A stretch of 40,748 bases of DNA from Bernardetia sp. (GTDB lineage Bacteria > Bacteroidota > Bacteroidia > Cytophagales > Bernardetiaceae). The notes beneath the pieces were generated by a model that worked only from the letters and a program-made list of their open reading frames with translations, was not told the origin of the DNA and searched no databases. This document shows positions 1 through 40,748 of this stretch, in pieces. Position 1 is the stretch's first letter; each line of letters begins with the position of its first letter. Position numbers and translations under genes: made by a program. The stretch lies in the NCBI RefSeq assembly GCF_020630935.1, contig NZ_JAHDIG010000043.1:1-40748 (forward strand), in the 5' to 3' direction.

Positions 1-259
1 TTAATTTTAGGCTTCTCCTATCTGTTGCTTATGATGAAAACATTGATTAAGATTCTAATTTTCAATCTGACACAGATTACAAAAAAAAGAAAGGTTCAAA
101 AAAATAAACACTCAAAAAGGACTGTCTGTTATAATTTTCTTCCAAAATCTGATTTCCAAAATCTGACTTTAGTCTTTAATTGGTTTGTAATTCTACTGTT
201 TTCATTGTAATTTTAATCAAAATTAAATAGTCTTTCATTTTACCCTCATTTTTTATAAT
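1..259. other. Gene-poor left edge, upstream of sucC
   Basis: AT-rich leader before sucC. One plus-strand frame is open from base 1 to 210, but its translation is lysine- and phenylalanine-rich, has no recognisable domain and looks non-coding. Another plus-strand frame runs open from base 3 to a TAA at 48-50 and ends in ...SVAYDENID, which could be the C-terminus of a gene lying to the left; this is too short to decide. I see no clear TAnnTTTG promoter for sucC. Confidence 0.4.
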
Positions 260-1474
260 ATGAACATTCACGAGTATCAAGGTAAAGAATTACTCAAAAA
301 ATACGGTGTTACAATTCAAGAAGGAATTGTAGTAGATTCTGCTGATAAGGCAGTCGACGCTTCTAAAGAACTTAGAGAACAAACTGGCACAGACTGGATT
401 GTTGTAAAAGCTCAAATTCACGCTGGTGGTCGTGGAAAAGGCAAAATTGTAGGTACAGATTACAATGGCGTTATGCTTGGCAAAACTCCTCAAGATGCTG
501 CTGACAAGGCAAAACAACTTTTAGGCAATGTTTTGGTAACGCACCAAACAGGCGAAGAAGGCAAGAAAGTAAACAAAGTTTTGCTCGCTCAAGACGTGTA
601 TTACCCAGGTGAGACAGAACACAAAGAGTTTTATGTAGCTGTTCTTTTAGACAGAGACAAAAACTGTAACGTAATTATGGCAAGCAAAGAGGGTGGAATG
701 GACATTGAAGAAGTAGCAGAAAACAATCCTGATGCTATCATCAAAGAATGGATTGACCCAAAACTAGGTTTACAGAGCTTCCAAGCACAAAAAGTAGCCT
801 TTAAACTAGGTTTGCAAGGAAAAGCTCTCAAAGAAATGACAAAGTTTATCAAGTCTTTGTATGCTGCTTATATTGGTGTAGATGCTTCTCAAGTGGAAAT
901 CAACCCAGCATTTAAAACTTCTGACGACAGAGTATTGGCAGTAGATTCAAAAATCAATTTGGATGACAATGCTTTCTTCCGTCATAGAGAATTGGCAGAA
1001 CTTAGAGATGAGTCTGAGGAATCTCCATTGGAAGTAGAGGCAAGTAAATTTGGCTTGAATTACGTAAAACTTGACGGAAACGTTGGTTGTATGGTAAACG
1101 GAGCTGGTCTTGCAATGGCTACTATGGATATGATTAAACTTGCTGGTGGTGAGCCTGCCAACTTCCTAGATGTTGGAGGAGGAGCTTCTGCCGAAACAGT
1201 AGAGAAAGGTTTCCGTATTATCCTTCAAGACCCTAACGTAAAGGCGATTCTTATTAATATTTTTGGTGGTATTGTTCGTTGTGATAGAGTAGCCAACGGA
1301 GTAGTAGAAGCCTACAAAAATATTGGTGAGATTAATGTTCCAATTATTGTTCGTCTGCAAGGAACAAATGCAGAAGAAGGAGCTAAAATTATCCAAGAAT
1401 CTGGCTTAAACGTAATTTCAGCTATCGTACTCAAAGAAGCTGCTGATAAAGTAAAAGAAGTATTGGCTAACTAA
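260..1474 (+). CDS. sucC: Succinyl-CoA synthetase (ADP-forming) beta subunit
   Basis: Beta subunit of succinate-CoA ligase, which interconverts succinyl-CoA and succinate with formation of ATP or GTP in the cytosolic TCA cycle. The 404 residues match the usual bacterial length closely (E. coli SucC is 388). The N-terminus MNIHEYQGKELL is a family hallmark. An ATP-grasp domain covers about residues 1-220, with the glycine-rich HAGGRGKGK loop near 54-62 and the metal-site EINPAF segment near 213-218. A CoA-ligase domain follows from about 270, with GNVGCMVNGAGLAMATMD and GGIVRCDRVA. The alpha-subunit gene sucD is not next door: a strong terminator follows and the next gene is on the other strand. 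sucC is therefore transcribed alone and must find SucD in trans. Confidence 0.98.
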   Translation: MNIHEYQGKELLKKYGVTIQEGIVVDSADKAVDASKELREQTGTDWIVVKAQIHAGGRGKGKIVGTDYNGVMLGKTPQDAADKAKQLLGNVLVTHQTGEEGKKVNKVLLAQDVYYPGETEHKEFYVAVLLDRDKNCNVIMASKEGGMDIEEVAENNPDAIIKEWIDPKLGLQSFQAQKVAFKLGLQGKALKEMTKFIKSLYAAYIGVDASQVEINPAFKTSDDRVLAVDSKINLDDNAFFRHRELAELRDESEESPLEVEASKFGLNYVKLDGNVGCMVNGAGLAMATMDMIKLAGGEPANFLDVGGGASAETVEKGFRIILQDPNVKAILINIFGGIVRCDRVANGVVEAYKNIGEINVPIIVRLQGTNAEEGAKIIQESGLNVISAIVLKEAADKVKEVLAN

Positions 1475-1501
1475 TTTTTGAATTAGCTAGTTTACAGATA
1501 T

Positions 1502-1553
1502 AAAAAACTCCCTTTCACTGTTCTTTTTAGAAGATTGGAAGGGAGTTTTTTTA
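1502..1553 (+). terminator. Intrinsic terminator of sucC
   Basis: Thirteen-base stem, AAAAAACTCCCTT (1502-1514) pairing with AAGGGAGTTTTTT starting at 1539, then T-rich. It lies 28 bases after the sucC stop. Because the arm begins with an A run, it could also stop transcription coming from the minus-strand gene at 1627-2472. Confidence 0.9.
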
Positions 1554-1556
1554 TCT

Positions 1557-1585
1557 CTAGTTGATGATAAAGGAATATCAACTAG
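1557..1585. terminator. Second hairpin between sucC and the Mrr-like gene
   Basis: Nine-base perfect stem CTAGTTGAT (1557-1565) / ATCAACTAG (1577-1585) with an 11-base loop. There is no T tract on the plus strand. It lies just past the stop of the minus-strand nuclease gene and may stabilise its 3' end. Function is inferred from position only. Confidence 0.45.
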
Positions 1586-1626
1586 ACTAGAGTAAAAATC
1601 TTTTTGAGATTAAAGTTAAGGTATAT

Positions 1627-2472
1627 TTAGAGTTTTTCTATAAGTTCAGAGCTTACATATTTTTTTGCAAATTCTGTTACAAAAGTTTTATTATTGATTT
1701 TTATGCTATCAAAAAACTTTCTCCAGTTTTTAATATCTTTTTTCAAAAATTCAAACTTTACATCCATATATTTTTCAAAATCTTTCAAGTGTATTTTGCT
1801 TGTGTATATTCTTTTTTCATGTATTAAATTAGAATTTTCTATATATTCTTTAGTGGCAGGAATATAAATTTCTATTTTTTCTATTGTTGGGAAATCTCTA
1901 AATACTCTTAATGTTTGTTGCATTAATTTTTTCCAAGCATAATATTCTGTATTTGCAAATCCTTCTCTATAATAAATTACTCTATTATCAAAATCTATTT
2001 TAGAGCTATCTATATAGCCAGTATATTCCTTTACTCTTCTAATAAATTCTTGTTCTTCCAGTTTTAATTCATTTATTCTTTGATTGAAAAATAAATCAAC
2101 ATCGTTTATCAAGTTATCTACACTTTTAAATTTGTGTATAATTAATTCTATGCCTTTAACTTCTGCTCTATTTTTAGCAGCAGTAGAAAACCCTTGGTTT
2201 GTAATTATAATTCCAAAGTTAGCTTTTACATCTTCCAAGAAACCAATGAAGGCATCCACAATTTTTACATCTACTTTTTTATTATAGTATTTACATTCTA
2301 TTACTCCTAATACTTTATATCCTGCAACATCTTTTTTTATAGAAATATCTACCTGCCTTTTTATTTTACTAAATTGTCCTACTATTTTATCATCAATCGT
2401 GATAATATGGTTAGGGTACTCGTTAGAATATTTTGTAAATAATTCTTTTTCGTATTTTTTCCAGTCAGTCAT
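1627..2472 (-). CDS. Mrr-like restriction endonuclease family protein
   Basis: Predicted PD-(D/E)xK nuclease of the Mrr catalytic type. The visible core is QVDISI with D42, then VIECKYY with E59 and K61, which gives the D...ExK triad. It is followed by GFSTAAKNRA at 94-103, the segment that typically follows the core in Mrr proteins. In the family this domain is found in type IV (modified-DNA) restriction enzymes and in other nucleases. The usual N-terminal winged-helix of Mrr is absent; residues 120-281 are a domain I do not recognise. It stands alone on the minus strand between sucC and gcvP, with no methyltransferase or helicase beside it. This fits a solitary type IV-like enzyme or a housekeeping nuclease. 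The nuclease fold is fairly secure, the biological role is not. Confidence 0.75.
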   Translation of the reverse strand: MTDWKKYEKELFTKYSNEYPNHIITIDDKIVGQFSKIKRQVDISIKKDVAGYKVLGVIECKYYNKKVDVKIVDAFIGFLEDVKANFGIIITNQGFSTAAKNRAEVKGIELIIHKFKSVDNLINDVDLFFNQRINELKLEEQEFIRRVKEYTGYIDSSKIDFDNRVIYYREGFANTEYYAWKKLMQQTLRVFRDFPTIEKIEIYIPATKEYIENSNLIHEKRIYTSKIHLKDFEKYMDVKFEFLKKDIKNWRKFFDSIKINNKTFVTEFAKKYVSSELIEKL

Positions 2473-2602
2473 TAATATGTTAATTTATTAAAGTTGGTAG
2501 CTTGCCAAATTTGTATTAGGAGTTCTTTTATATCTATCTGAATTTAGTATTTCTGATGATATATTATTTTATCTGTTTTTTTAATGCTTCTTTAAAAGAA
2601 GG

Positions 2603-2643
2603 AAACCTACTAAATATTTCAAAAAAGAAACTTAGTAGGTTTT
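2603..2643 (-). terminator. Terminator of gcvP
   Basis: Perfect 11-base stem AAACCTACTAA (2603-2613) / TTAGTAGGTTT (2632-2642) around an 18-base loop, 24 bases beyond the gcvP stop. Read in the direction of gcvP it shares a 17-base identical 5' arm with the thrS terminator at 16594-16637. Confidence 0.8.
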
Positions 2644-2666
2644 CATAATCTAAAACAGAAATCAAA

Positions 2667-5591
2667 TTACTTCACCTCTGCCAATTCTCTTTCTTCATAT
2701 TCATCTACTGGAAGACAGCTACAAACTAAGTTTCTATCTCCATACGCATCATCTATGCGACTAACCGATACCCAAAACTTGCGTTCTTTTACCCACTCTA
2801 ATGGATAAACTGCCTTCTGACGAGAGTAAGGGAAATTCCACTCATCTGCCAAAAGTCTGCCTGCTGTGTGAGGAGCATTTTTGAGCACGTTGTCGTTTGC
2901 ATCAGAATCTCTATCTTCAATTTCTTGAATTTCTTTACGAATCTGAATCATTGCTTGTGCAAAACGGTCTAGTTCTTCTTTCGTTTCGCTTTCTGTTGGT
3001 TCAATCATAAGCGTTCCTGCTACTGGGAAGGAAACTGTTGGAGCGTGGAAACCGTAATCCATTAAACGCTTGGCAATATCAACTACTTCAATGCCTGTTG
3101 TTTTCTTAAATCCTCTACAATCCAAAATAAACTCATGAGCGCAACGCCCATTCTTACCTACATACAAAATTGGATAATGCTCTTCCAATAAAGATTTGAT
3201 GTAATTAGCATTCAAAATGGCTCTTTCTGTGGCTCTTGTCAGTCCGTCGCCTCCCATCATTGCAATATACGCATACGAAATAAGTAAAATAGAAGCACTA
3301 CCGTAAGGAGCTGCCGAAATCGGATGACTTGCGCCGTTTTCTCCAATCTTTCCACGAATCTCAACTACTGGATGCGAAGGCAAATAAGGAGCTAAATCTT
3401 TTACTACACCAATAGGTCCCATTCCCGGACCACCACCACCGTGAGGAATACAGAATGTTTTGTGAAGATTCAAGTGACAAACATCAGCACCAATATTTGC
3501 AGGGGAAGTCAGACCAACTTGTGCGTTCATATTTGCACCATCCATATAAACACGTCCACCATTTTGATGGATAATATCACAAATTTCTATGATAGCTTCC
3601 TCAAAAACTCCGTGTGTAGAAGGATACGTTACCATCAAACACGATAGGTTTTCTTTGTGCTTTTCTACTTTTGCCTTTAAATCATCTACATCGATATTTC
3701 CATTCTCATCACACTTTGTAATCACTACTTTCATTCCTGCCATTACAGCACTTGCAGGATTTGTTCCGTGTGCAGAAGATGGAATAATAGCAATGTTTCT
3801 GTGTGTATCTCCATTAGCAACATGATAACCACGAATTGCCATAAGTCCTGCATATTCGCCTTGTGCGCCAGAGTTAGGTTGTAGAGAAACATCATCAAAA
3901 CCAGTAATTTCGCAAAGCCAGTTACGTAGATTATCTGTAAGTTCTTTGTAGCCTTCTGCTTGACCAAGAGGTGCAAACGGATGAATTTGTCCAAACTCTG
4001 ACCACGTTACAGGAATCATCTCTGTTGTGGCGTTGAGCTTCATCGTACAAGAACCCAAAGAAATCATAGAATGAACTAATGACAAATCTTTATTTTCCAA
4101 ACGCTTCATATAGCGAAGCATTTCGTGTTCAGTATGATATAAAGAGAAAACAGGGTGAGTCATGAAATCAGATTTTCTGATGACTGCATCTTCCCAGTCT
4201 AATTCTATATTTTGGGCAAATTCTGCAATTTCTTCTTTGAAAGAATCTTTGTGAGCAGCTCTAGCAAAAATAGCTGAAAGTGTTTCTAAGTCAGCATATT
4301 CTGTGCGTTCGCCAAATGAAATTCCTATATTTCCATTTTCAAAATAACGGAGGTTTATTTCATTTTTTTCAGCAAGTTCTTTTATTCTTTGTGCTTGCTT
4401 CGTTGTCGTATTTATCTTAATGGTATCAAAATACTGATTATAAACTACCTCATATCCTAATTTCTCAACTACTTTGTGAGTAATTTTGGCAAAACCGTGT
4501 ATTCTTTGAGCAATATTTTTCAGTCCTTCTGCGCCATGATATACGCCATACATACTTGCCATCACAGAAAGTAAAACTTGTGCAGTACAAATATTTGAAG
4601 TTGCTCTTTCTCTTTTGATATGCTGTTCACGAGTTTGTAGTGCCATACGATACGCAGGATTTCCTTCTGCGTCTTTTGAAAGACCAATCACACGCCCTGG
4701 CATAAAACGCTTGTCTTTGTCGTTGATGGCAAAAAATGCTGCGTGAGGTCCTCCGTAGCCCATCGGAACGCCCAAACGCTGTGCTGAACCAAAAACAACA
4801 TCTGCCCCCATTTCCCCAGGAGGAGTAAGCATGGTAAGAGCCAACAGATCGGAAGCAACAGCTACTGAAACTTCATTTTCTTTGGCTACCTCTATAAACG
4901 AACGAATATTTTTGATATGACCATCTGTATTTGGATATTGAAGTAAAAGCCCAAACAAATTCTCATCCGTAACATCAAGTTTTGTAATATCTCCAATTTC
5001 TAGCTCTATTCCCAATGGCTCTGCACGTCCCATTAAGAGAGAAAGCGTTTGTGGGTGGCATTTATCAGAAACAAAAAATTTCATTGCCTTTTTCTTGGAC
5101 TTTGGCTTGGTAGCTTCCAAAAGACGCATCGCTTCGGCTGCTGCTGTAGCTTCATCTAAAAGCGAGGCATTGGCAATCTCCATCCCTGTAAGGTCAATAA
5201 CCATTGTTTGGAAATTGATGAGAGCTTCTAAACGTCCTTGTGCAATTTCGGCTTGATAAGGCGTATAGGCTGTGTACCAAGCTGGATTTTCTAAGATATT
5301 TCTTAGAATTACGTTCGGAACAAGCGTTTCATAATATCCCATTCCGATAAAAGAACGAAATACCTTATTTTTTGAAGCAATCTTTTGAAGGGTATGAATA
5401 AATTCACTTTCTGTAAGTGCAGAAGGTAAATTTAAAGGTTTTTTCAGACGAATATCAGCAGGAACAGTTTCAGAAATAAGCTGTTCGATAGAAGAGGCAT
5501 TTACTTTATTGAGCATTTCATCAATAGAATTATCTATTTTTCCATTGTGGCGACTCTCAAAGGTGGTTTGGTTGAAGATATTGATTTTCAT
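2667..5591 (-). CDS. gcvP: Glycine dehydrogenase (decarboxylating), glycine cleavage P protein
   Basis: PLP-dependent P protein of the glycine cleavage system. It decarboxylates glycine and passes the aminomethyl group to the lipoyl H protein. At 974 residues it is the fused, two-lobed form seen in E. coli (957) rather than the split GcvPA/GcvPB form. The PLP-binding lysine is K711 in [20 protein letters not shown], with the glycine-rich tract after it. The N-terminal lobe contains [19 protein letters not shown], typical of the family. The start at 5591 gives the standard N-terminal length. gcvT and gcvH are not in the window; the L protein may be the lpdA gene at 28435. A good Bacteroidota promoter lies about 75 bases upstream and a terminator follows, so it is probably monocistronic. 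Confidence 0.98.
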
Positions 5592-6552
5592 TCGTATAAG
5601 TTTACTAAAGGTAAGCTAGATTAAAGACCTAAATATAAAAAAGCAGAAAATTCCTATACAAAATCTCAAATATATTGAGGGCAAATTATATAGCAAATTT
5701 CGAACTCATTTATCAGATGGTTGTGGTGGAATATACTAATTCTGAACTCTATTACAAATATCCTTAGACTTATGTTTGAATCCAAAATTAGAAGTGAAAA
5801 TTGCAATTCAAATCGAATATTTTTTTTCTAAAAAAAATGTATAACTATTTTGTTTTGCAAGCGTTTACCAAGTGTCAGTAAGCGATATAGATTCATTTTC
5901 TCAGAATGATATTGTGGTATATTTAATTAAAATGTTTGAATGTATCATAAACTCACAACATAATTAAAATGATATATCATTGACATTTTTTATATTATTT
6001 TTTTACCTAGTATTTTTTTTAGTAAAAGAGAGGAAAGATTTTTTTGAAAACTAATACTTTGAAGACTAAGGAGTTAGAGAAGTAGATAAATTCAAAAATA
6101 TATTTTTTATTTTCTGTTTTTTTAATGACTTTTGTAGTGAGATAATATCATTGAGTAATGGATATTTTTAACTTCCTATCTTTATTTTCGCATTGTACAT
6201 ATAACCTTTGAGTTTTTCTCTTCTTGTTAGAACGAGATAAGCAATAATTGTTTTCTATCTTGAAAAGCAACTTTTGAGAGTTTTTTTTGAGGAAAATAAT
6301 AAAAAAGTCGTGTGAAAGTGAAAAGCATTTTAAGTTTTTTTTAAATTTGGTCTTGCGTTTGCTTGCTAATCAAGTAAAATCATTTCTGACTTGGAAAGAA
6401 AGTCATAAAAATTATGATTACTTCCTCCAGACGAACTGCTTTATTTGGTAACTTTTTAATTTACGCATATCGATTTTTATATGAAATGAACTCTACACTT
6501 TAAAATCCCTAGAAAAAATAAAGAGAAATAGAAACCTACGATATTTAACTGA
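5592..6552. other. 961-base stretch without a gene
   Basis: Between the divergent gcvP and glycosyltransferase genes. It holds the gcvP promoter (5667-5697), a perfect 14-base palindrome AATGATATATCATT at 5968-5981 and long A/T runs. No ORF above noise, no tRNA cloverleaf and no recognisable RNase P, tmRNA, 6S or SRP RNA motif was found by eye. Both ends are probably regulatory, and the middle is unexplained. Confidence 0.5.
5667..5697 (-). promoter_or_regulatory. Bacteroidota-type promoter of gcvP
   Basis: Read on the minus strand: TTTG (5697-5694), 19-base spacer, then TATATTTG (5674-5667), an exact TAnnTTTG. This matches the -33/-7 consensus and spacing known for Bacteroides primary sigma factor promoters. 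The start of transcription would be near 5660, giving a leader of about 70 bases. Confidence 0.65.
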
Positions 6553-7863
6553 ATGCGAAATAACCAACATAAAATGAAAATAGGAATTGTAGTCAATTCT
6601 TCTTGGAATATATATAACTTTAGAGCAGGGTTAATCAAAGCCTTTTTAAAACATCATGAAGTAATTGCTATTGCTCCCAATGATGGTTATAAAGAATCTT
6701 TAGAAGAAATGGGATGTATTTTTGAAGCTGTCCCAATGGAGTGCAAGGGAACAAATCCAATAAGCGATGCTATACTTGTCAAAAGGTTAGTAGATGTTTA
6801 TAAAAAACACAAACTAGATGTAGTTTTGCATTACACTATAAAACCTAATATTTATGGTACAATAGCTGCCAAACTCCTCAAAATCCCTTCTATTAATAAT
6901 GTAACAGGTTTAGGAACAGTTTTTTTGAGAGAGGGAATTTCTTCCAAAATTGCTCAATATTTATATCGTTTTACGTTTCGTTTTCCAAAAATCGTATTTT
7001 TTCAGAATAAAGATGACAGAGAGTTATTTGTTAATAAAAAACTAATAAACGAGTCTATTGCTCGTCTTTTACCTGGTTCGGGAATAGATACAAACCATTT
7101 TGCTCCTAAAGAACCTACCTTCAATTTTTCCGAAGGAGAAGATAAAAAAGAATTTACATTTTTACTCATTGCTAGAGTTCTCTATGATAAAGGAATTGCA
7201 GAATATGCTGATGCTATTAAACTTTTGAGAAGCAAAGGAATAAAAGCTCGTTTTCAGCTTTTAGGTAAAATAGACGAAACGAAAGGTTTGGGAGTACCTA
7301 GAAAGCAAATCAAAGAGTGGGAAAAAGAAGGTCTTTTGAAATATCTTGGTACAACAGGAGATGTTCGCCCTCTTATCTCAAATGCAGATTGTGTAGTTTT
7401 ACCTTCTTATAGAGAGGGAACACCAAGAACACTTTTAGAAGCAGCTTGTCTTGGAAAACCAATTATTACTACAGATGTACCAGGGTGTAGAGAAACAGTA
7501 ATTCATAATTTTAATGGTTACTTGTGTGAAGTGAAAAATGCTTATGATTTATCTGACAAGATGCAAAGAATGGTTTGCCTAAGTCAAGATAAGTTAGATG
7601 AGATGGGAGTAAATAGCCGTTGGCTTGCAGAAACCAAATTTGACCAACAGATTATTATTAAGAAATATACAGAAGTAATTGATAAAGTGAGAGTAGAGGA
7701 GGAAATGAAAGACACTTCTGTAAGCAACATTCGCTTTGCAAAGATGCGTTCAAGAGTAGAAAAGCGACGTTTGAAACAGCAAAGAAGAATTGTATCTAAT
7801 CAAACAGAACCAACTAATCAAAAAACTAGGATTCCAAATAAGGCTATTTTAGTGGAATCATAA
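6553..7863 (+). CDS. GT4-family glycosyltransferase (PglA/WbpH-like)
   Basis: Predicted cytosolic, membrane-associated retaining glycosyltransferase of the GT-B fold, family 4. It would add a sugar to a lipid-linked glycan for capsule, O-antigen or glycoprotein. The N-terminal domain (about 8-190) has the IGIVVNSSWNIYNFR opening and the VTGLGT segment, as in PglA-like enzymes. The donor-binding domain (about 200-375) carries the EX7E motif, E288 and E296, in PSYREGTPRTLLEAA. A basic tail (396-413, KMRSRVEKRRLKQQRR) follows the fold and could bind membrane or nucleic acid. M8 at 6574 is an equally good start, because MKIGIVVN is where relatives begin. It stands alone, with no other polysaccharide genes near, so donor and acceptor cannot be named. 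Confidence 0.88.
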   Translation: MRNNQHKMKIGIVVNSSWNIYNFRAGLIKAFLKHHEVIAIAPNDGYKESLEEMGCIFEAVPMECKGTNPISDAILVKRLVDVYKKHKLDVVLHYTIKPNIYGTIAAKLLKIPSINNVTGLGTVFLREGISSKIAQYLYRFTFRFPKIVFFQNKDDRELFVNKKLINESIARLLPGSGIDTNHFAPKEPTFNFSEGEDKKEFTFLLIARVLYDKGIAEYADAIKLLRSKGIKARFQLLGKIDETKGLGVPRKQIKEWEKEGLLKYLGTTGDVRPLISNADCVVLPSYREGTPRTLLEAACLGKPIITTDVPGCRETVIHNFNGYLCEVKNAYDLSDKMQRMVCLSQDKLDEMGVNSRWLAETKFDQQIIIKKYTEVIDKVRVEEEMKDTSVSNIRFAKMRSRVEKRRLKQQRRIVSNQTEPTNQKTRIPNKAILVES

Positions 7864-7882
7864 GAGTAATTATAAACAAATC

Positions 7883-7917
7883 AAAACCCTATTATTTGAA
7901 ATAGATAATAGGGTTTT
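7883..7917. terminator. Bidirectional terminator between glycosyltransferase and SDR genes
   Basis: Perfect 13-base stem AAAACCCTATTAT (7883-7895) / ATAATAGGGTTTT (7905-7917) with a 9-base loop. It sits between two convergent genes and has an A run on one side and a T run on the other, so it should work both ways. Confidence 0.9.
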
Positions 7918-7935
7918 ATTCATTATAGAGAGGTT

Positions 7936-8703
7936 TTACTGTGCCGTCCAACCTCCATCAATCGGAACAGCTGTTCCTGTAAATGTACTAGCTTCTTTAG
8001 AGGCTAAGAACAAAGCCATTCCTGCTAGAGCTTCAATAGAAACAAAGTCTTTGACAGCCTGTTTTTTCAACATTACTTTTTCGACTACCTCATCTTCACT
8101 CATTTTATGTGTCTTGGCTTGGTCTGCAATCTGTTTTTCTACTAAAGGCGTTTTTACATATCCAGGGCAGATAGCATTAGCAGTAATATTGTAAGGCGCT
8201 CCTTCTAACCCTAATACTTTTGTTAGACCTACAATGCCGTGTTTTGCAGCTACATAAGCTGATTTAAACTCGGAAGCACGAAGTCCGTGAGCAGAAGCAA
8301 TATTGATAATTCTGCCAAATTTCTGTTTTTTCATTCCTTCCCAAACAGCTTGTGAGGTATGAAATGCCGAACTCAAATTTATTCCGATGATAGCATTCCA
8401 TTTTGCAGCAGGAAATTCATCGATAGGTGCAACATGTTGGATTCCTGCATTATTTATCAAAACATCGATAACACCAAATTTCTGTTTGGCTTCGTTTATC
8501 ATTTGTTGTATTTGTTCTGGCTGAAGCATATTTGCGTCAGAAAACATAGTCTGAACACCATATTCTTTTGCTACATTAGCTGCTATTTCTGCTCCATTTT
8601 CTTCTAATCCATTGAAAACGACATTATAACCTGCTTTAGCAAAATGCTTTGCAATGCCTAATCCGATACCACTTGTGCTTCCTGTAATAAGTACTGTTGC
8701 CAT
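7936..8703 (-). CDS. 3-hydroxybutyrate dehydrogenase-like short-chain dehydrogenase
   Basis: NAD(P)-dependent SDR of 255 residues, closest in pattern to D-beta-hydroxybutyrate dehydrogenase, which interconverts acetoacetate and 3-hydroxybutyrate. The cofactor motif is TGSTSGIG (7-14), NNAG is at 84-87, and the catalytic S137, Y150 and K154 are all present. The C-terminus PIDGGWTAQ is typical of that subfamily. An in-frame ATG lies further upstream (8817), but its extra 38 residues are translated from a paired-hairpin repeat and have no SDR character. I therefore chose MATVLITG at 8703, directly before the Rossmann strand. It may be read through from the plsC and 8834-9475 genes upstream. Exact substrate is not certain from sequence. 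Confidence 0.9.
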   Translation of the reverse strand: MATVLITGSTSGIGLGIAKHFAKAGYNVVFNGLEENGAEIAANVAKEYGVQTMFSDANMLQPEQIQQMINEAKQKFGVIDVLINNAGIQHVAPIDEFPAAKWNAIIGINLSSAFHTSQAVWEGMKKQKFGRIINIASAHGLRASEFKSAYVAAKHGIVGLTKVLGLEGAPYNITANAICPGYVKTPLVEKQIADQAKTHKMSEDEVVEKVMLKKQAVKDFVSIEALAGMALFLASKEASTFTGTAVPIDGGWTAQ

Positions 8704-8721
8704 AAAAAATGTTGTTATGAA

Positions 8722-8817
8722 GTTGTCGGTAAAGACACCGACAACGGCTTGATTATAGTTAAAAAATAAAATTTTGGTAAATCTATTATATTTTGCTCGT
8801 GTTGGTGTCCTCACCAA
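8722..8817. repeat. Paired inverted hairpin element in the SDR leader
   Basis: Two small hairpins lie head to head. The left is GTTGTCGGT (8722-8730) / ACCGACAAC (8737-8745), perfect, with a 6-base loop. The right is TTGGTG (8802-8807) / CACCAA (8812-8817) with a 4-base loop. The two units are themselves inverted copies: bases 8726-8743 match the reverse complement of 8800-8817 at 14 of 18 positions, and all four differences are transitions. This BIME-like arrangement fills most of the 130 bases between the 8834-9475 gene and the SDR start. Confidence 0.65.
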
Positions 8818-8833
8818 TGATAGATTTTACCAA

Positions 8834-9475
8834 TTAATTGACAGAATAATGAACTAAAAAATGAGTTAAACGTTTGAAGTTTGCTTGAATAGTTTCATTG
8901 GCTTTCTGATAAATTAGGGAACGAAAATAAAGTTCTACTAACTCATCATATTTATCGTAATTGGTAATTTTAGCCAATACAATTCCTTTAAAGTAGCGAT
9001 GGAACTGATTATGTACATAGAGAATCGGATGTTTGGGAGTCTTATTAAAGAGCAAATTCAGTTCTTTCAAATAATTTTTCTCTTCTAAAAAGTTCATTCC
9101 CTCTTCACTCATAAATTTTATTAGTTCTTCGGCACAGACTTCCAAATCTTCTTCATTTTCTGCTTTGTATCTAAAATAAGGATTCTGATTGAGTTTACCC
9201 AAAGAGATAGCAATAGTAGTTGTATGGTGTTGAAAATCACTAAGGTTTGATAAGAACTTTTGTGCAATTTGTTCTACTTCGTTTTTTCTGATGGCTAATG
9301 TTACCTCAATCCAAATTTCGTCTTCATATTTGGAAATGGATAAAATAACACTTTGAAAGCCCATTTTATCAGTTTTTCTAAACTGGCTGTACGCATCTAT
9401 ATATTCAAATCCCCATTCTCTAAAAAAGGGAATAAGCTCTTTGACAAAAAAGGTCTGTGCTGTGACTATATCCAT
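8834..9475 (-). CDS. Protein of unknown function
   Basis: Soluble protein of 213 residues that I do not recognise. No signal peptide, membrane segment or catalytic motif is evident. The first half (about 1-110) looks like an alpha/beta domain rich in aromatic residues and acidic patches, with an alternating strand IWIEVTLAIRK. The second half is mostly helical. It begins 9 bases after the plsC stop on the same strand, so the two are almost certainly co-transcribed. That suggests, but does not show, a link to lipid or envelope metabolism. Coding is supported by full-length openness, normal composition and operon spacing. Confidence 0.8.
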   Translation of the reverse strand: MDIVTAQTFFVKELIPFFREWGFEYIDAYSQFRKTDKMGFQSVILSISKYEDEIWIEVTLAIRKNEVEQIAQKFLSNLSDFQHHTTTIAISLGKLNQNPYFRYKAENEEDLEVCAEELIKFMSEEGMNFLEEKNYLKELNLLFNKTPKHPILYVHNQFHRYFKGIVLAKITNYDKYDELVELYFRSLIYQKANETIQANFKRLTHFLVHYSVN

Positions 9476-9484
9476 AAAATAAAT

Positions 9485-10204
9485 CTATGCTGTGTATTTT
9501 TTGAGTGTAGAATCAATCGTTTGATACGTTTGTTGTTTTATTTTTTCGACATCCTTCATTGTCAAATTTGCTGTTTGTATGGGTTTATGATAAATAAGTT
9601 TACAATCATGACGAGAAAATTTAAAAGGCTGCTTGTCTGGAAAAATAATCCAGTTGTAGAGGATGGTTACAGGAACAAGAGGAGTTTGAGTCTGAATGGC
9701 AGCACGAAAAGCACCATCTTTGAAGGGACACAAATCAGGTGGGTTTTTGGAAAAAATGCCTCCTTCAGGATAAATCAAAAAATTTTTTCCCTCGCTCAAT
9801 ACTCTTTTTACATCCTCAAAGGCTTGTGAACGACTAGAGCTTTTTTCACGGCTAACTGAAATATGAGCTTTTCTGAAAATGTAACCAAAAAAAGGAACTT
9901 TTCCTGCTTCAGCTTTTCCCATAAAAATACTAAATTTAGGAATTGTCATTACCATAGCAGAAATGTCTAAGTAAGACGTATGATTGGCTGCATAAATATA
10001 ATTTTGGTTAGGGTCTGGTTCAAATTCCCATTCTGATTTTACTTTTACGCCAATTCCTGTATAAAACATTTTGCCAACTACTTTGTATAAAAAGCCATTC
10101 CAAGAGTGCCACTCTTTTCTTTGAAGAGCCAACCATAGAAAAGGGTAAACAAGTGTAAAAGAGAGTATGAAACAAAATATACTCCAGTAAGTGTAAAAAT
10201 TCAT
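9485..10204 (-). CDS. plsC: 1-acyl-sn-glycerol-3-phosphate acyltransferase (PlsC family)
   Basis: Inner-membrane lysophosphatidate acyltransferase of 239 residues, transferring an acyl chain to lysophosphatidic acid in phospholipid synthesis. An N-terminal hydrophobic segment (about 6-27) anchors it. The catalytic HX4D box is NHTSYLD with H75 and D80. The glycerophosphate-binding motif is YPEGG (145-149), and the VPVT segment near 177-180 is also typical. Length matches the family (about 240). First gene of a likely two- or three-gene minus-strand transcript with the 8834-9475 gene. An acyltransferase for another lipid (for example an ornithine or glycine lipid) cannot be excluded. Confidence 0.92.
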   Translation of the reverse strand: MNFYTYWSIFCFILSFTLVYPFLWLALQRKEWHSWNGFLYKVVGKMFYTGIGVKVKSEWEFEPDPNQNYIYAANHTSYLDISAMVMTIPKFSIFMGKAEAGKVPFFGYIFRKAHISVSREKSSSRSQAFEDVKRVLSEGKNFLIYPEGGIFSKNPPDLCPFKDGAFRAAIQTQTPLVPVTILYNWIIFPDKQPFKFSRHDCKLIYHKPIQTANLTMKDVEKIKQQTYQTIDSTLKKYTA

Positions 10205-10241
10205 AAACCACTAATTTTTATTGTTGAGATACAAATTAACA

Positions 10242-10280
10242 TAAAAAAAAATTGACAATCCTCAAAGAAGATTGCCAATT
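10242..10280 (-). terminator. Terminator of the beta-barrel gene
   Basis: On the minus strand an 11-base stem (AATTGGCAATC, 10280-10270, pairing with GATTGTCAATT, 10260-10250, one G-U) with a 9-base loop is followed by a T run (10249-10242). It lies 33 bases past the stop of the 10313-11716 gene. Confidence 0.85.
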
Positions 10281-10312
10281 CGTGATAATATTTATTCAGT
10301 AATGTCGATTGG

Positions 10313-11716
10313 TTACAATGCAAAATTGATGCGTGTAAGTAATCCACCTGTCTGAACAAATACCCCTTCCGAACCAAGTGAGCGTACTGGAAACTTCCAA
10401 TACGGTTCAACTTGTAGCGTTAAATGTTTTCCTAAGGAAGTCTCAACTCCTGCAGAAACATTAATGGTTGCAAAAAGCTGTATAGCTGATTGTGTTTCCC
10501 TTTGTCTTACTACTTCTTGTGTACGAGTAAGGCGTGGGTCATAAGTGTCTGGAAATGAAACAGTATAATCTGATTCATAATTTTCTTTTAAGAAAAAATA
10601 ATTTGAAGTTCCTACTGAAGCAAACCATTTATTTCTTTTTGTTTGAATAGCGTCATAGCGAATATTTACAGGCAAGTCTAATAGTTGCCAGTTGATTTGT
10701 GTCTTGTTTTTCTTTACCCAAGCTGCATCATTTATATTTGGGTCAAAGCTAGTAGCAATATCTGAAATATCCAAAGGTTCTTCAATATCAATTCTTTTTT
10801 GTGTATACATTGCGCCAGTAGAGATATTGAAACGCTTGGCAATCTGACGGTCTATCATCATACCATATCCGTTAGCATAATTTATTCTTTGCTTATCGTT
10901 GCTTCTATAAAGATTTGTCATGGCTGCTAAAGCAGCTCCAAATCTCCATTTTCCAACAGCACTAGCCACAGGATTTTTCCTAACTACCTCCTCATTTTGA
11001 ATTACAGAAGCAAGAGCCGTTTCATCAATTTCTATTTCTGGTAATGTTATTTCTTCTGCTTCTGGGTTAAAAAATAGTGCTGAATTGTTTTTGTCAAGTG
11101 CCAAAACAGACAGTTTTCTTTCTGAATGTATATCTTCTAGCAAAGTGTTGTTAGGCTCTACTATATCATTATTATCTGAATTGAAATTATTTGAAACAGT
11201 AGTAACTTGATTGATTGTTGAGTTAGAAACACCAGTATTTTTACTGATTTTCTCTACTTCAAAAAGTGATTTTGTTCTAGTGAATTTTTCTGATTTTTGA
11301 TTTTGTTCTAGTGAATTTTTTGCTAGGTTTTGATTTGAAATTATCTCTTCTTGTATATTCGTATTTGTTTCTTCAATACTTGATGCGTTTATAGGTTGTG
11401 ATAAAGAATTATTTTTGTTGCTTTGATTGTAAATAGCAAGATTTTTATTTGATACTTCTTTTGCTGAATTATCTAAAAATTGATATCCTCCAAACAAAAG
11501 CACCACGGCAGCAGCTCCCATACTTGCCCACATAGCCAATCTACGGAATACAACTTTTCTACGGTCTTTTTCATTATGAGCAGCTAGTTTTGATTGCATA
11601 GCCGACCAATCAGCAGGTTCAAAAGTGGGTTCATAGTTTTGAGCCACCTCTCTAAACCTTTCTGTGAAACGCTCTTCTGCCGATTTGCCTTGACCGTTAT
11701 CGTATATATGCTTCAT
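10313..11716 (-). CDS. Membrane-anchored protein with C-terminal outer-membrane-type beta-barrel; sigma-factor partner
   Basis: Protein of 467 residues in three parts: a charged cytoplasmic N-terminus (1-58) with a WSAMQSKL segment, one membrane helix (about 60-80), a long Asn/Ser/Glu-rich low-complexity spacer (about 85-240), and a C-terminal domain (about 255-467) of alternating aromatic strands like the PorT-type outer membrane beta-barrel domain. Its start overlaps the sigma gene by 20 bases, so the two should be translationally coupled. By position and topology the N-terminus may act as an anti-sigma domain and the C-terminus as a periplasmic or envelope sensor. This is inference: I see no classical anti-sigma motif. 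A single inner-membrane helix joined to a barrel-like domain is topologically odd. Confidence 0.82.
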   Translation of the reverse strand: MKHIYDNGQGKSAEERFTERFREVAQNYEPTFEPADWSAMQSKLAAHNEKDRRKVVFRRLAMWASMGAAAVVLLFGGYQFLDNSAKEVSNKNLAIYNQSNKNNSLSQPINASSIEETNTNIQEEIISNQNLAKNSLEQNQKSEKFTRTKSLFEVEKISKNTGVSNSTINQVTTVSNNFNSDNNDIVEPNNTLLEDIHSERKLSVLALDKNNSALFFNPEAEEITLPEIEIDETALASVIQNEEVVRKNPVASAVGKWRFGAALAAMTNLYRSNDKQRINYANGYGMMIDRQIAKRFNISTGAMYTQKRIDIEEPLDISDIATSFDPNINDAAWVKKNKTQINWQLLDLPVNIRYDAIQTKRNKWFASVGTSNYFFLKENYESDYTVSFPDTYDPRLTRTQEVVRQRETQSAIQLFATINVSAGVETSLGKHLTLQVEPYWKFPVRSLGSEGVFVQTGGLLTRINFAL

Positions 11717-12275
11717 ACTTTTTTCCGAAATGCTCTTTTATTAATACTCGTAATTTTTGTTTTGCTCTTGATAAGTTGGAACGAGAAGTTCCTGCTGGTA
11801 TTCCCATTTGCTCTCCAATTTCTTCGTGCGAATAGCCTTCAATTTCATAGAGGTTGAAAGTAATTCTATAAACATCTGGTAATGACTGTACTAAGGCATA
11901 AATTTCTTCTGCACTCATTTGGTCTATTACGTCGCCTGTCGAATCTTCCTCTCTATCTGCATATTCCACATCCAAATGATTGGAATGTTTTTCATTTTTG
12001 CGATAAAAATCTATCGCTGTATTGATAATAATTCGGCGAAGCCACCCCCTAAAAGACTTTTTGGTGTCGTACTGATTTACTTTTGTAAATACTTTCATAA
12101 AACTATCATTCAATACCTCACTTGCTTCGTCTTTGCTCTTGCAATAACGTAGCGAGACCGACATCGCATATCCATAAAAATGTTTGTACAACATCTCTTG
12201 GCTCTTTGCGTGCTTTTTTCGGCAGCCTTCAATAAGGCGAATTTCGATATCTGTTAGCTCTATGGCTTTCACCAA
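11697..12275 (-). CDS. ECF-type RNA polymerase sigma-70 factor
   Basis: Alternative sigma factor of 192 residues. Region 2 spans about 26-95: LYKHFYGYAMSVSLRYC for core binding and -10 recognition, then FRGWLRRIIINTAIDFYR. Region 4 spans about 120-180 with LPDVYRITFNLYEIEGYSHEEIGEQMGIPAGTS-type helix-turn-helix for the -35 element. Length and layout match the small sigma factors common in Bacteroidota. The downstream gene overlaps its 3' end by 20 bases and encodes a membrane-anchored partner that probably controls it. The target regulon cannot be read from this window. Upstream, CACCTTTG (12361-12354) is a one-mismatch -7 box but lacks a -33 TTTG. Confidence 0.95.
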   Translation of the reverse strand: MVKAIELTDIEIRLIEGCRKKHAKSQEMLYKHFYGYAMSVSLRYCKSKDEASEVLNDSFMKVFTKVNQYDTKKSFRGWLRRIIINTAIDFYRKNEKHSNHLDVEYADREEDSTGDVIDQMSAEEIYALVQSLPDVYRITFNLYEIEGYSHEEIGEQMGIPAGTSRSNLSRAKQKLRVLIKEHFGKKYEAYIR

Positions 12276-12472
12276 AAATTAATGATTAAGTTGTTCGTTT
12301 AGGGTTTTTATCTTGCTTTCAAAGTCATTACGTAGGTAAGTTAGAAAGTGCTGCAAAGGTGTTGCAAAAAAAACGAAAAAATTAGTTTTTATTTATTTTT
12401 TTCTAAAAACTTATCTTAATCTTCTTTAAAATGGGAGATGAGAGAGGGGAAACTATGTGCAATGGAAAGTAG

Positions 12473-12796
12473 TTAGTATCCAATCTGGTTTATTCTAACT
12501 TTTCGGAGTGAAGTGTCTTTTTTAGTAGCTTCAAGGTTATAACTTCCTTTTCTGTCGTAAAAATTATCTTGCATGCTGTCTCTATTTATTTTTCTGACTA
12601 GAGAATCTTTTTTACCTATATTTTTACGAATAGTAGAGACTAATTTTTCTGAAGGCGAGGAAACCTTTAGCTGATGACGGTCAGAGAAAAGAACAAAGAA
12701 AAATTTTAAGAACACAAACAAGCCCACAAATATAATTGTTGGAAGAAGAACAACTAGAAATTTGGAATTGGCTATATATCTAAAGAATTGTAGCAT
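12473..12796 (-). CDS. Small single-pass membrane protein, unknown function
   Basis: 107 residues: one hydrophobic helix at about 13-37, then a basic, Ser/Lys/Asp-rich tail of about 65 residues without recognisable motif. It starts 50 bases after the amidase stop on the same strand and may ride on that transcript. No family recognised. The clear helix plus hydrophilic tail argues that it is translated. Confidence 0.6.
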   Translation of the reverse strand: MLQFFRYIANSKFLVVLLPTIIFVGLFVFLKFFFVLFSDRHQLKVSSPSEKLVSTIRKNIGKKDSLVRKINRDSMQDNFYDRKGSYNLEATKKDTSLRKVRINQIGY

Positions 12797-12846
12797 TAAG
12801 AAAAATAGACAGTAGATTATATTTTGTAATAAGCAAATAAAAAATA

Positions 12847-14283
12847 TTAATTCAAAACAGACTCTAGTTTGGAGGCAGCTTCAAAAAGTAAATTTTCACT
12901 ATTTGGCAAACAACACAGCATTACAGAAGTAGGCAAACCTGTTTTTTTATCTCTATATTTCCACGCTGGAACAGTAATAGAAGGCAAATTCATTACGTTA
13001 GTAAAAATCATTGGCGAAAAAATATTAGGCAAAATAGGAGACATATCTATCGGTAATGTTTGATTGTGCTTCAATGCTACATCTCCAGATGTAGGCAGAA
13101 GTAAAACTCCTCTTTTTCCAATTTGTTCATATAGTTTTTCTTTCTCTTGCTGACAAAACTGAATGAGCTTTTCCAAATCTTTATCAGAAGGCTCTAAAAA
13201 CTTAGAAGCCAAAAGTACAGAATAAATTTCACCTGAAACAGTTTTTCCACCTGTTACTCTACGTAAAGACTCTACAAAAACAGAAATTCCTATATTTTTA
13301 TCATTTCTTAACCAATCTTTTAAACCCAGTTTCATTGCCTTGAGCATTATCTTACCAAAATTCCAATGAATTTTGGATATACTGTCAATTACCAAGTTTC
13401 TAGGTTGTAATCCTTGATGTATAAGAACCTGTTTAGCTTGTGTCAAAGCCTTTTTAATTATATTGTTTTGTATTTCGGTATCAAAATCTGTACTTATCAA
13501 TAGTTCTGCATTTTGTAAGTCGTTATTGTCTGTTGGAAGTTTATCAGCAATAATTTCATAGACTAATTTTGCATCTCTAACTGTATGAGTAATCGGACCA
13601 ACAGCCAACCAATCGTTTAAATACCAATCTTCACGCTCCACAAATGGAAAGACTCCCTTTTTACTAACAGCTCTTCCTGCAGGCTTAAACCCTACCAAAC
13701 CACAACAGTGTGCTGGATAACGAATAGAACCACCTACATCTGTGGCGATACCCAAAACAGCCCCCCCCGAAGCAATTAGAGCTGCTTCACCCCCAGACGA
13801 ACCACCAGGAATATAATCTTGTAAATATGGATTATTAGTAACTCCAAAACGAGGGTTTTTTGTCTCGTGAGCAAAACTAAATTCTGGTGTGTTGCCACGA
13901 GCTACTATAATTGCACCTTCCTTTTTCAATTTCTCAACAACAAGAGCATCTTTCTCTACTTTTTTTGGTGGCATTCGTATAGAACCTGCTGTTACTTCTT
14001 CGCCTCCTATGCCAATAGATTCTTTTACTGAAATAGGAATGCCTGCTAATTTTCCTTTTTCTTTTCTACTAGATTCAGTAAGTTCTTTAGCTTCTAGTAA
14101 TGCTTTTTCTGCAAAAAGCTGAGTAGCTGCATTGAGTTTTTGATGGTTTTCTGCAATATTTCGAAGTGATTTTTCTACGGTATCTAATGGAGTTGTTTTT
14201 CCAGCTTCAAAGGCTTCTAAAAGTGAAGTAGCATCGGAAAATTGATTTGTAGTTATTGGACGTTTAAAATTATAGTTTGACAT
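12847..14283 (-). CDS. Amidase signature family hydrolase (fatty-acid-amide-hydrolase-like)
   Basis: Serine hydrolase of 478 residues cleaving an amide bond. The amidase-signature triad is complete: K87 (PISVKES), cis-Ser S162 in GGSSGGEAAL, and nucleophile S186 in TDVGGSIRYPA. The spacings of 75 and 24 residues are the same as in mammalian FAAH (K142, S217, S241), and CCGLVGFKPAGRAVSKKGV also resembles that group. It is not GatA-like in context: no gatB or gatC is near. A second amidase with the same motif spacing lies at 23591. No signal peptide, so cytosolic. The true substrate is unknown. Confidence 0.9.
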   Translation of the reverse strand: MSNYNFKRPITTNQFSDATSLLEAFEAGKTTPLDTVEKSLRNIAENHQKLNAATQLFAEKALLEAKELTESSRKEKGKLAGIPISVKESIGIGGEEVTAGSIRMPPKKVEKDALVVEKLKKEGAIIVARGNTPEFSFAHETKNPRFGVTNNPYLQDYIPGGSSGGEAALIASGGAVLGIATDVGGSIRYPAHCCGLVGFKPAGRAVSKKGVFPFVEREDWYLNDWLAVGPITHTVRDAKLVYEIIADKLPTDNNDLQNAELLISTDFDTEIQNNIIKKALTQAKQVLIHQGLQPRNLVIDSISKIHWNFGKIMLKAMKLGLKDWLRNDKNIGISVFVESLRRVTGGKTVSGEIYSVLLASKFLEPSDKDLEKLIQFCQQEKEKLYEQIGKRGVLLLPTSGDVALKHNQTLPIDMSPILPNIFSPMIFTNVMNLPSITVPAWKYRDKKTGLPTSVMLCCLPNSENLLFEAASKLESVLN

Positions 14284-14626
14284 AAAATAGAGTTTGGATA
14301 AGCAATAACATACAATTAAATACAGAAGTAGAGATTTTGTTTGACGAACTAAAATGAAAATAACATAGTTTAGGTAAAAATAAATATCTGAATTTTATCT
14401 GTCATTCTACCATTTATTTTTAGATATTTGTAATCATTTATGTAGCACATACTTTAGTGTGCGAAAAAATCTAAGTTTATTTTAGTTAAAGGTAACTAAA
14501 TAAGCTAGTTTGTTTTACTCTAAAAAGTAAACTACATTATGAAAAATAAAAAATCAAGGATTTGTAGCTTTGATTTATTTCTAACTCAATGTTGTTGCGT
14601 TTGTAGGCATCAACTAAACAATTATT
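14284..14626. other. 343-base divergent intergenic region (amidase / thrS)
   Basis: No ORF or stable RNA visible. It holds a TAnnTTTG match (14565-14572) for thrS. No T-box-like structure was seen, as expected outside Firmicutes. Confidence 0.5.
14565..14572 (+). promoter_or_regulatory. Possible -7 box of thrS
   Basis: TAGCTTTG is an exact TAnnTTTG, 54 bases before the thrS start. There is no TTTG at the expected -33 spacing, so this is a weak or activator-dependent promoter, or chance. Confidence 0.4.
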
Positions 14627-16570
14627 ATGAGCCAAATTAATGTAACACTTCCAGACGGAAGTATCAGAAACTATCCACAAGGCACAAATGCCTTTGAAGT
14701 AGCAAAAAGTATCAGTGAAGGACTCGCACGCAACGTGTTAGCAGCCGAAGTAAACGGAGAAGTTTGGGACTCCACACGCCCATTGCCTGAAAACACCGAT
14801 TTGAAACTTCTTACATGGAATGACGATAATGGTAAAATGGCATTTTGGCACTCGTCGGCGCACCTTTTAGCCGAAGCCTTAGAAGCCCTTTATGACAATG
14901 TAAAATTTGCTATTGGTCCTCCTATCGAAAATGGTTTTTATTACGATGTGGACTTTGGAGACAAAACATTTTCTTCTGACGATTTGCCAAAAATCGAAAA
15001 GAAAATGAAAGAGCTTGCCAAGCAAAAAAATGAGTTTATAAGAAAAGAAGTTTCTAAAGCTGATGCGCTTGCTTATTTCACAGAAAAACAAGACCCTTAC
15101 AAATTAGAAATGATTGAAGCCTTAGAAGATGGCTCAATTACATTCTATACACAAGGAAACTTTACAGATTTGTGTCGTGGTCCTCATATTCCACATACGG
15201 GAGCAATTAAGTCAGTCAAACTTTTGAGCGTGGCTGGTGCATACTGGCGTGGCGACGAAAACCGTGAGCAACTCACACGTATTTATGGAATCACATTTCC
15301 TAAAGAAAAAGAACTCAAAGAATATTTAGAACGCTTAGAAGAAGCTAAGAAACGAGACCACAGAAAATTAGGAAAAGAATTAGAACTTTTTACTTTTTCT
15401 GAAAGAGTAGGGCTAGGACTTCCTTTGTGGTTGCCAAAAGGTACAATGCTTAGAGAGCGTTTGGAGCAGTTTCTTAGAAAGGAACAAGTTAAGCGTGGTT
15501 ATGAGCCAGTAGTTACACCTCATATTGGACACAAAAATCTTTACATTACTTCTGGACACTATGAAAAGTATGGTGAAGATGCTTTTCAGCCTATCAAAAC
15601 GCCAGCAGAAGGAGAAGAGTTTTTCTTAAAGCCAATGAACTGTCCTCATCACTGTGAAATTTATAAAACTCGTCCTCGTTCGTATCGTGATTTGCCATTG
15701 CGTTTGGCAGAATTTGGAACAGTATATCGTTATGAGCAGAGTGGAGAGTTGCACGGACTGACTCGTGTACGTGGTTTTACGCAAGATGATGCTCACCTTT
15801 TCTGTACACCAGAGCAGGTTAAGGAAGAGTTTAAGAGTGTGATTGATTTGGTATTGTATGTCTTTAAAGTATTTGGTTTTACAGAATATTCTGCACAGGT
15901 TTCTTTGAGAGACCCAGAAAACAAAACAAAATATGTAGGAGATGATGCAAACTGGGACTTGGCAGAGCAACAAATCAAAGAAGCTGCCGAAGAAAAAGGT
16001 TTGCCTACAGTTATAGAATACGGAGAAGCAGCTTTTTATGGTCCTAAATTGGACTTTATGGTGCGTGATGCGATTGGTAGAAAATGGCAACTCGGTACAA
16101 TTCAAGTAGATTATAATTTACCTGAGCGTTTTGAGTTAGAATATACAGGTTCTGACAACAAACCTCATCGTCCAGTAATGATTCACCGTGCGCCATTTGG
16201 CTCAATGGAACGTTTTGTGGCTATTTTGATTGAAAGTACGGCAGGGAATTTCCCTCTTTGGCTTTCTCCAGACCAGCTTGTAGTATTACCAATTTCTGAG
16301 CGTTTCAATGATTATGCAAAAGAAGTTGTACAAAAACTACGTGAAAAAGACATTCGTGGTAGTGTAGATGAGCGCAACGAAAAGATTGGTCGTAAGATTC
16401 GTGATGCAGAAGTAAATAAGATTCCTTATATGCTTTTGGTAGGTGAAAAAGAAGTAGAGTCCAACACTGTTTCGGTTCGTAAGAAAGGCGAAGGCGATTT
16501 GGGTTCTATGTCAGTAGAAGAGTTTACAAGTCACTTTATCAGTGCCGTAGATGCTGAATTAGCAGAGTAA
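14627..16570 (+). CDS. thrS: Threonine-tRNA ligase
   Basis: Class II aminoacyl-tRNA synthetase charging tRNA-Thr, 647 residues as usual for the bacterial enzyme. Domains in order: TGS (1-62); editing domain with H75xxxH79 and C183xxxH187 (all four zinc-like ligands of the editing site present, so mischarged Ser-tRNA should be cleared); catalytic core from about 250 with zinc ligands C339 (MNCPHHC), H390 (DDAHLFC) and H520 ([12 protein letters not shown]); and the C-terminal anticodon-binding domain from about 545. The common neighbours infC, rpmI and rplT are not here; the gene stands alone with its own terminator. Confidence 0.98.
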
Positions 16571-16593
16571 CAACTCTCACTCAAAAGTTACGT

Positions 16594-16637
16594 AAAACCT
16601 ACTAAGTTTCCTTTTTGGAAGTTTGGTAGGTTTTTTT
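16594..16637 (+). terminator. Terminator of thrS
   Basis: Long stem beginning AAACCTACTAAGTTTCC (16595-16611), loop TTTTT, returning GGAAGTTTGGTAGGTTT (16617-16633) with G-U pairs, followed by T residues to 16637. Strong intrinsic terminator, 24 bases after the stop. It shares its 5' arm with the gcvP terminator. Confidence 0.92.
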
Positions 16638-16651
16638 GTTCTATATTAATG

Positions 16652-16840
16652 AAGTTGTTTAAGAATGGAAAAAAGTGCCTTTAATCAGTTATAGAGTGGA
16701 TTTTAATTATTGTTTCTCGTTCAAGCATTCTGCTTGGACGTACTTTTTGGCTACGCCGACTTTCAGTTCGTCAGCATATGCTGACAAAACGCTAAACACA
16801 AGATGGAATCTTGCGCTAGAAAAACCATTCTTAAACAAGT
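16652..16840. mobile_element. MITE-like element with terminal inverted repeats and probable target duplication
   Basis: Perfect 14-base terminal inverted repeats TTGTTTAAGAATGG (16655-16668) and CCATTCTTAAACAA (16825-16838). The flanking 6-mer TTAATG occurs on each side (16646-16651 and 16841-16846), as expected for a target-site duplication. The 189-base interior has no ORF but three hairpins: GTTCAAGC/GCTTGGAC (16719-16739), the perfect palindrome GTCAGCATATGCTGAC (16770-16785), and CAAGAT/ATCTTG (16799-16813). It looks like a non-autonomous element mobilised by a transposase elsewhere. It ends 7 bases before the ATG of the next gene. Confidence 0.78.
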
Positions 16841-16847
16841 TTAATGT

Positions 16848-17402
16848 ATGAATGAAAACTTAGACAATAAAAAAATAATAAAAGCATTGCAAGAATCTGG
16901 GATAGATTTTAGTAGCTCTGTGATTGTTTATGATTCCTTAGTGCAGCCAATATTTGGTTTTTTCTATCTATTTGTCATAGTTGGATTTGGTTTTGTAGTT
17001 CAAGCGATACCTGCGTTGGATGGATATGAAATTTTATTGCTCTTTAGGATTTTACTCACTATGTTTACTTTCTACTATTTATTTTGGGCAGCTAAAAGTT
17101 ATGGGTTTGTTATTTCAAAAAATGAAATTTGTGCTATCAATCTTAATAATCCGTTTCGTTCAGTAAAGCAATTTAAAAAATCAGAAATAAAGGTTGTAAG
17201 AATGAAACGAAATAGAATGTACGCTTTCAGTTATCTATTTCTTTCTATGTATAATTGGTCTTTAGAAATTGAGACAAAACAAAAGAAACACCTTTTTTAC
17301 TGCTACTCTTTAGAGGATGAACATTATGACAATTTTCAAGGCTGGGAAACAAAAACCTCTGATGGCTTAGAATATCAACTCAAACTGAAAGGTTGGTTAT
17401 AA
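16848..17402 (+). CDS. Small two-helix membrane protein, PH-like C-terminus possible
   Basis: 184 residues. A short cytosolic N-terminus is followed by two membrane helices (about 34-53 and 61-82) and a soluble domain (about 84-184) beginning YGFVISKNEICAINL...FKKSEIKVVRM. A helix pair followed by such a strand-rich tail is reminiscent of bacterial PH-domain membrane proteins, but I do not recognise a defined family. The start at 16848 is the only in-frame ATG before the hydrophobic segment. A MITE-like element ends 7 bases upstream, so whatever promoter and leader the gene once had has been displaced. Expression may now depend on the element or on read-through past the thrS terminator. Confidence 0.72.
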   Translation: MNENLDNKKIIKALQESGIDFSSSVIVYDSLVQPIFGFFYLFVIVGFGFVVQAIPALDGYEILLLFRILLTMFTFYYLFWAAKSYGFVISKNEICAINLNNPFRSVKQFKKSEIKVVRMKRNRMYAFSYLFLSMYNWSLEIETKQKKHLFYCYSLEDEHYDNFQGWETKTSDGLEYQLKLKGWL

Positions 17403-17404
17403 AA

Positions 17405-17437
17405 AAACGCCATTCCTATTTTTTAGAAATGACGTTT
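17405..17437. terminator. Bidirectional terminator between convergent genes
   Basis: Imperfect 11-base stem AAACGCCATTC (17405-17415) / AAATGACGTTT (17427-17437) with a T-rich loop and an A run on the left. It lies between the stops of the 16848 membrane-protein gene and the protease gene. Confidence 0.7.
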
Positions 17438-17463
17438 ACGTATAAAACTTTGCAAGTCAATAA

Positions 17464-19149
17464 TTATTGTGCGCTCAATATTTCTTTGTATTTCGCTTCA
17501 TTATTCAAGACTTCAATGGCTGCTTTAATGTCTAAATCATCATCAAAGGTAGCTTCCATTTGTCCTCTCTCTAAATAATAACGAGTAGCAATTTCTCTTT
17601 CCAAAAGCTCAATAATTTCGTTTTTATGATTACGCAAATCATTTTCCTTGTTGTGAGCAATTCCCTTTTTAAACTCTTCTATCTTTGGTTTTAGAGCCTC
17701 ATAAGAATCTTCTGTTTGAGCTACTTTCTCCAAATCTTCTATCATTCTTTCTACTTTGGTAGTATAGTCGTATTCTTTTGTAGAAAGCCATTTGATAAAA
17801 TTATTATATTCTGCATCTGTCAAATTAAATTTCTTTGCTTCTGCAATTTCTTTATTTTCAAAGTGATATTTGTTGGCATAATCAAACAAAAGTCCTTTCA
17901 AATATAACGTCTGCGTGATAGGCGCAAATCTATCGTGTTCGATAGCAATATCTGGTTTTACACCACCACCATCATAAACAATACGTCCTGCTGCTGTCTT
18001 GAAGGGCTTGCGAAGTGAATCAGCTAATTTTCCAACGCTTCCGTCTTCATTTCTATTAGCATAATCAATAGCTTGAATACATCTTCCACTCGGAATATAA
18101 TATTTTGCTATCGTAACTTTTAGTTTAGAGTTGTAAGAAAGCGAACGAGTAGCCTGTACAAGCCCTTTTCCATACGTATTTTCTCCAATCAAAACGCCTC
18201 TATCATAATCTTGCATCACGCCAGAAACAATTTCGGCAGCCGAAGCACTTGTTCCACTCGTCAGGACAACCAAAGGAATTTCTGTATCGGTTGCTTCTGA
18301 AAGACCATTATAGGTTTTGTTCCAGTCTTTTACTTTTCCTTTCGTGCTTACAATTTCTTTTCCTTTTTCTACAAAAATATTAGATATTTTGACAGCTTCA
18401 TCTAAAAGTCCCCCAGGATTTCCTCTTACATCAAAAATAATTTTCTTTGCTCCTTTTGATTTCAAGTCTAATAAAGCATCATTTACTTCCTTGCTTGCAT
18501 CACGAGTAAAGTCAGTCAGTTTTATCATTCCGATGTCTTCTGTTACCATCCCAGAATAAGGAACATTATAGGTTTGGATTTTTTCTCTCGTAACTGTAAT
18601 ATCGATAGGATTTTCATTGCCATAGCGTTTGATAGAAAGCACAACATTTGTTTTGGCTTGTCCTTTCAAAAGTTGGCTTGCTTCATCATAGCTTTTATCT
18701 TTTAAAGAAATACCATCAATAGCTACGATTTCATCGCCTATTTTTATTCCTGCTTTATCGGCTGCAAAACCTTCTAGTGGCATCATAATCAAGATTCTGC
18801 CATCTCTTGTTCCTACTGATGCACCAATTCCACTATATTCCCCTGTTGTCATGGTGCGATAGTCTTCTATCTGGTCTTCTGAAATATAATTGGTATAAGG
18901 GTCTAGTGAAGCAAGCATGGCATCAATACCTGTTTTCATGAGTTTCCCAGGGGTTACATCATCTACATACCATGTATTTACTTCTTTGAAAAGAGTGGCA
19001 AAAATGTCTAAATTTTTAGCAATTTCGAAGTATTTTTCACTTGGATTGTAGAAGGCAGAGCCTGTCATGAAGACAATAAGTAGCCCTGCAATGCCATATT
19101 TGAATCTCTTTTTTAGCTTTAGTCTGATTTTAGGAAGTTTGATTTTCAT
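17464..19149 (-). CDS. Carboxy-terminal processing peptidase (S41 family)
   Basis: Tail-specific, periplasmic serine protease of 561 residues in the CtpA/Prc family, trimming or degrading proteins from their C-termini. A basic start plus one hydrophobic helix (about 18-34) anchors it to the inner membrane or acts as signal peptide. The PDZ domain is at about 95-175. The S41 core has GNPGG (243-247), nucleophile S303 in SGTSASAAEI and general base K328 in TYGKGLVQ, 25 residues apart as in CtpB and D1 protease. A helical C-terminal region (about 420-561) extends beyond the minimal enzyme. It stands alone between dnaA and a convergent gene. Confidence 0.95.
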   Translation of the reverse strand: MKIKLPKIRLKLKKRFKYGIAGLLIVFMTGSAFYNPSEKYFEIAKNLDIFATLFKEVNTWYVDDVTPGKLMKTGIDAMLASLDPYTNYISEDQIEDYRTMTTGEYSGIGASVGTRDGRILIMMPLEGFAADKAGIKIGDEIVAIDGISLKDKSYDEASQLLKGQAKTNVVLSIKRYGNENPIDITVTREKIQTYNVPYSGMVTEDIGMIKLTDFTRDASKEVNDALLDLKSKGAKKIIFDVRGNPGGLLDEAVKISNIFVEKGKEIVSTKGKVKDWNKTYNGLSEATDTEIPLVVLTSGTSASAAEIVSGVMQDYDRGVLIGENTYGKGLVQATRSLSYNSKLKVTIAKYYIPSGRCIQAIDYANRNEDGSVGKLADSLRKPFKTAAGRIVYDGGGVKPDIAIEHDRFAPITQTLYLKGLLFDYANKYHFENKEIAEAKKFNLTDAEYNNFIKWLSTKEYDYTTKVERMIEDLEKVAQTEDSYEALKPKIEEFKKGIAHNKENDLRNHKNEIIELLEREIATRYYLERGQMEATFDDDLDIKAAIEVLNNEAKYKEILSAQ

Positions 19150-19496
19150 AGAAAGAGTATATAAGTTCTAGTAAATTTCTTTTGTAGTAATGATTTTATA
19201 CTAATCTAATATACATAAAAAACGCCAACTTAGTTACTTTTGGAACATTGTTTATTGAAATTTAAGAGTAGAAAATATTTTACTCATATTCTAATGCCTT
19301 CATTTTTCAAAGGGCTGTATTTGATAGTCATTATGCCTAATGGGTAATTCTGATTGAGTTTGTAAGGTGCTTTTTTAGTCTTGTTTGAGTAGAGCATCTA
19401 AGACCAAAAATATTTCATAACTGACCAAACCATTTATAAAAAAAAGCCAATACAAATAAAAAAATGTATTGACTTTTCGTTTAAAATTTAAAATTA
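19150..19496. other. 347-base intergenic region (protease / dnaA 3' end)
   Basis: Apart from the dnaA terminator at its right end I see no gene, RNA or repeat. The protease promoter should lie near 19150-19250, but no exact TAnnTTTG is present on the minus strand. Confidence 0.45.
19441..19476 (-). terminator. Terminator of dnaA
   Basis: Thirteen-base stem AAAAGCCAATACA (19441-19453) / TGTATTGACTTTT (19464-19476), one mismatch that is G-U pairable, 10-base loop, A run continuing left so that the minus-strand transcript ends in U residues. Confidence 0.85.
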
Positions 19497-21344
19497 TTAA
19501 AGCTGTTCTATACGCTTGATGATTTCGTCATACGTTTTCTTGTAAGATTCTTCTTGTTCAACTTTCAGTGGAACAACTTTACAAGCATGAATAACTGTAC
19601 TGTGGTCTCTTTTTCCAAAGTGCCAACCAATAGCTTTTAAAGGCAAATCAGTATATTCTTTGGTAAGATACATTGCAAACTGACGAGCAAGAGCAATTTC
19701 TTTCTTTCTAGTCTTACTTTTAAGTTGTTCCAAAGTAACTTGAAAAAAAGCTGCTACAATTTCCTCAATCGCATCAATAGAAAGGTCTTGAGAAGTATTT
19801 TGATGTGCCACAACTGCTCCAAGAGCTTGGCGAGCCAAATCTAGCGAAATATTCATATCTGCCAGTGAAGACTTTGCCAAAAGAGAAGTAATAACCCCTT
19901 CCAATTCTCTAACATTAGTTGTTACGCTTTGTGCCAAGAAATCAATTACATCTTGAGAAACCTGTGTTTCATAGCCTTGCAACTTCGTATAAATAATTGC
20001 CTTTCTTGTTTCCACATCAGGAACTTTCAAATCTAGGATAGCTCCCCATTTGAAACGAGAAAGTAATCGTTCTTGTAAACCTCTCATTTGAGCAGGCGCA
20101 CAGTCGCTAGTCATTATCATCTGTTTTCCAGCACTATGCAAGTGATTGAAGATATGAAAAAAACTCTCTTGTGTCTTTACCTTATCACACAAAAACTGAA
20201 TATCATCTACAATCAGTACATCTAAATGATAATACTGTTCCGTAAACTGCGTAATTTGCTGTTCACGTACAGAAGCTACAAAATCATTTGCAAACTGGTC
20301 GGCAGAAACATAAACTACACGCTTTTCAGGGTATTGTTCTAATATTTTATTACCAATTGCGTGGGCAAGGTGTGTTTTGCCTAAACCAACGCCACCATAC
20401 AAAACTAAAGGGTGAAAACTCGTTCTTCCTGGATTTTTGGCAATGGCTCTACCTGCTGCAAAAGCAACACTATTACATTCACCTTCTACAAAAGTATCGA
20501 AAGTATATCTAGGGTTGAGATTATGAGGCAGTATCTGATTCGCTTTTTGAGTACTAAAATTGCTTTGTTCTTGTCTCTGACGAATTTGCTGATACTGTTT
20601 TTGAGCTTGAAAATGAGATTGTTTTGTCTGCTGTTGTGTAGCAGGATTTGTAAACTGATTTTCTTGAAATGCTCTCTGCTCTCTCTCGTTATATTTTCCT
20701 TGTATATTATTTGTTATCCTTTGAGTAGGTTCTTCTGTAAAATTAGTATTTAGCTGACTTCTTGAAGTCGCTGTGTGGTAGTTTGAATTGCCATTTAACA
20801 CTATCGGAATATCAGAGTTTGTTTCTTGTGTTTTTTGTGGATTCAGATTTTTTTCTACTGAATCTTGATTTTGAAACAAACTGGTCTGAATAGAAGGAGT
20901 TTCTAAACTCTGTTCTTCTTTTGTTGAAGAAGTAAAATTATTCTCGTTTTGTATCGTCTCGTTTTGGCTCTGCTGATTAGATTTTGCAATATTTTCAAAG
21001 GAATTATCAAAAATAGCTGGCTGACTTTTTTCTGGAAGAAGAGAATACTCCAACTTTCCATGTGTGCCTAACTGTTCGATAATCGCTTTTCTGAGTAGAA
21101 GAACATAATGCTCTTCTAAAAATTCGTAAAAATAGAGGCTTGGTACTTGAATCGTCAAAATATTTTGGCGCAGACGCAAAGGTCTTACAGGAACAAACCA
21201 AGTCTTGAAACTCTGTTCTGGAATTTCTGCCCTGATAAGCTCCAAACACTGCTGCCAAACTGTCTGACAATCTTTATACCCACCACTATTTGTTGAGTGT
21301 GGGTGAAGTGAGATAGCCGTATTTTGTTGAGAAAGTGATACCAT
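19497..21344 (-). CDS. dnaA: Chromosomal replication initiator DnaA with an expanded linker
   Basis: Replication initiator ATPase that melts oriC and loads DnaB. Domain I (about 23-105) starts at CQTVWQQCLELIRAEIPEQSFKTWF. Domain II is a Gln/Asn/Ser-rich linker of about 165 residues (110-275). Domain III is the AAA+ module (about 278-500) with Walker A GGVGLGKTH (317-325), Walker B LIVDDIQF (377-384) and the arginine-finger-region segment LLSRFKWG. Domain IV (about 520-615) has the DNA-binding signature FGKRDHSTVIHA (576-587). At 615 residues it is far longer than the usual 440-480, entirely through domain II. Alternative starts would cut into domain I. A 1.05-kb gene-free region lies upstream. 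Confidence 0.97.
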   Translation of the reverse strand: MVSLSQQNTAISLHPHSTNSGGYKDCQTVWQQCLELIRAEIPEQSFKTWFVPVRPLRLRQNILTIQVPSLYFYEFLEEHYVLLLRKAIIEQLGTHGKLEYSLLPEKSQPAIFDNSFENIAKSNQQSQNETIQNENNFTSSTKEEQSLETPSIQTSLFQNQDSVEKNLNPQKTQETNSDIPIVLNGNSNYHTATSRSQLNTNFTEEPTQRITNNIQGKYNEREQRAFQENQFTNPATQQQTKQSHFQAQKQYQQIRQRQEQSNFSTQKANQILPHNLNPRYTFDTFVEGECNSVAFAAGRAIAKNPGRTSFHPLVLYGGVGLGKTHLAHAIGNKILEQYPEKRVVYVSADQFANDFVASVREQQITQFTEQYYHLDVLIVDDIQFLCDKVKTQESFFHIFNHLHSAGKQMIMTSDCAPAQMRGLQERLLSRFKWGAILDLKVPDVETRKAIIYTKLQGYETQVSQDVIDFLAQSVTTNVRELEGVITSLLAKSSLADMNISLDLARQALGAVVAHQNTSQDLSIDAIEEIVAAFFQVTLEQLKSKTRKKEIALARQFAMYLTKEYTDLPLKAIGWHFGKRDHSTVIHACKVVPLKVEQEESYKKTYDEIIKRIEQL

Positions 21345-22398
21345 AATTAAATTAAAAAACTAAATCTCCACATATCATAAATACCATCTTTTGAGTTTTT
21401 TTGAAGTTGTCAGTCTCAAAACCTCATTTATTTTATTTTCAAATATGTCATTAAACTGTCTTTATTTTTTCCTGTGTTTTATCATAGCTAACCACAAAAC
21501 CTAATTTGTAGCTATAATGCTAGATAAGACGACTACTATATTTTTGTTTTATTTGATAATAAAGACAAAAATTCTTTAACCCAACTTTGTCAAAAATTAA
21601 ATTTTTAGAGATAAACAAAATCCTAAAAATTTAATCAATTTATTAAAAATTGGGGGCGCAAAAACTACCCTCGTTTTTCCATTTTTTCTAAAAAATAGCA
21701 GAATTGATGATTTTTTTAGCAATTCAAGTATTCTCTAAAAAAGTAGAGAGGAATAGTATATATGTGTCCAGGTATGTGGATTGTGATAACAAAATTGGTG
21801 AAAATAATTGAGAAAAAAAATCGGTTTTTGATAGGAGAATACGCCATTCTTTGAAAAGCAATGTAACCGTTTTTAAGCAAAAATCGCTGTTTATGATAGT
21901 ATTAGAGGGTTCGTGTAGATTTAGGTATTACTTAATCTTTACCAAAATGTTACGTGAGACGAAAAAAATTTTGATTTTCGATTTAGATTACTTCTAACTC
22001 TGCTTTTCGTAGTCATTAAAAATAATCAGCGTATTTGCAAGGACAAATTTGAATTTTACATTGTTAAGAATCATTATGTTTTAGGAAAAAAATGAACAAA
22101 TTTTAAACAATCAGATTCATGATTTTCTTCCTGCAATTTAAAAATAAAATAGCAAAAAGCTAAATTTATTAGCTAAGGTTGTTTGATGCCTAAAAGCGAG
22201 CGAAGCTAATGTAGTTTTACGATTGTCGGTACTGACCTATTGGTCTGACCTTGGTTTTTAGCTCTTATATAATAACTTTAACTGTTTTATTTCTCTCATT
22301 TCAAGATAGAAGAATAGTTTTTAAATAATTGCTCAAAATATTTAACTTAGATAACTTCTTCAAATTGAAGAAAAAGTTTACTGCAAAATCAAATAGCA
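21345..22398. other. 1.05-kb gene-free region upstream of dnaA; possible origin region
   Basis: No ORF above noise. It should hold the dnaA promoter. Very AT-rich stretches (about 21580-21655 and 22080-22180) could serve as unwinding elements. Only poor DnaA-box candidates are visible by eye: CAATCCACA (minus strand of TGTGGATTG near 21776) and ATCTCCACA near 21365, each 7 of 9 to TTATCCACA. There is no cluster, so an oriC call is not supported. The right part carries a dispersed repeat (22190-22257). Confidence 0.4.
22190..22257 (-). repeat. Partial copy of a dispersed hairpin repeat (right half)
   Basis: About 67 bases that match, as reverse complement, bases 28200-28264 at roughly 61 of 67 positions (about 91 %). 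Shared blocks include CCTAAAAGCGAG, AAGCTAATGTAGTT and ATTGTCGGTACTGACCTAT. The left arm of the hairpin (the GGTCTGCTCT part) is missing here; similarity stops after TTGGTT. Confidence 0.85.
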
Positions 22399-22695
22399 AT
22401 GCAAGATATTATTTATGAGGTTCTGAGCCAAATAGAAAATGGTAGTCTATATTTTTTAAATGTACCTAAAAACAGGTATTCGGGAAACGTAGATTATTAT
22501 GTCAATAACGGATGGAAAATAACTGTCTTTATTGACTTTGGGAAGTGGGACTATATAGATAAAATAGTATTAGAAGATGGTACTTCGATTGATTTTGAGA
22601 GTTTGGAAGAAATGCCTAAAATCACAAACTACTACCCATCAAACAAAGTATTAGAATCTGTATATAAAGTGTCCTCTGAAAATTTTAATAAATAA
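22399..22695 (+). CDS. Small hypothetical protein
   Basis: 98 residues, soluble, no signal peptide. It shows a strand-rich pattern (YYVNNGWKITVFIDFGKWDYIDKIVLEDG) flanked by short helices. I do not recognise a family. The composition is ordinary and the frame is well formed with an ATG start, so translation is likely. The stop is 17 bases from that of the convergent NTF2-like gene and no terminator hairpin separates them. Confidence 0.6.
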   Translation: MQDIIYEVLSQIENGSLYFLNVPKNRYSGNVDYYVNNGWKITVFIDFGKWDYIDKIVLEDGTSIDFESLEEMPKITNYYPSNKVLESVYKVSSENFNK

Positions 22696-22712
22696 AAAAA
22701 CTAAACAGTATT

Positions 22713-23285
22713 TTATAGAGCAAAACGAGAAGGAATTTTAAAATCTCTTGTTTCTTCTTGCCAAATCATAGAACTAATTTTCCAGTCTTCCTTAATAAAT
22801 AAAAGTTGAATACTAGCCATTCCTTTCTTATTTTCTATGTTTTTATCGTAATAACAAATTTCAAATCCTCCATAACGCTGGGCTATATTTCCAAACTGTT
22901 CTACATTATAATTAAGTTCACGTATATAAAAAGGGGGAAAATTGTTTTGTTGAATTTGTGAGCGAAACAAACTAATAAATCTATCGACCGACAAACGGAT
23001 AGGTTCTCCAAAAGTATTGTTTATTATGGTAGCAGAAGGAGTAAAACAGTTCCTTAATTCGTTCCAAATAGGCTTTTCATTTCCATTGTTTCCATAAAAA
23101 GACAAAACACGGTACATCTGTGCTACCCTAACGTTTACATCATCTGTGGGAGGCATAATCTTTTCAAACTCTGCTAGTTTACCTTTTTCAATACTGCGCT
23201 TTAGATTGCTAATATCTACATTGGTTTGCTCTAAATCTTGTTTTATTCTTTGTAGGAGCTCTGATTTTTCCAAAATAGTTGCCAT
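22713..23285 (-). CDS. NTF2/SnoaL-like fold protein
   Basis: 190 residues. The N-terminal 45 residues look coiled-coil (LLQRIKQDLEQTNVDISNLKRSIEKGKLAEFEKIM). The rest has the pattern of a cone-shaped NTF2/SnoaL-type domain: an early helix (VAQMYRVLSFYG), W/F-rich middle, a strand ending GFEICYYDK, and a last strand pair ASIQLLFIKEDWKISSMIWQEE, which is the typical end of such domains. Members can be enzymes or binding proteins, and no catalytic residues can be assigned. Expressed alone on the minus strand. Confidence 0.68.
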   Translation of the reverse strand: MATILEKSELLQRIKQDLEQTNVDISNLKRSIEKGKLAEFEKIMPPTDDVNVRVAQMYRVLSFYGNNGNEKPIWNELRNCFTPSATIINNTFGEPIRLSVDRFISLFRSQIQQNNFPPFYIRELNYNVEQFGNIAQRYGGFEICYYDKNIENKKGMASIQLLFIKEDWKISSMIWQEETRDFKIPSRFAL

Positions 23286-23590
23286 AAGGAGAGTTGTTTT
23301 GATGATTGAACAGGAAAAGCTACAATTTCAAATGAATTTGATAAAATAACACAATAATACCCAAAACATAACGACTTAAATAAAGATACAAAAAACTTTT
23401 TATAGTACAAATTTTTATAAATTTAATTTGTAAAATCTATTTATAATGATACTTGTATGAATAAAATTATTAGTGATTTTATGTGAAAAAAGGATTTATT
23501 TTGAAATAAACTACTTGATAGTTTGTAAATAGATAGGAATTTTATAGATTTATTTTTTGACAAAAAAATAATAAAATCCTATTTCAAATC
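23286..23590. other. 305-base divergent intergenic region
   Basis: Very AT-rich, between the NTF2-like gene and the second amidase. A near-match to the -7 box (TATTTTTTG, one base too long) lies at 23551-23559. Nothing else is recognised. Confidence 0.4.
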
Positions 23591-25000
23591 ATGAAGACAA
23601 TAAGCATGACAGAACTATCTGCGAATGAAATTATAGAAGGTATCAAGAAAAATGAATTTACTATTTCAGAAGTGGTAGAATCTCATATTTCTCAAGTAGA
23701 AAAAATAAACCCAGAGCTCAATGCGATGGCTGCTCCTTTATACGAACAGGCTAAAGAAAGAGCAAAAGAACTAGATAAAAACAAAAAAGAGTATAAAAAT
23801 CATCCTCTTTTAGGACTGCCAGTAACTTTAAAAGACCACGTACAGGTAAAAGGAGGTATTTCTACATTTGGTTTGAAAGGTTTAGCAGGAAATATAAACC
23901 AACAAAACTCTACCATTGCACAGCGTCTGGAAGATGCTGGAGCAGTTATTCTAGGAGCTAGTAACATGGCAGAGTTTGGAGGAGCTTACGAGACAGACAA
24001 TCTGATTTATGGAAGGACAAACAACCCTTATGATATAAATCGTACTTCTGGGGGAAGTAGTGGAGGAGAGTCAGCTCTGATTGCAGCGCAAGGTTCGCCT
24101 TTAGGAATTGGCACAGATGCAGGTGGAAGTATTCGTGTTCCTTCTCATTATGCAGGTATTGTAGGGATAAAACCTACTCGTGGGCGTGTCCCCCTAACAG
24201 GTATTTTGCCCGAAACCAATGGAATGATTAGTTTTTTAGCGTATGCATCCCCTATGGCTCGTTATGTAGATGATGTAGAATTGGCTTATCATCAGATTAT
24301 TGGAAATGACGGACAAGACCCTCGTTCTATCAGTTATCCGTTAGCATCTAGTAAAAAAATAGATGTAAAAAACTTAAAAGTAGCTTATTATACAGGCTAT
24401 GAAGGAATTCCTGAAATTGATTCAGATACTTCAAAAACAATCGAAAATGTAATTGCTACACTTCGAAAAGATACACAAGGTGTGGAAGAAATAAATCCTA
24501 TATTTTTAGAAAAGGCTTTTTCTACTTGGTTTACTCTTTTTTCTGGAGGTGGAGGAAGTATGCCTACAAAGTTTGCTTTGGAACAGTTCTTTAATACAAA
24601 AGAGTATGGAATTATTTTACAAAAACTTTTTGAAGAGATGGACAAGCCAGAAAATATTGTTTCTTTGAACGACTACCAAATGGCACTTATGCAATGGGAT
24701 ATTATTACCAAACAACTGGGTGGAGTTTTTCAAAATGCTGATGTCATTATTTCTCCTGTTACGAAGAGTGCTGCACCTCTACACGGAACAACCTACGATA
24801 GAATAAGTGATTTTGCATATACACAAATTCATAATCTTTCTGGTTTGCCTACTTTAGTAGTTCGCTGTGGAACATCAAAAGAAGGTTTGCCAATTGGAGT
24901 TCAGATTACAGCAAATATGTTTAGAGAAGATATTTGTTTTGCTGTTGGGAAATATTTAGAAAATATTTTTGGTGGATATAAAGCTCCAAAACTATCTTAG
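23591..25000 (+). CDS. Amidase signature family hydrolase
   Basis: Second amidase of the window, 469 residues. Triad complete: K81 (PVTLKDH), cis-Ser S156 (TSGGSSGGESAL) and nucleophile S180 (GTDAGGSIRVPS), with the same 75- and 24-residue spacings as the amidase at 12847-14283. It has only partial sequence resemblance to that protein, so they are distant paralogues rather than a recent duplication. No gatB/gatC context, no signal peptide. It resembles broad-specificity 6-aminohexanoate-cyclic-dimer or indoleacetamide-type hydrolases as much as GatA. The substrate cannot be read. Confidence 0.9.
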   Translation: MKTISMTELSANEIIEGIKKNEFTISEVVESHISQVEKINPELNAMAAPLYEQAKERAKELDKNKKEYKNHPLLGLPVTLKDHVQVKGGISTFGLKGLAGNINQQNSTIAQRLEDAGAVILGASNMAEFGGAYETDNLIYGRTNNPYDINRTSGGSSGGESALIAAQGSPLGIGTDAGGSIRVPSHYAGIVGIKPTRGRVPLTGILPETNGMISFLAYASPMARYVDDVELAYHQIIGNDGQDPRSISYPLASSKKIDVKNLKVAYYTGYEGIPEIDSDTSKTIENVIATLRKDTQGVEEINPIFLEKAFSTWFTLFSGGGGSMPTKFALEQFFNTKEYGIILQKLFEEMDKPENIVSLNDYQMALMQWDIITKQLGGVFQNADVIISPVTKSAAPLHGTTYDRISDFAYTQIHNLSGLPTLVVRCGTSKEGLPIGVQITANMFREDICFAVGKYLENIFGGYKAPKLS

Positions 25001-25028
25001 AAAATAAATTAGTATAACGTTTTTAAAT

Positions 25029-25056
25029 GGGGAAGAGAGTTTTCTTTTCCCTTTTT
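25029..25056 (+). terminator. Terminator of the second amidase
   Basis: Short stem GGGGAAG (25029-25035) / CTTTTCCC (25044-25051), imperfect, followed by TTTTT (25052-25056), 28 bases after the stop. Confidence 0.6.
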
Positions 25057-25157
25057 ACTTCCTGATTACCTAAAACTAAATCTATTGTCAAAATCTAAAT
25101 TTATATTGTATATTGTAGTATATTTTAACAAAACTATTTTTAGGATTTATTTTCCCA

Positions 25158-27074
25158 ATGCAAAAACGTTTTTCTCTAACTTCTCTTACAGGAACACTTC
25201 AATTTTCATATATTTTAGTGATAATAATGATAGGGCTTACGCTTGCTCTAGTAATATGGAGAGGCAATTCTCTTTTTAAAGAACACGAAGATTTGTATAA
25301 AATGAGAAGTATGAAGTTTCATGCCAGTGAACTTCGTAACTCGCTCAATCATTCGTTTATGCTCTTACAGTTGTATGCCCAATACGACACTGCTGCTCAT
25401 GCTGAAGAGATGTATTACCGAACTGCTATTGATATTTTCTATGACAAAACAAAGGTTAATTTTGACTCAGTTCAGACGCTTTCAAAGGGAGAAATTGAAG
25501 CTGTTTTGGAAATAAAACCAATTATGAACGAGCTGAATGAAAAATATGACCATTTGAGAAAATTTTCTGAAAAAGGAGACCCTTTAAAAAATTATCTTCG
25601 TTTGGACATGATAGGCTTAGTGCTACGACTCAACAAAGCTGTTGGAGCTTTTATACTGGACGAAAAAAACAAAGAAATTGAAGCTAGAGAAATATTAAAC
25701 AAGAAGATTATTAGAAATAATGTCTTTGCTATTCCTATCTTTATCGGAATCATGCTAACAACATATTTTCTAGGAAGGCGAGCTTTACGTAAAGTAGTTG
25801 ATGGACTAAAATCTATATACAAACCCACACAAGCTCTTTCTCAAGGAAAGATTCCAGATACTATTGTTATTCCACCCAATGAGTTTGGAGGCACACTTGC
25901 TTGTTTGCGTCAGCTTTCGCAAGGATTGGATGAAGTAAAAGATTTTGCACAAGAAGTAGGAAAAAGAAATTTTGAAAAAAATATAGATAGTTTTCCAGAA
26001 GATTCAGAACTGGGAGAAGCTCTTCATAAAATGAAAATCAGTCTGAAGGAAGTTGCCAAGACAGAGCAAGAAAGAAGTTGGCAAAATCAAGGAGTAGTTG
26101 AAATGGGAAATGTAATTCGTAAGCATACAGAAAATATGCAAGTGCTTTGCGATGAGTTGCTTACCAATTTAGTAAAATACGTCAATGCTCAACAAGGTGC
26201 TATTTTTCTTCCCACAGAACAAGGTCAAAAATTAGTATTGCAGTCTGCTTATGCTTACGGACGTAAAAAGTTCATAGAAAAAGAAGTTAGAAGCGATGAA
26301 GGTATTTTGGGAGAAGTTTTTCAAGATGCAGAGAGAGTTTTTATGACAGATATTCCAAAAGATTATGCTCAAATTAGTGCTGGTTTGGGAGATGCAAAAC
26401 CAAATTGTGTGTTGGTTGTGCCATTGGCAGCACAAGAAAAAGTATTGGGTGTGTTGGAAATTGCATCTTTCCAAGTATTGACAGAAGTAGAGATAAAGTT
26501 AGTAGAGCGAACAGCAGAAATATTGGCAGCTTCTATTTCTAGTGTGGCAAATGCTGAAAAAATGAAAAATTTGCTAGAAAAGAGTAAATATTCAGCACAA
26601 CAGATGAGCGCACAAGAAGAAGAGCTTCGTCAGAATACAGAGGAACTTATGGCTACTCGTGAGGAGCTAGAAAGACAACTTATAGAAATTAAATCGCAGG
26701 TAGATGAAAAAGACTATATTTTTGAAAATAATAATCAAGCCTTTGCTTTCGTCGATCCTTCTGGTAGAATATTGAGAATCAATTATTCTTTTACACAGCT
26801 TTTAGAGTTTAGCAAGGAAGAACTATTAGGAAACCCAATTAGCAAGTTTGTTCCAGATTTGCGTGGACTAAACAAGCACGCCAAAAGAGATAGCGAAAAA
26901 GTGATGTATCACGTCTATTCAGCAACTACAAGAAGTAAAAAACAAATTTCCATTTTGGCAAATGTTACTCGTTTAGAAGTAAACAAAGAAATTCTCTTTA
27001 TGATAGGACTAGCCAATATTCCTGCTGAAAAAGAATTTGAGAAAGAAACCAAAGCAGCATCGTCTTTAAATTAA
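25158..27074 (+). CDS. Membrane HAMP-GAF-PAS signalling protein without output domain
   Basis: 638 residues. Membrane helix 1 at about 17-34, an extracytoplasmic helical sensor (35-185), helix 2 at about 188-206, then a HAMP-like region (207-265). A GAF domain (about 327-465) is followed by a coiled coil rich in E/Q (466-517, AQEEELRQNTEELMATREELERQ) and a PAS domain (about 522-630, NNNQAFAFVDPSGRILRINYSF). There is no histidine kinase, GGDEF, or methyl-accepting signature region. In Cytophagales such receptors are common and presumably signal by contact with a separate kinase. The next gene begins 5 bases downstream, so it is co-transcribed with a small unknown protein. Confidence 0.9.
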   Translation: MQKRFSLTSLTGTLQFSYILVIIMIGLTLALVIWRGNSLFKEHEDLYKMRSMKFHASELRNSLNHSFMLLQLYAQYDTAAHAEEMYYRTAIDIFYDKTKVNFDSVQTLSKGEIEAVLEIKPIMNELNEKYDHLRKFSEKGDPLKNYLRLDMIGLVLRLNKAVGAFILDEKNKEIEAREILNKKIIRNNVFAIPIFIGIMLTTYFLGRRALRKVVDGLKSIYKPTQALSQGKIPDTIVIPPNEFGGTLACLRQLSQGLDEVKDFAQEVGKRNFEKNIDSFPEDSELGEALHKMKISLKEVAKTEQERSWQNQGVVEMGNVIRKHTENMQVLCDELLTNLVKYVNAQQGAIFLPTEQGQKLVLQSAYAYGRKKFIEKEVRSDEGILGEVFQDAERVFMTDIPKDYAQISAGLGDAKPNCVLVVPLAAQEKVLGVLEIASFQVLTEVEIKLVERTAEILAASISSVANAEKMKNLLEKSKYSAQQMSAQEEELRQNTEELMATREELERQLIEIKSQVDEKDYIFENNNQAFAFVDPSGRILRINYSFTQLLEFSKEELLGNPISKFVPDLRGLNKHAKRDSEKVMYHVYSATTRSKKQISILANVTRLEVNKEILFMIGLANIPAEKEFEKETKAASSLN

Positions 27075-27079
27075 GAGCT

Positions 27080-27529
27080 ATGTTTTATACCTCTAAAAAA
27101 GAATCTTGGGAAAAGGCTTTGGAAATAGCTGAAAAGAATGAAAGAAACCATCACATTGAACCAACTATAAAGTGGTTAAAGTCTAAAGGCTGTGATAAAG
27201 TGTTTTACATTAGTTTTTCTCATTATGACGTACTTCTGACAAAAAATTGGGGAAAAGGACGTAGTTCTGAGGAGACAATAATATTTGGCTTTAGTAAAGT
27301 TATGATGGCTAAGGGGGTATTACAAGGAATTACAGACATAGAGTCTAACAACACATTATTAGAAGACGATAAAGATTTTATCAAACTGAAAACAAAATGT
27401 CATAGAGAAATAAACAGGCTAATCATAGAAATCAAAACAGAAACAGAACATTACTCCCACATAACTAAGATAAACCAATACGACGAGTTTGAAAAGATTT
27501 TGGATGGAATTGTAGACAACTTAGTATAG
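27080..27529 (+). CDS. Hypothetical protein co-transcribed with the GAF-PAS protein
   Basis: 149 residues, soluble, Lys/Glu-rich, mostly helical by eye, with a central strand CDKVFYISFSHYDVLL. No family recognised. It starts 5 bases after the GAF-PAS stop and ends 2 bases before the next ATG. Tight spacing supports real translation and a link with the receptor, though a functional link is only a guess. Confidence 0.65.
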   Translation: MFYTSKKESWEKALEIAEKNERNHHIEPTIKWLKSKGCDKVFYISFSHYDVLLTKNWGKGRSSEETIIFGFSKVMMAKGVLQGITDIESNNTLLEDDKDFIKLKTKCHREINRLIIEIKTETEHYSHITKINQYDEFEKILDGIVDNLV

Positions 27530-27531
27530 TT

Positions 27532-27744
27532 ATGAATAGAAATAAAATAGTCGCATTTGCCTTCGCATTAATATTTTTTGGATACTCTTTTTTATCAGAA
27601 AAAGTACACGATTATATTAAGAAAAAGCTTAGAAATGATATAGTAAATAATGTGAACTCGGGATTAAAAACCAATCTTAAATGCTTCTCTATACACTACA
27701 GAAACTATTTTCGGTCTGCTCTAACGAGGCTGACCTATTTTTAA
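27532..27744 (+). CDS. Truncated hypothetical protein ending inside a repeat
   Basis: 70 residues beginning with a membrane or signal segment (7-23, VAFAFALIFFGYSFLS), then a basic stretch. The last 11 residues (RSALTRLTYF) and the stop codon are encoded by the hairpin repeat at 27712-27771. The true gene was therefore probably longer and was cut by the insertion. The ORF at 27797-28147, just beyond the repeat in another frame, may be its detached 3' part. It starts 2 bases after the preceding gene, so it belonged to that operon. Confidence 0.5.
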   Translation: MNRNKIVAFAFALIFFGYSFLSEKVHDYIKKKLRNDIVNNVNSGLKTNLKCFSIHYRNYFRSALTRLTYF

Positions 27745-27771
27745 TTAAGGTCAGCCCAAAGGGCAGTACCG
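27712..27771 (+). repeat. Dispersed hairpin repeat, compact complete copy
   Basis: Sixty bases folding into one long hairpin. Outer stem CGGTCTGCTC (27712-27721) pairs with GGGCAG-T-ACCG (27761-27771, one bulged T). Inner stem GGCTGACCT (27728-27736) pairs perfectly with AGGTCAGCC (27748-27756), loop ATTTTTAATTA. The left arm matches 28168-28191 almost base for base and also the fragment at 40687-40711. Confidence 0.85.
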
Positions 27772-27796
27772 AAGTTTAAAAGAATATCATAACTCA

Positions 27797-28147
27797 TTGA
27801 TAATCAATAAATATAATTCCGAGTTCACGTTAAATAAGTTGCAAGCACAAGACATAATTATACTGATAAATGAAAAGAAACTAGACAAACCTTCTAAATT
27901 ACTATTTATAAGTGGTATGCAAACGCTTAGAAAAATAGCTTATCATCACTCTTCAACAACAAACAAAAGAACAGTAAGTATCATTTCTCATTTAGATACA
28001 ACTATTCTAAATTTATATCAAGATTCAAAAAGACCAAGAGAGTTTTGGGTGTATTTAGGAGAAAAAAAAGTGGGAAGAGTTGATATAGAAAATGATTCTC
28101 TATTAGAAATTTTGGGAGTAGAAAAACCTTATAATAATGAGTTTTAA
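27797..28147 (+). CDS. Hypothetical protein fragment (TTG start, or 3' part of a split gene)
   Basis: 116 codons opening with TTG; the frame is in fact open from inside the repeat (27749). Residues ITVSIISHLDTTILN- and FWVYLGEKKVGRVDIEND-like segments look like a real soluble alpha/beta protein, but no family is recognised. Without a good start and with the repeat immediately upstream, I regard it as the remaining 3' part of a gene whose 5' part is 27532-27744, or as a gene that lost its own start. The two frames differ, so simple removal of the 60-base hairpin alone would not join them. Confidence 0.45.
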   Translation: MIINKYNSEFTLNKLQAQDIIILINEKKLDKPSKLLFISGMQTLRKIAYHHSSTTNKRTVSIISHLDTTILNLYQDSKRPREFWVYLGEKKVGRVDIENDSLLEILGVEKPYNNEF

Positions 28148-28166
28148 ATTTTACAAGAATAGTTTA

Positions 28167-28267
28167 AGGTCTGCTCTAGCGAGACTGACCTAATAGAACC
28201 AAGGTCAGACCGATAGGTCAGTACCGACAATTATATAACTACATTAGCTTTACTCGCTTTTAGGTCT
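28167..28267 (+). repeat. Dispersed hairpin repeat, long copy with 3' extension
   Basis: Left arm GGTCTGCTCTAGCGAG then ACTGACCT (28168-28191), loop, AGGTCAG (28202-28208), then ATAGGTCAGTACC, and an extension to about 28264 ending CTCGCTTTTAGG. The inner stem CTGACCT/AGGTCAG is perfect. Bases 28200-28264 recur inverted at 22190-22257. It sits 20 bases after the stop of the 27797 ORF. No transposase or other ORF is inside. Confidence 0.85.
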
Positions 28268-28434
28268 TAAAATTTATTCAAAAAAAAGAAATGAAATAAG
28301 TTGGCTTTTCATTCGTAATTTTTAATTGATAAATTCGTAATTGAGTCAATACTTGAATAACTCACAAAAACCAATTAATTTTACATACGTATAAAGTCAG
28401 ATAATCAAAACTCATTTTTAATCCATTTTTATAG

Positions 28435-29838
28435 ATGAAATACGACGTAACAGTTATTGGTTCGGGACCGGGTGGCTATGTAGCAGCCATTCGTGCAGCA
28501 CAGTTAGGACTCAAAACTGCAATCATAGAAAAATATAGTACACTTGGTGGAACGTGCCTAAATGTAGGCTGTATTCCTTCAAAGGCTCTTTTAGACTCTT
28601 CTGAACATTACCACAACGCACAAAAACACTTCAAAGAACACGGAATTGAAATCAATGCACCAAAAGTAGATTTTGAGCAAATGATTAATCGTAAGCGTGA
28701 TGTAGTAAGCAAAACATGTGATGGAGTTTCTTTTTTGATGAAGAAAAACAAAATTGATGTACATCAAGGAGTAGGTTCTTTTATTGATAAGAATAATATC
28801 AAAATCACAGCAGAAGACGGCAAAGAAACCAAAATAGAAACGGATAAGGTAATTATCGCTACAGGTTCGAAGCCCACTATTTTCCCATTCTTCCCTTACG
28901 ATAAAAAGCGTTTCATTACTTCAACAGAAGCCTTAGAGCTTAAAGAAGTTCCCAAGAAAATGATTGTTATTGGTGGTGGCGTTATCGGAATGGAACTCGG
29001 TTCTGTATATGCTCGCTTGGGAACAGAAGTTTCTGTAGTGGAGTTTATGCCTTCTATTTTGGGCTCAATGGACAGCACAATGGGGAAAGAATTAGAAAGA
29101 GTGAGTAAAAAAACACTCAAAATGAAATTCTTTTTACAACATAAAGTAGAAGAAGCAAAACAAGATGGCGATGAAGTAGTCATCAAAGCAACTGATAAAA
29201 AAGGTAAAGAAGTAGAGTTTAGAGCAGATTATTGTTTGTTGGCAGTTGGTCGTAGTCCTTATACAGAAGGCTTAGGTTTAGAAAATATTGGTATCAAGAC
29301 AGACAAAAGAGGAACTATCGAAGTAAACGACCATTTGGAAACAAGCGTAAAAGGTGTTTATGCAATTGGCGATGTGGTTCGTGGTGCAATGCTCGCACAC
29401 AAAGCAGAAGAAGAAGGTGTAATGGTTGCCGAACTTATGGCAGGACAAAAACCTCATATCAATTATCTCCTAATTCCGGGGGTAGTTTATACATGGCCAG
29501 AAGTGGCGAGTGTGGGCTACACAGAGGAGCAGCTCAAAGAATCTGGTAGAAAATACAAAGTAGGTTCGTTTCCATTTATGGCACTTGGTAGAGCAAGAGC
29601 TTCAATGGACACAGACGGCTTAGTAAAAGTTTTGGCAGACGAAAAAACAGATGAAATTTTGGGAATGCATATCATTGGAGCAAGAGCAGCCGATATGATT
29701 GCGACTGGTGTAACGGCAATGGAATTTAGAGCATCAGCTGAAGATGTTGCAAGACAAAGCCATGCTCACCCAACATATATGGAAGCTGTAAAAGAAGCCT
29801 GCCTAGCAGCTACTGAAAACCGTGCTGTTCATATATAA
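28435..29838 (+). CDS. lpdA: Dihydrolipoyl dehydrogenase (E3)
   Basis: FAD-dependent disulfide reductase that reoxidises dihydrolipoyl groups of pyruvate and 2-oxoglutarate dehydrogenases and of the glycine cleavage H protein. 467 residues, normal length. The FAD fold is GSGPGGYVAA (9-18), the redox disulfide is C41/C46 in GGTCLNVGCIPSK, the NAD-binding GGGVIGMELGSVYARLG starts near 180, and the C-terminal catalytic pair is H445/E450 in HAHPTYMEA. No E1 or E2 genes are near, so it probably serves several complexes, including the GcvP encoded at 2667. A 28-base palindromic terminator follows. Confidence 0.98.
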   Translation: MKYDVTVIGSGPGGYVAAIRAAQLGLKTAIIEKYSTLGGTCLNVGCIPSKALLDSSEHYHNAQKHFKEHGIEINAPKVDFEQMINRKRDVVSKTCDGVSFLMKKNKIDVHQGVGSFIDKNNIKITAEDGKETKIETDKVIIATGSKPTIFPFFPYDKKRFITSTEALELKEVPKKMIVIGGGVIGMELGSVYARLGTEVSVVEFMPSILGSMDSTMGKELERVSKKTLKMKFFLQHKVEEAKQDGDEVVIKATDKKGKEVEFRADYCLLAVGRSPYTEGLGLENIGIKTDKRGTIEVNDHLETSVKGVYAIGDVVRGAMLAHKAEEEGVMVAELMAGQKPHINYLLIPGVVYTWPEVASVGYTEEQLKESGRKYKVGSFPFMALGRARASMDTDGLVKVLADEKTDEILGMHIIGARAADMIATGVTAMEFRASAEDVARQSHAHPTYMEAVKEACLAATENRAVHI

Positions 29839-29866
29839 CGTAATTTGGTTAATCATTAATTTTCTT

Positions 29867-29900
29867 GTAGGTCAAAGGCATGCCTTTGACCTACTCTTTT
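29867..29900 (+). terminator. Terminator of lpdA: perfect 28-base palindrome plus T tract
   Basis: Bases 29867-29894 are a perfect palindrome, left half GTAGGTCAAAGGCA, right half its exact complement. They are followed by TCTTTTTT. As RNA it gives a 12-bp stem with a minimal 4-base loop. It lies only 16 bases before the next start codon. Confidence 0.85.
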
Positions 29901-29910
29901 TTACGCTATT

Positions 29911-30540
29911 ATGAAAAAATACATTTTACTCTTTGCTTTTCTAGTTTTCAATAATTTAGCCTTTGCTCAATCAGATTCTGTTTTTGTTTGGGAAAACTAT
30001 CTTCCTCAATCAGAAGTGGATTCTATTGTTGTGCTTTCTACGGATACACTAGAAATTTTAGACAATGATGATTTTGTTTTTAATCCCCCTAAAAAAAGAC
30101 TTTCAAAAAAGAAAAAAAGCAAACTAATCTCTCAAAAATGGTTAGAATTTCAAGAGTACAAAGAAAGGCGAAATGATTTGATTATGTCTTATGAATTTGA
30201 TTTGAACAATTATCAAGAATATGTAAGTCATTACGAAAAACAATATTCTATCATAGATTCTGGTGAAATAAAACGATTTACTTCGTTATTTTTTGAAACA
30301 AATTGTGAAGAGTATGAACAAGTTATGTGTCTTCCCATTTTCAGAGAAATAGTGATTTTTTTTAAAGATGGAAACCCATTTTTCGCAATGAAAATCTGTT
30401 TTGGTTGTAATAAAATTGCTACAACTTCTCCACGAGATTTAGAGTGTTTTAAAAGTTCTGATGCCTTTGAAAATGTCATTAAAGAATGGGAAAGACGAGG
30501 GTGGCTAAAAAAACGTAAAAAGAAGTTTGGTAGGTATTAA
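29911..30540 (+). CDS. Secreted protein of unknown function with CFxC motif
   Basis: 209 residues with a clear signal peptide (1-19, cleavage after LAFA, then QSDSV). The mature part has a Lys-rich stretch near 60-72 and a C-terminal domain with REIVIFFKDGNPFFAMKICFGCNK. The pattern of a strand, 'KDG', then I-C-F-x-C is shared by many uncharacterised Bacteroidota envelope proteins, as I recall them. The paired cysteines could bind metal or form a disulfide. Cysteines upstream (CEEYEQVMC) may belong to the same site. Monocistronic between two terminator-bounded genes. Function unknown. Confidence 0.75.
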   Translation: MKKYILLFAFLVFNNLAFAQSDSVFVWENYLPQSEVDSIVVLSTDTLEILDNDDFVFNPPKKRLSKKKKSKLISQKWLEFQEYKERRNDLIMSYEFDLNNYQEYVSHYEKQYSIIDSGEIKRFTSLFFETNCEEYEQVMCLPIFREIVIFFKDGNPFFAMKICFGCNKIATTSPRDLECFKSSDAFENVIKEWERRGWLKKRKKKFGRY

Positions 30541-30689
30541 CAAAAACCTAATAAAAATCATAAAGCAATACGATAAGAATCATACAAATCAGCGTATCTA
30601 AAGGGTTAATTTTACGTTAAATAAATTAAACAAACAGATAAATTTTCTATCTTAGTTTTTTCAAATTTACACTAAAAAAATACATACTT

Positions 30690-31559
30690 ATGTCTTTCAA
30701 AAATATTCTCGTTCCTATTGATTTTTCTCCTCGTGCCAATGCTGCCTTAGCTGCTGCTGTTGATGTGGCAACACAATTTGATAGCAAAATTACACTTTTA
30801 CATATCATTGATGTTCCTGAATCACAACAGCCTGAATATCGCCGAGCTTTAGATACTTTTGGAGACCATCAAGGAGGTTCTGAACAGGATATGCCTCTAA
30901 TTCTTTTGACAATGAAGGAAACTAAAAGACAACTTCGTGAGGCAAGAGAAAAATATCCAAAAATTACTTTTGTAGAAAAGGTAGTGTTTGATAGAGTGCA
31001 TCGCCAAATTTATAAAGTAGTAGAAGAAACAGATGTAGATTTGATAGTAATGGGGTCTAGTGGAGCGTCTGGCTTGGGTGAAGTTTTTATTGGTTCAAAT
31101 ACACAAAAGGTTATCAGAAATGCAAGTTGTCCTGTATTGGTAATTAAGGATGACGAGGCTGAATTTAATCCTAGAAATATAGTTTTTGCTTCTGATTTTT
31201 CAGAAATGGGAGGAGAAGCGGCTAGGCTTTTTCCACTTTTCAAAACGCTCTATGGAAGTACGATACACATGTTAAATATCGTTACACCAAGCACTTTTGA
31301 AGCATCTCCTACTACTCAAAAAAGAATTGATGATTTTGTGAAAGATTTGGAGATGGAAAAAGAAGATTATACAACCAATATTTTTAATTATTACACTGAA
31401 GAAGAAGGCATCCTAACTTTTGCAGAAGAAAAAAAGGCTGATATGATTATGCTAGGAACACACGGAAGAAAAGGTTTTTCTAGGTTTATGATGGGAAGTA
31501 TTGCTGAAAATGTAGCCAACCATTCCGAAATTCCTGTTTTTGTATTCCGTCAAGACTAA
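30690..31559 (+). CDS. Tandem universal stress protein
   Basis: 289 residues made of two Usp domains (about 1-152 and 157-289). Each starts with the strand KNILVPIDFS / RNIVFASDFS and carries the nucleotide-binding G-2x-G-9x-G(S/T) pattern: MGSSGASGLGEVFIGSNT in the first and LGTHGRKGFSRFMMGSIAEN in the second. Both ATP sites therefore look intact, which is not always so in tandem UspE-like proteins. Cytosolic, expected to respond to starvation or envelope stress. Single-gene unit with a strong terminator. Confidence 0.93.
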   Translation: MSFKNILVPIDFSPRANAALAAAVDVATQFDSKITLLHIIDVPESQQPEYRRALDTFGDHQGGSEQDMPLILLTMKETKRQLREAREKYPKITFVEKVVFDRVHRQIYKVVEETDVDLIVMGSSGASGLGEVFIGSNTQKVIRNASCPVLVIKDDEAEFNPRNIVFASDFSEMGGEAARLFPLFKTLYGSTIHMLNIVTPSTFEASPTTQKRIDDFVKDLEMEKEDYTTNIFNYYTEEEGILTFAEEKKADMIMLGTHGRKGFSRFMMGSIAENVANHSEIPVFVFRQD

Positions 31560-31599
31560 TTTTTATAAAAATTTATTTTTGGTAAAATGTATTTATTGC

Positions 31600-31657
31600 A
31601 AGACAGTGTTTTTGTTTTTGGAGTATATTCAAAATAAAAGCATTGTCTTCTTTTTTT
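31600..31657 (+). terminator. Terminator of the universal stress gene
   Basis: Long imperfect stem: AAGACAGTG (31600-31608) with CATTGTCTT (31641-31649), extended inward by TTTTTGTTTTTG pairing with CAAAATAAAAG, then a seven-T tract (31651-31657). Confidence 0.85.
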
Positions 31658-31726
31658 GAGTAAAATTACTTATTCATTTAACGATTCTTAGCGTAACATT
31701 TTTTTAACAATACATTTAAGATTTTG

Positions 31727-31734
31727 TATTTTTG
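31727..31734 (+). promoter_or_regulatory. Possible -7 box of the LtaS-like gene
   Basis: TATTTTTG is an exact TAnnTTTG, 42 bases before the start codon. The -33 TTTG is absent at 19 bases (TTAA instead), so confidence is moderate. Confidence 0.45.
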
Positions 31735-31775
31735 CAGTCAAAACACATTCTTATTTACTTGTCTTACAATTAGTT

Positions 31776-33695
31776 ATGCTACAAAACAATCGTCTATTAT
31801 TTTGGCTACGTCTTTGGATATTTTGGTTACTCTACTTTGCTCTTCATCGTGTGGTATTTTATAGCTATAACTATTCATTTTTTAGTGAATATCCACTTTC
31901 AGAGCAATTACAAGGCTTTTGGGAAGCTATTCATTTAGATTTATCAACGGCTGGTTATCTTATTGCGATTCCAACCCTTTTATTAATTGGTTATATCTTT
32001 TCTGTTAAGTTTATAAATAGATTAAATTATTTTTTTATCATCCTAATAGGAATCATTAGTGTTACAGATACATTGCTGTACCACGAGTGGGGCTACAAAC
32101 TCAATGCTTATGCTTTATCTTTTTTGTTCTATCCTACTCAAATGATGGCTTCTATAACAGTTTCTCAACTTATACTTTCTTTTTTACTAGAAATCAGTCT
32201 CATTAGTTTTGGTATTTTTTTATATAAGTTTATCACTAAGATAGGAATAGAAAACACTAAAGAATTTGTATCATTTAATTTCAAGAAAAAAATAACCCAC
32301 CCTATTTTTTATGGCTTGGTCAGTCTGCTTGCTGCTGCCCTTACATTTTTGGCTATTCGTGGTAGCTTAGGACTAGCTCCTATCAACCAAAGTTCAGCCT
32401 ATTATTCTGTTCATACTCCTTTGAACCACTTGGCTACCAATACTTCTTGGAACTTATTGTTTAGTATTTTAAAAGCTAATAAAGCAAAAAAACAAGCTGG
32501 AGTTAAATATTTTGAACAAGAGAAAGTAGAACAAAATCTTAAAAAAGTTTATACATCTAACCCTAAAGAACAACAAAAAATATTGCGTTATACTCGTCCA
32601 AATGTAGTATTAGTTATTTTGGAGAGTTATACTTCTGATGTTGTCGAAACTTTAGGAGGAGAAAAAGATATTGCTCCTCATTTTTCTAAGATGACACAAG
32701 AAGGACTCTTGTTTGACAATATTTATTCTACGGCTGACCGAACAGATAAAGGAGTTGTAGGTGTTTTGAGTGGTTATCCTGCCCAAATGAATTCTTCTAT
32801 TATCAAAGAACCTCAAAAATTTGAAAAACTACCTGTTCTGCCTTCTGTATTTAAAAATAAAGGATATTCTACCTCTGTATATTATGGTGGAGAATCAGAA
32901 TATGCAAATTTTAAAGCCTACTGGCATCATGCAGGTTTTGATGAGATTATAGACCAAAATCAGTTTGAAGAAAAAGACAAAAATTCAAAGTGGGGAGCAC
33001 ACGACCATGTTGTTTTTGAAAAAGTTATTCAAGACTTAAATCAGCAAAAACCTCCATTTTTTACTACTGTACTAACACTGAGTTGTCATGAACCTTTCGA
33101 AACGCCTATTTCAACACCATACGATGAGGCAGTCAAAACAGAAACTGACAAAGATAAGAAAGAAGCGAATCTGTTTAGAAAAGCTGCCTATTATGCCGAC
33201 TGGAGTATAAATAAATTTATGGAAGAAGCAAAAAAACAAACTTGGTACGAACAAACCTTATTTATTTTTGTAGCTGACCACGGACACCGTTTGCCAAAGC
33301 TTTATAAAGACACTCGCCAAACAGAAAAATATAGAATACCATTACTTTTTTATGGAAATGCTATTTCAGAGGAGTTTTTAGCAAAGCGCAATTCTACAAT
33401 AGGCTCACAGACAGATATTGCCACAACACTTTTAGAACAATTAGAAATAGATAATACTGATTTTAGATGGGGCAAAGATTTATTAAATCCATCTTCAAAA
33501 CAGTTTGCTTTTTACTGCTACGATGAAGGAATGACTTGGATTACTCCAAAGGGTTCTTTGCGCTATACAGAAACTACAAGTACCTCACAAGTCAGAATGA
33601 AGGATAATAATGTAAAAAAAGAAGAACTATTAGAGCAGCTGCCTTATGCTAAAAGTTATTTACAGGCTCTCTTAGAAGATTATGCGAGTAAGTAA
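31776..33695 (+). CDS. LtaS-like membrane sulfatase-fold phosphotransferase
   Basis: Inner-membrane protein of 639 residues: about five helices in the first 200 residues (near 8-27, 58-78, 83-102, 128-150, 176-194), then a periplasmic alkaline-phosphatase-superfamily domain (about 270-590). The metal and nucleophile sites of lipoteichoic acid synthase are visible: E283 (VILES), T323 (ADRTDKG) as nucleophile, and D501-H502 (VADHGH). In Firmicutes LtaS builds polyglycerolphosphate. A Gram-negative Bacteroidota makes no lipoteichoic acid, so here it more likely transfers phosphoglycerol or phosphoethanolamine to lipid A, glycans or lipids. Alone in its transcript. The family is secure, the substrate is inference. 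Confidence 0.9.
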   Translation: MLQNNRLLFWLRLWIFWLLYFALHRVVFYSYNYSFFSEYPLSEQLQGFWEAIHLDLSTAGYLIAIPTLLLIGYIFSVKFINRLNYFFIILIGIISVTDTLLYHEWGYKLNAYALSFLFYPTQMMASITVSQLILSFLLEISLISFGIFLYKFITKIGIENTKEFVSFNFKKKITHPIFYGLVSLLAAALTFLAIRGSLGLAPINQSSAYYSVHTPLNHLATNTSWNLLFSILKANKAKKQAGVKYFEQEKVEQNLKKVYTSNPKEQQKILRYTRPNVVLVILESYTSDVVETLGGEKDIAPHFSKMTQEGLLFDNIYSTADRTDKGVVGVLSGYPAQMNSSIIKEPQKFEKLPVLPSVFKNKGYSTSVYYGGESEYANFKAYWHHAGFDEIIDQNQFEEKDKNSKWGAHDHVVFEKVIQDLNQQKPPFFTTVLTLSCHEPFETPISTPYDEAVKTETDKDKKEANLFRKAAYYADWSINKFMEEAKKQTWYEQTLFIFVADHGHRLPKLYKDTRQTEKYRIPLLFYGNAISEEFLAKRNSTIGSQTDIATTLLEQLEIDNTDFRWGKDLLNPSSKQFAFYCYDEGMTWITPKGSLRYTETTSTSQVRMKDNNVKKEELLEQLPYAKSYLQALLEDYASK

Positions 33696-33713
33696 AAGAG
33701 ATAATAAGGCAAA

Positions 33714-33738
33714 GACAAAAAGAATATTATTTTTTGTC
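33714..33738 (+). terminator. Weak hairpin after the LtaS-like gene
   Basis: Stem GACAAAAA (33714-33721) / TTTTTGTC (33731-33738), 9-base loop, with no separate T tract. Possible terminator, 18 bases past the stop. Confidence 0.45.
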
Positions 33739-33769
33739 GCTCTATTTTCTAATATCTGTATGTGCTATC

Positions 33770-33800
33770 TTTACAAATATCTTAAAAATCTGTACCTTTG
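33770..33800 (+). promoter_or_regulatory. Promoter of udk, predicting a leaderless transcript
   Basis: TTTA (33770-33773, one base off TTTG), 19-base spacer, TACCTTTG (33793-33800), an exact -7 box. The start codon is at 33807, 6 bases past the box, so transcription should start at or within a few bases of the ATG. Confidence 0.65.
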
Positions 33801-33806
33801 CAAGCT

Positions 33807-34439
33807 ATGAAGAAACCGTATTTAGTTGGTATTACTGGAGGCAGTGGTTCTGGTAAAACCTACTTTTTAAGTCGCCTAATGAAGAGCATTAATCCTAATG
33901 ATATATGCTTAATTTCACAAGATAATTATTATCGTCCTAGGGAAGAACAACCAATAGATGAAAATGGAATATCTAACTTTGATATGCCTCAATCTATTGA
34001 CCACAAGCAATTTAGTGCAGATATTAAAGCGCTTTGCGAAGGGAAAACAATACATAAGGAAGAATATACGTTCAACAACCCTAATGTTGTTCCTAAACAG
34101 TTAATCTTTGAACCAAAGCCCATCATAATTGTAGAAGGGCTTTTCGTGTTTTATCATAAGACCATTTCTGATTTATTGGATTTGAAATTGTTTGTAGAAG
34201 CAACTGACCCAGTAAAGATAAAACGACGCATCATGAGAGACAACAAAGAGCGTGGTTATGATTTAGAAGATGTTCTTTATAGATATGTGATGCATGTTTC
34301 TCCTGCTTATGAGCGTTATGTTCGTCCTTATAAAGAAAATACAGATATTATTGTTCCTAATAATCATAATTGCGATATTGCACTAGAAGTAGTTATCAAT
34401 CATTTGAAAAAGAAATTACCCATTCATTCTAAGTCTTAG
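33807..34439 (+). CDS. udk: Uridine kinase
   Basis: Cytosolic P-loop kinase of the pyrimidine salvage pathway, phosphorylating uridine (and cytidine) to the monophosphate. 210 residues. Walker A GGSGSGKT at 11-18, the family block SQDNYYRP near 37-44, NFDMPQSIDH near 55-64 and the lid RRIMRDNKERGYD near 140-152. ATG at 33807 is chosen over an in-frame TTG at 33798, because MKKPYLVGITGG is the normal start and the upstream TTG lies inside the -7 promoter box. It precedes the TrkA gene by 56 bases and may be co-transcribed. Confidence 0.95.
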   Translation: MKKPYLVGITGGSGSGKTYFLSRLMKSINPNDICLISQDNYYRPREEQPIDENGISNFDMPQSIDHKQFSADIKALCEGKTIHKEEYTFNNPNVVPKQLIFEPKPIIIVEGLFVFYHKTISDLLDLKLFVEATDPVKIKRRIMRDNKERGYDLEDVLYRYVMHVSPAYERYVRPYKENTDIIVPNNHNCDIALEVVINHLKKKLPIHSKS

Positions 34440-34495
34440 TTTTTAGAGAGCATCATAGACTTTTTTTATCATTTGTTAAAAATCAAAACAACTAA

Positions 34496-35188
34496 ATGGC
34501 AGATAAATTTGCAGTTATCGGACTCGGACATTTTGGTTATGCAGTAGCACGAAATTTGGCTGCCAGAGGTGCAGAAGTGCTTGCCATTGATAGAGATATT
34601 GAGCGAGTAGAATCTATAAAAGATGATGTGGCGTATGCTGTGGCATTAGATGCAACAGATATAAAAGCTCTTAGCTCTCAAAATGTAGCTGATATGGATG
34701 CTGTTTTGGTAGCAATTGGAGAAAATATTGAAGGACTTTTGCTCACAACTGTTCAGCTTTTAGAACTGAATGTAAAGCGTATTATTGCTCGTGCGATGGC
34801 AGACCAGCAGCGTCTGATTTTGGAAAAACTAGGTGTAAAAGAGATTCTTTCTCCAGAAGATGAGGTAGGAAAGTTAGTGGCTGAAAAGTTATTGAATCCG
34901 AACATGAAGGCATTTTTGCCTTTGCCAGACAATTATTCTATTGTAGAAATTCAAGCACCACGAAGAATCGTAAACAAAAAAGTAGGACAAGTTCGTTTTT
35001 CAGATAATTATGCACTAGATTTAATTACTATCAAGCGAGTGTATGAAGAGTATCACGACGGACGCAAACAATTTGCTGAACATTTGATTAATAGACCAAC
35101 AGAAGATATTGCCATTGAGCAGTCAGATGTTTTGATTGTACTTGGAAAATCTAACGATGTAGAGAAATTTGTAGAGCTAAACAGGTAG
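34496..35188 (+). CDS. TrkA/KtrA-type potassium channel regulatory subunit
   Basis: Cytosolic RCK protein of 230 residues that gates a K+ uptake channel in response to nucleotides. The N-terminal Rossmann domain has GLGHFG (9-14) and the acidic residue of LAIDRD near 31-36 that binds the ribose. The TrkA_C domain covers about 140-230. One RCK module only, as in KtrA, not the duplicated TrkA of E. coli. The membrane partner (KtrB/TrkH) is not in the window. Located between udk and a lipoprotein gene on one strand. Confidence 0.93.
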   Translation: MADKFAVIGLGHFGYAVARNLAARGAEVLAIDRDIERVESIKDDVAYAVALDATDIKALSSQNVADMDAVLVAIGENIEGLLLTTVQLLELNVKRIIARAMADQQRLILEKLGVKEILSPEDEVGKLVAEKLLNPNMKAFLPLPDNYSIVEIQAPRRIVNKKVGQVRFSDNYALDLITIKRVYEEYHDGRKQFAEHLINRPTEDIAIEQSDVLIVLGKSNDVEKFVELNR

Positions 35189-35267
35189 TCAGTTACCAGT
35201 AAATTTCAAATGAGCTTATCTCTACATTTTATTTATCAAATTACATTTAGTTATCGTAATTGAATTT

Positions 35268-35822
35268 ATGAAATCTTATCTCCCATTATTTGCCATTTTA
35301 TTATTCCTACAAAGTTGTGATGCTTTTACAGACCAACGAGCCGTTACGAAAGAAGAATTTTATGAGTTGAAAGACAACGTAACCATCACTAAAGTAAGCG
35401 AAGGAAAAATATTGGAGGAAGCTACCCCAAAAGCACAAGAAATTTACAAGAAAATAGAATCAAAAAAAGTAGAGATTATCTCATTTTTAGAAAATAATCC
35501 CTCAAAACAACAAGAACTTTTCCAGTTGATAGGGCTAGACAGTACACAAGCCGAACTAATAGAAAAAATAGCGTACAGAAAGACAGCTTCAGAAGCAGAA
35601 TACGAAAAGGAAAAACAAATCTTTAAAGCCTATCAAAACATTACTGACCCAACTCTGTATCAAGAAAATTTACAAATTCTTCACGGTAAAGAAAAAATAC
35701 TTTATTCCTATCCAAATTTTGACACAGAAAGTCAAAAGCTGGGAGGAGTTTGGAGTATTATATTAAGTCAAAAGGAAATTATTCGTTCTTTTAAAAAAGA
35801 AAAAAAATCTAGGTTCGGATAG
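35268..35822 (+). CDS. Lipoprotein of unknown function
   Basis: 184 residues with a signal peptide and lipobox LFLQSC, acylated cysteine C17. The mature part is charged and mainly helical (Lys/Glu/Gln-rich, about 30-150), ending FKKEKKSRFG. No family recognised. The residue after Cys is Asp (CDAF). The C-D signal retains lipoproteins in the inner membrane in enterobacteria, but that rule does not transfer reliably to Bacteroidota. Between the K+ regulator and ribBA, possibly on the same transcript. Confidence 0.75.
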   Translation: MKSYLPLFAILLFLQSCDAFTDQRAVTKEEFYELKDNVTITKVSEGKILEEATPKAQEIYKKIESKKVEIISFLENNPSKQQELFQLIGLDSTQAELIEKIAYRKTASEAEYEKEKQIFKAYQNITDPTLYQENLQILHGKEKILYSYPNFDTESQKLGGVWSIILSQKEIIRSFKKEKKSRFG

Positions 35823-35875
35823 TTTATTTCAAAGACAACTACTAATTTCTACCATCACTTCTTTAAAAACTTGCT

Positions 35876-37120
35876 ATGAAAAATCAAAATACGCCATCAA
35901 ATTATTCAGACATCAAATTAGACACTATCGAAGAAGCGATTGCCGACCTCAAAGCTGGGAAATTTGTCATTGTAGTAGATGATGAAGATAGAGAAAATGA
36001 GGGGGACTTTATATGTGCTGCTGAATGTATTACACCAGAAATGGTAAATTTTGTCTTGAAAGAAGCTCGTGGTGTACTTTGTACGGCACTTACACAAGAG
36101 CGTTGCGATGAAATAGGTCTAAACTTAATGGTAGGCAAAAACACTGACCCCAAACAAACTGCTTTCACAGTAACAGTTGATTTACTCGGACACGGCTGTA
36201 CGACAGGAGTTTCTACATACGACCGTGCAGCAACTATCAAAGCTCTCACTGACCCAACAATGAAGCCAGAAGATTTTGGCAGACCAGGGCATATCAATCC
36301 ACTCAAAGCAAGAGAAGGAGGCGTTTTGCGCCGTGCAGGACACACCGAAGCTGCCGTAGATTTGTCAAGAATGGCTGGTTTTAAGCCTGTTGGAGTATTG
36401 ATAGAAGTAATGGACGATGATGGTTCTATGGCTCGCCTTCCAAAACTTAGAGAAGTGGCAGATAAGTTTGATATGAAACTCATTACTATTAAAGACTTGA
36501 TTCAGTATCGTCTTGCAAACGAATCTTTGATAAAGAAAGAAGTGGATGTAAAAATGCCTACTAAATGGGGAGATTTTCAGCTTCATGCCTATACACAAAA
36601 AGATACAGGAGACCATCACATGGCTCTTGTAAAAGGAGAGTGGGAAAAAGATGAGCCAATTTTAGTACGTGTTCATTCTTCTTGTGTAACAGGTGATATT
36701 TTGGGTTCGTTGCGCTGTGATTGTGGCGACCAGCTCCAGCAAGCGATGAAATTTGTAGAGCAAGAAGGAAAGGGAATCGTTTTGTATATGAATCAAGAAG
36801 GAAGAGGTATCGGACTTATCAATAAGCTCAAAGCCTATAAACTACAAGAACAAGGTTATGACACCGTAGAAGCTAATGAAAAATTAGGTTTCAATATGGA
36901 TGCTAGAGATTATGGAGTAGGAGCGCAGATTTTGAGAGATTTAGGCGTAAGTAAAATCAAACTCATCTCAAACAATCCTAGAAAGCGTGTTGGATTGATT
37001 GGCTACGGCTTAGAAATCGTTGATAATGTAGCTATCGAAATAAAAACTAACCCGCACAATGAAAAATATCTCACAACAAAAAGAGATAAGCTAGGGCATA
37101 ATATTTTGAAGGGGAAGTAA
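35876..37120 (+). CDS. ribBA: Bifunctional 3,4-dihydroxy-2-butanone-4-phosphate synthase / GTP cyclohydrolase II
   Basis: Catalyses both entry steps of riboflavin synthesis: ribulose-5-phosphate to the four-carbon unit, and GTP to the pyrimidine precursor. 414 residues. The RibB half (about 15-215) has [11 protein letters not shown] (35-45) and [11 protein letters not shown] (153-163), both intact. The RibA half (about 216-414) has zinc ligands C270, C281 and C283 ([17 protein letters not shown]), NQEGRGIG (306-313) and [10 protein letters not shown]. Neither half shows the loss of active-site residues known from some fused RibBA proteins. The next gene starts on the base after its stop codon. 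No FMN riboswitch is visible in the 53-base gap upstream. Confidence 0.98.
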
Positions 37121-37531
37121 ATGAAGAAACAGAAAGTAAGAAAATACAAGGGAAAAGAAATCTTTACAGGACACTTTGTTTCTGTTGGAATTAGTCTGCT
37201 AATAAGCAATTTACTTGCATTTAAAGATTCAAATAGCTTAGAATCAAAACAAGCCAATTTTATATTTTTAGTAGTACCTACCTTTCTTATTCATATTCTA
37301 TATTTAATTTTAGGAAGCAGTTCTTATTTTCTTTTGAGAAAAAAAATTGCTAATGAAAAATACAAGAGACGAATGATATTTTTTCTTCCTTTGTATTTAC
37401 CTATATTCTGTTTTATAGCGTTTTTTATCTTTGAATCTACAATAGATTTCGATATGATATTCTTAAATATGAATGTTACTATGTGTATATTATGGGCATT
37501 GAATTACTACTTTTTGAACAAAGACAAGTAA
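37121..37531 (+). CDS. Small polytopic membrane protein coupled to ribBA
   Basis: 136 residues, with about four membrane helices (near 12-28, 46-67, 86-104, 112-131) and a basic start (KKQKVRKYKGK). Its ATG directly abuts the ribBA stop codon, which implies translational coupling. It is not one of the known riboflavin transporters (RibU, RibM, RibN) as far as I can see, so a role in flavin transport is only suggested by position. No family recognised. Confidence 0.7.
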   Translation: MKKQKVRKYKGKEIFTGHFVSVGISLLISNLLAFKDSNSLESKQANFIFLVVPTFLIHILYLILGSSSYFLLRKKIANEKYKRRMIFFLPLYLPIFCFIAFFIFESTIDFDMIFLNMNVTMCILWALNYYFLNKDK

Positions 37532-37700
37532 TTTCATCATAATACAAGACAAAAAGCACGTCATCATCTATTTCCTCTAGTTTAGTTAAAAAATTGAAAG
37601 AAAAATTAGGGTTTGTAATTTATGTAAGTGGTATGTTACTAATGTCGCATATCTAATCAAGATAGCTTTAGAGAAATTTATTCTCTTTGGTACAGATAAG

Positions 37701-37728
37701 AATAGAACTTATAACAGTTCTATTTTTA
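37701..37728 (+). terminator. Hairpin with T-rich tail between the ribBA operon and the S9 peptidase
   Basis: Perfect 8-base stem AATAGAAC (37701-37708) / GTTCTATT (37717-37724), 8-base loop, followed by a T-rich stretch. It is 170 bases past the operon end and 45 before the peptidase ATG, so it could be a late terminator or an operator or leader structure. Confidence 0.5.
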
Positions 37729-37768
37729 TTTTATAATCCTTTAAATTTTTATCAAATTAACTACACTA

Positions 37769-40042
37769 ATGAGAAAAGCGTTAAGCGTATTTATTATTCT
37801 TTTTTGTATGACTCAAACACTAAAAGCACAAGACCTAACAGGTTCTTGGAAAGGTAACATTACAGTACAAGGCACTGAACTTCCCTTGATTTTTAACCTT
37901 AAAAACGAAGATGGAGCTTTAAGTAGCACTATGGACAGTCCATCACAGGGAGCTACTGACATTCCTATGGATGAAACGACTCTTGAAGACAATCAACTGA
38001 CGATAGAGTTTAAGAAAGGTGGAATCAAGTATGTAGGAAACTATGCAGACGAAAAAGTTACAGGTACGTTCTATCAAGGAGGAATGGAACTTCCACTTGT
38101 TCTTGAAAAAACTGAAAAAACAATTCCAGGTAATCCAAAGCTAGTTTCGTCAGAGGAAGAGCTGCAAAAACTAGCAGCACTAGAAACTCAAACCTACAAG
38201 TATTCTGTTGAAGATTATTTCAAAAAGCCAGCACAGAGTTCTTTTAAATTCTCACCAAATGGTTTGTATTTATCTTATCAAGAAAAAGATAATAAAGGCA
38301 AAAGACACGTGTATGTCAAAAATACTCAGACAGATAAAATTACACGTATTGTTGAAGAAGGCGAAGATTTAATTAGAGGTTACGGCTGGGCAAACGATAA
38401 CAGAATCATTTATGTACAGGACAAAGGTGGAGATGAAAACTACCATTTGTTTGCTGTAGATATTGATGGAAAAAATCAAAAAGAGCTTACGCCTTTTGAT
38501 GGAGTAAAAGTAGGAATTTTGAATCCTTTGAAGGAACAAGAAGATTATATGATTATTCAAATGAATAAAGATAATCCTCAAATTTTTGAGCCTTACAAAA
38601 TCAATATCATTAATGGCGAATTAGAGAAATTATTTGAAAATAAAGATGCTCAAAATCCGATTAGTGGTTACAACTTTGATAAAGATGGTAAACTAAGAGC
38701 TTATACAAAGCAGCAAAACGGAACAGAGTATGTCCTCTACTATCAAGTTGAAGAAGGAAAAGACTTTGAGGAAATCATCAAGACTACTTGGAAAGATAAT
38801 TTTTCTATCATTGACTTCAACTACGCAACAGAGAATCCTCATGATGCTTTTGTACGCTCAAATATAGAAAGCAATACAGATGAAATTATCCTCTATGATT
38901 TCAAAGAGAAAAAAATCATTGATAAAGTGTATAGCAATGATACATTTGATGTAGGTGGAATGAGCCGTTCACGCAAAAGAGATTATGAGATTGATTACTT
39001 CTATTACACAGGAGAAAAATCTTCTATCACTCCAGTAAGTAAAACCTACAAAAAACTGCATGAAAAATTCACTAAGCAGTTTGGGGATAAAGAATTTAAT
39101 ATCACAAGTACAACAGATGAGGAAGATAAATATTTGCTCTACGTAGGAAGTGATAAGTTGTACGGCGTATATTATTTGTATGACGTTAAAAAAGATTCTT
39201 TCAAAGAAATCTTTAATCTAATGCCTTCGCTCAACCCAGAAGATATGGCAGAGATGCGTCCTATCAAGTTCAAAACAAGAGATGGACTAATTATGTATGG
39301 CTATCTTACCATTCCAAATGAGGCGAAAAAGGGCGAAAAAGTGCCACTTATCGTAAATCCTCACGGAGGTCCTTACGGTCCTAGAGATTATTGGGGTTTC
39401 AACCCAGAAACACAACTTTTTGCAAGTAGAGGTTATGCAACACTTCAAGTAAATTATAGAGGTTCTGGTGGATATGGAAAAGAATTTTATTTGGCAGGAA
39501 ACAATCAAATCGGAAGAAAAATGCTAGACGATTTGGAGGATGCTGTGGAGTATGTCAAGTCTTTGGATATGATTGATGAAGATAAAATTGCTATCTATGG
39601 AGGAAGTTATGGAGGTTTGGCAACATTGGGAAGTTTGGTCAAAACACCAGATTTATATACTTGTGGAGTGGATTACGTAGGCGTTTCCAATCTATTTACG
39701 TTCTTTAAATCTTTCCCTGCGTATTGGAAGCCATTTTTAGGACAAGTCTATGAGCAATGGTATGATGAAAATGACCCAGAAGATATTGAGATTATGAAAG
39801 CTGTTTCACCTGCCCTAAATGTAGATAAAATTACAAAGCCTTTGTTTGTTGTTCAAGGAGCGAATGACCCAAGGGTAAATATTGATGAATCTGACCAAAT
39901 CGTAAAAAACCTAAGAGATAAAGGATTTGATGTTCCTTATATGGTAAAATATAATGAGGGACACGGTTTCGGACACGAAGAAAACAGAATCGAACTCTAC
40001 CAAGCAATGATGGGCTTCTTTGCCAAGCATTTGAAGAAATAA
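37769..40042 (+). CDS. S9-family (prolyl oligopeptidase-like) secreted peptidase
   Basis: Exported serine exopeptidase of 757 residues, probably releasing di- or tripeptides from peptides in the periplasm. Signal peptide 1-20 (ends TLKAQ). Residues 21-115 form an extra strand-rich domain (LTGSWKGNITVQGTELPLIF...), not part of the minimal S9 enzyme. A beta-propeller follows (about 145-500), then the alpha/beta hydrolase domain (about 525-757) with S613 in GGSYGG, D700 in GANDPRV and H732 in NEGHGF. The TIPNEAKKGEKVPLIVNPHGGPYG segment (oxyanion region) is typical of S9C/acylaminoacyl-peptidase relatives. Monocistronic. Confidence 0.95.
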   Translation: MRKALSVFIILFCMTQTLKAQDLTGSWKGNITVQGTELPLIFNLKNEDGALSSTMDSPSQGATDIPMDETTLEDNQLTIEFKKGGIKYVGNYADEKVTGTFYQGGMELPLVLEKTEKTIPGNPKLVSSEEELQKLAALETQTYKYSVEDYFKKPAQSSFKFSPNGLYLSYQEKDNKGKRHVYVKNTQTDKITRIVEEGEDLIRGYGWANDNRIIYVQDKGGDENYHLFAVDIDGKNQKELTPFDGVKVGILNPLKEQEDYMIIQMNKDNPQIFEPYKINIINGELEKLFENKDAQNPISGYNFDKDGKLRAYTKQQNGTEYVLYYQVEEGKDFEEIIKTTWKDNFSIIDFNYATENPHDAFVRSNIESNTDEIILYDFKEKKIIDKVYSNDTFDVGGMSRSRKRDYEIDYFYYTGEKSSITPVSKTYKKLHEKFTKQFGDKEFNITSTTDEEDKYLLYVGSDKLYGVYYLYDVKKDSFKEIFNLMPSLNPEDMAEMRPIKFKTRDGLIMYGYLTIPNEAKKGEKVPLIVNPHGGPYGPRDYWGFNPETQLFASRGYATLQVNYRGSGGYGKEFYLAGNNQIGRKMLDDLEDAVEYVKSLDMIDEDKIAIYGGSYGGLATLGSLVKTPDLYTCGVDYVGVSNLFTFFKSFPAYWKPFLGQVYEQWYDENDPEDIEIMKAVSPALNVDKITKPLFVVQGANDPRVNIDESDQIVKNLRDKGFDVPYMVKYNEGHGFGHEENRIELYQAMMGFFAKHLKK

Positions 40043-40058
40043 TAGTAGTTTGAATTAC

Positions 40059-40106
40059 AAAACCTCTTCTTGATTATTTTAATTGAGGAGAGGGTTTGAT
40101 TTTTTG
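40059..40106 (+). terminator. Terminator of the S9 peptidase gene
   Basis: Imperfect stem AAACCTCTTCT (from 40060) with GAGGAGAGGGTTT (40085-40097), then GATTTTTTG. It lies 17 bases after the stop. Confidence 0.75.
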
Positions 40107-40174
40107 TAACTTAGCAAAACTTATTTTATAATTTCTAATAACCTTTAAAGACTTATCCCTCCAACATAAAAAAT

Positions 40175-40642
40175 ATGCTTTCTCAATCTCTTTCTCTTTT
40201 AAAAACCACACGCCAAAATTTTTTAAGCCTACTCAATGAATTTTCATTAGAACAACTCAATTACATTCCAAAAGGATTTTCTAATAACCTAATTTGGAAT
40301 TTTGGGCATCTTATCGTTACGCAGCAACTTCTTTTTTACAAACTCTCTGGAAATAAAATGTACATTAGTGATGAGCTAGTAAACAAATACAGAAAGGGAA
40401 CAAAACCAGAAACTGATGCAAATCAAGACGAAGTAGATGAACTCAAAAAACTAGCCTTTGATTTGATTGATAAATTTGAAAAAGATTATTCAGAGAACAA
40501 AACAATGTTTGATTCTTTTACAGAATATCCAACAAGCTATAATTATACGTTGAGAAATATTGAAGATGCTATTCACTTCAACAACACACACGAAGGTGTG
40601 CATTATGGCTATGCTTTAGCTTTGAGAAAGGCTTTAAAATAA
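40175..40642 (+). CDS. DinB-family (YfiT-like) metal-binding protein
   Basis: 155 residues folding as a four-helix bundle. The three metal-ligand histidines of the DinB/YfiT superfamily are present: H45 (WNFGHLIVTQQ) and H139/H143 (NNTHEGVHYG, HxxxH). Members include thiol-transferases that use bacillithiol and damage-inducible proteins; Bacteroidota often make bacillithiol, so such a role is possible. Complete, with normal length. No LexA-type operator recognised upstream. Confidence 0.9.
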   Translation: MLSQSLSLLKTTRQNFLSLLNEFSLEQLNYIPKGFSNNLIWNFGHLIVTQQLLFYKLSGNKMYISDELVNKYRKGTKPETDANQDEVDELKKLAFDLIDKFEKDYSENKTMFDSFTEYPTSYNYTLRNIEDAIHFNNTHEGVHYGYALALRKALK

Positions 40643-40686
40643 AAATAATTGCACTTCTATTAGCTGATTATAAAACATCATTAAGT

Positions 40687-40711
40687 TAGGTCAGTCTCGT
40701 TAGAGCAGACC
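40687..40711 (-). repeat. Fragment of the dispersed hairpin repeat (left arm)
   Basis: Twenty-five bases matching the reverse complement of the left arm of the copies at 27.7 and 28.2 kb (GGTCTGCTCTAACGAG then ACTGACCTA). The right arm is not found on the gene-proximal side. It lies 44 bases after the DinB gene at the window edge. Confidence 0.8.
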
Positions 40712-40748
40712 AAAAACTAATACATAACAAAGGCGACTTATTTCTTAA

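Follow-up and report, generated by a model that had tools for sequence, protein, structure and literature searches.

REPs, REPINs, RAYTs and IS982 MITEs are already known as kinds of element. In the sections of Bertels and Rainey 2011 (PMC3116915) and Nunvar 2010 (PMC2817692) that serve as the basis of comparison here, REPIN/RAYT systems consist of inverted REP doublets, dispersed and extragenic, which cluster beside a Y1 transposase gene, with a separate REP for each RAYT group. Also known, from the portions of Quentin 2018 (PMC6006769) drawn upon, is that Bacteroidetes RAYTs are flanked by ‘atypical secondary structures’, copies of which occur elsewhere in the genome; in those portions the atypical REPs are given no stated sequence signature. 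A further kind, the CGTC-tagged REPs, whose tag varies to TGTC, comes from Bacteroidetes among others and is described without transposase-gene association in the relevant parts of Di Nocera 2013 (PMC3733652).

The hairpins considered here lie in a 40,748-nt stretch of Bernardetia sp. DNA (assembly GCF_020630935.1, contig NZ_JAHDIG010000043.1), the whole of which is referred to as the window. They share with the REPIN/RAYT systems of the sources above the inverted doublets, the dispersed and extragenic distribution, the clusters beside a Y1 transposase gene and the separate REP for each RAYT group. Unlike canonical systems, they show no 5' GT[AG]G tetranucleotide and most copies have MITE ends. 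It is proposed, with a probability of about 0.87, that the window hairpins are copies of a REPIN which is linked to a RAYT elsewhere in the genome and which was then enclosed in three MITE families that spread it. Most copies seem to have spread as passengers in these three kinds of miniature transposon. What is new is the recurrence of REPINs as MITE cargo, together with a GTCNGAC/GTGNCAC signature beside related RAYT genes; no report of either was found in the literature outside supplements, preprints and most subscription journals.

The hairpins of the window

The arm GGTCTGCTCTA(A/G)CGAG begins at position 27713 and again, 455 nt further on, at 28168, as expected from a preliminary description of two near-complete copies; the number of matches expected in a shuffled window is 0. 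Each arm is an imperfect palindrome of about 23 nt, the left arm consisting of GGTCTG, a 3-bp stem, a loop, one extra base and CTGACC. Because each arm is itself palindromic, the ‘long hairpin’ consists of two REPs, one inverted relative to the other. The left REP of copy 1, recognised by the arm match and the REP-internal pairs, occupies 27713-27735 (+) and its inverted right REP 27749-27770 (+). In copy 2 the left REP, again with an arm match, is at 28168-28190 (+) and the inverted right REP at 28203-28225 (+). Alongside these two two-arm copies (27713-27770 and 28168-28225), the window contains two single-arm remnants: the right REP of a degenerate copy at 22228-22251 (-), which is followed by a class B MITE right arm at about 22174-22219 (-), and a lone left REP without a partner at 40688-40711 (-).

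Copy 1 folds as first described, with a z score of -7.6 for the RNA that is equalled by 0 of 200 shuffles, while the fold of copy 2 is weaker (z -3.1; 2 of 200). The suggestion that both arms had changed in step holds for one position of the long hairpin, where copy 2 has A.A and copy 1 has G-C; elsewhere the change affects a single arm. An integron attC site, suggested by CTCTAACG, was considered and dropped, the other arm showing no matching box when read by eye.

Copy number and distribution

With up to one mismatch, the 16-mer of the arm occurs at 33 places in the same genome, its reversed control at none. A covariance model built from 22 copies gave at least 124 raw hits at E<=1 when 150 of 1601 first-look candidates were scored, a figure in which palindromes are frequently counted on both strands. 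A renewed search of 86 loci (223 kb) at E<=0.01 returned 122 rows, 30 of which were set aside as opposite-strand reads, leaving 92 distinct places, the weakest with a genome-wide E of 0.04-0.08. The dispersed repeat family postulated from the two window copies, for which a genome-wide count had been advised, is thereby borne out: 92 distinct places were read in the 4.75-Mb genome. None of them lies within an ORF of at least 100 aa, as against 1271 of 1562 random 60-mers from the same loci.

Across 59 genomes, searched with stricter filters and up to 85 candidates per genome scored, matches at E<=0.1 were found in seven. Five belong to the genus, namely the genome of the window and four congeners with at least 13, 1, 16 and 7 hits; the remaining two come from other families and show a single weak hit apiece (E about 0.05). 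A further two congeners gave no model hit under these stricter filters. An exact 25-mer had no match in a contig collection from which near records may be left out.

Which fold is conserved

Compensatory change had been put forward as a means of judging the hairpin, and the argument holds for one fold and not for the other. Among 62 two-arm copies that were selected and aligned (single REPs also exist), the covariation of the long hairpin, at 0.053, is near control level, the shuffle mean being 0.046, with 10 of 500 shuffles as high and one slid control reaching 0.064. The two small REP-internal hairpins, one in each arm, score 0.144, against a shuffle mean of 0.081 (0 of 500 as high) and slid controls of at most 0.057. 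They contain 33 double-change cells, compared with 10.5 in shuffles (0 of 500), and 6 pairs with a double change, compared with 2.9 (6 of 500); the further pair types, 18 against 15.7 (28 of 500), are less clear on their own. The signal comes mainly from one pair found in two REP subtypes (C-G 32, A-U 21), so that few events may underlie it. A supplementary legend of Bertels and Rainey 2011 (PMC3116915) proposes a ‘clover’ fold, not the long hairpin, as the RAYT target, and the covariation counts, as a comparison of sequences, agree with this single-REP proposal. The family lends itself to testing which of the two REPIN folds is retained, and points to the single-REP ‘clover’ rather than the long hairpin.

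That the hairpin is a functional RNA or a transcription terminator, repeated by chance, would suit its extragenic copies and stable RNA fold. The near-control covariation of the long hairpin argues against it, as do insertions with target duplications that a relative lacks at the corresponding sites, and the Rfam search of 27500-28450, which gave no match above the gathering score and two below it. This explanation is considered highly improbable. The preliminary description had left the choice between a mobile and an RNA-functional repeat; mobility is supported by a RAYT with its array and by many dispersed copies, and the RNA alternative finds no support in Rfam.

A RAYT gene with an adjoining REP array

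A gene for a 196-aa Y1 (HUH) transposase is present in the genome of the window, designated G000, at G000:C17:40432-41019. Directly upstream lies a tandem array of the hairpin with 76-bp spacing, comprising three strong hits with weak partial ones on either side. The RAYT of a congener, G001, encoded by a gene 77% identical to that of G000, has two near-perfect copies upstream, and in both genomes a diverged single REP lies downstream. A search for a linked RAYT, advised at the outset, has thus found one with a hairpin array in G000 and another in G001. The Poisson chance of four copies within 1.6 kb in G000, one of the four being a MITE-borne copy downstream, is about 4e-8, and that of two copies beside the G001 gene is 9e-6.

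Each window hairpin was compared with the upstream flank of either RAYT, that of G000 and that of G001, and in all four tests the match was equalled by 0 of 1000 shuffles; neither hairpin matches the flanks of a group II or group IV RAYT, where 109 to 858 of 1000 shuffles are as good. With the group-I flank limited to its upstream part, copy 1 scores 61 and copy 2 scores 64; copy 1 scores 106 when the flank also includes the downstream MITE-borne copy. For the short stretch between the RAYT and this MITE, 35 (copy 1) and 1 (copy 2) of 1000 shuffles are as good. Among 17 RAYT-like loci examined in the genus, model hits are confined to those of G000 and G001; two of the RAYT-like loci, L137 and L138, could not be located for flank reading. 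The RAYT genes of G003 and G005, 64-65% identical, have a related palindrome in their flanks, and the more distant groups of the genus, among those located, have different flank repeats.

Further RAYT groups of the genus (L128, L131, L133, L130, L134, L135, L136, L139 and L140) each have their own flanking palindrome, with types such as TGTCTGACAC.., CCGTCGTTGAGG.. and TTGTCAGAGTTA..; a strict pattern for the group-II REP finds 7 places in the genus and is too narrow for a census. In both G000 and G001 the RAYT array (L118, L119) stands just behind a gene that, by eye, resembles part of a restriction-modification system. At L120 (G001:C1:2714000-2717500) a hairpin lies between a gene for a 624-aa ATPase-like protein and one for a 314-aa protein with, by eye, an HNH-like cysteine pattern, a pair reminiscent of the Septu defence system.

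The hairpin could instead be an ordinary IS200/IS605 end or remnant moved by an IS200-type TnpA, and PF01797 matches are present in all seven genomes of the genus. However, when 30 of the 57 PF01797 loci were searched with the model, the single hit (E 0.044) was unconvincing, and at least one of these 30 loci (L104) is itself a group-II RAYT. There is very little likelihood that this explanation is correct.

Features of the RAYT protein

The motifs NH[FY]H and Y[IV]H[QKR]NP are found in all nine aligned RAYTs. The G000 protein has YIHQNP, and an F replaces L/I/V within its HUH motif; a second F, at the presumed place of the W motif, is invariant in both RAYT alignments. By our own count, 73 residues separate HuH and Y. 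REP_Tyr_transpos of NCBIfam is the sole family hit (E 9.5e-10 and 9.9e-12), with scores below the curated cut-offs of both NCBIfam (38-45 of 80 bits) and Pfam (18-19 of 23). A search of PDB sequences turned up nothing relevant. The predicted structure of a Marivirga homologue (pLDDT 94) has as its best PDB match in Foldseek 4er8, a RAYT with a REP hairpin (E 3.7e-8); tRNA-His guanylyltransferases also appear in the same list, from E 2e-4. Judged by linkage, sequence motifs and the modelled fold of this homologue, the predicted product of G000:C17:40432-41019 belongs to the RAYTs, Y1/HUH transposases of single-stranded DNA, and is linked to the REPIN.

One of the closest described systems, in the portions of Quentin 2018 (PMC6006769) used, is TnpAY1 subclass 2.6, or Bertels group 5, with which the RAYT shares NH-x-H, YIH[QN]NP, the phylum and atypical flanking structures. 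Subclass 2.6 is there given NH[LIV]H, a median HuH-Y distance of 82 and WQ as its W motif, whereas the protein here has the F of an NHFH-type motif, a spacing of 73 and F in place of W. Because of this last difference it is not filed as a firm member. The same portions of that paper (PMC6006769) describe REPs of subclass 2.6 that likewise have no GT[AG]G. A canonical GTAG REP was rejected for the present family, as the tetranucleotide is absent, by eye, from the REP foot throughout the alignment of 62 copies.

Like the CGTC-tagged REPs in the parts of Di Nocera 2013 (PMC3733652) used, those described here are palindromes with an xGTC end. Unlike them, the GGTC/TGTC palindromes do flank RAYT genes. 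The CGTC-tagged REPs of that source have an 8-9 bp stem starting with AT and a CCA-like tail, in contrast to the pairing GGTC foot, 3-bp inner stem and absence of such a tail seen here. As stem and tail differ, membership of this class is not claimed.

MITE families that carry the REPIN

MITE ends were recognised on 69 of the 92 copies, counting those with at least one end, and both ends on 32. They belong to three families with mutually unrelated ends: class A, which is of IS982 type (22 of 92 copies, 13 two-ended), class B (26 of 92, 11 two-ended) and class C (21 of 92, 8 two-ended). The remaining copies are the three of the RAYT array, classed by position in this tally and found in separate tests to have no A, B or C ends, and 20 that are bare. 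False matches of the end patterns in 3000 shuffled flanks numbered 3 for A, 0 for B and 54 for C. The REP/BIME or MITE architecture recognised in the preliminary description holds in both its halves: the hairpin is a REPIN and most of its copies have MITE ends.

Exact target duplications of 6-7 bp accompany 10 of the 13 two-ended class A copies. With looser end patterns, a 3-bp repeat is found at one fixed offset in 7 of 15 class B copies (9 counting TTT) and at a fixed offset in 5 of 11 class C copies, with a sixth by eye. Class A resembles the IS982-family MITEs in these duplications and in its TIR, which is that of a 1052-bp element encoding an IS982-family transposase in G002 and G006; it differs from ordinary members of that kind in that its interior contains a REPIN. 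The assembly of the window yielded no IS982 transposase, only TIR-bearing pieces at contig ends, and no class B parent was found in the contig-end pieces read.

Twenty stretches around class A ends were examined in G002, G004 and G006. Four, in G002 and G006, are two-ended elements of 182-184 bp that bear a different REPIN; the remaining stretches have other interiors or a single end. For the one tested among the four, L202, the match is with the flanks of group-II RAYTs, where 0 of 1000 shuffles are as good, and not with group I. The interiors of class A in the window and in G002/G006 are at best borderline in similarity (left, 39 to 647, and right, 222 to 288, of 2000 shuffles as good), and only the TIRs are therefore claimed as shared.

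An origin in the reverse order would make the hairpin an original structural part of the MITE, such as an RNA-processing or termination hairpin, with the RAYT array formed later from MITE copies. The MITE ends on 69 of 92 copies and the position of all 92 outside ORFs of at least 100 aa are compatible with such an origin. Against it, the homologous RAYT genes of several other genera have a nearly identical REP in their flanks, and end patterns of classes A, B and C are all absent from the 432 nt bearing the RAYT array. Class B ends also surround other interiors and, in G002 and G006, four IS982-type elements, of which one was tested, contain another REPIN. From these exchanges of interior it follows that the hairpin behaves as exchangeable cargo, and an origin as a MITE part is judged to be quite unlikely.

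Class B ends around other interiors with short palindromes (GTCAGCATATGCTGAC and TCAAGCATTATGCTTGA types) are seen at L192, L193, L195 and L198, three of the four at contig starts. At the end of contig G000:C62 (L122), an IS982-type end sequence is found inside a MITE-borne REPIN at the contig edge.

Insertions in the window

Copy 1 is carried by a class A MITE of 181 bp with IS982-type TIRs, at 27650-27830 (+), whose TIR matches extend over 27649-27666 (+) and 27814-27831 (-). The target-site duplication TAAATA flanks it at 27644-27649 on the left and 27831-27836 on the right. The element breaks a gene at 27532-28147 (+), which becomes one 142-aa frame when the empty site is joined; the homologue in the congener G003 (L315) is uninterrupted, with 77% DNA identity over 431 columns, and is followed by the same gene. 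The spacer that precedes the next gene measures 287 nt and contains copy 2; the matching spacer of G003 is 103 nt long and without a copy. A class B right terminal repeat is present at 28241-28270 (+), the left repeat not being recognisable. Copy 1 is MITE-borne with both ends, and copy 2 retains one MITE end.

In the proposed mechanism, the REPIN is a unit of two inverted REPs of about 23 nt. Each REP combines a GGTC/GACC foot with a mismatch, a short stem that covaries and, in most cases, a single bulged base. As judged from its E. coli counterpart, the RAYT may bind REP hairpins in single-stranded DNA, cut and rejoin them, an activity that could have produced the array beside its own gene and seeded copies elsewhere. 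Placing of the REPIN into a MITE may likewise have been the work of the RAYT. Once the REPINs were enclosed in three MITE families, one of IS982 type and two with unrelated ends, putative DDE-type transposases would have multiplied them by way of the MITE ends. The MITE step is supported by the enclosure itself, the class A target duplications and the absence of two insertions from the corresponding sites of the congener.

REPs beside RAYTs of other genera

Since the exact 25-mer found no record, the RAYT protein was used to find named relatives. A search with the RAYT alignment confirmed 568 loci, of which the best 80 were kept; the first 40 of these were examined for repeats in their flanks. 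Closely similar REPs stand beside RAYTs of Marivirga, Roseivirga, Emticicia, Ferruginibacter, an unclassified bacterium (L233) and a Chitinophagales MAG (L241). Taken with the RAYT and REP array in the window's own genome and in a congener, these similar REPs uphold the initial REP/RAYT lead. In eight genomes, the REP pattern with up to two mismatches was found at 31 places in Marivirga, 12 in Roseivirga, 25 in Ferruginibacter and 5 in Emticicia, with a control of 0-1; one further genome has two places and three of the eight none. The coordinates of 13 of the 31 Marivirga places, C17:831359-833662 in that assembly, are those of the RAYT locus. Three of the Emticicia places are clustered and the other two have two mismatches.

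All 64 odd palindromes of the form xyzNz'y'x' were counted up to 400 bp from the 80 RAYT genes and compared with sequence more than 900 bp away. Near these best 80 of 568 genes, GTCNGAC occurs 95 times against 5.7 expected (17-fold) and GTGNCAC 52 times against 7.1 (7-fold), the next palindrome class reaching 3-fold; the counts are inflated by arrays. At least two of one signature palindrome are present at 27 of the 80 loci, 23 among the nearest 40 and 4 among the rest, and 53 do not reach this count. On a quick tree of 86 RAYTs, from which three of the 80 loci with internal stops are omitted, one of them the Emticicia gene L230, the signature label needs 10 changes compared with 28.2 in shuffles (0 of 200 as low), and likewise 10 without the genus rows. 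The labels of the nine genus rows were assigned by eye; strictly, exact GTCNGAC occurs 0 times beside each of the G000 and G001 RAYTs, where GGTCNG is found 6 and 4 times and the motif takes the form GGTCTG..CTGACC.

Implications

At least four pairings of MITE and REPIN have been seen: IS982-type ends with REPIN I and with REPIN II, class B with REPIN I, and class C with REPIN I. It is possible, although this is put forward tentatively, that this RAYT branch of Bacteroidota reads a GTCNGAC/GTGNCAC code, which would give the ‘atypical’ REPs a definition and may connect REPs with an xGTC tag to a transposase, and that REPINs have been repeatedly captured by MITEs to give chimeric elements on which two engines can act, with a single-strand HUH enzyme working on the REPs and a DDE enzyme on the MITE ends. 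For the ‘atypical secondary structures’ that flank Bacteroidota RAYTs, the palindromes GTCNGAC and GTGNCAC provide a concrete, searchable signature. As MITE cargo, REPINs would have a second route of multiplication, and where this operates REPIN copy number is no measure of RAYT activity.
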